DNA of 64,000 nucleotides. Origin: Sinorhizobium sojae CCBAU 05684. Lineage in GTDB: Bacteria > Pseudomonadota > Alphaproteobacteria > Rhizobiales > Rhizobiaceae. The stretch is taken from the NCBI RefSeq assembly GCF_002288525.1, contig NZ_CP023067.1, forward strand, positions 2,800,501 to 2,864,500, written 5' to 3'. Under the pieces are notes generated by a model, which was given only the letters and a program-made list of their open reading frames with translations, did no database searches and had not been told where the DNA came from. Positions 1 through 64,000 of the stretch are shown one piece after another (position 1 is the stretch's first letter; every line of letters begins with the position of its first letter). The position numbers and the translations under genes are program-made.

Positions 1-720
1 GGCTTCATGCACGATACGCTTCAATATCTCGCGCATGAGCCCGTCCACCGCAAGTTCCACCACAACGACATGACCTTTGGGCTGCTTTACGCCTTCAGCG
101 AGAACTTCGTGCTGCCGCTCTCCCACGATGAGGTGGTGCACGGGAAGGGATCGCTGATTGCAAAGATGGCCGGCGACGACTGGCAGAAGTTCGCCAATCT
201 CAGGGCCTATTACGCCTTCATGTGGGGCTATCCGGGCAAGAAGCTGCTCTTTATGGGGCAGGAGTTCGCCCAATGGCGGGAATGGTCGGAGGAGCGCGCA
301 CTCGACTGGAATCTGCTCGAATACAACCTTCACGAGGGCATGCGCCGCCTCGTGCGAGACCTGAACGGCACCTACCGGTCCAAGCCGGCGCTGCATGCCC
401 GCGACTGCGAGGGCGAAGGCTTCGAGTGGCTAATCGCGGACGACCGCGACAATTCCGTCTTTGCGTGGCTGAGGAAGGCGCCCGGCGAGAAGCTCGTCGC
501 AGTGGTCACGAATTTCACGCCGGTCTACCGGGAGAGCTACGACGTGCCGCTTCCGGTCGCAGGTCGCTGGCGGGAGATAGTCAATACGGATGCGGAAATC
601 TATGGAGGGAGCGGCAAGGGCAACGGCGGTGCCGTTTATGCGGAGAGGAAACCGAGCGGAGTGACGGCTGCCACCATCACGCTGCCGCCTTTGGCGACGC
701 TGATGCTGGAGCAGGACTAG
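1..720 (+). CDS. glgB: 1,4-alpha-glucan branching enzyme, C-terminal part (truncated by window edge)
   Basis: Branching enzyme introduces alpha-1,6 branches into glycogen in the cytoplasm. Only the last 239 or so residues are present; the reading frame is open from base 1, so the start lies upstream. The end of the GH13 barrel is visible ([19 protein letters not shown], containing the conserved SHDEV motif), then a stretch typical of GlgB ([12 protein letters not shown]) and the C-terminal all-beta domain ending in [12 protein letters not shown]. It is followed after 123 bp by glgC and glgA, the expected order of a rhizobial glycogen operon. The family assignment is firm; nothing can be said about its N-terminus. 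Confidence 0.95.
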
Positions 721-843
721 GCTCAGGACCTAGCTGCCCGGCGGGCTCTTCCGCCGAGCGGTACAGGACGAAGTGACGTGGGCCGCGAGGCGTCGCATGT
801 GGTCGCCGGGCAGTCCTCGACGACATGATCTTGGGGAGGACAA

Positions 844-2106
844 ATGGTGGAGAAGCGTACACAACCTCTGGCTCGCGATGCCATGGCCTATGTGCTTGCC
901 GGCGGACGCGGCAGCCGGCTCAAGGAACTGACCGATCGCCGCGCCAAGCCGGCCGTCCATTTCGGCGGCAAGGCGCGCATCATCGATTTCGCGCTGTCCA
1001 ATGCGCTGAACTCCGGTATCCGCCGCATCGGCGTCGCGACGCAGTACAAGGCCCATTCGTTGATCCGGCACCTGCAGCGCGGCTGGAACTTCTTCCGGCC
1101 CGAACGCAATGAGAGCTTCGACGTCCTGCCGGCGAGCCAGCGCGTCTCCGAAACGCAATGGTATGAGGGTACCGCCGACGCGGTCTACCAGAACATCGAT
1201 ATCATCGAGGACTACGGCGTCGAGTACATGGTGATTCTCGCCGGCGACCATATCTACAAGATGGACTACGAGTTGATGCTGCAGCAGCACGTCGATTCCG
1301 GCGCCGACGTCACCATCGGCTGCCTGGAAGTGCCGCGCATGGAAGCGACCGGCTTCGGCGTAATGCATGTCGACACCGAAGACCGGATCATCGCCTTCGT
1401 CGAAAAGCCGGCCGATCCGCCCGGCATTCCGGGCAATCCGGATATGGCATTGGCGTCCATGGGCATCTACGTCTTCCACACCAAGTTCCTGATGGACATG
1501 CTGCGCCGCGATGCAGCCGATCCCAAGTCGAGCCGGGACTTCGGCAAGGACATCATCCCTTATATCGTCGAACACGGCAAAGCAGTGGCGCACCGTTTCA
1601 CCCACTCCTGCGTGCGCTCGGATTTCGAACGGGAGGCCTATTGGCGGGACGTCGGCACGATCGACGCCTATTGGCAGGCCAATATCGACCTCACCCATGT
1701 GACTCCGGAACTCGACATCTACGACAGCACATGGCCGGTCTGGACTTTTGCCGAGATCAAGCCTCCGGCAAAATTCGTCCATGACGATGAGGACCGCCGC
1801 GGCTCGGCAACCTCCTCGCTCGTCTCGGGCGATTGCATCATTTCAGGCGCCATGCTCAACAGGAGCCTCTTGTTCACCGGCGTCAGGATCAATTCATATT
1901 CCAGACTCGAAAATGCCGTAGTTCTTCCCGACGTAACGGTTGGACGGCACTCCATCCTGCGCAACGTCGTCATCGACAGCCGCGTAACCATCCCCGAAGG
2001 GCTGGTCGTCGGCGATGATCCGGTGCTCGATGCCAAACGCTTCCGCCGCAGCGAGAACGGCGTTTGCCTGATCACGCAACCGATGATCGACAAGCTGGGA
2101 ATGTAG
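844..2106 (+). CDS. glgC: glucose-1-phosphate adenylyltransferase (ADP-glucose pyrophosphorylase)
   Basis: Makes ADP-glucose from glucose-1-phosphate and ATP, the committed and usually allosterically controlled step of bacterial glycogen synthesis. The 420-residue length fits the family. The N-terminal nucleotidyltransferase signature [18 protein letters not shown] is at residues 19-36, the catalytic-region motif [13 protein letters not shown] near residue 130, and VEKP near residue 185. The C-terminal part has the left-handed beta-helix character ([20 protein letters not shown]). The ATG at 844 follows a strong Shine-Dalgarno (GGGGAGGA) and fits the family N-terminus. It lies 123 bp after glgB and 12 bp before glgA, so the genes are very likely co-transcribed. 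Confidence 0.97.
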
Positions 2107-2118
2107 GTCTTAAGTCGC

Positions 2119-5195
<3,077 letters not shown>

Positions 5196-5229
5196 GATGT
5201 TATAGGCCCGCTTCCTGCGGCCTCATCTC

Positions 5230-5408
5230 TGCGCCCCTTTACCCCTCCGGTCTACCGGCCATCTCCCCACCAGGGGGGAGAAAGGATGTGGCATCCATTG
5301 CGTCTCCTCCGAAGCACTCCGACTGTAGAAGCTTTAAGTTGAAGCGAGTGGCAAACCGCACATTTTCTCCCTTTGTGGGGAGGTGACCGACAGGCCAGCG
5401 GGGGCTTA
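5230..5408. repeat. RIME-like intergenic palindromic repeat between pgm and glgX
   Basis: Two GC-rich dyads are related to each other as a large inverted pair: the first reads CCCCTCCGG...CTCCCCACCAGG and the second TTTGTGGGGAGG...GACAGGCC. This matches the pattern of the rhizobial intergenic mosaic elements (RIME). About 70 bp of unrelated sequence lies between the halves. It separates glgX from the tight glgC-glgA-pgm block and may end or attenuate the upstream transcript. Confidence 0.65.
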
Positions 5409-5454
5409 GACAACGGCTGTACCTGCAGGACATTTTCAAGAAGGGGCGTGCTTC

Positions 5455-7419
5455 ATGCCGACGACCGGAATTCCACCTCTCGGCGTGACCCGTACACCCG
5501 ACGGCACACGCTTTGCCGTCTGGTCGCACAATGCCGCCCGGGTCGACCTCTGCCTGTTCGACAAGACGGGGAGCAAGGAACTGCATCGCCTGCCGCTGCG
5601 GCGCAACGGCGACGTGCACAGCCTCGCTCTCTCCGACGTGCCCCTCGGCACGCGCTATGGACTTCGCGCCGACGGGATCTATTCGCCGGAGCATGGGCTT
5701 TGGTTCGACCCCTCGAAGCTCCTGGTTGATCCTTATGCGGTGGAACTCGACCGCCCCTTTCGCCATGATCTCCGGCTGACGATCCATGGCGAAGAAACGG
5801 CGGATCTGGTACCCAAGGCGATCGTCACGGAATTCAGGCCGGTCAAACCGAAGCGGCCGCTCTTCCAGCCGGGCGGATTGATCTATGAGATCGCCGTCAA
5901 GCCGTTCACGGTCCTCCATCCGGACGTTCCGGAAAAAAAGCGCGGGACCGTGGCCGCACTTGCCGAACCGGTCGTCATCGAGCACCTGACGCGACTCGGC
6001 GTCTCCGCGGTCGAACTCATGCCGGTCGTTGCCTGGATCGACGAGCGGCACCTGCCGCCCCTCGGCCTCCACAATGGTTGGGGCTACAACCCGATTGCGC
6101 CAATGGCGCTCGATCCAAGTCTCGCCCCTGGCGGCATCAAGGAACTGCGCAGGACCGTGGAAGCCCTGCACGGGGCGGGCATCGGCGTCATCCTCGACCT
6201 CGTCTTCAATCATTCCGGCGAGAGCGATCGGCATGGCACCACGCTCTCCATGCGCGGGATCGACAATCTCACCTATTACCGGCATGCGATCGATCAGCCT
6301 GGAGAACTGATCAACGACACAGGCTGCGGCAACACGATCGCCTGCGACCACCCGGTTGTGCAGGCGCTCATCCTCGACAGTCTACGCCATTTTGTACGCG
6401 CCGCCGGTGTCGACGGGTTCCGCTTCGATCTTGCCTCCATTCTTGGCCGCGACATGAGCGGGTTCCGCCGCAATGCCGCGCTCTTGCAGGCGATGGCCAC
6501 CGATCCGGTGCTGAGCGATCGTGTTCTCATCGCCGAGCCTTGGGACACCGGACCCGGCGGATATCAGCTCGGCAATTTCCCGGATGTCTTCCTCGAATGG
6601 AACGACCGGGCGCGCGATGATATCCGCCGCTACTGGCGCGGCGACCGGCATACGATCGGCGCATTTGCTACGGCGCTGGCGGGTTCCTCCGACACCTTTT
6701 CGCGCTGGGGTGAAACAAGCACGCGCAGCCTCAACTTTATCGCCGCCCATGACGGCTTCACGATGATCGATCTCGTCTCCTACGCATGCAAGCACAATGA
6801 GGCGAACGGCGAAGGCAATCGCGACGGCCATGACGAGAACCATTCATGGAACAACGGCGTCGAGGGGCCGACCGAAGATCCGGAGCTACTGACAGCACGC
6901 CGAAATGACGTCATGGCTCTGATCGGTACCCTGTTTGCCTCCCGCGGCACGATCATGTTGACCGCGGGCGACGAAGGCGGGCACAGCCAGCACGGCAACA
7001 ACAATGCCTATGCGCAGGACAACAGGATCACATGGCTCGACTGGGGCCAGCTCGACCAGCAGATGATCGACCGCACGGCTGCACTCTCCGCCATGCGCCG
7101 CCGCTTCCGAGTTTTCGCCGAAACGACCTTCTTCACCGGCAGGGATGACGTCGCCTGGCTCCGCCTCGACGGCCGCGCCATGACGGTCGAGGATTGGGAG
7201 CACCCGGCGACCGACAATCTGATCATGATGCTTACGACAGAGGATGAGATGCAGAAGCGGTTCACGCGACTTGCCGTCGTGATCAATCGCAGCCACGCAC
7301 CGCATCCTTTGCAGTTGCCTCCAAGCCTCGACGGCGAATGGCGCGACGCACTCACGGGGGCCGCACTTGGAGCCCTCGCCCCTGCCCGCTCCGTCAACTT
7401 TCTCGTCGAGGTTTTCTAA
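5455..7419 (+). CDS. glgX: glycogen debranching enzyme (GH13, GlgX type)
   Basis: Hydrolyses alpha-1,6 branches of phosphorylase-limited glycogen. The 654-residue protein has an N-terminal CBM48-like domain (TPDGTRFAVWSHNAARVDLC, residues 13-32) and a GH13 barrel with the four conserved regions: VILDLVFNHSGE, the nucleophile region DGFRFDLASILGRD, the acid/base region VLIAEPWDTG, and NFIAAHDGFTMIDL. The ATG at 5455 precedes the usual MPTTGIPPLGVTRTPDG start. It lies 259 bp after pgm across a repeat, so it may have its own promoter. It completes a synthesis and breakdown set with glgB, glgC, glgA and pgm; no glgP is in view. Confidence 0.95.
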   Translation: MPTTGIPPLGVTRTPDGTRFAVWSHNAARVDLCLFDKTGSKELHRLPLRRNGDVHSLALSDVPLGTRYGLRADGIYSPEHGLWFDPSKLLVDPYAVELDRPFRHDLRLTIHGEETADLVPKAIVTEFRPVKPKRPLFQPGGLIYEIAVKPFTVLHPDVPEKKRGTVAALAEPVVIEHLTRLGVSAVELMPVVAWIDERHLPPLGLHNGWGYNPIAPMALDPSLAPGGIKELRRTVEALHGAGIGVILDLVFNHSGESDRHGTTLSMRGIDNLTYYRHAIDQPGELINDTGCGNTIACDHPVVQALILDSLRHFVRAAGVDGFRFDLASILGRDMSGFRRNAALLQAMATDPVLSDRVLIAEPWDTGPGGYQLGNFPDVFLEWNDRARDDIRRYWRGDRHTIGAFATALAGSSDTFSRWGETSTRSLNFIAAHDGFTMIDLVSYACKHNEANGEGNRDGHDENHSWNNGVEGPTEDPELLTARRNDVMALIGTLFASRGTIMLTAGDEGGHSQHGNNNAYAQDNRITWLDWGQLDQQMIDRTAALSAMRRRFRVFAETTFFTGRDDVAWLRLDGRAMTVEDWEHPATDNLIMMLTTEDEMQKRFTRLAVVINRSHAPHPLQLPPSLDGEWRDALTGAALGALAPARSVNFLVEVF

Positions 7420-7493
7420 AGTTTTACCACCACTTGCTAGGCTTGGGCCGAGCGGCCTATAGATCGGCTGCAAGGCTTCCTCAGGACGAATAC

Positions 7494-7982
7494 ATGCCGC
7501 AAGAAATTTCGCTTTCCGATGTCAAGAACCTGGTCGGCAAAGAGATCGGCGTCTCCGATTGGATTACCGTGACGCAGAAGACCATCGACAACTTCGCCGA
7601 GGCGACGGGCGACTTCCAGTTCATCCACACCGACCCGGTTCGCGCGGCAGCGGAGACGCCCTTCGGCGGCACGATCGCGCATGGTTTCCTCTCGCTCTCG
7701 CTGCTTTCGGCGATGAACTACAATTGCCTGCCGAAGATCCGTGAGCAGACGATGGGCATCAATTACGGCTTCGACAAGGTGCGCTTCATGGCGCCGGTCA
7801 AGAGCGGCGCACGGGTGCGCGGCCGTTTTACCATGGCCGATGCCCGCTTCCGCGGCGCCGGCATGCTGATGATCACCTATGACGCGACGGTGGAGATCGA
7901 AGGCGAGAGGAAGCCGGCGCTGACTGCGATCTGGCAGACCATCATACAGTTCGACCCGAAGGACCGGCCTGCCGATGCGTGA
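7494..7982 (+). CDS. MaoC-like hot-dog fold dehydratase (NodN-like)
   Basis: A 162-residue protein of the MaoC/(R)-specific enoyl-CoA hydratase family, which hydrates short-chain enoyl-CoA; rhizobial members are often labelled NodN-like. The hydratase signature is intact at residues 38-60: FAEATGDFQFIHTDPVRAAA followed by FGGTIAHGF, with the catalytic Asp and His of the D-x(4)-H arrangement. The frame is open upstream to about 7338, but the ATG at 7494 gives the usual MPQEISLSDVKNLVGKEIG start. It is a single gene between glgX and a convergent MerR gene. The true substrate is unknown. Confidence 0.85.
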   Translation: MPQEISLSDVKNLVGKEIGVSDWITVTQKTIDNFAEATGDFQFIHTDPVRAAAETPFGGTIAHGFLSLSLLSAMNYNCLPKIREQTMGINYGFDKVRFMAPVKSGARVRGRFTMADARFRGAGMLMITYDATVEIEGERKPALTAIWQTIIQFDPKDRPADA

Positions 7983-8025
7983 CGAGCGATCGGCCGAGAA
8001 CGGCGTTCGCCGTGCCGACGCCTCA

Positions 8026-8460
8026 TCATTCTTTGTCAGTTGCCTTCCGGAGCCGCCCAGCCGCAACCCGTCCGCGTGAGGCCGCCCTGACCAGCTTGCG
8101 AAAGTTCGGGCATTCAAGGTGACTCACTGCTGGACAGTCGGCGACGTGGCGAAGCGCATCCCGCAATGCTCGGAGGTCCGCCAACTGCCTCTGCAGGGCG
8201 TCCGCCTTGGCGTGCAGGTCGGCACGAGGAATAGCAAGTTGGCCGTTCCGACCGAACATTCCGGCGATCTCGGTGAGGCCGAAGCCCCCTGACTTCCCAA
8301 GATCGATCAGCGCCAGCTTGAGGAGAACATCGGCATCGAATTGCCGCCGCAGTCCGCGCCTGCCATGGGAACTGATCAGCCCGATTTCCTCGTAATAGCG
8401 CAGCGTCGAAGGCGGGACGCCTGAGCGCCGAGCGACCTCGCCGATGTCGAGAAGATTCAT
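8026..8460 (-). CDS. MerR family transcriptional regulator
   Basis: A 144-residue DNA-binding protein with the typical N-terminal winged HTH (MNLLDIGEVARRSGVPPSTL at residues 1-20, then RYYEEIGLI), a dimerisation helix (residues 80-105), and a C-terminal segment HVADCPAVSHLECPNFRKL. The Cys/His spacing there resembles metal- or redox-sensing MerR proteins, but the ligand cannot be read from sequence. I chose ATG 8460 because the homology begins there. It is divergent from the MFS exporter gene starting at 8529, and the 68-bp gap contains a MerR-type promoter, so it very probably controls that gene and itself. Confidence 0.9.
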   Translation of the reverse strand: MNLLDIGEVARRSGVPPSTLRYYEEIGLISSHGRRGLRRQFDADVLLKLALIDLGKSGGFGLTEIAGMFGRNGQLAIPRADLHAKADALQRQLADLRALRDALRHVADCPAVSHLECPNFRKLVRAASRGRVAAGRLRKATDKE

Positions 8461-8462
8461 GC

Positions 8463-8493
8463 TTGACCTCAAGTTGGCTTGAAGTGGCAGTCT
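8463..8493 (+). promoter_or_regulatory. MerR-type promoter with dyad in a 19-bp spacer
   Basis: A -35 element TTGACC (8463-8468) and a -10-like CAGTCT (8488-8493) are separated by 19 bp, the over-long spacing that MerR activators correct. The spacer holds the dyad TCAAG-TTGG-CTTGA (8469-8482), close to the SoxR-type operator. It reads toward the MFS gene; its left edge almost touches the merR start codon. Confidence 0.7.
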
Positions 8494-8528
8494 CCTCCGC
8501 ATCGGTGATTTCAGCAAGAGGAAAATCC

Positions 8529-9755
8529 ATGGACAGCTTCGGAACTGCAGCGAAAAAGGCGGTCTGGCGGGATGCGCGGGCCGTCGCACTCCTGATGGCG
8601 GCAATGCTCACGACCATGGCGAACGCAACCATCAGTCCCGCCCTGCCGGGGCTTCAGCGCCTCTTCGCGGAGGATCCGTATGCGGAGATACTGACACGCC
8701 TGCTCGTCCCTGCCCCTTCGTTAAGCGTCGCGCTCAGCGCGCCGATTGCAGGATTGGCAGCCGATCGCTTCGGACGGCGACGGCTGCTGCTCCTGGGCGT
8801 GACTATGTTCGTGATTGCGGGAAGTGCCGGCCTTTTCCTCCCGGACCTGCCGACGATTTTCATCAGCCGCCTTGTCCTGGGTCTTGCGGTCGGCCTGATC
8901 ATGACGGCACAAACGGCACTTATCGGAGACTATTTCTCGGGTGTCGAGCGAAGCGCATTGACGGGTTTGCAGATCTCGGCGCGCAACTTCGGCGGACTCC
9001 TCTTCATCACGCTGGCCGGATGCGTGGCGCTCATTTCACCCCGGATGCCTTTCGCTATCTATGCCCTTGCCATCCTCTTGCTGCCCCTGATGTGGAGGGT
9101 CATTGTCGATGCCTCGCCGCCATCGCCAGGGCAGAGTATCGGTGCGGCCGCGAGAACAGAAGGCAAGTCCTGGCGTCTGTTCTTTTCCGGGCTCGTCTTG
9201 CTCCAGGCGCTGACGAATTTGCTCTTCTTCATCGTCCCGACGCAGTTGCCGTTTTTCTTCGATTCGTATGGCCATGGCGGCGGAGTCACCACCGGTGCGG
9301 CTCTTGGCACGCTCATGCTGGCGGGCGGTGTCTTCGCTCTGCTCTATCCTCGGCTCTACCGGGCATCCGGCTATGCCGGCGTGTTCATTCTCGGCTATAC
9401 AGCGATGGGCGTCGGCTTTGCCCTTCTGATCGTCGGGGCGGTGGGCCCGCTTTCCTTTGCCGGGGCCGCTTCGATCGGTGCCGGTTATGCGATCGTCTCG
9501 CCCACTTTCGTCGCCCTCCTGCTCAATCTCGCGCCGGCTCGGCGGCGAGGACTGGCAGGTGGCATCCTGACGGCTTCGGTATTCATCGGGCAATTCTGCT
9601 CGCCGCTGCTCAGCACGCCGGCGATTTCGGCCTTCGGCTACGAAGGCCTGTTTGGCGGAACCGCCTTGATCCTGGCGACGATGGCTCTCGCGGCAGTGGT
9701 TTGCGCAGCGCTAACGCGCCTGCGCTCGGGATTGAGACCCGCCGCATCGTCATGA
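8529..9755 (+). CDS. MFS transporter (drug-efflux-like)
   Basis: A 408-residue inner-membrane protein with about 12 hydrophobic segments. It shows the MFS motif A region between TM2 and TM3 (AGLAADRFGRRRLLLLG) and LVLGLAVGLIMTAQTALIGDYF in TM4-5. An upstream in-frame start exists at 8463, but the ATG at 8529 has a good Shine-Dalgarno (AGAGGAAA) and lies downstream of the predicted -10. The MerR-controlled promoter in front suggests an inducible exporter; the substrate is not predictable. The stop codon overlaps the first base of a long hairpin that ends transcription. Confidence 0.88.
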   Translation: MDSFGTAAKKAVWRDARAVALLMAAMLTTMANATISPALPGLQRLFAEDPYAEILTRLLVPAPSLSVALSAPIAGLAADRFGRRRLLLLGVTMFVIAGSAGLFLPDLPTIFISRLVLGLAVGLIMTAQTALIGDYFSGVERSALTGLQISARNFGGLLFITLAGCVALISPRMPFAIYALAILLLPLMWRVIVDASPPSPGQSIGAAARTEGKSWRLFFSGLVLLQALTNLLFFIVPTQLPFFFDSYGHGGGVTTGAALGTLMLAGGVFALLYPRLYRASGYAGVFILGYTAMGVGFALLIVGAVGPLSFAGAASIGAGYAIVSPTFVALLLNLAPARRRGLAGGILTASVFIGQFCSPLLSTPAISAFGYEGLFGGTALILATMALAAVVCAALTRLRSGLRPAASS

Positions 9756-9804
9756 AGCGCTACAGCGCCGCGCGTCTTCTCAGACGCGCGGCGCTGTAGC
9801 GCTT
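9755..9804. terminator. perfect 23-bp inverted repeat, bidirectional terminator and repeat-family member
   Basis: The arms at 9755-9777 and 9782-9804 are perfect reverse complements, with a TCTC loop and a short T run after the right arm. It sits exactly between the convergent MFS and soxG genes. The core GCGCTACAGCGCCGCGCGTC resembles a palindrome I recall as abundant in Sinorhizobium chromosomes, so it is probably both a dispersed repeat and a functioning terminator. Confidence 0.85.
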
Positions 9805-9825
9805 TGGACGACGCATCGACTTGGT

Positions 9826-10380
9826 TCAGTGCCCCGCGTCTACGGCACCCTCTGAAAGCAGACCGAAGACGAAGGGCGCGAACGACCGCCAGCATTCGAC
9901 CCGGAACGTGTCTTCAGCCGTGCGTAAGAGGACGATTTCGGCCTTGCCGAAAATCGTGCGCGAGCAGGCGCCGACCGGAAAGAGGCGGAGCGACAGGTCC
10001 TGCGGGCAGCCGCTGTTGACCGCGACCTCCGCGCCCGGACCGCTGACGATCACGGCGGTGTTGCGATGGGAGACATCGGCCGCCGAGTGCAGCGTGCCGC
10101 TCGAAGCGGCCGCCGCCATCAAATCGGCGCCATCCTCGTCGATCACCAGCCATTCGTCGGGCCCGAGCCAGAGCGCGTGTCGCGTGCCGGCCGAGGCGGA
10201 CGTCTTCGCCCGCACCGGCAGCGTGACGCCGAGCGCAGCGGAGAGGGCGGCAACCGACTCTGCCGGGGCGCGCAGCGCCAGCCTCGAGGTCGGAGCTGCC
10301 GGAGTGATCATCGCCGCCGGCGAGCCGCCGCGGAGCCCCTCGAGCGGAGCCTTGCGAGTTGCCATTGCCTGGTCAGCCAT
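9826..10380 (-). CDS. soxG: sarcosine oxidase, gamma subunit
   Basis: Last gene of soxBDAG. Heterotetrameric sarcosine oxidase oxidatively demethylates sarcosine, passing the methyl group to tetrahydrofolate and making glycine and H2O2. The roughly 184-residue protein has the SoxG features LWLGPDEWLVIDEDGADLMA and DLSLRLFPVGACSRTIFGKAE. The ATG at 10380 overlaps the soxA stop by 8 bp, indicating translational coupling; an upstream in-frame start at 10404 would extend further into soxA and is less likely. A long bidirectional hairpin lies just downstream. Confidence 0.93.
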   Translation of the reverse strand: MADQAMATRKAPLEGLRGGSPAAMITPAAPTSRLALRAPAESVAALSAALGVTLPVRAKTSASAGTRHALWLGPDEWLVIDEDGADLMAAAASSGTLHSAADVSHRNTAVIVSGPGAEVAVNSGCPQDLSLRLFPVGACSRTIFGKAEIVLLRTAEDTFRVECWRSFAPFVFGLLSEGAVDAGH

Positions 10381-13366
10381 GGAGGCGACCTCCTTCCTTG
10401 TCAAAGAATACCATGTCGCTCACTTCGACGGCGATCGTGCGATCCGCCATCGGTACGTAAAGCGTCTGCCCGAGGCGCGCGCGGCCGCCCGCGACCAGCG
10501 CCATTGCAATCGAACGGCCGCAATTCGGCGACCAGTAAGACGAGGTCACATGACCGAGCATGGTCATCGGCTTCGGCTCGTTCGGATCGGCGACGATCTG
10601 CGCCCCTTCCTCCAATACCACCTTCGGATCTTTGGTGAGCAATCCGACGAGCTGTTTGCGGCCGTCCTTGACGAGATCAGGCCGCTTCAGGCCGCGAATG
10701 CCGACGAAGTCCGGCTTCTTCTTCGAGACCGCCCAGGAGAGTCCTGCGTCGTCCGGCGTGACAGTGCCGTCCGTGTCCTGGCCGACGATTATGTAGCCCT
10801 TCTCGGCGCGCAGGACGTGCATGGTCTCGGTGCCGTAGGCGCAGGCGCCCATCGGTTCGGCCCGGGCCCAGATTGCTTCCCATACAGCCTGGCCATAATC
10901 GGCCGGGACATTGACTTCGAAACCGAGCTCGCCCGTAAACGACATGCGGAAGAGCCGCGTCGGCACGCCGCAGATGCGACCCTCCGCAACGCTCATATGC
11001 GGCAAGCCTTCGTTCGACAGATCGATGCCTTCGACCAGCGGCGCGATGATCTCGCGCGCCTTCGGGCCCTGCACGGCGATGACCGCCCATTGCTCGGTCG
11101 TCGAAGTGAGCCACACCTTGAGATGCGGGAATTCCGTTTGCAGGTAGTCTTCCATGTGATGGAGAACGCGCGGCGCACCGCCGGTCGTCGTCGTCACATG
11201 GAAGCGATCCTCGGCAAGCCGGCCGACGACGCCGTCGTCATAGATGAAGCCGTCGTCGCGCAGCATGATGCCGTAGCGGCAGCGGCCGGGCTTCAGATTG
11301 TCCCAGGCATTCGTATACATGAGATTGAGGAACTTGGCGGCGTCGGGGCCGACCACCTCGATCTTGCCGAGCGTCGAGGCATCGAAGATCCCGGCGACGT
11401 CGCGAACGGTCTTGCATTCGCGGGCGACCGCCTCATGCATGGTCTCGCCGGCCCGCGGATAGTACCAGGCACGCTTCCAGTTGCCGACATCCTCGAATTC
11501 GGCGCCCCGCGCCTCCTCCCAGGCATGCATCGGCGTCTTGCGGGCCGGGTCGAACAGGCTGCCGCGCGAGTGGTTGACGATGGTACCGAAGGTCACCGGC
11601 GTATAGGGCTGGCGGAAAGTCGTGAGCCCCACCGCCGGGATTTCCTTGCCGAGCGCTTCCGCCGCGATCGCAAGCCCGTGCATGTTGGAGAGCTTGCCCT
11701 GATCGGAGGCCATGCCATTCGTCGTGAAGCGCTTGATGTGCTCGATCGAGTGCATGCCCTCGCGGACGGCGAGGCGAATGTCCTTGGCGCAGACATCGTG
11801 CTGGAAGTCGATGAAGGCCTTGACCGTCTTGTCGGCGCCGGCCCCTTCAGCCGCGCCGATCATGCCGCCCGTCCACTCGAAGGCATTCTTGCCGGACAGG
11901 GCCACCTGTGCGCCGCCGTCGGCGCCGGCAGCGCGTGCGGTCAGTTCGCCTGCGGCAAGCGCCTCGTCGATCGTCGCCTGCAGGTCGTCAGTGCCGTTGC
12001 AAGCGCCGACCGAGAGGCAGTCCTGCGCGTAGATGCCCGGCAGGAAGCGCTCCGTCGCCGCGTCGAACTTCACCTTGCCGCGCGACTGCGAGAAGAGGTG
12101 TACCGACGGCGTCCAGCCGGCCGAGACCAGAAGCGCGTCAACGGCAATCTTGCGCTGGCCGCCGCCACCGTTGCGGGCGACGCTGATGGAGGCGACCCGG
12201 AGCTTGCCGCTAGTGTCCACGACGGAGTGGCCGGTCAGCACTTCAATGCCGAGGTTGCGGGCTTGTTGAAGCACCGCCTCGCCGGGTTTTTCGCGGCAAT
12301 CGACGATCGCGGGAACCGCAACGCCTGCCCTCTTAAGGTCGAAGGCAGCCTCGTAGGCGGAATCATGCGCGGTATAGACGCCGACGCTCTTCCCGACGGC
12401 CACGCCGAAATGGTTGAGATAGGTGCGGCCGGCCGACGCCAGCATGATGCCCGGGCGGTCGTTGTTGGCGAAGACCATGTGGCGCTCGATCGCGCCATTT
12501 GCGAGGATCACCTTTTTCGCCCGCACCTGCCAGAGCCGCTCGCGTGGCAGCGCCTTTTCCGGCGCAGCGAGATGATCGGTCACGCGCTCGACGAGAGCGA
12601 CGTAGTTGTGGTTGTAATAGCCGAAGGCGGTTGTGCGCGTCAGCAGCCTGACATTGTCCATGTCGGCGAGCGCCTTGCCTGTGGCCTGCGCCCATTCGTA
12701 ACCCGGCTGGCCGTCGATGAGGGTGCCGGTGTCGTAGTGAAGCGCACCGCCGACTTCAGCCTGCTCGTCGCACAGGATGACCTTGGCTCCGGCCTTGGCC
12801 GCGGCGACTGCCGCCGCCAGACCGGCTACGCCGGCGCCGACCACCAGCACGTCGCAATGGACGTAGCGGCTGGCATAGTGATCCGGATCGGCCTCTGTCG
12901 GCGTGACGCCGAGACCGGCCGCGCGGCGAATGAACGGCTCGTAGAGCTTATGCCACGCCGCCTTCGGCCACATGAAGGTCTTGTAGTAGAAGCCTGCAGC
13001 GAAGAATGGCGACAGGAAATTGTTGAATCCGCCGACGTCGAACGAGAGGGAGGGCCAGCGGTTCTGCGACGACACCTTCATGCCGTCGAAGACCTCCTGC
13101 ACGGTCGCCCGCACGTTCGGCTGCCGGCGTGCGGCGTCACGCGAGACGTCGAGGAGTGCGTTCGGCTCTTCGGCACCCGCGGAAAGAATGCCGCGCGGGC
13201 GGTGATACTTGAACGAACGGCCGACGAGATGGATATCATTGGCCAGCAGTGCAGAGGCGACCGTGTCGCCTTCGAGTGCCGCCAGCGTCCGGCCGTCGAA
13301 GGTGAGGCGGGCCGTGCGCGCCGGCGTTAGGCGCCCCGCACCCGAAATGCGATTGACCCCGGTCAT
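10373..13366 (-). CDS. soxA: sarcosine oxidase, alpha subunit
   Basis: The large subunit, 997 residues. Domains in order: an N-terminal 2Fe-2S-ferredoxin-like fold (residues 15-100), an FAD/NAD-binding domain starting at VLVVGAGVAGLAAAVAAAKA (near residue 175), and a C-terminal aminomethyltransferase (GcvT-like) folate-binding domain from about residue 610 (SLFDPARKTPMHAWEEARGA). The ATG at 13366 shares bases with the soxD stop (ATGA overlap), and the frame open further upstream is antisense to no recognisable homology. Tight overlaps on both sides make it the core of a four-gene operon. Confidence 0.95.
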   Translation of the reverse strand: MTGVNRISGAGRLTPARTARLTFDGRTLAALEGDTVASALLANDIHLVGRSFKYHRPRGILSAGAEEPNALLDVSRDAARRQPNVRATVQEVFDGMKVSSQNRWPSLSFDVGGFNNFLSPFFAAGFYYKTFMWPKAAWHKLYEPFIRRAAGLGVTPTEADPDHYASRYVHCDVLVVGAGVAGLAAAVAAAKAGAKVILCDEQAEVGGALHYDTGTLIDGQPGYEWAQATGKALADMDNVRLLTRTTAFGYYNHNYVALVERVTDHLAAPEKALPRERLWQVRAKKVILANGAIERHMVFANNDRPGIMLASAGRTYLNHFGVAVGKSVGVYTAHDSAYEAAFDLKRAGVAVPAIVDCREKPGEAVLQQARNLGIEVLTGHSVVDTSGKLRVASISVARNGGGGQRKIAVDALLVSAGWTPSVHLFSQSRGKVKFDAATERFLPGIYAQDCLSVGACNGTDDLQATIDEALAAGELTARAAGADGGAQVALSGKNAFEWTGGMIGAAEGAGADKTVKAFIDFQHDVCAKDIRLAVREGMHSIEHIKRFTTNGMASDQGKLSNMHGLAIAAEALGKEIPAVGLTTFRQPYTPVTFGTIVNHSRGSLFDPARKTPMHAWEEARGAEFEDVGNWKRAWYYPRAGETMHEAVARECKTVRDVAGIFDASTLGKIEVVGPDAAKFLNLMYTNAWDNLKPGRCRYGIMLRDDGFIYDDGVVGRLAEDRFHVTTTTGGAPRVLHHMEDYLQTEFPHLKVWLTSTTEQWAVIAVQGPKAREIIAPLVEGIDLSNEGLPHMSVAEGRICGVPTRLFRMSFTGELGFEVNVPADYGQAVWEAIWARAEPMGACAYGTETMHVLRAEKGYIIVGQDTDGTVTPDDAGLSWAVSKKKPDFVGIRGLKRPDLVKDGRKQLVGLLTKDPKVVLEEGAQIVADPNEPKPMTMLGHVTSSYWSPNCGRSIAMALVAGGRARLGQTLYVPMADRTIAVEVSDMVFFDKEGGRLHG

Positions 13367-13704
13367 TGTGCTGCTCCTTCGAGGGCTTCGTAGGTTTCGA
13401 CCGTTGCGGGCGTCTTCGGCTTCGCGTCGATATCCGGCTTCGGCTCGCCCGCCTTGTAGGTGGTGATGAAGCGGTCGCTCACCGTATCGCGGGCGGCATT
13501 GAAGAAGCGGCCGCAGCCATGCATGTGCCGCCACCTCTCGAAGATCACGCCCTTCGGGTTGTCTCGAAGGAAGAAATAAGCCTCGAACTCTTCGTCGCTG
13601 ATCTCGGCCATGTTGGTCGGGCGGACGATATGGGCATCGCCGGCATTGCGGAATTCGAGCTCCGAGCGCTCTTCCTCGCAGTAAGGGCAATAAATCAGAA
13701 GCAT
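13363..13704 (-). CDS. soxD: sarcosine oxidase, delta subunit
   Basis: A 113-residue subunit that binds zinc in characterised enzymes. The N-terminal MLLIYCPYCEEERSELEFR supplies the first Cys pair (C6, C9), and HMHGCGRFFNAARDT supplies further His/Cys ligands. The ATG at 13704 matches this conserved N-terminus; an in-frame upstream ATG at 13731 would overlap soxB. It is 16 bp downstream of soxB and overlaps soxA by 4 bp. Confidence 0.95.
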   Translation of the reverse strand: MLLIYCPYCEEERSELEFRNAGDAHIVRPTNMAEISDEEFEAYFFLRDNPKGVIFERWRHMHGCGRFFNAARDTVSDRFITTYKAGEPKPDIDAKPKTPATVETYEALEGAAQ

Positions 13705-13720
13705 CTGGAAAGTCCTCGCA

Positions 13721-14974
13721 TCAGTGCGCAACGGCGGCGGCAGCCGCCTCGTCGATGAGCCGTCCGGTGCGGAAGCGATCGAGCGTCAGCCCCGCCGCGA
13801 GCCGGTGCGGCTCGCCCCGCGCGATGAGATAGGCAAAGAGATTGGCCGAACCCGGCGTCGCCTTGAAGCCGCCCGTTCCCCAGCCGGCGTTTAGGTAGAG
13901 ACCCGGCACCGGCGTCACGCCCTGGATCGGCGAACGGTCCTGGGTGACGTCTACGATGCCACCCCATTGCCGCATCATCTTGACGCGGCGGAACATCGGG
14001 AAGAGTTCACAGATCGCATCCAGCGTATGGGTGATGATCTGCAGGCCGCCGGTCTGCGAATAGGAATTGTACTGATCGGTGCCGGCGCCGATAACGAACT
14101 CGCCCTTGTCCGACTGCGAGATATAGGCATGCACCGAGTTGGACATGACCACGCATGGAAAGATCGGCTTCAGCGGCTCGGATACGAGCGCCTGCAGCGG
14201 CTGGCTCTGCAGCGGCGTGCGCACATCCACCATCCGCATCAAGGTCGACGTATGGCCGGCAGCGGAGATGCCGACCTTCTTCGCGCCGATAAAGCCGCGA
14301 TTGGTGTCGACGCCGGTGACGCGCCCGGTCTCGTCACGGCGAATGCCGGTCACCTCGCAGTTCTGGATGATGTGTACGCCGCGGTCGGAGGCCGCGCGGG
14401 CATAGCCCCATGCGACCGCATCGTGGCGCGCCGTACCGCCGCGCCGCTGCAATGCTGCACCGTTGATCGGATAGCGGGCCGTCTTGGCAATATCGAGCGG
14501 CGGACAATAGGCCTTTGCCTGTTCCGGCGTCAGCCACTCATTGTCGATCCCGTAGAGCCGGTTGGCGTTGATGTGGCGTTTGAAGGACTGCTGGTCGTGA
14601 ATGTTGTGCGACAGCATCATCACGCCGCGTGGCGAGTACATGACGTTGTAATTGAGGTCCTGCGACAGGTTTTCCCAGAGCTTCAGCGAATGCTCATAGA
14701 TGTCCATGCTCTCTTCATAGAGATAGTTGGACCGGATGATCGTCGTGTTGCGGCCGGTATTGCCGCCGCCGATCCAACCCTTCTCGAGCACAGCGACATT
14801 GGTGATGCCATGCTCTTTCGCCAGATAGTAGGCGGCGCCGAGGCCATGGCCGCCGCCACCGATGATGATCACATCATATTGCTTGCGCGGCTCCGGCGAG
14901 GCCCAATGCGGCCCCCAGCCCTTGTGGCCGCGCATCGCCTCGCGCGCCACGGCAAAAACAGAATATTTGCGCAT
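13721..14974 (-). CDS. soxB: sarcosine oxidase, beta subunit
   Basis: First gene of the operon, 417 residues, the usual SoxB length. It binds FAD and covalent FMN and demethylates sarcosine. The N-terminal dinucleotide-binding motif is [17 protein letters not shown] (near residues 35-51), followed by [21 protein letters not shown]; the C-terminal [12 protein letters not shown]-like loop is present as [20 protein letters not shown] Shine-Dalgarno (GCAGGCGG) precedes the ATG at 14974. Glycine betaine and carnitine catabolism in rhizobia runs through sarcosine, which gives the operon a likely role in osmolyte use. Confidence 0.95.
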
Positions 14975-15300
14975 CCGCCTGCTACTCCATGAACCTGGGT
15001 AAACCTTCCGTTGCCGTTAGAAATCGCAAATCCGAGGGCTGCGCAACGTTTCTTTTGCGACGCGATCCGACGGACTTGGACGGAACTGCGACATGGGGTG
15101 GCGCCTTTTGTGGCTGCGTTGCCCGCCGGCACATCGCGCTCCCGACCGAATTTTGCCGGTGCAAACGATCTCGCGCTGGACTTTCCGCCCGCGATCTGAT
15201 ATCCGCTCCTTTAATCGCAAAAGCTCCGGCCCAGCGAACGCAGACTCTTTGCCTCCCATATGGTGAGGCTGACAACGCCAAACAAAGGAACGGGATTCAC
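14975..15300. other. intergenic region between divergent soxB and rpsU
   Basis: This 326-bp stretch holds the promoters of both divergent genes and no gene I can support. A possible rpsU promoter is CTGGAC (15176-15181) with TATCCG (15200-15205) at near-canonical spacing. No clear operator for sox was seen. Confidence 0.4.
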
Positions 15301-15513
15301 GTGCAGGTACTTGTCCGCGATAACAATGTCGACCAGGCGCTCCGCGCTCTCAAGAAGAAGATGCAGCGCGAAGGCATTTTCCGCGAAATGAAGATGCGTG
15401 ACTTCTACGAAAAGCCGTCCCAGAAGCGTGCGCGCGAAAAGGCTGAAGCCGTTCGCCGCGTCCGCAAGCTGGCTCGCAAGCGCGCACAGCGTGAAGGCCT
15501 TCTGGCCCGCTGA
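15301..15513 (+). CDS. rpsU: 30S ribosomal protein S21
   Basis: A 70-residue basic protein of the small ribosomal subunit, involved in initiation on mRNAs with Shine-Dalgarno sites. The start [19 protein letters not shown] and the Arg/Lys-rich tail ([15 protein letters not shown]) are diagnostic. The start codon is GTG at 15301, chosen because it coincides with the conserved N-terminus and follows AAAGGAAC at a suitable distance, although the frame is open far upstream. A hairpin with a T tract follows, so it appears monocistronic. Confidence 0.96.
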
Positions 15514-15548
15514 TCGTCGTTTTTTCGACGCTTTCCGATGTAAATCGT

Positions 15549-15580
15549 GGCGGGGGCGAGTTATCGCCGCCGCCTTTTTT
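15549..15580 (+). terminator. rho-independent terminator of rpsU
   Basis: The stem GGCGGGGGCGA pairs with TCGCCGCCGCC (one internal mismatch) around a GTTA loop, followed by TTTTTT. It lies 36 bp after the rpsU stop. Confidence 0.85.
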
Positions 15581-15761
15581 ACATGGACACCTTGTCCGTC
15601 GGCAGTCTAGCCTGGCTGCATAAACTGGCGACGGCCAACCGCCCGGAAAGAACAGGCCGGTTCTCCGGGGACATTGACGAGCCCCGGCGCGGGACCCGGC
15701 GCCTTCGCCGCTCTCCGTCTACGGAAAGCCACTCGGACCTTGTCGCATTGGGGGATCGACT

Positions 15762-16652
15762 TTGAAACTTGCTGCCATGACTGCGGACGTCTCCGGCCAC
15801 ACCATCCAAGAGGCGCGCCGCCGCCACCAGCGCAAACCGATGCTTGCCGCTATGCTGATCATCGGCTCGGCCCTGCTCGTCGCCGGCTGTCAGACGACGA
15901 ACAATCCCGAGTCGATGATTCGAGTGGAACGAGCGCAGGGATCGGAAGAAAACATTGCCTCGCTCTCGAGCGTGATTGCTTCCAATCCCAGCGATCCGGA
16001 AGCATACAATGTGCGCGGGTCCGCCTACGGCCGCGCCGGCGAGTTCCGTCGTGCGCTCGCCGATTTCGACCAAGCGATCCAGCTCAATCCGCGCTTCTAC
16101 CAAGCCTATGCCAACCGTGCGCTCGTCCAGCGCAATGTGGGCAATCAGGACGCGGCACTCGCCGATTACAACGCGTCGCTGCAAATCAACCCGAGCTATG
16201 ACGTCGCCTTTATCGGCCGCGGCAATCTCTACCGCCAGGCCGGCCAGCTCGATGCGGCCTTCAACGATTTCAACAGCGCGATCCAGCTCGACACGACGGA
16301 TCCCCGCGCCTATCACAATCGCGGCCTGATCTATCAGGCGCGCAACCAGCATGCCCAAGCGATCGAGGACTTCTCCACGGCAATCTCGCTGTCGCCCAGC
16401 TCTCCGGAGCCTTACAATGGTCGCGGCATCTCCTATGCCGCCCAGGGCGACGACGAGAATGCCTTCTCGGATTTCAACACCGCCATTAATCTCAACAACA
16501 AGCTGGCCGAGTCCTGGGCGAACCAGGCGCTCATCTACGAGCGCCGCGGTGACAAAGCCAAGGCGCAGAAGTCCTACTCGCACGCGCTGCAACTCGACCC
16601 CAAATACGAGCCCGCCCGCGCCGGTCTTGCCCGCGTCAAGGCAATGTCCTGA
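15762..16652 (+). CDS. TPR-repeat lipoprotein
   Basis: Up to 296 residues. After a basic N-terminus there is a hydrophobic stretch ending in a lipobox (LLVAGC, Cys43), predicting a lipid-anchored protein exported by Sec. The rest is a series of about six tetratricopeptide repeats with the W/Y-LG-Y-A-F-A-P pattern (for example NVRGSAYGRAGEFRRALADF and NRGLIYQARNQHAQAIEDF). The frame begins with TTG at 15762 preceded by GGGGGAT; ATG 15777 and ATG 15840 are alternatives, and the last still leaves a good signal peptide. NlpI-like scaffold roles are possible, but no partner is evident. Confidence 0.85.
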   Translation: MKLAAMTADVSGHTIQEARRRHQRKPMLAAMLIIGSALLVAGCQTTNNPESMIRVERAQGSEENIASLSSVIASNPSDPEAYNVRGSAYGRAGEFRRALADFDQAIQLNPRFYQAYANRALVQRNVGNQDAALADYNASLQINPSYDVAFIGRGNLYRQAGQLDAAFNDFNSAIQLDTTDPRAYHNRGLIYQARNQHAQAIEDFSTAISLSPSSPEPYNGRGISYAAQGDDENAFSDFNTAINLNNKLAESWANQALIYERRGDKAKAQKSYSHALQLDPKYEPARAGLARVKAMS

Positions 16653-16730
16653 GCCTCAGCGGTGGTTCTCACGACGCCTGCGGCATCTCCGCGGGCGTTC
16701 AGGTTCGCCCCACCGTCCTACACAGCGACC

Positions 16731-16785
16731 TTTGAATTGCTGCATGTCTCCTTGAATCAAGGTCGGTCTAAAGTAGACATGCAGC
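16731..16785. repeat. palindromic repeat (TTTGAATTGCTGCATG family) in 5' region of the cyclase gene
   Basis: Perfect 11-bp arms GCTGCATGTCT (16739-16749) and AGACATGCAGC (16775-16785) enclose a 25-nt loop, preceded by TTTGAATT. A degenerate copy occurs at 22211-22250. It lies 94 bp before the cyclase start and could act in the leader mRNA. Confidence 0.7.
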
Positions 16786-16879
16786 AGCAGCTTGATCTTG
16801 CGCACCGCAGCACGGCGCGGCACTGTGTTTTTCCCTCGGCGATTGCCGGGTCGATAAAGCCGCGGCGACGGGATACAGC

Positions 16880-18100
16880 ATGAACGAGCAACAGATCCGC
16901 GACATTGTTCGGTGGCTGTCGGAACAGGGCATCCAAGGCCTGAAGGAACAGGACCTGCTTGCCGGGTTCTGCGACCAATGCCATGCTGCAGGCATTCCTC
17001 TCGATCGCGCACTGGGGATCATCGATACGCTTCATCCCGAATTCGAGGGACGCGCCTTCCAGTGGTTCAGCGATAGGGACGAAATCCCCGAGGTCCTGCA
17101 TTACGGCTCGACCACCAGCGGGGAGGCCCTGGCGAACTGGCAGCATTCGGTCTTCTTCCAGATGCTGCAGCAACAGCAATGGGAGCGACGTATCCGCCTC
17201 GCGCGCGAACAGCACGTCCCCTTCACAACGCTGGACAGGCTGAAAACCGAGGGACAAACCGATTGTCTTTGCTTCGTACATCATTTCACCGATCGCGGTC
17301 GCGTCGGAGAGATGGACTGCTTCTATTCCAACTGGACGACGAAAAACGAACGGGGCTTCAGCGACGAGGATGTGGATTCGCTGAGGATCCTCGTGCCGAC
17401 GCTCGCGCTTGCCGTGAAGACGGCCTCCTGCATGCGCATCATCGGCACTCTTGCGGATGTCTATCTCGGCGAGGATGCGGGCCGGCGCGTCGTCGAAGGC
17501 AGAATCGAGCGGGGCGCGGCCGAACGCATTGAGGCGGTCATGTGGTTTTCCGATCTGCGGCATTTCACCCGGATATCCGACAGCATTGCGCCTGAGGAGA
17601 TCATTCCTTTTCTGAATGATTACTCCGGCACCGTCATCGACGCGATCCATGACCATGGCGGCAGCGTGCTGAAGCTGATCGGCGACGGCGTTCTCGCGAT
17701 CTTCAACGGCCGCGACTCAGCTGATGCCTGTAACGCTGCAATCGTCGCCGAGCGACAGTTGCGCCGCATGCTGACTGAACTCAATGCGCGACGGCTTGAA
17801 GAGGGCAAGCCCGTTACCGACGTCTCGCTCGCCCTGCATATCGGCGAGGTCTTCTACGGCAATATCGGCAGTCAGGACCGACTTGACTTCACCGTTGTCG
17901 GACCGGCCGTCAATGAGGTGAGCCGTATCGTCGCCATGTGCCGTTCGGTCGAGCGGCAGGTGATCATGTCGTCCGAGTTCATTGCGGCGTGCCCGCCGGT
18001 CCACCGCGCCAACGCCGTGTCATTGGGACGCTTTGCCCTGCGCGGCATCGCCCGGGCGAAGGAATTGTTCACTTGGGATCCCGAGACCACGGGCGGGTAA
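16880..18100 (+). CDS. class III adenylate/guanylate cyclase
   Basis: A 406-residue cytoplasmic protein without membrane segments. Residues 1-210 form an N-terminal domain I do not recognise by name, probably sensory. Residues about 217-400 are the class III cyclase domain. Both metal-binding aspartates are present (VMWFSDLRHFTRIS and KLIGDGVLAIF, the latter also with the adenine-selecting Lys), and FTVVGPAVNEVSRI carries the conserved Asn and Arg that stabilise the transition state. It should therefore be active, probably making cAMP. Sinorhizobium genomes carry many such cyclases, several linked to nodulation control; which one this is cannot be told. Confidence 0.9.
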   Translation: MNEQQIRDIVRWLSEQGIQGLKEQDLLAGFCDQCHAAGIPLDRALGIIDTLHPEFEGRAFQWFSDRDEIPEVLHYGSTTSGEALANWQHSVFFQMLQQQQWERRIRLAREQHVPFTTLDRLKTEGQTDCLCFVHHFTDRGRVGEMDCFYSNWTTKNERGFSDEDVDSLRILVPTLALAVKTASCMRIIGTLADVYLGEDAGRRVVEGRIERGAAERIEAVMWFSDLRHFTRISDSIAPEEIIPFLNDYSGTVIDAIHDHGGSVLKLIGDGVLAIFNGRDSADACNAAIVAERQLRRMLTELNARRLEEGKPVTDVSLALHIGEVFYGNIGSQDRLDFTVVGPAVNEVSRIVAMCRSVERQVIMSSEFIAACPPVHRANAVSLGRFALRGIARAKELFTWDPETTGG

Positions 18101-18141
18101 CTGCGGATTGCAAATCACGCGGCAGTTGTGATCGCCAACGC

Positions 18142-18168
18142 AAATGCCCGCCGGTGAGGCGGGCATTT
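18142..18168. terminator. bidirectional terminator between cyclase gene and pntB
   Basis: Perfect arms AAATGCCCGCC and GGCGGGCATTT around a GGTGA loop, with T/A runs on both sides, lie between two convergent genes. Confidence 0.9.
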
Positions 18169-18189
18169 TGTCTTTCGATTGAGGACTTC

Positions 18190-19590
18190 TCAGTGGTTGA
18201 TCGCCTTGACGATCTCCTCGGTGACCTTCTTGGCGTCGCCAAGCAGCATCATCGTACCGTCCTTGTAGAACAGCGTGTTGTCGATGCCGGCATAGCCGGA
18301 GCCGAGCGAGCGCTTGACGAACAGGCAGGTCTTGGCCTTGTCGACGTCGAGGATCGGCATGCCGTAGATCGGCGAGGTCTTGTCGTCGCGCGCCGCCGGG
18401 TTGGTGACGTCATTGGCGCCGATGACATAGGCGACGTCGGCCTGCGCGAACTCGGAATTGATGTCCTCGAGTTCGAACACCTCGTCGTAAGGCACGTTCG
18501 CCTCGGCGAGCAGCACGTTCATGTGCCCCGGCATGCGGCCGGCGACCGGATGGATCGCATATTTGACCTCGACGCCCGCCTCCTTGAGCTTGTCCGCCAG
18601 TTCTCTCAGCGCATGCTGGGCCTGCGCCACCGCCATGCCGTAGCCGGGCACGATGATCACCTTCGAGGCGTTCTGCATCAGGAAGGCGGCATCGTCGGCC
18701 GAGCCCTGCTTGACCGTCTTCTCAACGCCGTCGTCGCCACCGGCCGAAGCCGTCTCGCCGCCGAAGCCGCCGAGGATAACCGAGACGAAGGAGCGGTTCA
18801 TGCCCTTGCACATGATGTAGGAGAGGATCGCACCGGAGGAGCCGACCAGGGCGCCGGTGATGATCAGCGCCAGGTTGCCGAGCGTGAAGCCGATGCCGGC
18901 CGCCGCCCAGCCGGAATAGGAGTTGAGCATCGACACCACCACCGGCATGTCGGCGCCGCCGATCGGGACGATGATCAAAACGCCGAGCGCCAGCGACAGG
19001 AGGACGATCGCCCAGAAATTGAAGTGGCTCTCGGTCAGCGCCAGGCCGATGATGAAGAAGACGACAAGCGCCGCGAGCGCCAGATTGATCAGGTGGCGGT
19101 AGGGCAAGAGGATCGGCTTGCCGGACATGCGGCCGTCGAGCTTCAGGAAGGCGATGATCGAGCCGGTGAAGGTGATGGCGCCGATGGCGACGCCGAGGGC
19201 CATCTCGACCAGAGCCTGGGCATGGATCGCGCCGATCTCGCCGATGCCGAAGGAGGACGGCGCGTAGAGGGCGGCGGCGGCAACCAGCACCGCCGCAAGG
19301 CCGACCAGCGAGTGGAAGCCGGCGACGAGCTGCGGCATCGCCGTCATCGGGATGCGCTTGGCGACATAGGCGCCGACGCCGCCGCCGAGCGCGAGACCGA
19401 GCACGATCAGCAGGAAGCCGCCGAGCGAGGGCTGCGCCAAGAGGAGGGTCGTGACGATGGCGATCGCCATGCCGACCATGCCATAGGCATTGCCCTTGCG
19501 GCTGGTGGTCGGGTGCGACAGACCCCGGAGCGCCATGATGAACAGCACGCCGGAGACGAGATAGAGGAAGGCTGCAAAGTTCGCGTTCAT
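18190..19590 (-). CDS. pntB: NAD(P) transhydrogenase, beta subunit
   Basis: Membrane domain II and NADP-binding domain III of the proton-translocating transhydrogenase, which uses the proton gradient to make NADPH from NADH. The 466-residue protein starts at ATG 19590 (MNANFAAFLYLVSGVLFIMA), has about eight or nine TM segments, and ends with domain III containing VIIVPGYGMAVAQAQHALRE (NADP-binding GYGMAVAQAQ) and VIGANDVTNPAA. An in-frame upstream start at 19737 lies within pntAB and is rejected. It follows pntAB by 10 bp. Confidence 0.95.
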   Translation of the reverse strand: MNANFAAFLYLVSGVLFIMALRGLSHPTTSRKGNAYGMVGMAIAIVTTLLLAQPSLGGFLLIVLGLALGGGVGAYVAKRIPMTAMPQLVAGFHSLVGLAAVLVAAAALYAPSSFGIGEIGAIHAQALVEMALGVAIGAITFTGSIIAFLKLDGRMSGKPILLPYRHLINLALAALVVFFIIGLALTESHFNFWAIVLLSLALGVLIIVPIGGADMPVVVSMLNSYSGWAAAGIGFTLGNLALIITGALVGSSGAILSYIMCKGMNRSFVSVILGGFGGETASAGGDDGVEKTVKQGSADDAAFLMQNASKVIIVPGYGMAVAQAQHALRELADKLKEAGVEVKYAIHPVAGRMPGHMNVLLAEANVPYDEVFELEDINSEFAQADVAYVIGANDVTNPAARDDKTSPIYGMPILDVDKAKTCLFVKRSLGSGYAGIDNTLFYKDGTMMLLGDAKKVTEEIVKAINH

Positions 19591-19600
19591 TGGCCCCGCC

Positions 19601-20011
19601 TCACTTTTCTTTCTTCTTGTACATGGCGAGCATGCGCTGGGTGACGAGGAAGCCGCCGAAGATGTTGACCGAAGCAAGCACCAGCGCGACGAAGCCGAAG
19701 CCGGTGGCAAGCCCCGAGGCCGAGATACCGACGGCAAGCAGCGCGCCGACGACGATCACCGAGGAGATCGCATTCGTCACCGCCATCAAGGGCGTGTGCA
19801 GTGCCGGCGTCACCGACCAGACGACGTAGTAGCCGACGAAGATCGCCAGCACGAAGATCGCCAGGCGGAAGACGAAGGGATCGATCGCACCGCCAGTGGC
19901 GCCATGGGCAACGGCCCCGGCCGCATCCGGCACGTATTCGGCGGCGGTCCTGACCGCCTCGACCGCCCGTTCGAGGTCTGTCAGTGCCTTGTCCAAGAGT
20001 TCATTCGCCAT
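19601..20011 (-). CDS. pntAB: NAD(P) transhydrogenase, alpha2 subunit (small membrane part)
   Basis: A 136-residue membrane subunit corresponding to the C-terminal TM part of E. coli PntA. Three or four hydrophobic helices are visible ([60 protein letters not shown]). The ATG at 20011 shares one base with the pntAA stop (TGATG), so translation is likely coupled; a GTG at 20014 is the alternative. The split alpha subunit is typical of alphaproteobacteria such as Rhodospirillum. Confidence 0.94.
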
Positions 20012-21159
20012 CACTTGTTCCCCTCTTTCGCGCCGTCGAAGGCCGGGTGCACGACCGTGCCGCCGTGGCTCAGCGCCGTCGCCTTGACGAGTTCGTCCTC
20101 CATGTTCAAAGCCAGCCGCTTTTCCTCCTTCGAGACCAGCGTCTCCAGGAAGGTGACGAGGTTCTTGGCGTAAAGAAGCGAGGCGGAGGCGGCGATGCGG
20201 CCAGGCACGTTGAGGTGGCCGACGACCTTGACGCCTTCCACCTCCGCGACCGTGCCGGCTTCGGCGCCTTCGACATTGCCGCCGCGCTCGACGGCGAGGT
20301 CGATGACAACCGAGCCGGGCTTCATGGATTTCAGCATCTCGCGCGTGACGAGCCGCGGCGCCGGCCGCCCCGGGATCAGCGCCGTGGTGATAACGATGTC
20401 CTGCTTGGCGATGTGCTCGGCGACGAGCGCCGCCTGTTTGGCCTGGTATTCCTTCGACATTTCCTTGGCATAGCCGCCGGCGGTCTCGGCCGCCTTGAAC
20501 TCCTCGTCCTCGACGGCGATGAACTTGGCGCCAAGCGAGGCGACCTGCTCCTTGGCGGCCGGACGGACGTCGGTGGCGGACACCATGGCACCCAGGCGCC
20601 GGGCGGTAGCGATCGCCTGCAGGCCGGCGACGCCGGCGCCCATGACGAAGACCTTCGCCGCCGGCACCGTGCCGGCCGCCGTCATCATCATCGGCAGCGC
20701 CCGGTCGTATTCATGGGCCGCGTCGATCACCGCCTGGTAGCCGGCGAGGTTCGCCTGGGAAGACAGAACGTCCATCGATTGCGCCCGGGTGATCCGCGGC
20801 ATCAGTTCCATGGCGAACGCGGTGAGCCCGGCCTTCGCCATCCCGGCGATCGCCTCCTCGTTGCCATGGGGGTCCATGATGGCAATGACCAGCGCGCCCG
20901 CCTTGTAGCCCTTGATCTCGGCCACCGTCGGGCGGCGCACCTTCAGCACGACGTCGGCACTCTTGGCGTCCTTCGCCGTGCCGATCCGCGCACCGGCCTT
21001 CTCGTATTCCGCATCGGGAATGCGCGAACTGAGGCCCGCACCGGCTTCGACGACGACCTCGAAGCCGAACGATCGGATTTTCTTCACCGTCTCAGGCGAG
21101 CCCGCCACGCGCGGTTCATTCGGATCGGATTCCTTGGCTATAAAGACGATCTCGCTCAA
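20011..21159 (-). CDS. pntAA: NAD(P) transhydrogenase, alpha1 subunit (NAD-binding)
   Basis: Peripheral domain I binding NAD(H), about 382 residues. The N-terminus [20 protein letters not shown] matches the family start, and the NAD-binding region reads [24 protein letters not shown] when split at the GxGxxG motif. I place the start at TTG 21159 because it is preceded by an excellent Shine-Dalgarno (GAGGGGGA) and coincides with the conserved N-terminus. Starts further upstream add about 70 residues with no family resemblance. It is the first gene of pntAA-pntAB-pntB. Confidence 0.93.
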
Positions 21160-21457
21160 TAGTCCCCCTCCATCGGCCCGCACTAGGTCTGGACGGCGGG
21201 CATCTAGATCGATTGCCGAGCGGGTCGCCAGCAGCGGTCCGCCCTCTCGCGTGTCTCGCCGGATCGCCCCCGATCCAAGCAAAAGCCATGCGCCACCATT
21301 CAAAAGTGTCACAGCGCTGGTAGCGATGGACACTCTTCGCTCGAAGGCGGTTTTGGCCGCCGTCGAAACCAATGCTCCTCACAGGGTGAGGGAAAACCGG
21401 ATAGTCCTCCGGCAGCGGCGACGGGGCATCCTCCTCCCGCCTTCGGCAAGGCAGGTG

Positions 21458-21682
21458 TTAGCGCAGGAAGAAATAGCCAGCGACGTTGAGGAGGATGAAA
21501 AGGATGAGGGAACTGAAGAAGCCCATGGTCGTGAAGAAGCCAGCGGCCATGGCGATCAGCAGTGCGACGCAAAACAGCGTGCCGTACTTGGTTGCGTTGA
21601 GAAAGAGGTTGTAGGTCTTCTCGTGCTCGGAATAATCCATCGGAGCGCCCGTCTCTGCCGGTCCCGAATGATGCTCTGCCAT
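21458..21682 (-). CDS. aa3-type cytochrome c oxidase subunit IV-like small membrane protein
   Basis: A 74-residue protein beginning MAEHHSGPAETGAPMDYSEH and ending in two hydrophobic helices (TLFCVALLIAMAAGFFTTMG and FSSLILFILLNVAGYFFLR). The YxxHEKTYxxF-like segment before the first helix is characteristic of the bacterial aa3 oxidase subunit IV family. It is not next to other cytochrome oxidase genes; in many alphaproteobacteria it lies beside pnt genes as here. The ATG at 21682 was chosen over a longer open frame because the homology starts there. It lies 298 bp upstream of the pntAA start. Confidence 0.8.
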   Translation of the reverse strand: MAEHHSGPAETGAPMDYSEHEKTYNLFLNATKYGTLFCVALLIAMAAGFFTTMGFFSSLILFILLNVAGYFFLR

Positions 21683-22267
21683 CGTCAAAACTCCAGAATG
21701 CTGCGGCACCGCCAATAGGCGGGCACATGATCCACGAATTGAGCACCTGCGCAACGCGCAGGACACCCCCTTGGTTTCCGCATACACAATGCGCGGGGTG
21801 TTCGCAACGAAAACCCTTCCGCTTGGGCTGCTGCATGGTCGATGGCTGAGGCTCAGCGCAGTCAGTTCCGTCCTGTCGCCGAGCTTGAGAAGCGCGCAGG
21901 TGCGCTCGTTGGCAACCACGATATGACCGTCGCCGTCCGGCAGGAGCCGGCGGACCCCGCGCCTGCAGACGGCACTTTTCAGCGCAGCGCGGCCCTCGGA
22001 ACGCACAAGGGATGCTGCAACTTCTCGAAATCTACGCATCGGGCTCTCCGGAAAATAGGGTCCGCATTCGGGTCGATGCGGTAATACTCCGGAGTTGACT
22101 TTCACGCGTATCTGGCGCCAAGGCTTTTCGCATGAGCCGGAGCGGGTACGGACGGGGCGCCACCGTTCAGCTGCGTTTTCCTCAGACCACGCAAAGGTCG
22201 GCTTAGCACTTTGAATTGCTTGCATGGCTTTGTCCCTGAACATGCAGCAATAGATCGACGGAGCCTG
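21683..22267. other. gene-poor interval upstream of the small subunit IV-like gene
   Basis: About 585 bp without a gene I can support. On the minus strand an in-frame ATG at 22039 with GGAG in front would encode about 118 residues running into the downstream small protein (MRRFREVAASLVRSEGRA...). The first 60 residues look protein-like, then the sequence becomes Ser/Arg/Cys-rich, which suggests either a decayed gene or chance. The right end contains a degenerate palindromic repeat and the leader of the amidotransferase gene. Confidence 0.35.
22205..22250. repeat. second, degenerate copy of the TTTGAATTGCTGCATG palindrome
   Basis: TTTGAATTGCTTGCATG at 22210-22226 and CATGCAGCAA at 22241-22250 form a stem with one bulged T. 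The preceding CAGACC...CGCAAAGG and TAGCAC resemble the right arm of the GCGCGTCT-type hairpin at 9755-9804, so this looks like a worn composite of both repeats. It ends 17 bp before the amidotransferase start codon. Confidence 0.6.
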
Positions 22268-23026
22268 ATGATGTCGAAACCTGTCGTTGCCATTCCCTCC
22301 GACTTCCGCGAGTTTGACGGCAATGTCTGGCATGTGGTTGCCCATCAATATGTGCGTGCGGCCGTCGAAGGAGCCGGCGTGATGCCCTTCCTAGTCCCGG
22401 CGCTCGAATCCGGCAATGACGTCGACGAGATTCTCGACCGCGTCGACGGCGTGCTTGCAAGCGGCGCCCGCTCCAATGTCCATCCGTCGCTTTACGGCAG
22501 GGAGGCGACAGAGGCGGATGGCCCCTTCGATCCGGGCCGCGACGCGACGAGCCTGCCGCTCATCCGTCGCGCGCTCGACCGCGGCATTCCGCTATTCGCC
22601 ATCTGCCGCGGCGTCCAGGAACTCAACGTCGCCCTCGGCGGCACGCTGGCGACCGAAATTCAGGAGCAGCCGGGTATCTGGGATCACCGCAAGCCGGACG
22701 TGCCTGATCTCGACGTCGCCTATGGCATTCGGCAGGACGTGATCGTCAAGGAGGGAAGCTGCCTCGCCCCCGTCCTCGGCGTCGGCCGGGTCCGGGTCAA
22801 TTCACTGCATCGCCAGGCGATTGCCGCCACCGCGCCTCGCCTGGCCGTCGAGGCGGTGGCTGAGGACGGCACGATCGAAGCCGTATCTGTCATCGGCGCC
22901 AAAGCCTTTGCCGTCGGTGTGCAATGGCACCCGGAATATTGGGTCAGGACCGACGCCCCGTCGGCCGCCTTGTTCAAGGCCTTCGGCGACGCGGTCCGCG
23001 CCTACCGGGAAAACAAGCGCAACTAG
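22268..23026 (+). CDS. class I glutamine amidotransferase-like protein (PuuD / gamma-glutamyl-GABA hydrolase family)
   Basis: A 252-residue cytoplasmic hydrolase of the peptidase C26 group, which cleaves gamma-glutamyl amides such as gamma-glutamyl-GABA. The nucleophile elbow PLFAICRGVQELNVALGG (Cys near residue 116) and the catalytic HPE in GVQWHPEYW are present, along with VNSLHRQAI. The start is ATG 22268 or 22271. A palindromic repeat sits in its leader. It converges with the hydroxyacid dehydrogenase gene, only 2 bp apart. The polyamine catabolism role is inferred from the family; no other puu genes are nearby. Confidence 0.85.
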   Translation: MMSKPVVAIPSDFREFDGNVWHVVAHQYVRAAVEGAGVMPFLVPALESGNDVDEILDRVDGVLASGARSNVHPSLYGREATEADGPFDPGRDATSLPLIRRALDRGIPLFAICRGVQELNVALGGTLATEIQEQPGIWDHRKPDVPDLDVAYGIRQDVIVKEGSCLAPVLGVGRVRVNSLHRQAIAATAPRLAVEAVAEDGTIEAVSVIGAKAFAVGVQWHPEYWVRTDAPSAALFKAFGDAVRAYRENKRN

Positions 23027-23028
23027 GT

Positions 23029-23991
23029 CTATCGGGAATTGCGCTCGAACGGCGTCTCGGCGACGGGCGTCAGGGCCCTTCCATGCGTGAACCAGGCCTC
23101 GAGATTGTCGACCACCAGATCTGCCATGGCGCCGCGGGTGACCACCGATGCGGAGGCCACGTGCGGCAGCAGCGACACGTTCGGGAGTGCGATGAGCGCT
23201 TCCGGTACATGTGGCTCATTCTCGAAGACGTCGAGTCCGGCGCCGGCAATCGTGCCGTCCTGAAGCGCCGTGATGAGGGCGGCTTCGTCGACCGTCGAGC
23301 CGCGGCCTACATTAATCACCACGCCGTTAGGACCGAGCGCCGAGAGAACCCCCGCATTGACAGCCTTCGCCGTACTCGGCGTTCCCGGTACGATCACGAT
23401 CAGCGTATCGACCGCCTCGGCAAGGCTTGCCAGGCTAGGGTAATACGGAAAGGCGATGTCTTCGCGCCGGCTGCGCGTGTGATAGGCGATCGGCAGACCG
23501 AAGGCCTCGAGCCTGCGGGCGATCGAGAGCCCTATTCTGCCAAGGCCGTAGAGGCCGACCTTTCGTCCCCGAAGCGACAACGGCGAAAGCGGAAAGGCGC
23601 CTTCGTGCGCCCAGCGGCCCTGCCGAAGCCATTGTTCCGCCCGAGGCAGGCGTCGGACCGCATTGATCAGCAGGCCGATCGCCGTGTCGGCGACTTCCTC
23701 GTTCAGCACGTCCGGCGTATTGGTGACGACGATCCGACGCGCGGCGGCGCGGTCGACATCGACACCGTCATAGCCGACCCCGAAATTGGCGATGATCTCA
23801 AGCCTGGGGAATCGATCCATCAATTCGGTCGGCAGCCGACCGGAAACGGCAATGCCCACGACATCCGCCATCTCCGCCGGCACCAGAGCCGGATCGGCAC
23901 GTTCGATCAGCACCGTCTCGAACATGTCCGGCAGCCGTTCGAGAATGCGTGGATTGACCTTGCCGGGAACGAGAATTCGGGGACGGCTCAT
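23029..23991 (-). CDS. D-isomer specific 2-hydroxyacid dehydrogenase (GhrB-like)
   Basis: A 320-residue NAD(P)H-dependent dehydrogenase, probably reducing glyoxylate, hydroxypyruvate or related 2-oxoacids. The N-terminal catalytic domain is followed by the cofactor-binding motif VGLYGLGRIGLSIARRLEAF (around residue 145); HTRSRR after the second beta strand suggests NADP preference. Catalytic residues are placed as usual: NVGRGSTVDEAAL (Arg), AGLDVFENEP (Glu) and SLLPHVASAS (His). It is followed upstream by a LacI regulator on the same strand, 72 bp away, which may control it. Confidence 0.88.
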   Translation of the reverse strand: MSRPRILVPGKVNPRILERLPDMFETVLIERADPALVPAEMADVVGIAVSGRLPTELMDRFPRLEIIANFGVGYDGVDVDRAAARRIVVTNTPDVLNEEVADTAIGLLINAVRRLPRAEQWLRQGRWAHEGAFPLSPLSLRGRKVGLYGLGRIGLSIARRLEAFGLPIAYHTRSRREDIAFPYYPSLASLAEAVDTLIVIVPGTPSTAKAVNAGVLSALGPNGVVINVGRGSTVDEAALITALQDGTIAGAGLDVFENEPHVPEALIALPNVSLLPHVASASVVTRGAMADLVVDNLEAWFTHGRALTPVAETPFERNSR

Positions 23992-24063
23992 CTAAGTTCC
24001 TTTGCGAAGCGAAGCGGTGCGGTGCGTGTTGCAGCGCATCCTGCTCCAGTACACCGGTAAGGA

Positions 24064-25089
24064 TCAAGCGATGACGCGGAGAGGCCCGGTTGACTGGCGG
24101 ATGCGCATTTCCGGCTTTATCAGATGGATTCCATCCGGCTCGTGGCTGCCGGAGAGCTTGTCCAAGAGTGCGCGCGCGGCGCTACGCCCGACTTCGGCCT
24201 GGCCGTTCCACACGGTCGTCAGCGCCGGCGTGGCAATCGACGCCTCCTCGAGATCGTCATAGCCCGTTACTGAAATATCCACGCCGGGCACTAGGCCGGC
24301 GCGAGCGATGCCGTTCATCATGCCGATCGCCACGAGATCGTTCCAGCAGACGACAGCCGTCGGCTTTTGCGGCAGCGACAGAAGATGCACGGCCGCCTCA
24401 AAACCGCCCTGCTTGGAACGGGGGCCGGGAATGCGCAGATCCGGATCGACGTCGATATTGGCCTTGCGCAGCGCATTGACATAGCCCTGGTAACGGTCTC
24501 GCCCGGTGGAGGTCTGATCGGTGCCGCCGACCATGGCGATGCAGCGGTGGCCGAGGCCGATCAGGTGGTTGGTCGCAAGCGCGATGCCATAGGCGTCGTC
24601 ACCGCGGAAGATCGGCACGTCCAACCCATCGATCGAGCGTGCGATCAGGATTGCGGGCATGGCGTTGTCCTCGGCAAGCTGGATGTCCTCCGGCGGCGTG
24701 CCGATCGCCGGCGACATGATGACGCCATCGCCGCCGAGTTGCAGCAGCGTCTCGATGAAATCGCGCTGCTTCTCGACGGAATCGTAGTGATTGGAAAGGA
24801 TGAAAGTCTGCTTGTCGCGATCGAGCTCCGCCTCGATCGCCTTCAGGATTTCTCCGTAAAACGGGTTCATTATGTCATGCACGACGACGCCGATGATGCC
24901 GGAGCGTGACGTCCTAAGGCTGGCGGCGCGGCGATTGTAGATATAGCCGAGAGCCCGCGCCTGCTCCTTGATCTTGTCGCGCGTTGCAGCCGCAACAAGC
25001 GGGCTGTCTCGCAATGCCAGGGATACCGTCGCCGTCGAAAGGCCGAGTGTTTCCGCGATTGTCGAAAGCTTGACCTTTTGCGCCACCAT
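24064..25089 (-). CDS. LacI family transcriptional regulator
   Basis: A 341-residue repressor-type protein. The N-terminal HTH and hinge are clear (KLSTIAETLGLSTATVSLAL, residues 6-25, then the hinge YIYNRRAASLRT), followed by a periplasmic-binding-like sensor domain (SGIIGVVVHDIMNPFYGEIL). It probably responds to a sugar or sugar derivative. Downstream on the same strand is the 2-hydroxyacid dehydrogenase gene. A palindrome TTTAAAC-T-GTTTAAA lies 45 bp upstream of the start, suggesting autoregulation. Confidence 0.92.
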   Translation of the reverse strand: MVAQKVKLSTIAETLGLSTATVSLALRDSPLVAAATRDKIKEQARALGYIYNRRAASLRTSRSGIIGVVVHDIMNPFYGEILKAIEAELDRDKQTFILSNHYDSVEKQRDFIETLLQLGGDGVIMSPAIGTPPEDIQLAEDNAMPAILIARSIDGLDVPIFRGDDAYGIALATNHLIGLGHRCIAMVGGTDQTSTGRDRYQGYVNALRKANIDVDPDLRIPGPRSKQGGFEAAVHLLSLPQKPTAVVCWNDLVAIGMMNGIARAGLVPGVDISVTGYDDLEEASIATPALTTVWNGQAEVGRSAARALLDKLSGSHEPDGIHLIKPEMRIRQSTGPLRVIA

Positions 25090-25133
25090 ACCCCCCGTAC
25101 CTGATGATGTGTTCCAGCCCGTTTTAAACCCTC

Positions 25134-25148
25134 TTTAAACTGTTTAAA
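25134..25148. promoter_or_regulatory. probable operator upstream of lacI-type gene
   Basis: A perfect dyad TTTAAAC-T-GTTTAAA lies between the LacI gene (start 25089) and the end of the MarR gene; a further TTTTAAAC half-site is at 25122-25129. Its location upstream of a LacI gene is the main support. Confidence 0.5.
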
Positions 25149-25179
25149 TCATCGCTGCAATCGGGAAGACGGTTGAACG

Positions 25180-25680
25180 TCACTCCGCTCGCGCCGCCTG
25201 CAGATTGCTGTCGACGATCCGCAGGAGTTTCAGGAGCGTGCGCACCTGTTTGTCGGTGAGCCCGCGGGTGGCGAGTCTCTCCGAGTACTGGCCGGCCTCG
25301 GCAATCCTTTGCAGCCGGTCGCGCCCCGGAGCCGTGAGATAGACCTTGGTCAGCCGCGCATCATCCTCGTCCGGCCGACGTTCGAGGAAGCCCTGCGCTT
25401 CCATGCGGCCGATCGTGCGCGTCATGGTCGGCGCTTTGACCCCGAGCCTGGCGGCAAGTGCCCCGGCGGTCAGCCCGTCGGTTTCGCCAAGGGCCAGCAT
25501 GACGCCGTCCTGCCCCGCATAAAGGCCGCTCTCGATCAGGTTGCGGGATAGCACGGTACGCATTGAGCGCGCAGCCTGGACGAGCACCGAAGCGAGATCC
25601 TGATCATGCACTTCGGCGTTAAGCTCATCCTTCCTCTTGCCGTTCTTGCCCTTCTTTTCGGCTTTGCTCTTCTTGCCCAT
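25180..25680 (-). CDS. MarR family transcriptional regulator
   Basis: A 166-residue winged-helix regulator with an unusually Lys-rich N-terminus (MGKKSKAEKKGKNGKRKDE), followed by the MarR core: recognition helix region GALAARLGVKAPTMTRTIGR and the wing ERRPDEDDARLTKVYLT. MarR proteins commonly repress divergently transcribed genes and release on binding a phenolic or other small ligand. It is divergent from the creatininase-family gene with a 112-bp AT-rich spacer between them, which is where an operator is expected. Confidence 0.92.
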   Translation of the reverse strand: MGKKSKAEKKGKNGKRKDELNAEVHDQDLASVLVQAARSMRTVLSRNLIESGLYAGQDGVMLALGETDGLTAGALAARLGVKAPTMTRTIGRMEAQGFLERRPDEDDARLTKVYLTAPGRDRLQRIAEAGQYSERLATRGLTDKQVRTLLKLLRIVDSNLQAARAE

Positions 25681-25792
25681 TGAACCTCCGCCGAATCCCT
25701 TGCACCACCTTTATAACAATAGTGCTTGTGATTACGAACTGTATGACTCAAATAACAATTTTACGACATTCGCTGCTGAGGACCGAAGAGAT

Positions 25793-26584
25793 ATGTCGAT
25801 GCCGAAGCCCCGCTGGGAGGACAATCCAGCCGAACTTTCGCCCGTTGAGCGGCACGATTGGATTGCCGTCCTGCCGCTCGGCGCCGAGGAGCAGCATGGC
25901 CCCCATCTTCCCTTCGAAACCGACCGGCTGATCGCCGAAGGCATAGTCGAGCGCGTCATTGCGGCACTGCCTGCGGATCTGCCGGCGACATTTCTGCCGG
26001 TCGAGCCGGTCGGCTATTCGGTCGAGCATATGGACGTGGCGGGGACCCGGACGCTCGCCTACGGCGAAGCGATCGAGCGCTGGCTCGGCATCGCCGAACA
26101 CCTTGCCGCCCTCGGCATCCGCAAGCTGGTGATGCTGAATGCCCATGGCGGCAATTCTCCCCTGACGACGATCGTCGCGACCGAGGCGCGGATACGTTTC
26201 GACATGCTCGCTGTCGCGACGAGCTGGACCCGCTTCGGCCAGCCGGAAGGCTGGATCGGGCCTGAGGACAAGGCGGTCGACATTCACGGCGGCGACATCG
26301 AGACCTCGGCGATGCTGACCCTTTACCCCGAGAAGGTGGACATGGCGAAGGCCCGCCATTTCCACTCGCGCCAGAGCGAGTTCGCCCGCCGCTTCCGGCA
26401 TCTGCGCGCCTATGGTCCGCATGCCTTCGGCTGGAAGATGTCGGACCTTAATCCCGAAGGTGCCGCCGGCAATGCCGCCGCCGCCACGGCGGAGCGCGGC
26501 AAAACCCTCATCGCCCACGCGGTGAAGGGCATCGTCGAGTTGCTTCAGGACGTTCAGGCCTTCGACGCTGACGACCTTTCCTGA
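25793..26584 (+). CDS. creatininase family protein (creatinine amidohydrolase-like)
   Basis: A 263-residue metal-dependent amidohydrolase. The family motifs are intact: VLPLGAEEQHGPHLPFETD (metal-binding Glu/His/Asp, residues 25-43) and MLNAHGGNSP (residues 113-122), plus DIHGGDIETSAM. Members include creatininase, the mycofactocin maturase MftE and riboflavin or FAPy deformylase-like enzymes; the actual substrate cannot be told. The frame is open upstream, but ATG 25793 has GAAGAG in front and matches the domain start. The divergent MarR gene probably regulates it. Confidence 0.88.
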   Translation: MSMPKPRWEDNPAELSPVERHDWIAVLPLGAEEQHGPHLPFETDRLIAEGIVERVIAALPADLPATFLPVEPVGYSVEHMDVAGTRTLAYGEAIERWLGIAEHLAALGIRKLVMLNAHGGNSPLTTIVATEARIRFDMLAVATSWTRFGQPEGWIGPEDKAVDIHGGDIETSAMLTLYPEKVDMAKARHFHSRQSEFARRFRHLRAYGPHAFGWKMSDLNPEGAAGNAAAATAERGKTLIAHAVKGIVELLQDVQAFDADDLS

Positions 26585-26624
26585 TCGCGTCGCCTGCGCT
26601 GGGTGCCGACGAAAGTCGGGCCAT

Positions 26625-26653
26625 TTGCGCTTCGCTCCGCCATCTCCTATATG
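26625..26653 (+). promoter_or_regulatory. sigma70-type promoter of the COG0523 GTPase gene
   Basis: TTGCGC (26625-26630), a 17-bp spacer, and TATATG (26648-26653) lie 51 bp before the start codon. No Zur-type dyad was recognised around it. Confidence 0.55.
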
Positions 26654-26704
26654 AGACGCCAACACTTTAGATAGCTGCGCGCATCGCCAATCCTCGAGGC
26701 CCCC

Positions 26705-27823
26705 ATGACCGAAACATCGACGCAGAAGCCGATCCCCGTCACCGTGCTCACGGGTTATCTCGGCGCCGGCAAGACGACGCTCCTCAACCGCATCTTGAGC
26801 GAGAATCATGGCCGCCGCTATGCGGTCATCGTCAACGAATTCGGCGAGATCGGCATCGACAACGACCTCATCGTCGAGTCCGACGAGGAAATCTACGAGA
26901 TGAACAATGGCTGCGTCTGCTGCACGGTCCGCGGCGACCTGATCCGGGTGGTCGAAGGGCTGATGCGCCGTCCCGGCCGTTTCGATGCCATCATCGTCGA
27001 GACCACCGGGCTTGCCGATCCGGTGCCGGTCGCCCAAACCTTCTTTATGGACGATGACGTGCGGGCCAAGACCGAGCTCGACGCCGTCGTGGCGCTGGTC
27101 GACGCCAAGCACCTGCCGCTCCGACTGAAGGACAGCCGGGAGGCGGAAGACCAGATTGCATTTGCCGATGTCGTGCTGCTCAACAAGACGGATCTCGTCA
27201 CGCCCGAAGAACTCGACCGGATTGAGGCGACGGTGCGTGTGATCAACCCGTCCGCCCGTATCTACCGGACCCAGCGCTCAGAAATTGAGCTGACCAAGGT
27301 CCTCGACCAGGGCGCCTTCAATCTCGAGAAGGCGCTCGAAAACGATCCGCACTTCCTCGATCAGGACCAGCATGACGACCACGTCTGCGGCCCCGACTGC
27401 GATCACGATCACCACCCCCATCATGATCATCATGATCATCATGATCATCATGATCATCACGACCATCATGATCACGACCATGGTCACCACCACCATCACC
27501 ACGGACCGTCGCCGATCCATGACGTGACGGTGCAATCGATCTCGCTACGCGGCGGCGAGATGATCCCGGAGCGCTTCTTCCCTTGGATCCAGAAGGTCAC
27601 CCAGACGCAGGGTCCGAACATATTGCGCCTCAAAGGCATCATCGCCTTTGCGGGCGACGCTCAGCGCTATGTGGTCCAGGGCGTGCACATGATCATCGAG
27701 GGCGACCACCAGCGCCCCTGGAAGGAGGACGAGAAGCGCGAGAGCCGCCTCGTCTTTATCGGCCGTGATCTCGACCGCGAGATGCTCGAGCGCACCTTCA
27801 AGGCCTGCGAAGCCCAGGCATGA
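26705..27823 (+). CDS. CobW/COG0523 family metal-chaperone GTPase with His-rich tract
   Basis: A 372-residue G3E-family GTPase that delivers a metal, most often zinc or cobalt. Walker A is [15 protein letters not shown] (residues 14-28), the metal-binding CxCC motif is [12 protein letters not shown] (Cys71-Cys74 region), and NKTD is the base-recognition motif. Between about residues 220 and 265 there is a metal-storing His/Asp tract preceded by CGPDC; the C-terminal CobW_C domain follows ([18 protein letters not shown]). The long tract suggests zinc handling rather than cobalamin synthesis, and no cob genes are nearby. A WD40 protein gene follows in the same direction. Confidence 0.93.
27422..27475 (+). 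repeat. in-frame 9-bp tandem repeat coding the His-rich tract
   Basis: Four perfect copies of CATGATCAT (27422-27457) are followed by two imperfect copies (27458-27475). Each unit codes His-Asp-His, so gain or loss of units would keep the frame. Confidence 0.85.
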
Positions 27824-27887
27824 TCGCCAGCGGGATTTGCCGGATTTCGAATGACATCAAGCTGAAACGAGAGAGCCTGCCCAACTG

Positions 27888-28877
27888 ATGCCGACCGTCG
27901 CACCGCTCGATCTCGAAGGCCACATCGTCGGCGTGGCCTTTTTGAAAGACATCCCCTTCTTCGCCGGGGCCGCCGGCGCCATTCACCGGCTTGATCACGG
28001 CCACAGGACGACGGAAGCGCATGACGGCCTGTTGTCGCTTGCCTATGACGAAGCGAGCGAAACGCTTCTGACCGGCGGCGAAGACGGCAAGGTGATGCGC
28101 CTCCTGGCCGACGGGACGGCGAGCCTCGTCGCCGAAACGCCGCGCAAGTGGATCTCCGAGGTCGCGGCCGGGCCTCAAGGCGCGGTCGCATACGCCTTCG
28201 GCAAAACCACCTATGTCCGCCTTGCCGACGGCACGACAAAGGAATTCGCCGAGGAGCGCACCGTCGAGGGCATTGCCTTTGCTCCCAAGGGGTTGCGCAT
28301 CGCGGTTGCGCGCTACAACGGCGTCTCGCTGCACTGGGTGGCGATGGCCGGGAAAGCCGTCGACCTCGAATGGAAGGGTGCCCATACGAGCGTCACCTTC
28401 TCTCCCGACGGACGCTTCGTCGTCACCTCGATGCAGGAAAACGCCCTGCATGGCTGGAAGCTCGACACGAAACCCGGTGCCGACGCGCGGCACATGCGCA
28501 TGACCGGCTATCCCGCCAAGGTGAAATCGCTTTCCTGGTCCGCCAAAGGCAAGTGGCTTGCTTCATCCGGCGCGCCGGCGGCGATCGTCTGGCCCTTCCA
28601 GGGCAAGGACGGGCCCATGGGCAAGGCGCCGCTCGAACTGGGGACCCGCGGCAACACCATGGTGACGGCGGTCGCCTGCCACCCGGCGGAAGACATCGTC
28701 GCGATCGGCTATGAGGACGGGATGGTCATCGCCGCCCGCTTCGCCGACAGCAAGGAAGTGCTGCTGCGCCGCCCCGGCAAGGGCGCCATCACCGCCATGG
28801 CCTGGAATAAGAACGGCCGCCAGCTCGCGTTCGGTTCGGCGGCTGGTGATTCTGGTGTGGTGGATATTGCTGGGTAG
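27888..28877 (+). CDS. WD40-repeat beta-propeller protein
   Basis: A 329-residue protein without signal peptide, made of repeated roughly 40-residue blades: LSLAYDEASETLLTGGEDGK, EGIAFAPKGLRIAVARYNGV, VTFSPDGRFVVTSMQENALH, and TAMAWNKNGRQLAFGSAAGD near the end. WD40 propellers are protein-interaction platforms. It starts 64 bp after the COG0523 GTPase gene on the same strand, and this pairing suggests a joint role in metal handling, but this is inference from position only. Confidence 0.85.
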   Translation: MPTVAPLDLEGHIVGVAFLKDIPFFAGAAGAIHRLDHGHRTTEAHDGLLSLAYDEASETLLTGGEDGKVMRLLADGTASLVAETPRKWISEVAAGPQGAVAYAFGKTTYVRLADGTTKEFAEERTVEGIAFAPKGLRIAVARYNGVSLHWVAMAGKAVDLEWKGAHTSVTFSPDGRFVVTSMQENALHGWKLDTKPGADARHMRMTGYPAKVKSLSWSAKGKWLASSGAPAAIVWPFQGKDGPMGKAPLELGTRGNTMVTAVACHPAEDIVAIGYEDGMVIAARFADSKEVLLRRPGKGAITAMAWNKNGRQLAFGSAAGDSGVVDIAG

Positions 28878-28903
28878 TGGGTGACAACGGTCTGTTGACG
28901 GTT

Positions 28904-28936
28904 GCCGGCGCGCCGACAGCGATGTTGCGCGCCGGC
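28904..28936. terminator. GC-rich hairpin downstream of the WD40 gene
   Basis: Perfect 10-bp arms GCCGGCGCGC and GCGCGCCGGC surround a 13-nt loop. No T tract follows. It lies between convergent genes, where a transcription barrier is expected. Confidence 0.5.
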
Positions 28937-29007
28937 GCGTCGACAGGATACGCGTCGGCGGGGATGGATCACTGATCCATCTGCCGTAATCTACTGCCCC
29001 TCACCCG

Positions 29008-29454
29008 CTACCACTCGAGTTCCAGATGCGGCCGGCCGTTCGAGGTTCGCTCGACCGTCGTTCCGGTTTCGTCGACAGTTGCGGTCACCCGTTGGCGGAA
29101 AGCCGAAAAGCTCTCAAACGTCACGACGTCGACCGGCTCGTCGAACCGGAACGTCAAGCGATAGCGGCCTGGCTGCGCCCGCAAGGCCTGGGCAGAGATT
29201 ATCTCGCCTTCGAAGGCTTGGCCGAGATAATGGCCCCTAACTCGAGAGCCAAGCATACATGGCCTGAACGCCGGCCGGTCGCCGGCTGCGGCGTGAAGCG
29301 CGTTCCAGTCGCGATAGCCGTAGTGGGCGGCGATCAGTTCTAGCGATCTCGAATGCCCGATCTCATTGCCTGCGGCAGCGAGCAGGGCGCGCAAGTGCTT
29401 CGCCTGATCTTTTAACATGTGGAGTGATGGAAGCGTCCGCGATCCATGCGTCAT
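29008..29454 (-). CDS. glyoxalase-related small protein
   Basis: A 148-residue protein. The first 55 residues (LPSLHMLKDQAKHLRALLAA, then SRSLELIAAHYGYRDWNALH) match the glyoxalase-related helical domain often annotated as a glyoxalase superfamily protein. It lacks visible metal-binding His/Glu of true glyoxalase I. The rest (RVRGHYLGQAFEGEIISAQA) looks like a small beta domain. ATG 29454 was preferred to a start 87 residues upstream, whose added sequence has no domain character. Its function is not known. Confidence 0.6.
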   Translation of the reverse strand: MTHGSRTLPSLHMLKDQAKHLRALLAAAGNEIGHSRSLELIAAHYGYRDWNALHAAAGDRPAFRPCMLGSRVRGHYLGQAFEGEIISAQALRAQPGRYRLTFRFDEPVDVVTFESFSAFRQRVTATVDETGTTVERTSNGRPHLELEW

Positions 29455-29718
29455 GACAGGGTCTCCTGCTGCGGCATGCGCTCGTCTGGATGGGGTCCGC
29501 ATTGCCATCGGTTCGCATGCCTGAAGCGTTACCGTGTCCAGAGAAGAGGGCTTCACCAAAAGCTTGACGCTCGCGGACGGCAGGGGCCCTCGCCCGCTGC
29601 GTTCATAGGAGAAGCCGCGTCGGCTGTCAAACAGGCGCTTCTGCTCTATTTCGCCAAGCGCCTCGCTTGCACAAGCCTGAAAGTTGTGTGACGACTGGGC
29701 TCCACAAGGGAGCATGTC

Positions 29719-30351
29719 ATGAGCGACGTCACTCTTTTCGCATTCGCCCTCGTCGCCTTTATCGGCATCGCGACCCCGGGCCCTACGGTTCTCTTAGCGC
29801 TCACCAATGGCGCGCGCCATGGGTTGAAGAAAGCGGCGGCAGGCATGGTGGGCGCCGTTTTCTCCGATTTCGTGCTGATCGGCACCGTGGCGCTCGGGCT
29901 TGGCGCGCTGCTCGCCGCATCCGAGTTCTGGTTCACAGCGGTCAAGTGGCTGGGCGCCGCCTATCTCGCTTATCTGGGCGTCATGTTGCTGCGATCCAAA
30001 GGCACGCTCGATGTCGCGGCCGGGACACCCAACGTATCGGCGAGCACGCCGCGCGCGATCTTCCTCAAGAGCTTCCTAGTCGCCGTGACCAATCCCAAGG
30101 GCTATCTCTTCTTTTCCGCGTTCCTGCCGCAGTTCATCGATCCCGCAATGCCGCAAGCGTCGCAATATGCGATGCTTGCCTTCGTCTTCGCCTCGATCGA
30201 TTTCCTGGTGATGTTCGGCTATGCCGTCGTTGGCTCTCAGGCCGTCCGGTTCCTGAAACGCTCCGGCGCCATCTGGCTCGACCGAATATGCGGCGGCGCG
30301 CTTCTGGCGCTTGCCGGATCGTTGGCATTCTATCGGCGGGCCGCCTCGTAA
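29719..30351 (+). CDS. LysE/RhtB family amino-acid exporter
   Basis: A 210-residue inner-membrane protein with about six TM helices. It has the family motif PGPTVLLALTNGARHGLKKA (residues 16-35), and NPKGYLFFSAFLPQF (residues 125-139) is the other conserved LysE segment. It likely exports amino acids or their homologues; the substrate is unknown. Its last 22 bases overlap the end of the convergent GNAT gene. The 264-bp gap before it holds promoters for it and the divergent glyoxalase-related gene. Confidence 0.9.
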   Translation: MSDVTLFAFALVAFIGIATPGPTVLLALTNGARHGLKKAAAGMVGAVFSDFVLIGTVALGLGALLAASEFWFTAVKWLGAAYLAYLGVMLLRSKGTLDVAAGTPNVSASTPRAIFLKSFLVAVTNPKGYLFFSAFLPQFIDPAMPQASQYAMLAFVFASIDFLVMFGYAVVGSQAVRFLKRSGAIWLDRICGGALLALAGSLAFYRRAAS

Positions 30352-31031
30352 ACGGCTACGCCAAAAGCAAGCGGCGCCCAGGAGCCCGCAAGGCACAGGA
30401 GCGCCGTTGATAATCGCCCCAGGGTGAAAGGCGAGAAAATGTCATGCGGCGCGCTTGAGAGCGGCGGCAGTGCCAGCTTGCGGCCGCTGGCGACCAGCAT
30501 GCCGGCCGCACCGTCAAGCCAGCCTTGCTTGAGCTCGAGCGCCAGGAAACGGTTGCGCTCGAAGGGTCCGGGCATCACGAGGTGCCGCGCCCGCTCCGCG
30601 AAGAAGCCGAAGCGCTCGTAATAGTCGGCGTCGCCCACCAGCAGGATCGCGCCGTGACCGCGCTTCTTGGCCTCTTCAATGGCCGCGCGCATCAGCGTGC
30701 CGCCGATACCCTTGCCCTCATGCGCCGGATCTACGGCGAGCGGGCCAAGCAGCAGAGCCGGCACGGCCTGTCCGTCGCGGTCGACGCCGGCCTCGACGTT
30801 CCAGAGGCGGACGGTGCCGATCACATGGCCGTTGTCACGCGCGACCAAGGCAAGGCCCTCGGCTGGCAGACGGCCGCGCCGCAGCTTTTCCGACGACTTC
30901 TTGCGCCGGCCCGGGCCCATAGCCCGGTCGAGCAGGCTTTCGCGCGCGACGACGTCGCCGGCACTTTCGGAATCGATCACAAAGTTGGACGGCGCGAAGA
31001 TCGCGCGGAGGGCGTCAACAACAGCGGCCAT
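30330..31031 (-). CDS. GNAT family N-acetyltransferase (YhbS-like)
   Basis: A 233-residue acetyltransferase. The acetyl-CoA-binding motif A is LLLGPLAVDPAHEGKGIGG (residues 91-109) with the Q/RxxGxG/A pattern as HEGKGIGG, and the later ILLVGDADYYERFGF is typical of the YhbS subgroup. The final 40 or so residues (from LSTALLCLAGSW) are hydrophobic and not typical; the ending overlaps the lysE-type gene by 22 bp, so the stop may have moved and extended the protein. Substrate unknown. Confidence 0.8.
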   Translation of the reverse strand: MAAVVDALRAIFAPSNFVIDSESAGDVVARESLLDRAMGPGRRKKSSEKLRRGRLPAEGLALVARDNGHVIGTVRLWNVEAGVDRDGQAVPALLLGPLAVDPAHEGKGIGGTLMRAAIEEAKKRGHGAILLVGDADYYERFGFFAERARHLVMPGPFERNRFLALELKQGWLDGAAGMLVASGRKLALPPLSSAPHDIFSPFTLGRLSTALLCLAGSWAPLAFGVAVYEAARR

Positions 31032-31122
31032 CGGGGCCTCCCGTCATCAAAACCGCTTCAGGCGGACCGGAGATAAATTGTGAAGTGGCCGCTCCCACTT
31101 TTGGAGGCGGGAGCGTGCCGGA

Positions 31123-32256
31123 TCAGATTACGTAAGCCTTCAGCGGCTCGAAGCCATTGAAGGCGACGGCCGAGTAGGTAGTCGTGTAGGCCCCGGTGCC
31201 TTCGATCAGAACCTCATCGCCGATCGTCAGCGAGATCGGCAGCGGATACATATTCTTCTCGTAGAGCACGTCGGCCGAGTCGCAGGTCGGGCCGGCGAGC
31301 ACGCAGGGCTCCATCGCGTCGCCATCGCGCGCCGTGCGGATCGGATAGCGGATAGCCTCGTCCATCGTCTCGGCAAGACCGCCGAACTTGCCGATGTCGA
31401 GGAAGACCCAGCGGTGATTGTCGTTATCCGACTTCTTCGAGACGAGAACGACTTCCGCCTTGATCACGCCGGCATTGCCGACCATGCCGCGGCCCGGCTC
31501 GATGATGGTCTCCGGGATGTTGTTGCCGAAGTGCTTCTTAAGCGCACCGAAGATCGCCTGGCCATAGGCTTCGGCCGACGGAACGTCCCTGAGGTACTTC
31601 GTCGGAAAGCCGCCGCCCATATTGACCATCTTGAGCTCGATGCCCTGCTTGGCAAGCTGGACGAAGACGCGCTTGGCATCGGCAAGGGCCGAATCCCAGG
31701 CGTCGAGCTTCGTCATCTGCGAGCCGACATGGAACGACACGCCATAGGAGACGAGGCCGAGTTGATGGGCATAGACGAGCACGTCGACGGCCATTTGCGG
31801 TACGCAGCCGAATTTGCGCGACAGCGGCCACTCGGCTCCTTCGCCGTCCGTCAGGACGCGGCAGAAGACGCGGGCGCCGGGAGCGGCACGCGCAATCTTT
31901 TCCGCTTCCTCGTGGCTGTCGACCGCGAAGAGGTTGACCCCAAGCGCATGGGCGCGGGCGATATCGCGCTCCTTCTTGATGGTGTTGCCGTAAGAGACGC
32001 GGCTCGGGGTCGCGCCGGCATCGAGCGCCATTTCGATTTCGGCGACGGACGCGCAATCGAAATTGGAGCCGAGTCCGGCGAGAAGGCGCAGGATTTCCGG
32101 CGCCGGGTTGGCCTTGACGGCGTAGTAGATCGCGCTGTCCGGCAGCGCATGGCGGAAGGCCTTGAAATTATCGCGCACGACGTCGAGATCGACGACGAGG
32201 CAAGGGCCTTCCGGACGTCGGGTGTTCAGAAAGTCGATGATGCGTGCCGTGGTCAT
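31123..32256 (-). CDS. odc2: ornithine/lysine decarboxylase, alanine-racemase fold (type III)
   Basis: A 377-residue PLP enzyme that makes putrescine from ornithine and, in characterised rhizobial homologues, cadaverine from lysine. The PLP Lys lies in AIYYAVKANPAPEILRLLA (near residue 50), the phosphate-binding region in NMGGGFPTKYL and IEPGRGMVGNAG, and the substrate-binding Cys region is GPTCDSADVL. The ATG at 32256 has AGGGGAA in front and gives the standard MTTARIIDFL start; the frame open further upstream crosses the structured leader and is rejected. The 400-nt leader is the expected place of the alphaproteobacterial speF RNA. The gene symbol is by analogy. Confidence 0.92.
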   Translation of the reverse strand: MTTARIIDFLNTRRPEGPCLVVDLDVVRDNFKAFRHALPDSAIYYAVKANPAPEILRLLAGLGSNFDCASVAEIEMALDAGATPSRVSYGNTIKKERDIARAHALGVNLFAVDSHEEAEKIARAAPGARVFCRVLTDGEGAEWPLSRKFGCVPQMAVDVLVYAHQLGLVSYGVSFHVGSQMTKLDAWDSALADAKRVFVQLAKQGIELKMVNMGGGFPTKYLRDVPSAEAYGQAIFGALKKHFGNNIPETIIEPGRGMVGNAGVIKAEVVLVSKKSDNDNHRWVFLDIGKFGGLAETMDEAIRYPIRTARDGDAMEPCVLAGPTCDSADVLYEKNMYPLPISLTIGDEVLIEGTGAYTTTYSAVAFNGFEPLKAYVI

Positions 32257-32279
32257 GGCGATATTCCCCTGATCCATTA

Positions 32280-32655
32280 GCTCCACCTGAGTGGAGGACA
32301 AAGGGCATGCGCGCTTGCACTGGCACCAGCCGGTGGAGACCCCGGAACCATGCATGCGCTCAATGCGCGAACGATGAATCGAAGCCCGCGAAGGCTAAGA
32401 CTCGGCTTTGTCTGCCATGGATTGGAGGGAATATCCCAACCGCACTTCCGGCAATGAAGGTGTGCCTCTTCAGTAACCCCGGCTGTTGGAGAGCCGGCAG
32501 ACACCAGAAAGGCCCGCACCGTCGTTGCTTCAAGATGTCCTCGCATTTCCCGGTTGGCCGGAATAGCGACTGGAGGGGTTAGTTCCAGGTACCTTACCGA
32601 TACCCTCACCTAATCGAGGGTCGGCGGACACCCACAGGCACGTGCGACTTTGGGC
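32280..32655 (-). ncRNA. structured leader of the decarboxylase gene, probably the speF RNA motif
   Basis: Established knowledge: alphaproteobacterial ornithine decarboxylase genes carry a long conserved leader called the speF motif. Here the leader is long (about 400 nt from the predicted promoter) and rich in stems: ACCCTC/GAGGGT (32602-32607 with 32616-32621), CCGGCT/AGCCGG (32479-32484 with 32492-32497), and CTCCAC/GTGGAG (32281-32286 with 32291-32296) about 25 nt before the ATG. No homology search was possible, so identity rests on position, length and structure; the ends are approximate. Confidence 0.55.
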
Positions 32656-32663
32656 AAGGGCGT

Positions 32664-32692
32664 AGGTAAGAAAAATCACTGCCGTAATCAAG
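32664..32692 (-). promoter_or_regulatory. predicted sigma70-type promoter for the decarboxylase leader
   Basis: On the minus strand CTTGAT (32692-32687) and TTACCT (32669-32664) are 17 bp apart, close to the rhizobial CTTGAC-N17-CTATAT pattern. It would give a leader of roughly 400 nt. Confidence 0.5.
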
Positions 32693-32858
32693 AGTTTTTT
32701 CCGCTCGCCCTGTAATTTTTTCTGGACCGGGCGCCACCGCCAGTGTTCAGTTTGACTGAACGCGTTTCGGGCTGTCGCGATTGCTGCAAAGACGCCGAAG
32801 AATGCGGGTACCGCGGGCGACTTCGAAGGCCGGCGCGGCGCGACGAGAAAGACGAGTT

Positions 32859-33752
32859 ATGGACACCTTGACCCGAATCCGCGCCTTCATCGACGTCGTG
32901 GATGCGGAGGGTTTCTCGGCCGCCGCCCGGCGGGTCGGCAAGTCCAAGGCGCTGCTTTCGAAATATGTGCGGGAACTCGAAGATCAACTCGGTGCCCTTC
33001 TCCTCAACCGCACAACGCGGCAATTCTCGCTGACCGAGGCCGGCCATACCTATTACCGCAGCGCCTCGGAGATCCTCAAGGAAATCGACAATCTCGCAGA
33101 TCTCGTCCGCGCCAACAATTCCGACCTGCGCGGCCGGCTGAGGATCACCGTACCGCGCTCCTTCCTCGATGCGGAGATCGGCCAATCGCTGATCGACTTC
33201 GGCAGCGAGCACCCGGAATTGTCCCTGGATATCGTCTCCGACGACCGATTCGTCGATCTCGTCGAAGAAGGCTTCGACGTGGCGATCCGGATCACCCGGC
33301 TCGAGGATTCGACGCTGATTGCGCGCAAGCTCGACGATTTCCAGGTCGTTATCTGCGCCTCGCCGGAATACATGGCAAAAAACGGCACGCTCAATCATCC
33401 GAGCGAGCTTTCGAAGGCCGCGTGCATCCTCGACACTAACGGCCGCTCCTATTCGAATTGGCGGTTCGTCGAGGCGGACGGTTCCTCCTTCACCGTTCCG
33501 GTGCGCGGGCCGATCGAGGTCAACAGTCCGCTTGCCACCCTGCGGGCGGCCGCGGCCGGCCTGGGCGTTGCCGCTGTGCCGGATTTCATCGCCCGGCCGA
33601 AAGTTCAATCGGGCGAGCTCGTGTCCCTGTTCGACGATTTTTTGCCCAAGGATCGCGGCATTTACGCGATCTACCCGCATCGACGTTACCTACCGGCAAA
33701 GGTGCGTACCTTCGTCGATTTTTTGCACGGCTGGTTCCGCAAACCGAGTTGA
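32859..33752 (+). CDS. LysR family transcriptional regulator
   Basis: A 297-residue regulator with the N-terminal HTH (RIRAFIDVVDAEGFSAAARR, then VGKSKALLSKYVRELEDQLG) and a C-terminal substrate-binding domain starting near residue 90. It resembles the CrgA/AaeR-like subgroup. The ATG at 32859 was chosen because the HTH starts right after it; an upstream in-frame start adds Arg-rich, non-homologous residues. It is divergent from the decarboxylase leader, and downstream lies the DUF1007/NicO pair after 109 bp, so targets could be on either side. Confidence 0.9.
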   Translation: MDTLTRIRAFIDVVDAEGFSAAARRVGKSKALLSKYVRELEDQLGALLLNRTTRQFSLTEAGHTYYRSASEILKEIDNLADLVRANNSDLRGRLRITVPRSFLDAEIGQSLIDFGSEHPELSLDIVSDDRFVDLVEEGFDVAIRITRLEDSTLIARKLDDFQVVICASPEYMAKNGTLNHPSELSKAACILDTNGRSYSNWRFVEADGSSFTVPVRGPIEVNSPLATLRAAAAGLGVAAVPDFIARPKVQSGELVSLFDDFLPKDRGIYAIYPHRRYLPAKVRTFVDFLHGWFRKPS

Positions 33753-33861
33753 GCTGCGACTTTTGCGCGCCTGCGCGGCCAGGTCCCATTTCCGTCCCAA
33801 TTGGGATACATTCGAAGGACGATTCATACGGACCGTTCCGGCCGAAAGGGATTCCAATCCA

Positions 33862-34506
33862 ATGAACCTAAAACGCCTCGTCATGGCCGGCCTTGCAACG
33901 CTTCTCGCACCTGCGTTTGCCGCCGCCCATCCGCATATCTTCGCCGAAGCGCGGCTGGAAGTGGTTTCCGACGACCAGGGAGCAATCAGCGAGCTGCGCA
34001 ATGTCTGGCGCTTCGACGAGCTGTTCTCGGCGAGCGTGGTGCTCGACTTCGACAAGAATGCGAACGCCACGCTCGATCCGGAAGAGCTGCAGGAGATCGG
34101 GCAGACCGTGCTCGAATCCCTGGCCGAGTACAATTACTACACGACGATCCTTGACAACGGAAAGTCGGTTAAGGTGAACCGGCCCGACAGCATCGCCGTC
34201 GACTACAAGGATAACCAGCTCCTGATGATGTTCGCGGTGAAGCCCGCCGAAGCGATGCCCCTCAAGGGCAAGCTCTCTTTCGGCGTCTACGATCCGACCA
34301 TGTACACGGCGATGGATTTCCCGACCGACGAGGACCTGACCGTCGTCGGCGACAAGATCGAGGCCTGCACGCATCAGGTTGTTCGCCCGGACGCGGACGA
34401 AGTCCTTGCCGAAAACAAGGACACGCTGACGGACGCCTTCTGGAACGACCCGACGGGCACCGACATGTCGAAGCTCTTCGCAACCAGGATCGAGATTACA
34501 TGCTGA
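33862..34506 (+). CDS. DUF1007 family periplasmic protein
   Basis: A 214-residue secreted protein: the signal peptide is residues 1-21 (KRLVMAGLATLLAPAFAAA), and the mature part begins HPHIFAEARLEV, with a metal-suited HPH start. EF-hand-like spacing is seen in DFDKNANATLDPEEL. The DUF1007 family is regularly found directly before NicO-type nickel/cobalt exporters, as here, where the genes overlap by 7 bp. It probably acts as a periplasmic accessory to that exporter. The ATG at 33862 was selected because it opens the signal peptide. Confidence 0.85.
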   Translation: MNLKRLVMAGLATLLAPAFAAAHPHIFAEARLEVVSDDQGAISELRNVWRFDELFSASVVLDFDKNANATLDPEELQEIGQTVLESLAEYNYYTTILDNGKSVKVNRPDSIAVDYKDNQLLMMFAVKPAEAMPLKGKLSFGVYDPTMYTAMDFPTDEDLTVVGDKIEACTHQVVRPDADEVLAENKDTLTDAFWNDPTGTDMSKLFATRIEITC

Positions 34507-35513
34507 ACGTCCGCAGGATCGGCGGCGCGCTTGCGGCCGCGCTTTTGTTGACGGTCCTTTGCGCGACCATGGCGAGCGCCCAGTCGCCGCTCGGCATCGG
34601 CTCTGCCGAGCCCTCCATCCCGACGACCGGCCTGTTCGGCGGCTTCTTCGCCTGGGTCAATGCCGAACAGCAGGGCTTCTACCGAATGCTGACCGGCGCG
34701 CTCAAGGCTATGCGCGAAAATCCTGGGCAGCTCTGGTCGCTGGTGGGGCTTTCCTTCACCTATGGCGTTCTCCACGCCGCCGGCCCGGGCCACGGCAAGG
34801 CCGTCATTTCCTCCTACATGATCGCCAACGAGACGGAACTCAAGCGCGGCGTGCTCCTGTCGTTCCTCTCCTCCATGCTCCAGGGCGTCGTGGCCATCCT
34901 CCTGATCGGCGCCGTATACCTCGTGCTTCGCGGCTCTTCGATCAACATGACCCGCGCCACCCACTCGCTGGAGGTCGCAAGCTACGCGCTGATCGCCGCT
35001 TTCGGCGGATGGCTGCTCTTTCGCAAGCTTCGATCGCGGGTGCGGCCGGCGCTTGCCGTCGGTCATGCGCATGACGAGCATGATCACCGCCATATTCATC
35101 ATGGTCATGACGGCCACCACCATGGGCCGGGCGAAGTCTGCGCCACCTGCGGCCATGCCCACGCCCCTGATCCGACGATGTTGAAAGGCGACCGCTTCGC
35201 GCTCAGAGAAGCCTGGTCGGCGATCGTCGCCGTGGGCCTGCGCCCCTGCTCCGGCGCGCTGATCGTACTGTCCTTCGCGCTGCTGAACGGGCTCTATCTC
35301 GGCGGGGTTCTCTCGGTCTTCGCCATGTCGATCGGCACGGCCATCACCGTTTCCATCCTCGCCACCATGGCAGTCACCGCCAAGGGCATTGCCGTCCGCT
35401 ACGCCTCAAGCCACTCGGCAGCGGCGCGCATCTCCAGTACCATCGAGATCGCCGGTGCGCTTCTGGTTCTTGTTCTCGGGCTTGTGCTTTTGGGCGCCGC
35501 GCTCCAGGGTTGA
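34500..35513 (+). CDS. nickel/cobalt transporter, NicO/RcnA family
   Basis: A 337-residue inner-membrane protein with about six TM helices. The signature HAAGPGHGKAVISSYM (near residues 94-109) is the NicO family motif, and a cytoplasmic His-rich loop (HAHDEHDHRHIHHGHDGHHH, about residues 188-207) followed by CATCGHAH should bind metal. RcnA homologues export Ni and Co, whereas NixA types import; the loop and DUF1007 partner favour export, but direction is not provable here. It starts inside the end of the DUF1007 gene and is therefore coupled to it. Confidence 0.88.
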   Translation: MLNVRRIGGALAAALLLTVLCATMASAQSPLGIGSAEPSIPTTGLFGGFFAWVNAEQQGFYRMLTGALKAMRENPGQLWSLVGLSFTYGVLHAAGPGHGKAVISSYMIANETELKRGVLLSFLSSMLQGVVAILLIGAVYLVLRGSSINMTRATHSLEVASYALIAAFGGWLLFRKLRSRVRPALAVGHAHDEHDHRHIHHGHDGHHHGPGEVCATCGHAHAPDPTMLKGDRFALREAWSAIVAVGLRPCSGALIVLSFALLNGLYLGGVLSVFAMSIGTAITVSILATMAVTAKGIAVRYASSHSAAARISSTIEIAGALLVLVLGLVLLGAALQG

Positions 35514-35626
35514 CTCGGGCGCCATATCCGCCGCGGCAGCCCGCATCGCCTGCCGGGTTCTTCTCGCCGCAGACGGGAAGAAGGGACGAGCCGCTTGCTA
35601 TCAGTCCGGGCGTTAACCGCGCCAAG

Positions 35627-35836
35627 TCACCGCCCGCGCCGGCGCTGATGGCGGGCGCGCAGCCAGAAGATCAGAAAGAAGCCGAGCACGAAAAGGGCGC
35701 CGAAGCCGGCGGCGAGCCAGGGCGAGATGTCGCCGAGCCGCAGCATGATCGAAGGCAGGGCGAAGAAGCCGATGCCGACGACGACGAGGATAATCGCCGC
35801 CGCGATTGCCGGGGAGTTTTCTTTCCTGTCGGCCAT
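35627..35836 (-). CDS. small two-helix membrane protein, hypothetical
   Basis: A 69-residue protein starting MADRKENSPAIAAAIILVVV at ATG 35836. Two hydrophobic helices (residues 10-28 and 38-57) are separated by a short loop and followed by a basic tail RARHQRRRGR, predicting cytoplasmic ends. It starts 2 bp after the GNAT gene on the same strand, so it is probably co-transcribed. I do not recognise the family. Confidence 0.65.
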   Translation of the reverse strand: MADRKENSPAIAAAIILVVVGIGFFALPSIMLRLGDISPWLAAGFGALFVLGFFLIFWLRARHQRRRGR

Positions 35837-35838
35837 GG

Positions 35839-36537
35839 TCACGCCTGCTCCTTTACCGAAAGCTCCGCGCGGATATCCTCTAACCGCCGCCGCTGGTGCC
35901 CCTCGCCGTCGAAATTGCCGGGCGAGAGCCAAGTTTCGAAGGCTGTCCTGATAGGCGGCCATTCGCGATCGATGATCGAATACCACGCCGTGTCGCGATT
36001 GGCATGCTTGGAAATCATGTGCTGGCGGAAAATCCCCTCGAAGGTGAAGCCGAGCCGCAGCGCAGCGGTGCGGCTCGGCTGGTTTTCGCTATGGCATTTC
36101 CACTCGTAGCGCCGATAGCCGAGATCCTCGAAGACGTGTCGCGCCATCAGGTAATGCGCTTCCGTCGAAAGGGCCGAGCGCGCCATGGCGGGTCCGTGCG
36201 CAACGCCACCGACCTCCACGACACCATTGGCTGCGTCGGCACGCATATAGTTCGCCATGCCGACGACCTTGTCCGTCGCCCGATCGCGAAATACCTCCGT
36301 GATCCAGCCGGATTTCGTCTGCACGGCGGATAGCCAGGCACCGAAGTCCTCGATGCCGGAAAAATCATCCTGGGTGAAATATTTGAGCAGCGGATTGATC
36401 GCAAGACCACCAAAGGCGTCATGCCAGAGCGCCTCGAGATGCGCCGCCCGGTCGTAGGCCTCCAGGCGCACGTAGCGCCCCTCGATCGTCACGGGTTGCG
36501 GCGCAGGGCAGGCCGTCCAATTGGCAAGATCACGCAT
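35839..36537 (-). CDS. GNAT family N-acetyltransferase (RimJ/RimL type)
   Basis: A 232-residue enzyme resembling protein N-terminal or amino-group acetyltransferases of the RimL group: an N-terminal VTIEGRYVRLEAYDRAAHLE, a central VVGMANYMRADAANGVVEVG, and HYLMARHVFEDLGYRRYEWK with the later SRTAALRLGFTFEGIFRQHM, which is a highly conserved RimL-like ending. The target is not known. It overlaps nothing; the small membrane protein gene follows after 2 bp. Confidence 0.88.
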   Translation of the reverse strand: MRDLANWTACPAPQPVTIEGRYVRLEAYDRAAHLEALWHDAFGGLAINPLLKYFTQDDFSGIEDFGAWLSAVQTKSGWITEVFRDRATDKVVGMANYMRADAANGVVEVGGVAHGPAMARSALSTEAHYLMARHVFEDLGYRRYEWKCHSENQPSRTAALRLGFTFEGIFRQHMISKHANRDTAWYSIIDREWPPIRTAFETWLSPGNFDGEGHQRRRLEDIRAELSVKEQA

Positions 36538-36745
36538 CGACTTCTCCCGCGCTGAACACGATGACCTTAGGTCGGATCGTCATCCTGATCGACTCTAAGG
36601 AGCTAGCGCGGACTGCGGGCGGAAAGCCCACACCCGCACCGGCATTTGCCTCGCAATAGGACAGACGCCGCCCGACGGCAAATTCAAAGTCGTGATGGAT
36701 CCGATAAGTGAGCCGGATGACGCGCTCTGATCCGTCCGCACCGCT

Positions 36746-37450
36746 TCAGGCTGGAACCTTCGCTGCCGCAACCGTCGCCTCGATGTGGTCAACCAGCGCA
36801 TCGGCAAGACCAAGTCGGCCGGCCAGCAGATCGAGGTAACCGCGCTCGGCGCGGCTTTCCGGCTCGATCGCAAGGCGCGAGGCCGTATAGATCTCCACTC
36901 TTTCCTCCTCCGTCTTCCCCGCGGCAATGATCGCGTCGAGGTCGATCGGGTTTGCCAGTTCGCTTTCGAGGAAGGCGGCCGCGTCTGCCGAAAGTCCGGA
37001 AATGGACAGTTTGTCGATGATGCGGCTCCGCTCGGCCTCGTCGATGTGCCCATCCGCCCGGGCGGCGGCGATCATGGCGCGGACGAGTACCCGGGCGAAG
37101 TCATCGCTCATCGCCTCCGGCGCGACGAAGCCGGAATCGGCTGGCGGCGCCGGTAGTTGCGCTGGTGCTGCGGCTGCGGGCTCGGCGGCAGGCGACTGGC
37201 CCGCCTGGTACTTCCTGTAGGCCTGGTATCCAAGGCCCGCGATCGCCGCCAGGCCGCCAAGAACCGCCGCATTGCCGGCCAGCTTGCGGCCGGACTTGGT
37301 GCCGAGCAGGACCGCTGCGATCGTGCCCGTTGCCAAGGGATTGTCCTGGGCGAGCTTCGTCACCTGGTCCGCGCGGTCACGAACCGTGCCGCCGGCACCG
37401 GGCACCTGCGAACCCAGGAACTGATCCAGCAATTTCTTCGCGTCGAACAT
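36746..37450 (-). CDS. DUF533 family (TerB-like) protein
   Basis: A 234-residue protein starting at ATG 37450 (MFDAKKLLDQFLGSQVPGAG). A hydrophobic glycine-rich segment (residues 40-75, AVLLGTKSGRKLAGNAAVLG) suggests membrane association, then an Ala/Pro linker, then a helical TerB-like domain from residue 120 (FARVLVRAMIAAARADGHID, with the Asp-His-Asp metal-type pattern). E. coli YebE is the reference member; its function is unknown. The frame extends upstream, but the start chosen fits the family. Confidence 0.85.
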   Translation of the reverse strand: MFDAKKLLDQFLGSQVPGAGGTVRDRADQVTKLAQDNPLATGTIAAVLLGTKSGRKLAGNAAVLGGLAAIAGLGYQAYRKYQAGQSPAAEPAAAAPAQLPAPPADSGFVAPEAMSDDFARVLVRAMIAAARADGHIDEAERSRIIDKLSISGLSADAAAFLESELANPIDLDAIIAAGKTEEERVEIYTASRLAIEPESRAERGYLDLLAGRLGLADALVDHIEATVAAAKVPA

Positions 37451-37613
37451 CGGCCTCGCTCCTTGTCGGTTTGGCGGGACTCGGATGAACGTCGGCGTTC
37501 CCATCCCGCTCCTGTCGGCGGAGAGAGACATAGGAACCTTGCCAACAAAATACAAACACCAGGCGAAGGGAGAAGGAACGGGCCTCGGCCTTCCACCTTT
37601 GGGAAAGCCTGCC

Positions 37614-38252
37614 TCAAACCCTCAGCGCAGCCGCCTCCGCGGCGAGCTTGGTGATGCCGGCCCAGTCACCCTTGGCGACGAGGTCCTTCGGCGCCACCCA
37701 CGAACCGCCGACGCAGACGACGTTCGGCAGCGAGAGATAATCGCGGGCGTTGGCGAGCGAGATGCCGCCGGTCGGGCAGAACAGGCTGCCGGCGAGCGGC
37801 GAGGAGAGCGACTTCAGATAGGCAGCGCCACCGGCCTGCTCGGCCGGGAAGAATTTCATCACTTCGTAACCTTCCTCACGCAGGCCCATCACTTCGCTTG
37901 CCGTTGCCGCGCCGGGCAGCAGCGGCACCTCGTGGTCATTGGCGACGTCGATCAGTTCCTGCGTCGTGCCGGGGCTGACGATGAATTGCGACCCTGCCTC
38001 GACGGCCGCTTCGAACTGCGCCGCATTGAGGATCGTCCCGGCGCCGGCAACCGCGCCATCGACCTCGTCTGCCACCGCGCGGATCGCCTCGAGCGCCGCC
38101 GGCGTGCGCAGCGTGATCTCGATTGCCTTAAGGCCGCCGGCAACCAGCGCCCGAGCAAGCGGTACGGCGGTTGCCGCGTCATCGATCACCAAGACCGGCA
38201 CCACCGGTTGCAGCTTGAGGATGGAAAGAAGCTTGTCGGTCTTGACGCTCAT
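37614..38252 (-). CDS. eda: 2-dehydro-3-deoxy-phosphogluconate aldolase (KDPG aldolase)
   Basis: Splits KDPG into pyruvate and glyceraldehyde-3-phosphate, the final step of the Entner-Doudoroff pathway, which is the main sugar route in rhizobia. The 212-residue protein shows the family landmarks: IEITLRTPAALEAIRAVA with the catalytic Glu, GAGTILNAAQFEAAVEAGS, and the Schiff-base Lys in VMKFFPAEQAGG; FCPTGGISLANA binds phosphate. It is a single gene here, away from edd and zwf. Confidence 0.93.
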   Translation of the reverse strand: MSVKTDKLLSILKLQPVVPVLVIDDAATAVPLARALVAGGLKAIEITLRTPAALEAIRAVADEVDGAVAGAGTILNAAQFEAAVEAGSQFIVSPGTTQELIDVANDHEVPLLPGAATASEVMGLREEGYEVMKFFPAEQAGGAAYLKSLSSPLAGSLFCPTGGISLANARDYLSLPNVVCVGGSWVAPKDLVAKGDWAGITKLAAEAAALRV

Positions 38253-38457
38253 GCCCGCCGTCCTTTTAAAACGATTGAATCCTGCCCTTCCGAATACTCC
38301 CCTCGCCTGTCATTGTCGAGCCCGAATGCTGCGTCGCACCCACAGCCCCAATGAAGCGGACGATAAAATATTATCCGCGACAAAGAGATGGGCTTGAGCC
38401 GAACCAATTAAACGCTAGTCTCTGCCGGCAGGGGACCTCTCGATACGGCAGGATGCC

Positions 38458-38931
38458 ATGGCGAAGGAGATCGAACGAAAATTCCTGGTCGGGTCCGACG
38501 GCTGGAAAAACCACGCCGACAAAGGCATCAGGCTCCGGCAGGCCTATATCGTGACCATGGAGGACCGTTCGGTGCGGGTCCGCATTCACGGCAATAAATG
38601 GGCGCGCCTGACTATAAAGATCGGCAAATCCTCGCTCGTTCGCAATGAATACGAATATGATCTGCCGATGGACGACGCCCGCGAGCTGTTGACCCAGGCA
38701 GTCGGCATCGTCATCGAGAAGCGGCGCTTTCGCGTGCCGCACAAGGGTTTCACCTGGGAGGTCGACGTTTACGAGGGCGCGCTCGAAGGACTCGTCGTCG
38801 CCGAGGTGGAAATGAAGCGGGAATCGGATCTGCCTGCGTTGCCGGCTTGGCTGGGGCGGGAAATAACCGGCGACCGCCGCTACTCCAACCAGGCGCTTGC
38901 CACCGAAGGGGTTCTGGTGGCGCAGCCATGA
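38458..38931 (+). CDS. CYTH domain protein (inorganic triphosphatase-like)
   Basis: A 157-residue tunnel-fold protein. The signature ExExK is present at the N-terminus (KEIERKFLV, residues 3-11), with further charged strands (RQAYIVTMEDRSVRVRI; ARLTIKIGK). Bacterial CYTH enzymes hydrolyse inorganic triphosphate or related phosphates. The stop overlaps the start of the CHAD gene (ATGA), matching the frequent CYTH-CHAD partnership in polyphosphate metabolism, here as two separate proteins rather than a fusion. Confidence 0.9.
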   Translation: MAKEIERKFLVGSDGWKNHADKGIRLRQAYIVTMEDRSVRVRIHGNKWARLTIKIGKSSLVRNEYEYDLPMDDARELLTQAVGIVIEKRRFRVPHKGFTWEVDVYEGALEGLVVAEVEMKRESDLPALPAWLGREITGDRRYSNQALATEGVLVAQP

Positions 38932-39836
38932 CCTATGCCTTTGGCCCTACCCGGCCCTTCACCGAGGACTTTCGGGCGCTCGCTGCCGAGCAGATCGAGT
39001 GCGCAATGACGGTGCTGAAGGACCAGCCTGCGGGCGTGCATGTGGCGATCCACGACGCCCGCAAGAATTTCAAGCGCCTACGTGCGCTTTACCGGCTCGT
39101 GGCTTGCGATGCCGCGGTATTCCAGAAACAGGAAAACGCCCGACTTCGGGACATGGCGCGGAATCTGTCGATTGTACGCGAAGCGGCCGCGCTTGTCGAA
39201 AACGCCAGTTACCTGCGCGCTCATGCGGCAAGCGAGGAACAGCAGGTCGCTTTGGACAAGGTCTGCTCGATCCTCGCGGCCCGCCGCGACCGGATCGCCG
39301 AAAGACAAACCGATCTCGAGGGGAAAATCTGTGTGACCATCGCCGGCTGCGAACGGGCGCTTTCGGCGCTTTCACGGGTCTCCTTCCACGATGGCAGGCG
39401 AAAATCGGCCGCCCGATTGGAAAGGGGTTGGCGGCTGGCGCTGGAACGCGCTGCGCGCGCAAGGGTCGCCTGCAAAACGGGCACCGACGCAGTCCTCTTT
39501 CACGAGTTGCGCAAGCGTGCCCAGGACTACCGAATGCATTTGGCTCTCCTCAGGGAAGTATGGCCATCAGCCATGCAGGCAAAGCGGTCAGACGCCAGGG
39601 AACTGGTCGACCTGCTCGGCCACCTGAACGACCTCTCCACCCTGACGTCGCTAATAGACGAAGAGCCGGAGGTCGCCCGCGACAGCCAGAACCAGGCGCA
39701 CCTGCTTTCCGCCGTCATCGCCCGCCAGGAAGAACTTCGGCACGAGGCTCTGCAGCGGGCGAAGGCCGTTTTTCTCGACGCGCCGGAGCGGGAGAGCCGG
39801 ACGGTCGAATTGCTCTGGCTCGAGGCGGCGCGATAG
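38928..39836 (+). CDS. CHAD domain protein
   Basis: A 302-residue, helix-rich, basic protein. The conserved CHAD start [20 protein letters not shown] (near residues 37-56) and a second repeat with [18 protein letters not shown] (near residue 190) show the two histidine-bearing four-helix units. CHAD domains bind polyphosphate. The ATG at 38928 overlaps the CYTH stop by 4 bp, so the proteins are translationally coupled and likely act on the same polyphosphate substrate. Confidence 0.9.
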
Positions 39837-39839
39837 CCA

Positions 39840-39905
39840 CATTTTGCCCTCTCAACCCGCCTGCCGGCCACCTTCGCCCCGCTTGCCGGGGAGCGCCGAT
39901 GGCAA
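39840..39905. repeat. partial RIME-like palindrome
   Basis: The stretch GCCTGCCGGCCACCTTCGCC followed by CCGCTTGCCGGGGAGCGCC carries the familiar rhizobial repeat pattern, with a CCCCG/CGGGG stem. Only one half of the usual element is present. Confidence 0.5.
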
Positions 39906-39957
39906 GTGCCATTCGCCGCAATTGCACCAAACGCCCGAAAGCTGTATTTGCCTGCCC

Positions 39958-40902
39958 ATGACCGACACCTTCACGACACCGCGCCCGGAGACGCACGGCC
40001 AGTACCTGGTTGCCGCGCTCTATCACTTTGTTTCGTTCCCGCGCTTTGCCGAATTCCGCGAGCCGCTGCAGATCGTCTGCGACGAAAACCGCGTCAAGGG
40101 CACGCTGCTCATCGCCCGTGAAGGCATCAACGGCACGATCGCGGGCACCGACGAAGGGATCGCGGCAGTGCTCGCCTATCTGCGCGCGCAGCCCGAATTC
40201 GACCGCCTTGAGCACAAGGAGAGCCGTGCCTCGTCCATGCCCTTCCTGCGCATGAAGGTGCGACTGAAGAAGGAGATCGTCACCATGGGGGTTGACAACA
40301 TCGACCCCAACCGTGTGGTAGGCACCTATGTGGAGCCGAGGGACTGGAACGCGCTGATCTCCGATCCCGACACGCTCGTCATCGATACGCGCAATGACTA
40401 CGAGACCGCGATCGGCCTCTTCCGCGGTGCCGTGGATCCGAAGACGAAGACGTTCCGGGAGTTTCCCGACTGGGTCCGCAACCATAGCGGCCTGCACAAC
40501 AAGCCGAAGATCGCCATGTACTGCACCGGCGGTATCCGATGCGAGAAGGCGACCGCTTTCATGAAGGAACAGGGCTTCGACGAGGTCTACCATCTCAAGG
40601 GCGGCATCCTCAAATATCTGGAGGAGATCTCTTCGGAGGAGAGTCTTTGGGAGGGCGCCTGCTTCGTCTTCGACGAGCGCGTTTCGGTCACCCACGGCCT
40701 TCAAGAAGGCGAGCACACGCTCTGCCATGCCTGCCGCCAGCCCTTGACGCCGGAAGACCTGCTCTCGCCCCTCCACGAGGAGGGCGTCTCCTGCGTGCAC
40801 TGTCACGAAGAACGCAGTGAAGAGGATCGCGAGCGCTACCGAGAGCGGCAGCGGCAGATCGCCCTGGCGAAGAAGCGCGGGGATCGGCATCTGGGGAGTT
40901 AG
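39958..40902 (+). CDS. trhO: tRNA uridine(34) hydroxylase, rhodanese-related (TrhO/YceA)
   Basis: Hydroxylates U34 of certain tRNAs, the first step to 5-methoxyuridine-type modifications. The 314-residue protein has an N-terminal acylphosphatase-like domain ([20 protein letters not shown]), a rhodanese domain with active-site loop [11 protein letters not shown], and a C-terminal cysteine-rich tail ([20 protein letters not shown]) expected to bind zinc. The ATG at 39958 fits the family; the open frame upstream runs through a repeat. Confidence 0.93.
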
Positions 40903-40960
40903 GCGGTCTCAGCACGCCGCTGCCGCGCCGTCTCGCTCCGAGATACCAGCATTGACGTGA

Positions 40961-42343
40961 TCACGCAGCCTTTCGGTTTCCCCTCGGGAACTGTTCCGCC
41001 AGTTCCTTGTACCAATGGCCGCTTTTCTTGATGGTGCGAACCTGCGTCTCGTAGTCGACATGGACGATGCCGAAGCGCATGCGGTAGCCTTCGGCCCATT
41101 CGAAATTGTCCATGAGGCTCCAGGCGAAGTAGCCGCGCATCGGGTAACCCTTGGCGATCAGATCGGCCGTCACAGAGAGATGGTCGGCGATGTAGTCGAG
41201 CCGCGGCTGGTCGTCGACAGCGCCCTTCTCGACACCCATGTTGTAGCAGGCGCCGTTTTCGGTGATGTAGCAGTCCGGCAGTGCGTAGCGGGCGTTCAGC
41301 GTTTCGACCAAGGCGCCGAGCGCCGGCGCACAGACCTCCCAGCCGATATCGGTCTTTACGTCGCTGGCCGGCTTGGCATTGGCCGTAGCCGGATATTCGG
41401 CGCTCGGGGCCTGATCGTGCGAGACGCGCATCGGCGTGTAATAGTTGAGCCCCCACCAGTCGAGCGGCTGCGCGATCGTCGCCATGTCGCCGTCCTCGAT
41501 CGGCGGCATGCGGGAACCGAGCGCGGCGAGGAAGCCTTCGGGATATTCGCCCTTGAAGACCGGATCGAAGAAAACGCCGTTGTGGAAATCGAAAGCGCGA
41601 TCGGCCGCGGCCTTGTCCTCGGCGCTGTCGCTGTCGGGATAGACCGAATGGGCGTTGATAACGATGCCGACCGGGAGGTCCGGCCGCTCGGAGCGGATCG
41701 CGCCGACGCCGAGACCGTGGGCGAGGTTGGTAAAATGAAGTGCGGCAAGCGCCGCATCCATGTTGTGCTCGCCTGGCGCATGGATGCCGTAGAGATGCCC
41801 GAGCCAGACGGAGCACCAGGGCTCGTTGAAGGTCGCCACCGCATCGAGGCGGTCGCCGAGGCGGGCGATTACCGTCTTCGCATAGCGCTGATAGGCATAG
41901 GCGGTGGTCCGCGCCGTCCAGCCGCCGTCACCCATCAGGGCCAGTGGCAGATCCCAGTGGTAGAGCGTGGCAAACGCCTTGATGCCGCGAGCCTTGAGGC
42001 CGTCGACGAGCCGATCATAGAAGTCGAGCCCCTTCTCGTTGACCGGTCCCGTGCCTTCCGGAATGATGCGTGGCCAGGCGATCGAAAAGCGATAGGCCTC
42101 GACGCCGAGGCTCTTAATCAGATCGAGGTCCTGCTCCAGTCTGTTGTAGTGGTCGCAGGCGACGTCGCCATTATGGCGCCCGAAAACGCGGCCGGGCATG
42201 TTGGAGAAGGCATCCCAGATCGACGGCTTGCGTCCGTCCGTTTTGCTAGCGCCCTCGATCTGGAAGGAGGCCGTGGCAACGCCGAAGACAAAGTCGTCCG
42301 GAAAGCGTTCTGCGAGTTTCTTGGCGTCGATCATGCTCATCAT
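40961..42343 (-). CDS. bglA: GH1 beta-glucosidase
   Basis: A 460-residue glycoside hydrolase of family 1, cytoplasmic (no signal peptide). Acid/base TFNEPW and nucleophile ITENGA (in PDCYITENGACYN) are both present; the N-terminal FVFGVATASFQIEGA is the GH1 signature. Agrobacterium Abg, a close relative by pattern, hydrolyses beta-glucosides and galactosides. Start ATG 42343 has GGGAG in front; ATG 42334 is an alternative. It is the last gene of a cluster with a sugar dehydrogenase and a sugar isomerase, pointing to use of an imported glycoside. Confidence 0.93.
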   Translation of the reverse strand: MMSMIDAKKLAERFPDDFVFGVATASFQIEGASKTDGRKPSIWDAFSNMPGRVFGRHNGDVACDHYNRLEQDLDLIKSLGVEAYRFSIAWPRIIPEGTGPVNEKGLDFYDRLVDGLKARGIKAFATLYHWDLPLALMGDGGWTARTTAYAYQRYAKTVIARLGDRLDAVATFNEPWCSVWLGHLYGIHAPGEHNMDAALAALHFTNLAHGLGVGAIRSERPDLPVGIVINAHSVYPDSDSAEDKAAADRAFDFHNGVFFDPVFKGEYPEGFLAALGSRMPPIEDGDMATIAQPLDWWGLNYYTPMRVSHDQAPSAEYPATANAKPASDVKTDIGWEVCAPALGALVETLNARYALPDCYITENGACYNMGVEKGAVDDQPRLDYIADHLSVTADLIAKGYPMRGYFAWSLMDNFEWAEGYRMRFGIVHVDYETQVRTIKKSGHWYKELAEQFPRGNRKAA

Positions 42344-42433
42344 CCTTGCTCCCAGCGACGTCTGACCGGCAAGTCGTGGCCGCCGCTGCGCCTCCTCTAT
42401 TCGGACCGCCGCCTAAAGCGATCGTGACAAATG

Positions 42434-43660
42434 TCAACCCGCGACCGCAGAGTTGTCCCGCCCATCGCCCAGGCCTCCAACCTTTATCCAGGCACCGTTG
42501 CGCTTCGAGGAGCGAACGCAGGCGTCGACAAAGATCATGCCCTTCATACCGTCGTCAATTGTCGGATAAGTGACGGCCGGGTCCACCGTCTCGCCGTTGC
42601 GCCTGGCATGGATCGCCCGCGCCGCTTCCGTATAGATATTGGCAAAGGCTTCGAGATAGCCTTCCGGATGGCCCGAAGGAATGCGTGATACACGGGCAGC
42701 GGCCGGAGACGCGCCGGCACCGGCGCGGGTCAGCAGGCGCTTCGGCTCGCCGAAGGGCGTATACCAGAGATAATTGGGATCCTTCTGCGTCCATTCGAGA
42801 CCGCCCTTGCTGCCATAGACGCGCAGCATCAGTCCGTTTTCGTTACCGGGCGCCACCTGGCTGCACCAGAGCATGCCTTTGGCGCGCGCACCGTCCTTCT
42901 CCTTGAAACGCAGCATCACGTGGGCGTTGTCGTCGAGCTGACGGCCGGGAACGAAACTGTCGAGGTCGGCCGCAAGCTCCTCCAATTCCAGTCCGGATAC
43001 GAAGCAGCCGAGATTATAGGCATGCGTGCCGATATCGCCGGTCGAACCGCCGGCGCCAGAGCGCGCCGGATCGGTCCGCCACGCGGCCTGTTTCTGGCCG
43101 GACTGCTCGATGCTCTCGGTCAGCCAGTCCTGCGGATATTCCATCTGAACGAGGCGGACGGCGCCGATCTCCCCGTTCGCGATCATCTCGCGCGCCTGCC
43201 GCACCATCGGATAGCCGGTGTAATTATGCGTCAGCACGAAGAGCGCATCGCTCTCATCCGCCGCCCGCTTGAGCTTCTTCGCGTCAGCAAGTGTCGAGGT
43301 CAGCGGCTTGTCGCAGATCACATGGATGCCACGCTTCAGGAACTCCTTGGCGGCGGCATAATGCACGTGATTGGGCGTGACGATCGCCACCGCCTCGATG
43401 CCGCTCTTCAGCTTCGCCTCGCGGATCGCCATTTCCCTGAAATCGGAATAGATGCGTGAAGGGTCGAGGCCGAGTTCGCGGCCCGAGGCCCGGGCCCTGT
43501 CCGGCGTCGACGACAGAGCGCCGGCGACCAACTGGAAGTGATCGTCGAGCCTCGCGGCGATGCGATGCACCGCGCCGATGAAGGCGCCGGAGCCGCCGCC
43601 GACCATGCCAAGGCGGATGGGCTCTTGACGCGTTTCCTTACTGCTTCCCTCAATTGCCAT
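42434..43660 (-). CDS. Gfo/Idh/MocA family oxidoreductase
   Basis: A 408-residue NAD(P)-dependent sugar or inositol dehydrogenase. The N-terminal Rossmann motif is LGMVGGGSGAFIGAVHR (near residue 17) and EAVAIVTPNHVHYAAAKEFL leads to the family motif HVICDKPLTSTLADA with the catalytic Lys. The ATG at 43660 was chosen; frames upstream include repeat sequence. It is between the sugar-phosphate isomerase-like gene and bglA on the same strand. Pairs of this kind often act on 3-keto-glycosides, which would suit a beta-glucoside pathway, but this is inference. Confidence 0.88.
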   Translation of the reverse strand: MAIEGSSKETRQEPIRLGMVGGGSGAFIGAVHRIAARLDDHFQLVAGALSSTPDRARASGRELGLDPSRIYSDFREMAIREAKLKSGIEAVAIVTPNHVHYAAAKEFLKRGIHVICDKPLTSTLADAKKLKRAADESDALFVLTHNYTGYPMVRQAREMIANGEIGAVRLVQMEYPQDWLTESIEQSGQKQAAWRTDPARSGAGGSTGDIGTHAYNLGCFVSGLELEELAADLDSFVPGRQLDDNAHVMLRFKEKDGARAKGMLWCSQVAPGNENGLMLRVYGSKGGLEWTQKDPNYLWYTPFGEPKRLLTRAGAGASPAAARVSRIPSGHPEGYLEAFANIYTEAARAIHARRNGETVDPAVTYPTIDDGMKGMIFVDACVRSSKRNGAWIKVGGLGDGRDNSAVAG

Positions 43661-43684
43661 CCTGCGTCCTCTCCTGAGATGTTT

Positions 43685-43762
43685 GCAATGGGACAGCCCC
43701 TCATCCGCCTGCCGGCGCCTTCTCCCCGCCCGCGGGGAGAGGGCTGGAGTGAGGGGCAAATC
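43685..43762. repeat. RIME-type palindromic repeat
   Basis: Outer arms GCCCCTCA and TGAGGGGC and an inner stem CTCCCCG/CGGGGAG form a nested hairpin. It sits between two same-strand genes of the sugar cluster, so it can affect their relative expression. Confidence 0.75.
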
Positions 43763-43769
43763 TTGAAAG

Positions 43770-44822
43770 CTAAAGCCCCAGCATGCGCCGGTTCGCCACC
43801 TCGTCCGTGCCGCTGTCGGCAAAATCGTCGAAGGCCTTTTCAGTGACACGGATGATGTGCGCCTTGACGAACTCGGCACCTTCGCGCGCGCCGTCTTCCG
43901 GATGCTTCAAGGCGCATTCCCACTCGACCACGGCCCAGCCGGCAAAGTTGTTCGCCGCCATTTTCGAGAAGATAGCGCCGAAGTCCACCTGACCGTCGCC
44001 AAGCGACCGGAAACGTCCGGCGCGATCGACCCAACCTTGATAGCCGCCATAGACGCCCTGCCGCCCGGTCGGGTTGAACTCCGCGTCCTTGACGTGAAAC
44101 ATCCGGATGCGGTCCTTGTAGATGTCGATATTGTCGAGGTAGTCGAGACACTGCAGCACGTAGTGCGAGGGATCGTAGAGCATGCAGGCGCGGGCGTGGT
44201 TGCCGGTTCGCTCCAGGAACATTTCGTAGGTGATGCCATCGTGCAAGTCCTCGCCCGGATGTATCTCGTAGCAGATATCGACGCCGCAATCCTCCGCATA
44301 GTCGAGGATCGGTTTCCAGCGGCGGGCAAGCTCGTCGAAGGCGGTTTCCACGAGGCCCGCGGGGCGTTGCGGCCAGGGATAGACAAAGGGCCAGGCAAGC
44401 GCACCGGAAAAGCTTGCCATGGCGTTGAGGCCGAGATTTCTGGACGCGGTCAGGGCCAGTTTCACCTGTTCGACAGCCCATTGCTGTCGCGCCTTCGGAT
44501 TGCCGCGCACCTCAGGCGCCGCGAAGCCATCGAAAGACTCGTCATAGGCCGGATGCACCGCCACCAGTTGCCCTTGCAGATGCGTCGAAAGCTCGGTGAT
44601 CTCGACGCCGTTGTCACGTGCCTTGCCGGCAATCTCGTCGCAATAGGCCTTCGATTCTGCGGCCTTTCTCAGGTCGAAGAGGCGGGCGTCCCAACTCGGC
44701 ACCTGCACCCCCTTATAACCGCAATCGGCCGCCCATTTCGTGATCACATCCCAGGAGTTGAACGGCGCCGCATCGCCGGCGAATTGCGCGAGAAAAAGCC
44801 CTGGTCCCTTGATGGTCCGCAT
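43770..44822 (-). CDS. sugar phosphate isomerase/epimerase (AP endonuclease 2-like TIM barrel)
   Basis: A 350-residue TIM-barrel protein of the xylose isomerase-like superfamily. Metal-binding and substrate residues lie in DICYEIHPGEDLHDG, ACMLYDPSHYVLQCLDYL, MFHVKDAEF and AVVEWECALKHPEDGA. It starts with MRTIKGPGLFLAQFAGDAAP at ATG 44822. Its partner dehydrogenase gene follows downstream across a RIME repeat, and a perfect LacI-type palindrome lies about 100 bp upstream. The substrate is not known. Confidence 0.87.
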   Translation of the reverse strand: MRTIKGPGLFLAQFAGDAAPFNSWDVITKWAADCGYKGVQVPSWDARLFDLRKAAESKAYCDEIAGKARDNGVEITELSTHLQGQLVAVHPAYDESFDGFAAPEVRGNPKARQQWAVEQVKLALTASRNLGLNAMASFSGALAWPFVYPWPQRPAGLVETAFDELARRWKPILDYAEDCGVDICYEIHPGEDLHDGITYEMFLERTGNHARACMLYDPSHYVLQCLDYLDNIDIYKDRIRMFHVKDAEFNPTGRQGVYGGYQGWVDRAGRFRSLGDGQVDFGAIFSKMAANNFAGWAVVEWECALKHPEDGAREGAEFVKAHIIRVTEKAFDDFADSGTDEVANRRMLGL

Positions 44823-44923
44823 GCAAATCTCCTCCCTGTTCGATCGGTCGTCTGAGATACCGGCCTGCCGGCCGAGTGATGGCCTTTGCACCTCTGCCCC
44901 GCGATTTTCGCGCCGACTGAGCA

Positions 44924-44939
44924 CCTGCAACGTTGCAGG
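44924..44939. promoter_or_regulatory. LacI-type operator upstream of the isomerase/dehydrogenase/bglA genes
   Basis: CCTGCAACGTTGCAGG is a perfect 16-bp palindrome with the central CG typical of LacI-family sites. It is about 100 bp before the start of the isomerase-like gene, after the xylA terminator, so it probably marks a second regulated transcript. Confidence 0.7.
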
Positions 44940-45006
44940 AGCCAGAAGCTAGCAGATTCTCCGCAACGAGCAATGGGCCTCTGCCGCACGCTTGAAAGAA
45001 CCTGCC

Positions 45007-45043
45007 GCCTCGCCAGGAGCGCGAATTGCGCCCCTGGCGAGGC
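45007..45043 (-). terminator. terminator-like hairpin after xylA
   Basis: Arms GCCTCGCCAGG (45007-45017) and CCTGGCGAGGC (45033-45043) are perfect, with an inner GCGC/GCGC extension, directly after the xylA stop on the minus strand. No T tract is evident, so it could also be an mRNA-stabilising stem. Confidence 0.75.
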
Positions 45044-45055
45044 ACCCCATGGTCG

Positions 45056-46366
45056 TCAGACGTAACGGTTGACGATGTTTTCCAGGTATTCCTGCTTGCC
45101 GGATCTCGGCTGCGGGTTGAGGCCCGCCTTGCGGACCCATGCCTCGATCTCTTCGAGCGAGAAGCCGCCTTCGAGCATCTTCTTCGCTTCGGGTACGTTC
45201 CAGCCGGCGTAACGAGCATCGAGCGGGCCCGAGATCGCCTTGTCCTCGATCATTTTCGCCGCCGCCTTGAGGCCGCGCGCACAGCAATCCATGCCGCCGA
45301 TATGGCCGATCAGCAGGTCCTCCGGATCGATCGACTGGCGGCGCAGCTTCGCGTCGAAATTGGTGCCGCCGGTCTTGAAGCCGCCGCCGGAAAGGATCTG
45401 GTAGTAGGCAAGCGCCATTTCCGGAACATTGTTTGGGAACTGGTCCGTATCCCAGCCGGACTGGTAGTCGTTGCGGTTCATGTCGATCGAGCCGAAGATG
45501 CCGAGGGCATTGGCAAGTGCCAGCTCGTGCTCGAAGGAGTGGCCGGCGAGGATCGCATGGCCCTGCTCGATATTCACCTTCACCTCGTTCTCGAGGCCGT
45601 ATTTCTTGAGGAACCCGTAGACGGTCGCGACGTCGAAATCGTATTGGTGCTTCGTCGGCTCCTGCGGCTTCGGCTCGATGAGGATCGTGCCCTCGAAGCC
45701 GATCTTATGCTTGTATTCGACGACGAGGTTCAAGAACCGGCCGAGTTGGTCGAGCTCGCGCTTCATGTCGGTGTTGAGCAGCGTCTCATAGCCCTCGCGC
45801 CCGCCCCAGAGCACGTAGTTCTCGCCGCCAAGCCTCTGAGTCGCGTCGATGCACGTCTTCACGGTCGCTGCCGCGAAGGCAAAGACGTCCGGGTCGGGAT
45901 TGGTCGCAGCACCGCCCATATAGCGACGGTTCGAGAAGAGGTTCGCCGTGCCCCAGAGCAACTTGACCCCGGTGTCGGCCTGCTTCTGGGCGAAATAGTC
46001 GACGATCTCGTGGAGATTACTGGTATTCTCGGCGAAATTCCGGCCCTCCGGGCGCACATCCGCGTCGTGGAAGCAGTAGTAGGGCGCGCCGAGCAATTGG
46101 AAGAACTCGAAGGCGACGTCTGCCTTGAGCTTGGCCGCTTCCATCGTGTCCTTGAACCACGGACGCTCGAAGGTCTGCCCGCCGAAGGGATCGCCGCCCG
46201 GCCAGACGAATGTGTGCCAATAGGCGACCGCGAAGCGCAGATGCTCCTCCATCCGCTTTCCAAGCACGATCTCGTCCGGATCATAATGGCGGAAGGCAAG
46301 CGGGTTGTTGCTTTCCGGCCCTTCATATTTGATCTTGGCGACATCGCCGAAAAAACCCGTGCTCAC
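45056..46366 (-). CDS. xylA: xylose isomerase
   Basis: Converts D-xylose to D-xylulose. The 436 residues have the class II isomerase features: [20 protein letters not shown] (catalytic His/Asp), [16 protein letters not shown], and [18 protein letters not shown] (metal-binding Glu and KPxEP). The C-terminal ends with [20 protein letters not shown]. It follows xylB on the same strand after 130 bp containing a palindrome, and a strong hairpin ends the transcript. Confidence 0.97.
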
Positions 46367-46463
46367 GGTCGTCTCCTCTCATGGACTTTAGCAATGCCGG
46401 CGCCGCTTGAGGGGGGGCACGGGCATTGGGTGAAAAGTAATCGATTTCATTTCGGCACGGGAC

Positions 46464-46481
46464 TCAGCCGGCGCCGGCTGA
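46464..46481. repeat. 18-bp perfect palindrome between xylB and xylA
   Basis: TCAGCCGGCGCCGGCTGA is a perfect palindrome 16 bp after the xylB stop and about 98 bp before xylA. It could be a stem processed in the xylBA mRNA or a regulator site. Confidence 0.5.
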
Positions 46482-46496
46482 AATCATGTGCATTGC

Positions 46497-47951
46497 CTAC
46501 GGCATTGCTCCCTTGATCGCGGGGTAGAGCCGCCGATAACGCTGATAGGCATCTTCGTAGGCGGCTACGAGAGATGCATCCGGCGCAATCGTTTCCGCCG
46601 TCTCGGGCGCCGTGCAGACGGCAAACGGATCAGCGTCGGTCGCGGCGATGAGCCCGAGCCGCGCCGCGCCGAAGGCCGCACCAAAATCGCCGTCCGCCGG
46701 CAGGTCGACCGGCAGGTCGAGCGCCGTCGCGACCGATTGCAGCCAGTAGCGGGAGCGGGAGCCGCCGCCGATCGCGGTGACGCGGGCGAGCGTCGTGCCG
46801 GCCGCCCGCAAGGCTTCCAGACTGTCGCGGATCGCGAAGGAAACGCCTTCGAGCACCGCCTGCGTCAGCACCGCTCGCGAGCTCTCGTGCCCGAGACCGG
46901 CAAAGGCGCCGCGGATCGCCGCGTCGTTGTGCGGCGTGCGCTCACCGGAGAGATAGGGAAGGAACGTGACCGAACCTGGCGCCTTGAGCTTACCGCCAAG
47001 CTCACCGGTGAGATCGGCGGCACTCCTGCCGGTAACGCCCGAATGCCAGTTCAGCGCGTCGGTCGCCGATAGGATGACGCCCATCTGGTGCCAGGTATTG
47101 GGCAGCGCATGACAGAAGGCATGAACCGCGCTCTCCGGATTGGGGAGGTAGCGCGAGTTGGCCGCAAAGAGCACGCCGGAGGTCCCGAGCGAGACGAAGG
47201 CATTCCCCTCGCTTACGGTGCCCATGCCGCAAGCCGACGCCGCGTTGTCGCCGGCGCCGCCGGCCACGACGACGTTCTCTCCCATGCCCCAGCGGCTCGC
47301 AAGGTCCGACCTCAATGTGCCTGCTCCTTCGGTCCCCTCGACGAGGCTCGGCATCTGCCGCTCCTCCAGATGAGTGGCTGCAAGCAGGCTCTCAGACCAC
47401 CCGCGCTTGCCCGTGTCGAGCCAGGACGTACCCGCGGAATCCGACATTTCCGACATGTGCTCGCCGGTCAGCCATAGGCGGAGATAGTCCTTCGGCAGCA
47501 GGACCCAGCGCACCTGCGCGAATATCTCCGGCTCGTTTTCACGCACCCAGGCGAGCTTCGGCGCGGTGAAGCCGGGAAAGACAATATTGCCGGTGAGCGC
47601 CCGGAATTGCGGATCGCGGTCGAGCGCGGCCGCCTCGCGGTGGCTGCGGGTATCGTTCCAGAGTATGCATGGCCGAAGCACGGCGTCATGCCTGTCGAGA
47701 AGCGTTGCGCCGTGCATCTGGCCGGAGAGGCCGATCCCGCGGACGGCGGCAAGCGCCCGCGGATGGGCCGCCTTGAGGCCGCCGATCGCCTCGTCGGCCG
47801 CACGAATCCAGTCGGCGGGGTCCTGCTCCGACCAGCCGGGATGCGGGCGTGACACGTCGAGACCGGCCGAGGCGGAACCGATGATGCGCTGGTCATCGTC
47901 GATCAGCATCGCCTTGACGCCGGAGGTGCCGAGATCCAGTCCGAGATACAT
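46497..47951 (-). CDS. xylB: xylulokinase
   Basis: Phosphorylates D-xylulose to xylulose-5-phosphate. A FGGY-family kinase of 484 residues: the N-terminal phosphate-binding YLGLDLGTSGVKAMLIDD, the mid-protein IGLSGQMHGATLLD, and C-terminal FGGY-like VTAIGGGSRSRYWLQSVA. The ATG at 47951 has AGGAG with a 7-nt gap, whereas the ATG two codons earlier would be too close. The LacI regulator gene is immediately upstream (10 bp), so lacI-xylB-xylA are probably one transcript. Confidence 0.96.
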   Translation of the reverse strand: MYLGLDLGTSGVKAMLIDDDQRIIGSASAGLDVSRPHPGWSEQDPADWIRAADEAIGGLKAAHPRALAAVRGIGLSGQMHGATLLDRHDAVLRPCILWNDTRSHREAAALDRDPQFRALTGNIVFPGFTAPKLAWVRENEPEIFAQVRWVLLPKDYLRLWLTGEHMSEMSDSAGTSWLDTGKRGWSESLLAATHLEERQMPSLVEGTEGAGTLRSDLASRWGMGENVVVAGGAGDNAASACGMGTVSEGNAFVSLGTSGVLFAANSRYLPNPESAVHAFCHALPNTWHQMGVILSATDALNWHSGVTGRSAADLTGELGGKLKAPGSVTFLPYLSGERTPHNDAAIRGAFAGLGHESSRAVLTQAVLEGVSFAIRDSLEALRAAGTTLARVTAIGGGSRSRYWLQSVATALDLPVDLPADGDFGAAFGAARLGLIAATDADPFAVCTAPETAETIAPDASLVAAYEDAYQRYRRLYPAIKGAMP

Positions 47952-47961
47952 GGGCATTCTC

Positions 47962-48999
47962 CTAAACCTGCCCGCTCGGCAGATTGTCCTTCAGGAATAT
48001 GTCGATGCGGATGCGCTCCTGCGCCGCAATCACCGCCAAACCATCCGCCTTGGCCTTGAGGACACGGATCGCGCTTCTGACCTCGTGGCCAGCATCCTGG
48101 TTGAGGAGCGCGTCGATCGTTCCGGACAGGAGCGCCGCGCGGCTATAGGCGGTCAGTTCGTGCGCGACCACGCAGATCGTCCCCGCCTTGCCCGCCTTCT
48201 CGAGCGCCGCGACGAGACCGCGATTGCCGGCGCCGATACTATAGATGCCGGCAAGATCCGGATGTGCGTCGATCAGCGCCGCAACCAGTTTCTCAGCAAG
48301 CGCCGCGTCGTCCTGGCCCTCGACCACCGGCAGCAGCGCGCGGGTGCCGAAACAGTCGCGCATCACGGCTTGGAAACCTTCGAGGCGATCCCTGTGGTCG
48401 CGTACGAGCATGGAGCCCGCCAGCACGGCCACCGGTCCCTCGCGGTTGCCGAGAAAACGCCCCATCAGACTGCCGGCCGTGCGCCCGGCGGCGACATTGT
48501 CGACCCCGGCGAAGTGGTCGCGCGCCGAACCGGGCAGGTCCGACACGAGGGTCACGACGGCAATACCGTCGTCGCGAAGACGCTTTACCGCGGCGGTCAC
48601 TTCAGGCGCTTCGATAGCGACCACGGCAACACCTGCCGGCTGCCGACGATGCGCCTCGGCGAGCGCCTCCGCCAATGCCTGCGCATTGAAGGCAGGTACC
48701 GTCAGAATTGTGATCTCCGTGCGCTCCGCCGCCGAGCGGACGGTCGCCGCCCTCACTTCGGCCTCAAGGCCGCGCATGAAGGAATTGTCGCCCGCTGGCA
48801 TGATGAAAATCAGCGGATAGGTGCGCCCCTTGGCAAGGTTCGCCGCCGCAACGTCACGCACATAGCCGAGCGTCTCGATCGCCTGCTCGACCTTGTCGCG
48901 CGTCACGGCCCTGACGCCCGGACGGTTGTTGAGCACCCGGTCGACGGTCGCCAGGCTGACCCCCGCTTCAGCGGCGATATCGTGAACGGTTGGACGCAT
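47962..48999 (-). CDS. LacI family regulator of the xyl cluster
   Basis: A 345-residue protein with the N-terminal HTH TVHDIAAEAGVSLATVDRVL (residues 4-23) and hinge, followed by the sensor domain starting YPLIFIMPAGDNSF. The ATG at 48999 has an excellent GGAGGAGAGG Shine-Dalgarno; the longer frame upstream is non-homologous. It lies 10 bp before xylB. A dyad at 49029-49052 is positioned for autoregulation. It may sense xylose or a derivative; the other candidate target is the palindrome at 44924. Confidence 0.92.
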   Translation of the reverse strand: MRPTVHDIAAEAGVSLATVDRVLNNRPGVRAVTRDKVEQAIETLGYVRDVAAANLAKGRTYPLIFIMPAGDNSFMRGLEAEVRAATVRSAAERTEITILTVPAFNAQALAEALAEAHRRQPAGVAVVAIEAPEVTAAVKRLRDDGIAVVTLVSDLPGSARDHFAGVDNVAAGRTAGSLMGRFLGNREGPVAVLAGSMLVRDHRDRLEGFQAVMRDCFGTRALLPVVEGQDDAALAEKLVAALIDAHPDLAGIYSIGAGNRGLVAALEKAGKAGTICVVAHELTAYSRAALLSGTIDALLNQDAGHEVRSAIRVLKAKADGLAVIAAQERIRIDIFLKDNLPSGQV

Positions 49000-49028
49000 C
49001 CTCTCCTCCTCGGGAACCCTTAGAGGAA

Positions 49029-49052
49029 TTTTTGATGTACGTAAATCAAAAA
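49029..49052. promoter_or_regulatory. dyad upstream of the xyl LacI gene
   Basis: TTTTTGAT and ATCAAAAA are perfect 8-bp arms around GTACGTAA, 30 bp before the LacI start codon. It differs from the CG-centred palindrome at 44924, so the two may bind different proteins. Confidence 0.5.
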
Positions 49053-49134
49053 TACGCCAACGGCGATAAACGAGGCGAAATAGCAACGTCTCAGTCGCTG
49101 TGTTTGCTCAGGGAACCACAGGGCGGCGAGGCGA

Positions 49135-49250
49135 GGTGAAGGTTGCCCCACTCTAACCCTTCTCCAGACAAGCGGCGAGTCCCTTTTCCAGCATGCATCA
49201 GCATGGGAGAGAAAGTGGCCGACAGGCCGGATGAAGGGCAAAAGGTATGA
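49135..49250. repeat. degenerate RIME-like element
   Basis: TTGCCCCACTCTAACCCTTC at one side and GGCCGACAGGCCGGATGAAG near the other carry recognisable pieces of the rhizobial mosaic repeat, with poor internal pairing. It marks the left border of the unusual acyltransferase/P450 patch. Confidence 0.5.
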
Positions 49251-49288
49251 GTTGAAGGGGGCGGAGCTGTCAGACCAAGGTTGCGCTG

Positions 49289-50257
49289 TCATGGTGCGCG
49301 AAGCGCATGGTCCAGGAAATACCATTGATCGAGGTTCTCCCTAATCACCCTTTCGACCACGTCGTTCAGCAGAAGGAGGTCCTCGCCCCGCCGTGCGCCA
49401 GGACTGTCTTCAGGCGGGAGCCGAATTGGGTCGAGCGAGCGCCATACGAAATTGAAGCCCTCGCCGCGCAAGCAATACCACGGACATATTGTGGCGCCCG
49501 TCACACGTGCCAAGCGGATGGCAACGCCGATATTCCCTTCGAGATGGGGTTTCCGTCCGAAGAAGGGTCCCCGGATTTTGCCGCCGAAACCCTCGTCGCA
49601 GAAGATGCTGACGACGCCACCATCCTTCAGGATCTTGATCGCGGGCTTAACGCCCGCCGCGCCGGGGGGCAGAAATCTTAGGCCAGCCTTGCGGCGAACG
49701 CGTTCGGCGATCCAGGCTTTTGCACGCCCTCTTGGAGGGACATAAAACGCGTGAACATTGATGCCGTGCAATACGGTCGGGGTGATTTCCCAGTTACCGA
49801 GGTGCATCCCGACCAGGATGACCGGCCCACGGTCAACGGCTTCGGCAATGATATCGAGTCCGTGGACTTCCACGCGCTCGGGATGGCGTTGGAGGCGATT
49901 GACAACAGAAAATTCTGTCATCAGCCGTCCCTGCGCACGGCAATTCCTGCGAAAAAGCTCGTCACGGTCGCGATCACCCATGTCCGGGCATAGTTGCCGG
50001 ATCGTGTCACGGGCACGATTCGAAGCGATCCTGTGAAAACGCGGCATCGCGAAGCTGCCGAGGCTCGCTCCGAAATTCGAGCAGGCATCCATCGGGAGAA
50101 GCTTGAGTCCGAAATGTACGAGCAGGTGGGTAACATTCCAAAAATTGTTCGTTACCACATGGCGCCAGAAATCGCGCGATCGCCGTCTCCCTGCCAGGAC
50201 ATCGGTAATCGTGGGGGCGCTTTGCTGGTAAAATATCCAGGCGCTCCGTTTCTTCAT
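49289..50257 (-). CDS. LpxL/HtrB-like lysophospholipid acyltransferase
   Basis: A 322-residue acyltransferase of the lipid A biosynthesis lauroyl transferase superfamily. The catalytic H-x(4)-E is in VILVGMHLGNWEITP, and later conserved pieces are VPPRGRAKAWIAERVRRKAG and VSIFCDEGFGGKIRGPFFGR. It probably moves an acyl chain from an ACP or CoA to a lipid acceptor at the inner membrane. ATG 50257 is my choice; GTG 50302 would overlap the P450 gene by 26 bp. It follows the broken P450 gene on the same strand, and the surrounding DNA is less GC-rich than the rest of the window, suggesting horizontal acquisition. Confidence 0.8.
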   Translation of the reverse strand: MKKRSAWIFYQQSAPTITDVLAGRRRSRDFWRHVVTNNFWNVTHLLVHFGLKLLPMDACSNFGASLGSFAMPRFHRIASNRARDTIRQLCPDMGDRDRDELFRRNCRAQGRLMTEFSVVNRLQRHPERVEVHGLDIIAEAVDRGPVILVGMHLGNWEITPTVLHGINVHAFYVPPRGRAKAWIAERVRRKAGLRFLPPGAAGVKPAIKILKDGGVVSIFCDEGFGGKIRGPFFGRKPHLEGNIGVAIRLARVTGATICPWYCLRGEGFNFVWRSLDPIRLPPEDSPGARRGEDLLLLNDVVERVIRENLDQWYFLDHALRAP

Positions 50258-50276
50258 ACGCGGCTTCGTCTGCCAC

Positions 50277-51699
50277 TCAGCGGTCGGCACGCGGCGTTCC
50301 ACTTCGTTTCTCGAGTGTGACCGGCAGGCCCCCTTTGGGCCGCAGCGTCAGACGGCAGACTGGTTCTAGTTTGTGGGTACTCGCGACGACGACGCGGAAT
50401 TGCTGGGCAATGATTGCCAGGCAGAGGACCGCTTCCGTAAGGCCGAAATGCAAGCCTGGGCACACGCGTGGTCCGCTTGCGAACGGTATGTAGCTATAGG
50501 GAGTCGGGCGGCGCCCGCCCATGAAACGCTCCGGTCGAAAATAATGCGGCTGCTCAAACAGGCTCCCCGTGCGGTGCAGCAGCCAGGGTACGATCAGCAC
50601 GAGGGAACCGCGCTGGGCGGCGATGTTGCCGATCATCTCGGCTTCACGGGTCTGCCGTGCCAGAATTGGGACAGGAGGATAGAGGCGAAGCGTTTCCTCG
50701 ATCACTGCCTTGCACAGTTCGAGCTGCGGTACGTCGTCTATCGTCGGAATCCGGTTGCCGCAAACACGCCCGATCTCGGCATGCACGGCCTCTTCCACCC
50801 ATTGTGCCCTGGACAACAGATACCAGGCCCAGGTCAAAGTCGAAGCTGTCGTTTCATGGCCCGCCATGAAAATAGTTGCGGCCTCGTTTCGCAGAGCGAC
50901 AAGATCGAGTTTCAGTTCCGGACTCTTCATCTGGCGGCGCACGAGAAGCTCGACCATCGAATTGTGGTCGCCGCGACCGGACAGGTGATCCTCCACAACC
51001 TTGTCGATGATCCGGTGAATGCGGCTAACGGAGCGACGCAGTGTCGGCGTGCGAAAGATCGGCAAGCCGTCGTCAAATCCGAGGAAGTAACCGATATTGA
51101 TGGAGTCGACCAGGGCCTGGTAACTGGTGAAGCCTTCTGTGACAGCCGCGGCGCTGTCGTCGCCGAGGTCGTTTCCAAAGACGCTTCGAGCGATGATCTC
51201 CGCAGTCAAGCCGGCCATCTCGTGAAGCGCGTTGACGGGTGTACCCTCGGGTATTCGCTTCCAGCGCTCGACGAGTTCGATCGACGTGCGCTCCATAATC
51301 GGACCGAAGGAAGGCACCCTTTTTGCGTGCACTATGTCGGTCACAAGGGGGCGGCGAGATAAAAAGCCCATCTCCAAGGAGGAATTCAAGCGCGCGACGC
51401 ATCTGTGGGGTCTTGCGCTGGAAGTTTTCGTGGCGCTTGACGACGACGTGCCGGATGAGTTCGGGCGAGTTGACGATGACGATCTGTCGACCGAGCACCC
51501 GTATCTCGGAAACTTTCTCTTTGTAGTCGCTTGCGCGCCAGATCGACAGAAAATCTTTTCTTGCTTGCACAAGCAGTTGAATCGGCTTCCCAGGCGGCCC
51601 GGTATAGTAGTCTGCTCTTGAGGGGGAGAACGATTTTCCTGACAGTTCCTCGGTAAATCCTATTGGCCTATTGAGCCATTGCAGCATCTTGCGTTCCAT
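50277..51699 (-). pseudogene. cytochrome P450 with frame-breaking deletion
   Basis: The N-terminal 113 or so residues (from ATG 51699, MERKMLQWLNRPIGFTEELS) and the C-terminal roughly 350 residues are in different frames. At about 51341-51362 the first frame reads GDGLFIS and then runs into nonsense, while the second resumes with RRPLVTDIVHAKRVPSFGPI. In intact relatives about seven residues (H/DGExWxxR-like) bridge these, so a roughly 20-bp out-of-frame deletion is inferred. All later P450 hallmarks persist: I-helix MAGHETTAS, ExxR in EETLRLYPP, and haem loop FASGPRVCPG with its Cys ligand. It was probably a monooxygenase working with the adjacent acyltransferase. A sequence error is possible. 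Confidence 0.8.
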
Positions 51700-51919
51700 T
51701 TCGGAGGAATCAGCAGGGGTGGAGAATATTGAGTTTTGGTTAGTATTAAACAGGCTCAAAATCCAGACCCGGTCGCGCTCGCATTTAATGCAGCAAACAA
51801 CAAATCCGCTTCTGTGTCGCGCTGCGCCAATTGAATGCACCGATCTGGGCCGGACGCCCCGCGGGGGGCGGCATCGCTTTCGTCTCTCCCAAGAGCAGTT
51901 TGCAGTCAGGGGGGATCTT

Positions 51920-53509
51920 CTAGTGGCCACCGTCTCCAGGCCCGGCGCCCTGCGGCTTGCTGATCATCAGGACGCCGGCGATCATCGCCAGGAACAGCAC
52001 TGTCAGGAGCAGGAAGATATCGCCGAAGGACAGGATCGTCGCCTGCTGCTGCACCGTCGTGGCCAGTTGCTTGAGCGCAACGGTCGCGCCGTCGAGGCCG
52101 TAGGCGTCGAAATTCGACGTCATGTTCTCCAAGCGCTCCACCGCCGCGGGATTACCCCATTGCACGTGCTCGGCAAGCCGGGAATAGTGGAATTGCTGCC
52201 GCTGCGTGAGAATCGTATTGATGACGGCAAGGCCGACCGCGCCGCCGAGATTTCGCGTCAGGTTGAACAGACCAGAGGCATTGCGGACGCGCTCGGGAGG
52301 CAGCGTGCCGAGGGCGATGTTGTTGATCGGCACCATGCAGAGCATCAGCGAGCTGCCGCGCAGGATCTGCGGGACGAGCAGTTCCCAGAAGTCCCAATCG
52401 CCGGTCAGATGGCTCATCATCCAGGTACCCGCCGCAAATCCGGCAAAGCCGATACTCATCATCAATCTGGGATCGACCCGGCCCGCCAGGAAGCCTGCGA
52501 CCGGTGCGGTGAGAAACATGGCGAGACCCGAGACGAACATGGTCTCGCCGATCATCAGCGAATCATAGCCGCGGATGCGCCCCAGATAGAGCGGATAGAG
52601 ATAGGTGAGCCCGTAAAGGCCGATGCCCATGACGAAAGAGAAGAGCGAACCCAATGTGAAGTTGCGGTTAACGAAGGCCCTGAGATCGACCACTGGAAAC
52701 TCCACCGCGAAAGCCCGGTAGAAGAACACGAGGGCGCCGAGCACGGTTGCGAACGCGCCCATGACGATGTGGTCGTCATTGAACCAGTCATTGGCGTTGC
52801 CTTCCTCGAGCACAAATTCGAGCGACCCCAGAAAGATCGCCATCGATAATAGGCCCCACCAGTCGAACTTCTTCATCAGCCCTAATTCCGGCTTGTCGAA
52901 GTCGATGTAGGTCCAGGTCAGCGATGCGACGATGATGCCCGGAATGACATTGACGAGGAACAGCCAGTGCCAGGAAAAGGCGTGGCTCAGATATCCGCCG
53001 ACCGTCGGGCCGATGGTGGGCGCCAACGTCGCGATCAGCCCGATGATCGGCGAGACGATATTGCGCTTCGACGGCGGGAAAATGGTGAAGGCGGCGGCGA
53101 AGACCGAGGGGATCATGCCTCCGCCGATAAAGCCCTGGATCGCACGATAGACGATCATCTGCTCGATATTGGTGGCGGTCGCGGCGAGCGCGCTCGCCGC
53201 CGTGAAACCGGCGGCGGCGACGGAAAAGAGCACGCGCGTCGAGACGATGCGGGCGAGCGTGCCCGACAGCGGGATCATGATGACCTCGGCGATCAGATAG
53301 GAGGTCTGCACCCAGCCGATCTCGTCCGAACCGGCGGAGAGCCCCGCCTGGATTTCGGCGAGCGAGGCAGAAACGATCTGGATATCGAGGATCGCCATGA
53401 ACATGCCGGCCACCATCGCTAAAAAGGCGATCAGCCGTTTCGGATCCATGCGTTCTTCCGCGCCGGCAGCATCTGCCGCCAAAACGCCCGCTGTTGCCGT
53501 TGCCGCCAT
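51920..53509 (-). CDS. emrB: EmrB-type multidrug efflux MFS transporter (DHA2)
   Basis: A 529-residue inner-membrane transporter with about 14 TM helices. The DHA2 pattern is clear: TM1 region LIAFLAMVAGMFMAILDIQI, then EIGWVQTSYLIAEVIMIPLS, and motif C-like IGLIATLAPTIGPTVGGYLS. The ATG at 53509 has AGGAG 8 nt before it; a GTG at 53518 would sit too close. It follows emrA by 23 bp. In S. meliloti the EmrAB pump is flavonoid-inducible and affects nodulation; the location here matches that known locus. Confidence 0.93.
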   Translation of the reverse strand: MAATATAGVLAADAAGAEERMDPKRLIAFLAMVAGMFMAILDIQIVSASLAEIQAGLSAGSDEIGWVQTSYLIAEVIMIPLSGTLARIVSTRVLFSVAAAGFTAASALAATATNIEQMIVYRAIQGFIGGGMIPSVFAAAFTIFPPSKRNIVSPIIGLIATLAPTIGPTVGGYLSHAFSWHWLFLVNVIPGIIVASLTWTYIDFDKPELGLMKKFDWWGLLSMAIFLGSLEFVLEEGNANDWFNDDHIVMGAFATVLGALVFFYRAFAVEFPVVDLRAFVNRNFTLGSLFSFVMGIGLYGLTYLYPLYLGRIRGYDSLMIGETMFVSGLAMFLTAPVAGFLAGRVDPRLMMSIGFAGFAAGTWMMSHLTGDWDFWELLVPQILRGSSLMLCMVPINNIALGTLPPERVRNASGLFNLTRNLGGAVGLAVINTILTQRQQFHYSRLAEHVQWGNPAAVERLENMTSNFDAYGLDGATVALKQLATTVQQQATILSFGDIFLLLTVLFLAMIAGVLMISKPQGAGPGDGGH

Positions 53510-53532
53510 TTCGGGCACTCCTCGCTTGTCGC

Positions 53533-54744
53533 CTACTTCGCCTCGGCGACCGTCGCGTCTTTCGGGGCCGTTCGGGTATCGACGTCCACCACGACGCTCA
53601 GTCCCGCACGCAAATTGCCTATGGCGAGCGCATCGGCCGGCAGCGTGATGCGGACCGGGACGCGCTGGGTGATCTTGGTGAAATTACCGGTGGCGTTTTC
53701 CGCCGGCAGCAGCGAGAAGACCGCGCCGGAGGCCGGCGAAATCGACGCGACCGTGCCTTCGATGGAGTGCTCATCATAGGCGTCGACATGGATCTGGACC
53801 TTGGAACCCGGCGTCAGATTCGCGATCTGCGTCTCCTTGAAATTGGCGTCGACGTGGAGCGCGTTTACCGGCACGAGCGCGGCGAGACGTTGTCCTGCGG
53901 CAACGAGGTCGCCGACCTGGACCGCGACATTGCCGATGATGCCGTCATAGGGCGCCTTCAGCACGGTGAAGCCGAGGTCGCGTTTCGCTTTGTCCCGGGC
54001 CAGTTCCAGCGAGCGAATGGCGCTTTCCGCTTCCTGGCGCTGGGCCTCGAGAACGGTGATATTGGCTTTGGCCGCAGCGATGTTGGCGTCCGCGCCGACG
54101 AGGTTTGCGCGTGCCTGGTCCAGCGCAACCTGTGCGCTGTCGCGCGCGGCGTCCGTTCCGAAGTCCTTGGACTGCAGCTCGCTGGCGCGCTTCTGCGCCA
54201 GTTCGGCGCCCCTGAGCGCCGCTTCGAGGGATTCCTTCTGCGCTTGCGCCTGGTTGAGGCTCGCCTTTGCGCCGGCGATCTGCGCGTCGAAGCGGCTGAG
54301 CGCCAGCTTCTGCGTCGAGATTTGCGCCTCGGCCTGCTCGGCCGCGATGCGATAGTCGCCATCGTCGAGCGTGACGAGCGGGTCTCCAGCCTTCACATGC
54401 TGGTTGGCGACGACATCGACTCCGGCGACATAGCCCGACACCTTTGGCGAGATGGTGGCTATGTCCGCCTCGATATAGGCGTCGTCGGTCGAGATCATGA
54501 AGCGGCCATGCGTCCACCAATCATAGCCGTACCAGCCACCCGCCGCGAGCAACGCCAAGCCCAGGACCGGAAGGATCGGGTTTCGACGCTTTTTCTCGGG
54601 CGCCGCCGTTTCGGTGGATGGGCGTTCCGTCGCCGACGGAGCCTCGCCTCGCTGAGCCTCGGCTTTGTTGGCAGAATCCGTGAGTTCAAAATGATCGTCG
54701 ACGGGACGGACGCGGGCAGCGCTTGAGGTGCTGTTGCTGGACAT
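53533..54744 (-). CDS. emrA: EmrA-type membrane fusion protein (HlyD family)
   Basis: A 403-residue periplasmic adaptor with one N-terminal TM helix (ILPVLGLALLAAGGWYGYDW, near residues 57-76), then the biotinyl-lipoyl-like domain (VSGYVAGVDVVANQHVKAGD), a long coiled-coil hairpin rich in Ala, Gln and Glu (residues about 145-265), and the beta-barrel end with FKETQIANLTPGSKV. It links EmrB to an outer-membrane channel. It is divergent from the TetR gene with 208 bp between. Confidence 0.93.
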   Translation of the reverse strand: MSSNSTSSAARVRPVDDHFELTDSANKAEAQRGEAPSATERPSTETAAPEKKRRNPILPVLGLALLAAGGWYGYDWWTHGRFMISTDDAYIEADIATISPKVSGYVAGVDVVANQHVKAGDPLVTLDDGDYRIAAEQAEAQISTQKLALSRFDAQIAGAKASLNQAQAQKESLEAALRGAELAQKRASELQSKDFGTDAARDSAQVALDQARANLVGADANIAAAKANITVLEAQRQEAESAIRSLELARDKAKRDLGFTVLKAPYDGIIGNVAVQVGDLVAAGQRLAALVPVNALHVDANFKETQIANLTPGSKVQIHVDAYDEHSIEGTVASISPASGAVFSLLPAENATGNFTKITQRVPVRITLPADALAIGNLRAGLSVVVDVDTRTAPKDATVAEAK

Positions 54745-54780
54745 GGGGATACCGGCTTGAATGACTGATTTAAATTGACT

Positions 54781-54794
54781 GAACCGTTCGGTTC
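54781..54794. promoter_or_regulatory. dyad 1 in the emrA/emrR intergenic region
   Basis: GAACCG-TT-CGGTTC, perfect 6-bp arms, 37 bp upstream of emrA and just before the -35 of the predicted emrR promoter. Probably a TetR-type operator. Confidence 0.65.
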
Positions 54795-54802
54795 GATGTC
54801 GC

Positions 54803-54831
54803 TTGACATAATGCCTTCATGACCGCATATC
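54803..54831 (+). promoter_or_regulatory. predicted promoter of the TetR gene
   Basis: TTGACA (54803-54808), a 17-bp spacer, and CATATC (54826-54831) read toward the regulator gene. The promoter lies between two related dyads. Confidence 0.65.
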
Positions 54832-54840
54832 AAGCGCAAA

Positions 54841-54858
54841 TCGAACCAATCAGTTCGA
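54841..54858. promoter_or_regulatory. dyad 2 in the emrA/emrR intergenic region
   Basis: TCGAAC-CAATCA-GTTCGA shares the GAAC/GTTC half-sites of dyad 1 and lies just past the predicted -10, where binding would block transcription. Confidence 0.6.
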
Positions 54859-54952
54859 AGCAAGGCGAGGTGACAAGACGAGGGAAAATGGGGCGCAGGC
54901 TTTCCCGGCGTCTCCCGAGAGCTACGCGAAGGAGTGGAGGAGCCCGGCACCC

Positions 54953-55642
54953 ATGATGTCGTCGAAAAGCGAACGGCAGGAGAGACACCTGCAGGAGCAG
55001 GAACAGCAGCGCGCAGGCGGCGGCCGGCGTCCCGCCGGCGCGGATCCGGTGAAGCGCGAACAGATTCTCGAGGGTGCCAAACGCGTATTCATGCGCAGCA
55101 ATTTCGATGCCGCCAGCATGAACGACATTACCCGCGAGGCCGGCGTCTCAAAAGGCACCCTCTACGTCTATTTCGAGAACAAGGAAGACCTGTTCGAGGC
55201 GCTGATCGCGCGCGAGCGCAGCCGCATCGTCAGCAGCATCAAGCAATTGCTGAACGACCATGACCCTATTGAGGTGGCGCTTCACGATTTCGGCGTGACC
55301 CTCGTGACCAGCATCACCTCCGACTACACGATCCGGGCGATGCGCACCGTACTCGGTGTCATCGACCGCATGCCGCGGCTGGCACAACGCTTCTTCACTG
55401 CCACGCCGGAAAACGGCTACACGGTGCTGAAGGCCTATCTCGACCGGCAGGTGGCCACGGGCACACTGTCGATCGACGATACGGAACTGGCGGCCAAACA
55501 GTTCATCGAGCTTTCGATGGCCGGGCTTTTCAAGGGGCGGCTCTTCGGCATGTGCGATGCGGTGTCGGCCGAGCAGCTCGAAAAGAACGTCTCGTCGGCC
55601 ATCCGCGTATTTCTGGCCGCCTATGGCCGGGAAGCGCCCTGA
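54953..55642 (+). CDS. emrR: TetR family regulator of emrAB (EmrR-like)
   Basis: A 229-residue repressor-type protein. The HTH is near residues 36-80 (EQILEGAKRVFMRSNFDAAS, then MNDITREAGVSKGTLYVYFE), and the C-terminal part forms the ligand pocket, ending VFLAAYGREAP. ATG 54953 or 54956 both have GGAGGAG in front. It is divergent from emrAB with two shared dyads in between. In S. meliloti the corresponding regulator is reported to respond to flavonoids; ligand here is inferred from that locus. Confidence 0.9.
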   Translation: MMSSKSERQERHLQEQEQQRAGGGRRPAGADPVKREQILEGAKRVFMRSNFDAASMNDITREAGVSKGTLYVYFENKEDLFEALIARERSRIVSSIKQLLNDHDPIEVALHDFGVTLVTSITSDYTIRAMRTVLGVIDRMPRLAQRFFTATPENGYTVLKAYLDRQVATGTLSIDDTELAAKQFIELSMAGLFKGRLFGMCDAVSAEQLEKNVSSAIRVFLAAYGREAP

Positions 55643-55823
55643 TGACGCATGTTACTAAGCCGGGCCCCGCATCGGGCATACATTCCCTATGGTTTCCACC
55701 ACGGCCCGGCACGGAAGAGCACTCGGCAGACACCGCCGCTAAATGCGCGGCGGCGCTTGCGACTTTCAGAAGTATGGCTAAATACTGCGGCGATCTCGCA
55801 TATCGAGAAAGGAAAGATCGCCG

Positions 55824-56579
55824 ATGCAGGAAATTCTCACGCTTGTCCAAAGCCCCGAGGCTTGGGTCGCCCTAGTTACGCTCGTCGTCATGGAAGTCGT
55901 GCTCGGCATCGACAACCTGATCTTCATCTCGATTCTCACCAACAAGCTGCCGGGCACCCACCGCGTGAAGGCCCGCCGCATCGGCATCGGGCTGGCGCTG
56001 ATCATGCGCCTGGCGCTGCTCGGCACCATAGCCTGGATCGTGCAACTGACCCGGCCGGTCTTCGAGGCCTTCGGGCACGGCTTCTCCTGGAAGGACATGA
56101 TCCTGATCGCCGGCGGCCTGTTCCTCGTCTGGAAGGCGACGAAAGAAATTCACCACAGCGTTGATCCGAAAGATCATGCGGAGGATTTCATTGCCACCTC
56201 GGCTATCAACAGCTTCACCGCGGCGATCGGGCAGATCCTGCTGCTCGACCTCGTCTTCTCCGTCGACAGCATCATCACCGCCGTCGGAATGACGCCGCAC
56301 CTGCCGATCATGGTCGCCGCGGTCGTCATCGCCGTCACGGTGATGCTGCTTGCGGCAACGCCGCTTGCCAACTTCATCGAGCGGAACCCGACCATCGTGA
56401 TGCTGGCGCTCGCCTTCCTCCTGATGATCGGCACCACGCTGATCGCCGAAGGCATGGGCTTCCACGTCCCGAAGGGCTACATCTATGCGGCGATGGCATT
56501 CTCGGCGCTGGTCGAAGGGCTGAACATAATGGCCCGCAACGCCCGACTGCGGAAGCAGCGGGCCGAAAATGTACACTAA
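55824..56579 (+). CDS. TerC family integral membrane protein
   Basis: A 251-residue inner-membrane protein with about seven TM segments. The TerC landmarks are [20 protein letters not shown] (residues 18-37, with the conserved Glu and Asp-Asn) and [20 protein letters not shown] (residues 138-157). The family is linked to metal (often Mn or Ca) movement and tellurite resistance; the short E. coli relative is YgdQ. It is a single gene preceded by AAAGGAAAG and followed by a GC-rich hairpin. Confidence 0.92.
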
Positions 56580-56589
56580 TTGCCTTGAT

Positions 56590-56612
56590 GAGGCCCGCTA
56601 CTCGCGGGCCTC
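56590..56612. terminator. hairpin downstream of the terC-type gene
   Basis: Perfect arms GAGGCCCGC and GCGGGCCTC around TACTC, 11 bp after the stop. There is no T tract, so termination strength is uncertain. Confidence 0.65.
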
Positions 56613-56854
56613 CATGGTGATCATGCGCCGCGTTCCGCCATGCTGCAGCACGACCGTCCCTGCAGAAGCGACTGCCTGCCGGTTTCCGTTGACAGAAGGG
56701 GCTTTCTATGGTCTCACCCCTGCCGACTGGAATTGCCCGCCGATACCGCTGGTGCGGCGCCCTTGCGGGCGTTTCCTTCCCATAAAATTGCGCGCCCGCC
56801 AGCGGGAGTACGCTCCGGCAAAGGGCCCCAAAGCACGTCAAGACGGGCAAGACC

Positions 56855-58312
56855 ATGGCAGATTCAGCAGTCCGAGTGCGCATCGCGCCCTCCCCCACCG
56901 GCGAACCGCATGTCGGTACCGCCTATATTGCGCTGTTCAACTATCTCTTCGCGAAGAAGCATGGCGGCGAGTTCATCCTGCGCATCGAGGATACCGATGC
57001 GACACGCTCGACGCCGGAGTTCGAGAAGAAGGTGCTCGATGCTCTGAAATGGTGCGGCCTGAAGTGGTCGGAAGGTCCCGATATCGGCGGCCCCTACGGT
57101 CCCTATCGCCAGAGCGACCGCAAGGACATCTACAAGCCCTATGTCGAAAAGATCGTCGCAAACGGCCACGGCTTCCGCTGTTTCTGCACGCCCGAGCGGC
57201 TGGAAGAGATGCGCGAGGCACAGCGTGCCGCTGGCAAGCCGCCGAAGTATGACGGCCTGTGCTTGAGCCTCTCGGCCGAGGAAGTGACGAAGCGCGTTGA
57301 AGCCGGCGAGCCGCATGTCGTGCGCATGAAGATCCCGACGGAAGGCTCCTGCAGGTTCCATGACGGCGTCTATGGCGAGGTCGAGATCCCGTGGGATGCC
57401 GTGGACATGCAGGTGTTGCTCAAGGCGGACGGCATGCCGACCTACCACATGGCGAATGTCGTCGACGACCACCTGATGAAAATCACCCACGTCGCGCGCG
57501 GCGAGGAATGGCTCGCCTCCGTGCCGAAGCATATCCTGATCTATGAGTATCTCGGGCTTGAGCCGCCGAAATTCATGCATCTGTCGCTGATGCGCAATGC
57601 CGACAAGTCCAAGCTGTCGAAGCGCAAGAACCCGACCTCGATCTCCTATTACACGGCGCTCGGCTACCTGCCGGAAGCGCTAATGAACTTCCTTGGTCTT
57701 TTCTTCATCCAGATCGCCGAAGGCGAGGAACTCCTGACGATGGAGGAGCTCGCCGAGAAATTCGACCCGGAAAATCTTTCGAAAGCCGGCGCGATCTTCG
57801 ACATCCAGAAGCTCGACTGGCTAAACGCCCGCTGGATCCGCGAGGAGCTTACCGAGGAAGAATTCGCCGCCCGCGTCTTCGCCTGGGCTTCGGAGAACGA
57901 TCGCCTCAAGGAGGGCCTCAAGCTCTCGCAATCGCGTATTGCGAAGCTCGGCGAACTGCCGGACCTCGCTGCCTTCCTGTTCAAATCGGATCTCGGCCTG
58001 CAGTCCGCCGCCTTTGCCGGGGTGAAGGCTTCGCCCGAGGATATGCTGGAAATCTTGAACACGGTACAGCCGCATCTCGAAAAGATCCTCGAATGGAACA
58101 AGGAGTCGATCGAGGCGGAACTGCGCACCGTCGCCGATGCGACCGGCAAAAAGCTGAAGGCGATCGTCGCACCGCTCTTCGTGGCCGTCTCGGGCTCGCA
58201 GCGTTCGCTGCCGCTCTTCGATTCCATGGAGCTCCTCGGCCGTGCGGTCGTGCGCCAGCGTCTGAAGCTGGCGTCCCAGGTCGTCGCTTCGATGGTCGGC
58301 AGCGGAAAGTAA
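56855..58312 (+). CDS. gltX: glutamyl-tRNA synthetase
   Basis: Charges tRNA-Glu (and in alphaproteobacteria often tRNA-Gln for later amidation). The 485-residue class I synthetase has the HIGH-type motif in APSPTGEPHVGTAYIALF and the KMSKS-type motif as SKLSKRKNP. The N-terminus MADSAVRVRIAPSPTGEPHV supports ATG 56855. The 275-bp gap upstream contains the terC hairpin and no gene. lysS follows after 10 bp, so the two are likely co-transcribed. Rhizobia usually have a second gltX elsewhere. Confidence 0.96.
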   Translation: MADSAVRVRIAPSPTGEPHVGTAYIALFNYLFAKKHGGEFILRIEDTDATRSTPEFEKKVLDALKWCGLKWSEGPDIGGPYGPYRQSDRKDIYKPYVEKIVANGHGFRCFCTPERLEEMREAQRAAGKPPKYDGLCLSLSAEEVTKRVEAGEPHVVRMKIPTEGSCRFHDGVYGEVEIPWDAVDMQVLLKADGMPTYHMANVVDDHLMKITHVARGEEWLASVPKHILIYEYLGLEPPKFMHLSLMRNADKSKLSKRKNPTSISYYTALGYLPEALMNFLGLFFIQIAEGEELLTMEELAEKFDPENLSKAGAIFDIQKLDWLNARWIREELTEEEFAARVFAWASENDRLKEGLKLSQSRIAKLGELPDLAAFLFKSDLGLQSAAFAGVKASPEDMLEILNTVQPHLEKILEWNKESIEAELRTVADATGKKLKAIVAPLFVAVSGSQRSLPLFDSMELLGRAVVRQRLKLASQVVASMVGSGK

Positions 58313-58322
58313 GGACAAGACG

Positions 58323-59819
58323 ATGAATCAGACGACTGAAAACGCCGGCCTTTCCTCCGACGCGACCGAGGTGCGCGCACAGAAGCTGGAACTCCTGCGC
58401 GAGCAGATCGGCGACGTCTACCCGGCACATTTCCATCGCACCATCACCAATGCGGAACTCGCCGAGAAATATGCCGGACTCGAACTGGATACGGAAAGCG
58501 GCGACACGGTAACGGTCGCGGGGCGCGTCTTTTCCTCGCGCAATTCCGGCATGTTCATCGACATTCACGACGCATCCGGCAAGATCCAGATCTTCTCGCA
58601 TAAGGATACGACGCCCGAAGAGGCGCGGGCACTGCTCCCGATGATCGACCTCGGCGACATCATCGGCGTCACCGGCGAGGTGCGGCGCACAAAGCGCGGC
58701 GAGTTGACGGTGAACGCCAAAGAAATCACCATGCTCTGCAAGTCGCTCTTGCCGATGCCGGAGAAGTATCACGGGCTCGCCGACATCGAGACCCGCTACC
58801 GCAAGCGCTATCTCGACATCATGGTCAACGAGGAATCCAAGCTGCGCTTTCAGCAGCGAAGCCGCATCGTGTCGAGCCTGCGCCGCTGCCTCGAAGACGA
58901 GGGCTTCATGGAAGTGGAAACGCCGATGCTGCAGCCGATCTATGGCGGGGCGACGGCAGAGCCCTTCAAGACCCATCACAACACGCTCAAGCTCGACATG
59001 TATCTGCGCATCGCGCCCGAGCTTTATCTCAAGCGCGTGCTGGTTTCCGGCCTGACCGACAAGGTGTTCGAGATCAACCGCAACTTCCGCAACGAAGGCG
59101 TCTCCACCCGGCACAATCCGGAATTCACAATGATGGAGTGCTATTGGGCCTATGCGGACTACGAGGACATGATGGGCCTCGTCGAACGCATGTTCGAGAC
59201 GCTGGCGCTGGCGGTGCACGGCAAGACCGAGTTCGAATTTGGCGACAAGCAGCTTTCTTTCGAGGGACCGTTCCCGCGCGTCTCCATGCCGGCGGCCGTC
59301 AAGGAAGCAACCGGCATCGATTTCCTTGCCATCAAGACTGATGAGGAAGCCCGCGAGGCCGCAAGGAAGGCCGGTTTCGAGATCGAGAAGGATGCGACCT
59401 GGGGCGAAGTTCTCGCTTTCATCTTCGAGGAGAAGGTTGAGGCGACGCTCATTCAGCCCGCCCACGTCATCCACTTCCCGAAGGACATCTCGCCCTTCGC
59501 CAAGGAAGTGCCGGGCGAGCCGCGGCTCGTGGAACGCTTTGAGACCTATTGTAACGGTTGGGAGATCGGCAACGCCTTCTCCGAGCTCAACGATCCGATC
59601 GAGCAACGCGCCCGCATGGTCGAGCAGATGGAACAGGCCCACGCCCGCGGCGAGACGGAAAAGACGCTGGATGAAGACTTCCTCGACGCGATGGACCAGG
59701 GGATGCCGCCTGCCGGCGGATTGGGCATCGGCGTCGACCGGCTGATCATGCTGCTCACCAATTCGCCGTCGATCCGCGACATCATTCTCTTCCCGGCTCG
59801 CCGCCACAAGGCTGATTGA
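58323..59819 (+). CDS. lysS: lysyl-tRNA synthetase, class II
   Basis: A 498-residue class II synthetase. The N-terminal OB-fold anticodon domain carries VTVAGRVFSSRNSGMFIDIH, motif 2 is FRNEGVSTRHNPEFTMMECY, and motif 3 is GGLGIGVDRLIMLLTNSPSI. It ends FPARRHKAD. It begins 10 bp after gltX. Two hairpins follow the stop. Many alphaproteobacteria use a class I LysRS; this organism uses class II here, as in Sinorhizobium. Confidence 0.96.
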   Translation: MNQTTENAGLSSDATEVRAQKLELLREQIGDVYPAHFHRTITNAELAEKYAGLELDTESGDTVTVAGRVFSSRNSGMFIDIHDASGKIQIFSHKDTTPEEARALLPMIDLGDIIGVTGEVRRTKRGELTVNAKEITMLCKSLLPMPEKYHGLADIETRYRKRYLDIMVNEESKLRFQQRSRIVSSLRRCLEDEGFMEVETPMLQPIYGGATAEPFKTHHNTLKLDMYLRIAPELYLKRVLVSGLTDKVFEINRNFRNEGVSTRHNPEFTMMECYWAYADYEDMMGLVERMFETLALAVHGKTEFEFGDKQLSFEGPFPRVSMPAAVKEATGIDFLAIKTDEEAREAARKAGFEIEKDATWGEVLAFIFEEKVEATLIQPAHVIHFPKDISPFAKEVPGEPRLVERFETYCNGWEIGNAFSELNDPIEQRARMVEQMEQAHARGETEKTLDEDFLDAMDQGMPPAGGLGIGVDRLIMLLTNSPSIRDIILFPARRHKAD

Positions 59820-59842
59820 GCGAAGAACGGTCGAATAAAAAG

Positions 59843-59872
59843 AGCCCGTCGCGCGAGCGGCGAGCTTTCTTG
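59843..59872 (+). terminator. terminator after lysS
   Basis: AGCCCGTCGC pairs with GCGGCGAGCT (one mismatch, one wobble) around GCGA, followed by TTTCTT, 23 bp after the stop. Confidence 0.7.
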
Positions 59873-59905
59873 TCCGTGTGCAGCTACCGAAAAAAGGAAG
59901 CCTTA

Positions 59906-59936
59906 CAGCGCACGCATCCCAAATTTGGGTGCGCTG
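59906..59936. terminator. second hairpin between lysS and the convergent hypothetical gene
   Basis: CAGCGCA (59906-59912) and TGCGCTG (59930-59936) with an inner CCCAAA/TTTGGG stem and a 5-nt bulge on the left. It ends 3 bp before the stop of the convergent gene. Confidence 0.55.
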
Positions 59937-59938
59937 GG

Positions 59939-60562
59939 CTACTGGCTCCCATGCGCGGCGCTTTCGCTCACCTGCGCAACCTCGGTTCCCTCCGCGGTCG
60001 GATTGACGCATAACGAGCGATCGTCCATCTTGGCCATCATGCCCCGGACCTCGTCGAGTTCGAGGTCGACGACCTTTCCGTGAAACATGCCAATCCGATT
60101 GGCCTTCCCGTCGTTATAGGAGGCGCGGAACGGCTCATCCATGCCCATGACGCTTCGCGGGCCGGGGGCGAAAAGCACTTCCGCACCGATCGCCGCGCCC
60201 CGTACCGCCGCGCGCTCCTCTGGACCGGCAGCATCCAGCACCACCACCTGGTAGAGATCCGCCTTTTCCCTGTTGGCCAATGCCCCGACGACGCGCAGCG
60301 CAGTCCGCATGCGGTCCTGTCCGCTTGCCCTGTCCGTCTTCACATGCATGCGGATCCAGCGCTGGCCGTGGTGATCGAGCTTCACTGTCCTGAGCGTCGT
60401 GCAGCCGAGGCCGGAGGGCGAGGGTTGCCCAAGGCCCGCCATGAGCCGGTCGCCACCGACATAAACGGCAGCGGCGCCGGAAGCGGCGGAAACGGCAAAG
60501 GCCGAGGACAGAATAAGTACAAGGCGCTTCGAAGGACGCAATTTACTCAGGATAACCTTCAC
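59939..60562 (-). CDS. hypothetical membrane-anchored protein
   Basis: About 207 residues from GTG 60562 (ATCs upstream allow a 221-residue form from 60604). An N-terminal hydrophobic helix (LVLILSSAFAVSAASGAAAV) suggests a signal anchor; the rest should be periplasmic. Central residues include VKTDRASGQDRMRTALRVVG and ADLYQVVVLDAAGPEERAAV, and late MFHGKVVDLELDEVRGMMAK. I do not recognise a family. It converges with lysS, and both use the hairpins in the gap. Confidence 0.65.
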   Translation of the reverse strand: MKVILSKLRPSKRLVLILSSAFAVSAASGAAAVYVGGDRLMAGLGQPSPSGLGCTTLRTVKLDHHGQRWIRMHVKTDRASGQDRMRTALRVVGALANREKADLYQVVVLDAAGPEERAAVRGAAIGAEVLFAPGPRSVMGMDEPFRASYNDGKANRIGMFHGKVVDLELDEVRGMMAKMDDRSLCVNPTAEGTEVAQVSESAAHGSQ

Positions 60563-60805
60563 GCTCGGCTCCGCGCTCGTCGTAAGGATTGCAGGGAATA
60601 CCAATGGTTTCCCCCAAGAATAGGCGAAGCACCCTTTCGGAAAGTTTAAGCGCCGCCAAAGGGCGGATCGCGGCCGCTTCGGTATCCGTCATTTTCGGAA
60701 GGGCCGAGCCGCAGTCGATTGACTTTCGCCCGCTCCTTGTCCATTGCCGCCCGCACACACCGACTGCAGGCAACTAGGCGGAGAAACCGCCGGAAAGGCG
60801 ACACC

Positions 60806-61759
60806 ATGCACAAGGTCATCTTCGATACGGATCCGGGCGTCGACGACGCGATGGCCCTTCTCTTCCTGCACCGGCACCCAGACATCGATCTCGTCGGTAT
60901 CACCTCCGTGTTTGGCAACGCCTCGATCGAGACAACGACGCGCAACGCACTTTTTCTAAAACAGGCCTGGGGCATTGCCGCGCCGGTCGCCAGGGGACTC
61001 GGCGAGACCTTCGATCCGAGCCGGCCGCATATCGATTGGCCGACGGGCATCCACGGCCATGACGGGCTCGGCAATATCGACGTGCCGGACGAGATCGACC
61101 TGCCGCTCGATCCCCGCCCGGCCCACCAACTCATCATCGACACGGTGCGTGCCAGTCCGGGCGAAGTGACGCTCGTCGCGGTCGGCCGCATGAGCAATCT
61201 GGCGCGGGCGGTGCGTAACGATCCGGACATCGCGCTCCTGGTCAAGGGCGTCGTCATCATGGGCGGAGCTTTCGACGTGCCCGGCAATATCACGCCGGCG
61301 GCCGAAGCCAATATCCACGGCGACCCGGAGGCCGCGGACGTGGTAATGACGGCGCCCTGGCCGGTGACCGTGATCGGGCTCGACGTGACCTCGCAGACGG
61401 TGATGACGCGCGCCATGCTCGCGGACATCGCCGAGCGCGGCGGCACGGCTGCGCGGCTGCTTGCCGACATCTCACGCTTCTATATCAGCTTCTACGAGCA
61501 GCATGTCGACGACGGCATGGTCGTGCACGACAGCTGCGCCTGCGCCTATGTCGTCGCACCGGAACTCTTCCGAACCCGTAGCGGTGCCATCCGCGTCCTT
61601 TGCGGCGGCATCGCCGACGGGCAGACGATCCAGAAGCCCGATGGACGTCTCTTCCCGCCGAATGCCTGGGACGGACTGCCGAGCCAGCGGGTCTGCATCG
61701 GCATCGATGCCGGGGCCGTCCTGAAACTTATCGGCGACACGCTGGCAAAGGTCGATTGA
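60806..61759 (+). CDS. inosine-uridine preferring nucleoside hydrolase family protein
   Basis: A 317-residue ribonucleoside hydrolase that releases a base from a nucleoside. The Ca-binding DTDPGVDDAMALLFLH is at residues 6-21; further active-site pieces are VIMGGAFDVPGNITPAAEAN and MVVHDSCACAYVVAPELF. The start at ATG 60806 gives the standard MHKVIFDTDPGVDD; frames upstream are not homologous. Specificity is unknown (purine, pyrimidine or both). A long hairpin with a T-rich tail follows. Confidence 0.92.
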   Translation: MHKVIFDTDPGVDDAMALLFLHRHPDIDLVGITSVFGNASIETTTRNALFLKQAWGIAAPVARGLGETFDPSRPHIDWPTGIHGHDGLGNIDVPDEIDLPLDPRPAHQLIIDTVRASPGEVTLVAVGRMSNLARAVRNDPDIALLVKGVVIMGGAFDVPGNITPAAEANIHGDPEAADVVMTAPWPVTVIGLDVTSQTVMTRAMLADIAERGGTAARLLADISRFYISFYEQHVDDGMVVHDSCACAYVVAPELFRTRSGAIRVLCGGIADGQTIQKPDGRLFPPNAWDGLPSQRVCIGIDAGAVLKLIGDTLAKVD

Positions 61760-61777
61760 CGCCAAAAAACTTGGCCC

Positions 61778-61814
61778 GATAGCTGGCAGGCGGGCGTCGG
61801 CCAGCTATCTTTAA
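61778..61814 (+). terminator. terminator of the nucleoside hydrolase gene, abutting the next start codon
   Basis: Perfect 10-bp arms GATAGCTGGC (61778-61787) and GCCAGCTATC (61800-61809), then TTTAAAA. The next ATG is at 61819, leaving almost no room for a ribosome site. Confidence 0.8.
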
Positions 61815-61818
61815 AAGC

Positions 61819-62829
61819 ATGAAGCCGGAGATTTTACTCTATCCCGCCCTGAAGGGGCTCTATTGCGAAAAGGGGAACTTCTACATCGACCCGGTGCAGC
61901 CGGTCGAAAGAGCGCTGATCACCCACGGGCATTCCGATCACGCCCGTGCCGGCCATGGCCATGTGCTTGCGACACGCGAGACGCTCGACATCATGCGGTT
62001 GCGTTATGGCGACGGCTTTTGCGGCGCGAGCGATACAGCGCGTCTCGGAGAAACGATCGCGATCGACGGCGTTCGCATATGCTTCCATCCGGCCGGCCAC
62101 GTGCTCGGATCGGCGCAGATCTCGGTCGAAACGAATGGAACGCGGATTGTCGTCTCCGGCGATTACAAGCGCCGCCCGGACCCCACCTGTCTGAGCTTCG
62201 AGCCCGTCCCCTGCGATGTCTTCATCACCGAGGCGACCTTCGGCCTGCCGGTGTTCCACCATCCGGACGACAGGGTGGAAGTTGCCCGTCTGCTTCAATC
62301 GCTGAGGCAATTCCCCGAGCGAGCCCATCTGGTCGGCGCCTATGCGCTCGGCAAGGCGCAGCGCGTCATCGCCCTCCTTCGTCAGCAGGGCTATGACGCG
62401 CCGATCCACATCCATGGCGCGCTTGCGAAGCTCTGCGAGTACTACCAGCGCGAAGGTATCGAACTCGGCGAAATCCGCCACGCAACGGTCGAGGGCGGGA
62501 ACCGACAGGACCTCGCCGGCGCGATCATCGTCGGCCCTCCCTCGGCCTTCTCCGACCGCTGGGCGCGGCGCTTCGCCGACCCGCTTGCCGCCTTTGCTTC
62601 CGGCTGGATGCTCATTCGCCAACGGGCGAAGCAGCGCGGCGTCGAACTGCCCCTCGTTATCTCCGATCATTGCGACTGGGCGGAACTGACACAGACCATA
62701 CGGGACATCGCACCAGGTGAGGTCTGGGTGACGCACGGCCGCGAAGAGGCCCTCGTGCGCTGGTGCGAGTTGGAGGGCATCCCGGCACGCCCGCTGCACC
62801 TCGTCGGTTACGACGATGAAGGGGAGTGA
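61819..62829 (+). CDS. ligase-associated DNA exonuclease (metallo-beta-lactamase fold)
   Basis: A 336-residue nuclease of the MBL/beta-CASP-like group that partners with a bacterial ATP-dependent DNA ligase. The metal motif HxHxDH is THGHSDHARAGHGH (near residues 34-47); a later HPAGHVLGSAQISVE gives the second His, and VVSGDYKRRPDPTCLSFEPV the Asp. It ends 3 bp before the ligase gene. Known relatives cluster with a ligase, an Lhr-type helicase and a phosphoesterase; the last two are expected beyond the window. No Shine-Dalgarno is visible at ATG 61819. Confidence 0.9.
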   Translation: MKPEILLYPALKGLYCEKGNFYIDPVQPVERALITHGHSDHARAGHGHVLATRETLDIMRLRYGDGFCGASDTARLGETIAIDGVRICFHPAGHVLGSAQISVETNGTRIVVSGDYKRRPDPTCLSFEPVPCDVFITEATFGLPVFHHPDDRVEVARLLQSLRQFPERAHLVGAYALGKAQRVIALLRQQGYDAPIHIHGALAKLCEYYQREGIELGEIRHATVEGGNRQDLAGAIIVGPPSAFSDRWARRFADPLAAFASGWMLIRQRAKQRGVELPLVISDHCDWAELTQTIRDIAPGEVWVTHGREEALVRWCELEGIPARPLHLVGYDDEGE

Positions 62830-62832
62830 CCG

Positions 62833-64000
62833 ATGAAGGCCTTCGCTGAACTCCTCGGCCGCCTCGTGCTCACGCCGCAGCGAAACGCCAAGATCCGGCT
62901 ACTCGTCGATTATTTCCACACCACCCCGGACCCGAGCCGCGGCTATGCGCTGGCGGCGATCGCCGGCACGCTTTCGCTCAATGCCGTGAAGCCGGCCCTG
63001 ATTCGCGACCTCCTGCTCGAGCGCATGGACGAGGTCCTGTTCCACTATTCCTATGACTACGTGGGCGATCTCGCCGAGACCGTTTCGCTTGCCTGGGAGC
63101 CGCCGGCCGATGTCGCGCCGGCGGACATTTCCCTCGGAGAGATCATCGAGCGCCTCCAGATGGCGGGACGCTCCGAGGTGCGCTCGCTCGTGCGCGATAC
63201 GCTGGACCGACTCGATGCGTCCGGCCGTTTCGCCTTCCTGAAGCTTGCCACCGGCGGGTTGCGGATCGGCGTCTCGGCGCGGCTCGCCAAACAGGCGCTG
63301 GCGGACATGGGTGGCAAGGATGTCGGCGAGATAGAGAGGCTCTGGCACGGCCTGGCACCGCCCTATTTGCCCCTCTTCCTCTGGCTCAGCGGAGAGGGTG
63401 AGATGCCTGTGCTCAAGACCCCCGCCGTCTTCCACTCGGTGATGCTCGCGACGCCAGTCGCCGAGCACGAACTCGAGGGGCTCGATCCCGCCGATTTCGC
63501 CGCCGAATGGAAATGGGATGGCATCCGCGTGCAGCTTGCCAATATCGGCGGCGTGCGGCGCCTCTATTCGCGCAGCGGCGACGAGATCTCCGGCGCCTTT
63601 CCCGAAATCCTCGATGCCGCCGACTTCACCGGCGTCATCGACGGCGAATTGCTGGTCGGCGGGACCGCGCGCAGCAACCGCGCTACGGGCAGCTTCGCCG
63701 ACTTGCAGCAGCGCCTGAACCGCAAGACGGTCAGCCGCAGGCTGCTTGAAGACTTTCCGGCCTTCATCCGCGGCTACGACATCCTGTTTTCCGGCGAGCA
63801 GGACATCCGCCCGGAGCCCTTTTACGTCCGCCGCGAGGCTCTGTCCTCTTTGATCGACTCCGCCTCGCCGCAACATTTCGACCTCTCTCCGCTGGTCCCG
63901 TTTTCCAGTTGGGAGGAACTGGACCGCCTGCGCTCGAGCCCGCCGGATCCGGTGATCGAAGGGGTCATGCTGAAGCGGTTCGATTCGCCCTATCTGGCTG
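62833..64000 (+). CDS. ATP-dependent DNA ligase (cisplatin-type cluster), truncated by window edge
   Basis: The first 389 codons of an ATP-dependent DNA ligase. Residues 1-200 form the N-terminal helical domain (FAELLGRLVLTPQRNAKIRL); the adenylation motif with the catalytic Lys is FAAEWKWDGIRVQLANIG (near residues 220-237), followed by RLYSRSGDEISGAFPEI and VIDGELLVG. The ATG at 62833 is just after GGGGAGTGACC. It is co-transcribed with the MBL exonuclease gene 3 bp upstream. The C-terminus is missing only because the window ends. Confidence 0.93.
   Translation, partial: MKAFAELLGRLVLTPQRNAKIRLLVDYFHTTPDPSRGYALAAIAGTLSLNAVKPALIRDLLLERMDEVLFHYSYDYVGDLAETVSLAWEPPADVAPADISLGEIIERLQMAGRSEVRSLVRDTLDRLDASGRFAFLKLATGGLRIGVSARLAKQALADMGGKDVGEIERLWHGLAPPYLPLFLWLSGEGEMPVLKTPAVFHSVMLATPVAEHELEGLDPADFAAEWKWDGIRVQLANIGGVRRLYSRSGDEISGAFPEILDAADFTGVIDGELLVGGTARSNRATGSFADLQQRLNRKTVSRRLLEDFPAFIRGYDILFSGEQDIRPEPFYVRREALSSLIDSASPQHFDLSPLVPFSSWEELDRLRSSPPDPVIEGVMLKRFDSPYLA

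Follow-up and report, generated by a model that had tools for sequence, protein, structure and literature searches.

A cytochrome P450 gene of Sinorhizobium sojae CCBAU 05684 has, in all probability, been recently inactivated by a 23-bp out-of-frame deletion, as judged from its comparison with an intact relative. The gene lies in the window, i.e., the whole stretch of 64,000 nucleotides that was analysed here. A broken gene is in itself ordinary. The new part is the conserved pair that this P450 forms with a neighbouring acyltransferase gene (LAT) and the tie of that pair to the rkp-1 genes, from which we infer a function that can be tested.

The gene is encoded on the minus strand (50277-51687) and is split between two frames in translation. 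The features concerned are the following:

51355..51687, minus strand: beginning of the P450 gene (5' part), MLQWLNRP...GDGLFIS over 111 codons, with ATG 51687 as its likely start
51354..51357, minus strand: deletion junction, 23 bp absent relative to the intact orthologue; 51355-51356 (2 bp) match both sides
50277..51356, minus strand: remainder of the P450 gene (3' part), shifted to the other frame; 359 codons and a stop, with what we read as I-helix AGHETT, ExxR and haem-Cys loop
51073..51687, minus strand: present reading frame of the native start, part of the ORF 51073-51930; 111 native residues are followed by about 93 foreign ones, up to 51073

The first frame runs to ...LLGDGLFIS, the second opens at RRPLVTDIVHAK... 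(RRPLVTD) and stops at 50277, and minus-strand translation gave no internal stop in either part. The downstream frame carries AGHETT, EETLR and FASGPRVCPG, which are the I-helix, ExxR and haem-Cys loop motifs of P450s. A preliminary description of this DNA had already reported the two frames, the GDGLFIS end and the motifs downstream of it, all of which are borne out by the translation. The downstream part matches the Pfam p450 family (PF00067) with E = 1.7e-56, and the 5' part, as a 130-residue query, gave no family match at E up to 0.001. Residues 1-111 of this 5' part are 98% identical to the protein of the intact relative, Sinorhizobium sp. RM56_bin.004 (hereafter G030; public contig JAPSJG010000061.1), which is a metagenome bin that is 70% complete. 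The same relative bears on the start of the gene, which had been placed at 51699: the ATG at 51687 is likelier than this upstream one, because the window and G030 differ by a 2-bp indel at 51697, so that in G030 the upstream ATG is not in frame with the gene. The other end (50277) and the rest of the coordinates stand. A DNA search found the gene once in its own genome, with other p450-family matches at other places.

A separate observation concerns a stretch of the symbiosis plasmid with P450 and terpenoid genes (L087, G000:C3:168000-180000). It is 100% identical to plasmids of the S. fredii soybean strains CCBAU 25509 and CCBAU 45436, whereas the best listed plasmid match to a second-contig stretch (L088) is 91% over 73%. 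This contrast may point to recent plasmid transfer.

The orthologue in G030 is intact, encodes 477 aa, and has 93% DNA identity to the window gene. The whole-gene alignment of the two has a single gap within the P450 frame, of 23 bp, at about window position 51354. The preliminary description had proposed such an alignment to size the deletion and had estimated some seven missing residues; this estimate was right, since 23 bp is 3 x 7 + 2, i.e., seven residues gone and the frame shifted. No further stops or frameshifts were found in the gene beyond this gap when it was compared with G030. The junction shows a 2-bp microhomology (51355-51356), and the comparison shows that a 23-bp deletion with this microhomology took seven residues of the helix-C region and shifted the frame. 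The missing stretch includes the helix-C tryptophan, which in P450s such as BM3 contacts a haem propionate. Hence, two features of a working P450, this tryptophan and a continuous frame, are both lacking in the window. Given that translation from the native start ends at about 204 residues, no haem-binding P450 is expected from the present gene.

The P450 region is unbroken elsewhere. This is the case in 23 of 23 loci (G030 among them), in all 17 loci of the family search besides the window's own copy, and in all 28 of the more distant loci from the order, all of which have the tryptophan and the RR; the first two sets partly overlap, and 41 rows, of which 37 are different, entered the trees. 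The tryptophan of the missing stretch is present in all unbroken orthologues of the three locus sets. Stops within the alignments of four loci (L031, L035, L038, and L042) all fall at query position 470, which is the natural end, and in two others (L039 and L040) the alignment ended before any stop. The pattern that the preliminary description had named as telling against it, two frames in all homologues, was sought and not found in the orthologous loci read. Its picture of a gene that is well preserved but for one small out-of-frame deletion is supported by both the alignment with G030 and these unbroken loci.

We then have to consider the age of the loss, which had also been described as recent. 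The comparison of the window with G030 gave a dN/dS of 0.137 for the two P450 parts together (0.068 in the 5' part and 0.154 in the 3' part); the adjacent acyltransferase gene had 0.193 and emrB 0.118. Polarising the P450 changes with 16 outgroup genes gave 8 nonsynonymous and 13 synonymous changes (8N:13S) on the window branch and 12N:24S on the G030 branch, leaving out 12 silent and 2 amino-acid changes that were ambiguous. No excess of amino-acid changes was detected on the window branch by this count (Fisher p = 0.78), which has low power. Neutral evolution over 0.4 or more of the window branch is disfavoured by a simple binomial model (P = 0.04 for a share of 0.4). The acyltransferase gene has no such excess either (10N:17S on the window branch vs 12N:15S, p = 0.78). 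Because there is no other stop or shift and purifying selection was kept in both halves, the loss looks recent relative to the split from G030, within the low power of these comparisons, and the claim of a recent loss is supported to that extent.

The same data bear on two other explanations of the split gene. The frameshift could be a fault of assembly or sequencing, the gene being intact in the living strain. The junction is known from one assembly, and the rest of the gene is under purifying selection, as an intact gene would be. However, the lesion is a clean loss of 23 bp with a 2-bp microhomology and no homopolymer slip, in a genome that is assembled in three contigs with 99.98% completeness, and we regard such a fault as very unlikely. 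Programmed frameshifting might instead restore one protein, or the two parts might be made and work together, as could be suggested by the low dN/dS of both, but a recent break predicts this equally well. Two frames are found in no orthologue read, and seven residues, including the conserved tryptophan, are still absent: even with a ribosome slipping back in frame, the product would be without the helix-C tryptophan. This explanation is barely credible.

The presumably inactivated P450 gene is directly followed by the gene of an acyltransferase of 337 aa, whose start overlaps the P450 stop:

49289..50302, minus strand: LAT, LpxL/HtrB-type acyltransferase, intact (PF03279, HX4E motif HLGNWE)

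LAT matches PF03279 (Lip_A_acyltrans) with E = 8.8e-25, and HLGNWE is an instance of the HX4(D/E) motif known from acyltransferases of this type. Fifteen NCBIfam models match it, none with a score that reaches the curated cut-off (best 74 bits vs 273). The start codon at window position 50302 is a GTG, that of the G030 gene an ATG. An adjoining LAT accompanies the P450 in 23 of 23 loci, in all 18 loci of the family search (own copy included), and in 24 of the 28 distant loci by HMM (22 by tblastn). The four others (L097, L099, L106, and L118) have no acyltransferase within the 1.5-kb flank of the P450 orthologue. The gene neighbourhoods around the pair vary between loci. By these sequence comparisons, the P450 and LAT are a two-gene module conserved across Hyphomicrobiales, and the intact ancestral P450 would have worked together with the adjacent LAT. 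Neither this pairing nor the cassette and the rkp-1 association treated below had been noticed in the preliminary description. In the window strain, translation of LAT may be inefficient owing to the early end of the upstream frame (about 204 residues), which now lies 770 nt ahead of the start of the next gene.

Some loci show further variation of the pair. In 11515TR, the P450 has about 70% identity to that of G030, but the accompanying acyltransferase just 36%, which would fit an exchange of the partner. Two genomes have two diverged P450-acyltransferase pairs each (L043 and L035 in G134, L044 and L036 in G035). The P450 and LAT trees place the Agrobacterium/Ciceribacter rows differently (L010 and L017), which hints at recombination within the pair.

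The pair occupies a cassette between two genes that we name from their sequences:

51920..53518, minus strand: cassette flank, presumably an emrB-like MFS transporter
49054..51919, minus strand: cyp-LAT cassette, about 2.9 kb, between emrB and the LacI-type regulator
47962..49086, minus strand: cassette flank, presumably a LacI-type transcriptional regulator

Among 33 genomes of the genus, the P450 and LAT are each present in two, the window's own genome and G030. The cassette is absent in 27 of the 28 other genus loci, which are those with both flanks in reach (26 of 28 at a stricter cut); L083 stops short of the regulator, L072 has a single 38-bp match to the cassette, and three genus genomes gave no locus at this site. 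In 4 of the 27 cassette-free loci the flanks are 176-278 bp apart. The remaining 23 (among L059-L084) hold an alternative stretch of 1.3-1.5 kb that is alike among those genomes and has an open frame of about 380-465 codons, which often starts with what we take to be a twin-arginine-like signal. Since 23 of 27 loci hold another stretch and 4 of 27 a short spacer, the site is variable, not simply empty.

The window and G030 are particularly similar in and around the cassette. Their identity per 200 bp is 0.90-0.97 at 49,321-52,320, 0.875-0.94 over the kilobase that follows, and 0.70-0.90 further out, and it is 0.78-0.91 on the other side of the cassette. Their synonymous divergence is 0.151 for the P450 and 0.321 for emrB. 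Over emrAB, the short-spacer genomes G024 and G001 have 90% and 89% identity to the own genome, vs 86% for G030. In ten loci of the Ensifer group, the pair is located between genes that we presume to be groEL and a gene of about 400 aa beside parC; the own genome has these presumed parC and groEL genes and the gene of about 400 aa without the pair between them. In the P450 tree, both the window and G030 branch within Ensifer (support 99/94). The LAT tree also groups them with Ensifer, and their position among the Ensifer rows is not settled in it. Given the cassette-free sites, the tree, and the pattern of identity and divergence, the pair probably reached the lineage by horizontal transfer from an Ensifer-like source, the direction being what we infer, and probably moved between Sinorhizobium lineages by recombination. 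The location next to emrB, shared by the window and G030, could also suggest that the pair serves in detoxification or efflux together with emrAB. Yet the pair is found at emrB in only these two of the 33 genus genomes, and elsewhere it is at the parC-groEL site, beside capsule genes, or at other places, which makes this role highly improbable.

The distribution of the P450 points instead to capsule-lipid genes. In a sample of 297 genomes of the family, the P450 was found in 16 and an RkpG-like gene in 41, all 16 being within the 41. In a sample of 297 genomes of the order, these numbers were 30 and 81, all 30 again being within the 81. The RkpG-like gene is thus present in 16/16 genomes with the P450 vs 25/281 others in the family (Fisher p = 9e-16), in 30/30 vs 51/267 in the order (p = 1e-19), and, counting by genus, in 8/8 with the P450 in the family (p = 1e-7) and 18/18 in the order (p = 1e-11), p-values that overstate the case, given the common descent of all the genomes and some overlap between the two samples. 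The cut for the P450 in the order (about E = 1e-106) was chosen after seeing the data, at a gap between 1e-106 (42% identity) and 3e-70 (33%). The threshold for RkpG (1e-90) admits some paralogues of about 40% identity; all 30 P450 genomes of the order have an RkpG match at 1e-127 or better. Genomes with only more distant P450s have an RkpG-like gene in 11 of 24 cases, so the link does not extend to P450s at large. Nor does it work in the other direction, since 31 of the 33 genus genomes are without the pair and four of those have an RkpG-like gene. Hence, the pair is not needed for rkp-1 itself.

Gene neighbourhoods give further indications. An AONS-like enzyme is encoded beside the pair in L128, L130, and L131, of which L130 and L131 are from one genus and L128 is from another family. 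A KpsS-like capsule protein is beside the pair in L130 and L131, and a PKS in L128 and L131; upstream in L131 are, in addition, genes for an ABC-2 permease and an ATPase. In L126, from a third family, the stretch includes a PKS, and an RkpG-like gene lies about 10 kb from the P450. On a Shinella plasmid (NZ_OZ000537.1), the pair is within 25 kb of capsule ABC transporter genes and a type I PKS, and the same 25 kb also holds an AONS-like enzyme, an SDR, and a capsular biosynthesis protein. This group of genes is similar to the rkp-1 region. Overall, rkp-like matches near the pair were found in 4 of 18 order loci (L128, L130, L131, and, for the PKS only, L126) and in the Shinella loci L015 and L024/L140. 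The 14 other order loci, read over up to 18 kb, have no match to the RkpG-like, KpsS-like, or PKS queries, and constant linkage of the pair to rkp genes was not found. The rkp-1 region of the own genome has, in a row, open frames for a PKS (2520 aa), an AONS-like enzyme (471), an SDR (267), a 530-aa protein, and a KpsS-like protein (460 aa).

According to excerpts of two publications, the rkp-1 region serves to produce a lipophilic carrier or anchor of the capsular polysaccharide, a product that these excerpts characterise in general terms only (PMC3557214; PMC4881576). Those of the second report that mutation of rkp-1 in S. fredii HH103 impairs the nodulation of soybean (PMC4881576). A role for the P450-LAT pair was not found in the open-access literature searched. 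Because of the co-occurrence with RkpG and some of the gene neighbourhoods, we tentatively propose, as a reading with a little less than an even chance, that in Hyphomicrobiales the P450 and LAT tailor the capsule lipid carrier or anchor of rkp-1, by hydroxylation and then esterification, and that the window strain, with its rkp-1 and LAT frames intact, is a natural knockout of the first step. The P450 would hydroxylate the lipid made by the rkp-1 genes (PKS, the AONS-like RkpG, SDR, and others), LAT would acylate it, and the window strain would have lost the P450 step of this tailoring. Such a modification of the rkp-1 lipid would be an optional one. If the pair does tailor this lipid, the natural loss of the P450, set against the intact pair in Ensifer and Shinella, would provide a direct comparison.

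A different substrate can be envisaged, in that the intact pair would modify lipid A or its very-long-chain fatty acid and not the capsule lipid. The acyltransferase does belong to the Lip_A_acyltrans family. The P450's best solved matches by sequence are chains of LUTEIN DEFICIENT 5 and a putative P450 (7wzl), with chains of BM3, a fatty-acid hydroxylase, among the next. Yet lipid A is general in these bacteria, whereas the P450 in our samples occurs only in RkpG-bearing genomes, and the score of LAT is far under the listed lipid A cut-offs. The open-access literature searched held nothing bearing on a very-long-chain hydroxylase for lipid A. We consider lipid A an unlikely target. The predicted structure of the P450 family is poor (mean pLDDT 57.4), with residues 113-129 helical in the model, and adds little.

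Set beside known systems, the window gene resembles an ordinary frameshift pseudogene of an accessory gene: it has a single small out-of-frame deletion, no other lesion, and unbroken orthologues in relatives, and it is itself accessory and probably horizontally acquired. There is no difference in principle, and the partner gene in the window is intact. The rkp-1 genes (rkpAGHIJ) for the K-antigen lipid carrier are related to the pair by the presence of an RkpG-like gene in every sampled genome with a P450 orthologue, nearby in several; the pair lies outside the rkp-1 set as described in the excerpts cited above and is missing from most Sinorhizobium genomes sampled. With CYP97 (LUTEIN DEFICIENT 5) and CYP102 (BM3), the P450 shares the Pfam p450 family, and it is distant from both. 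It further differs in that the intact form of 477 aa is without a fused reductase and is paired with an LpxL-type acyltransferase gene. LAT itself is like the LpxL/HtrB secondary acyltransferases of lipid A in PF03279 and the HX4(D/E) motif, and it differs from them in scoring below the curated cut-offs and in being tied to a P450 gene.
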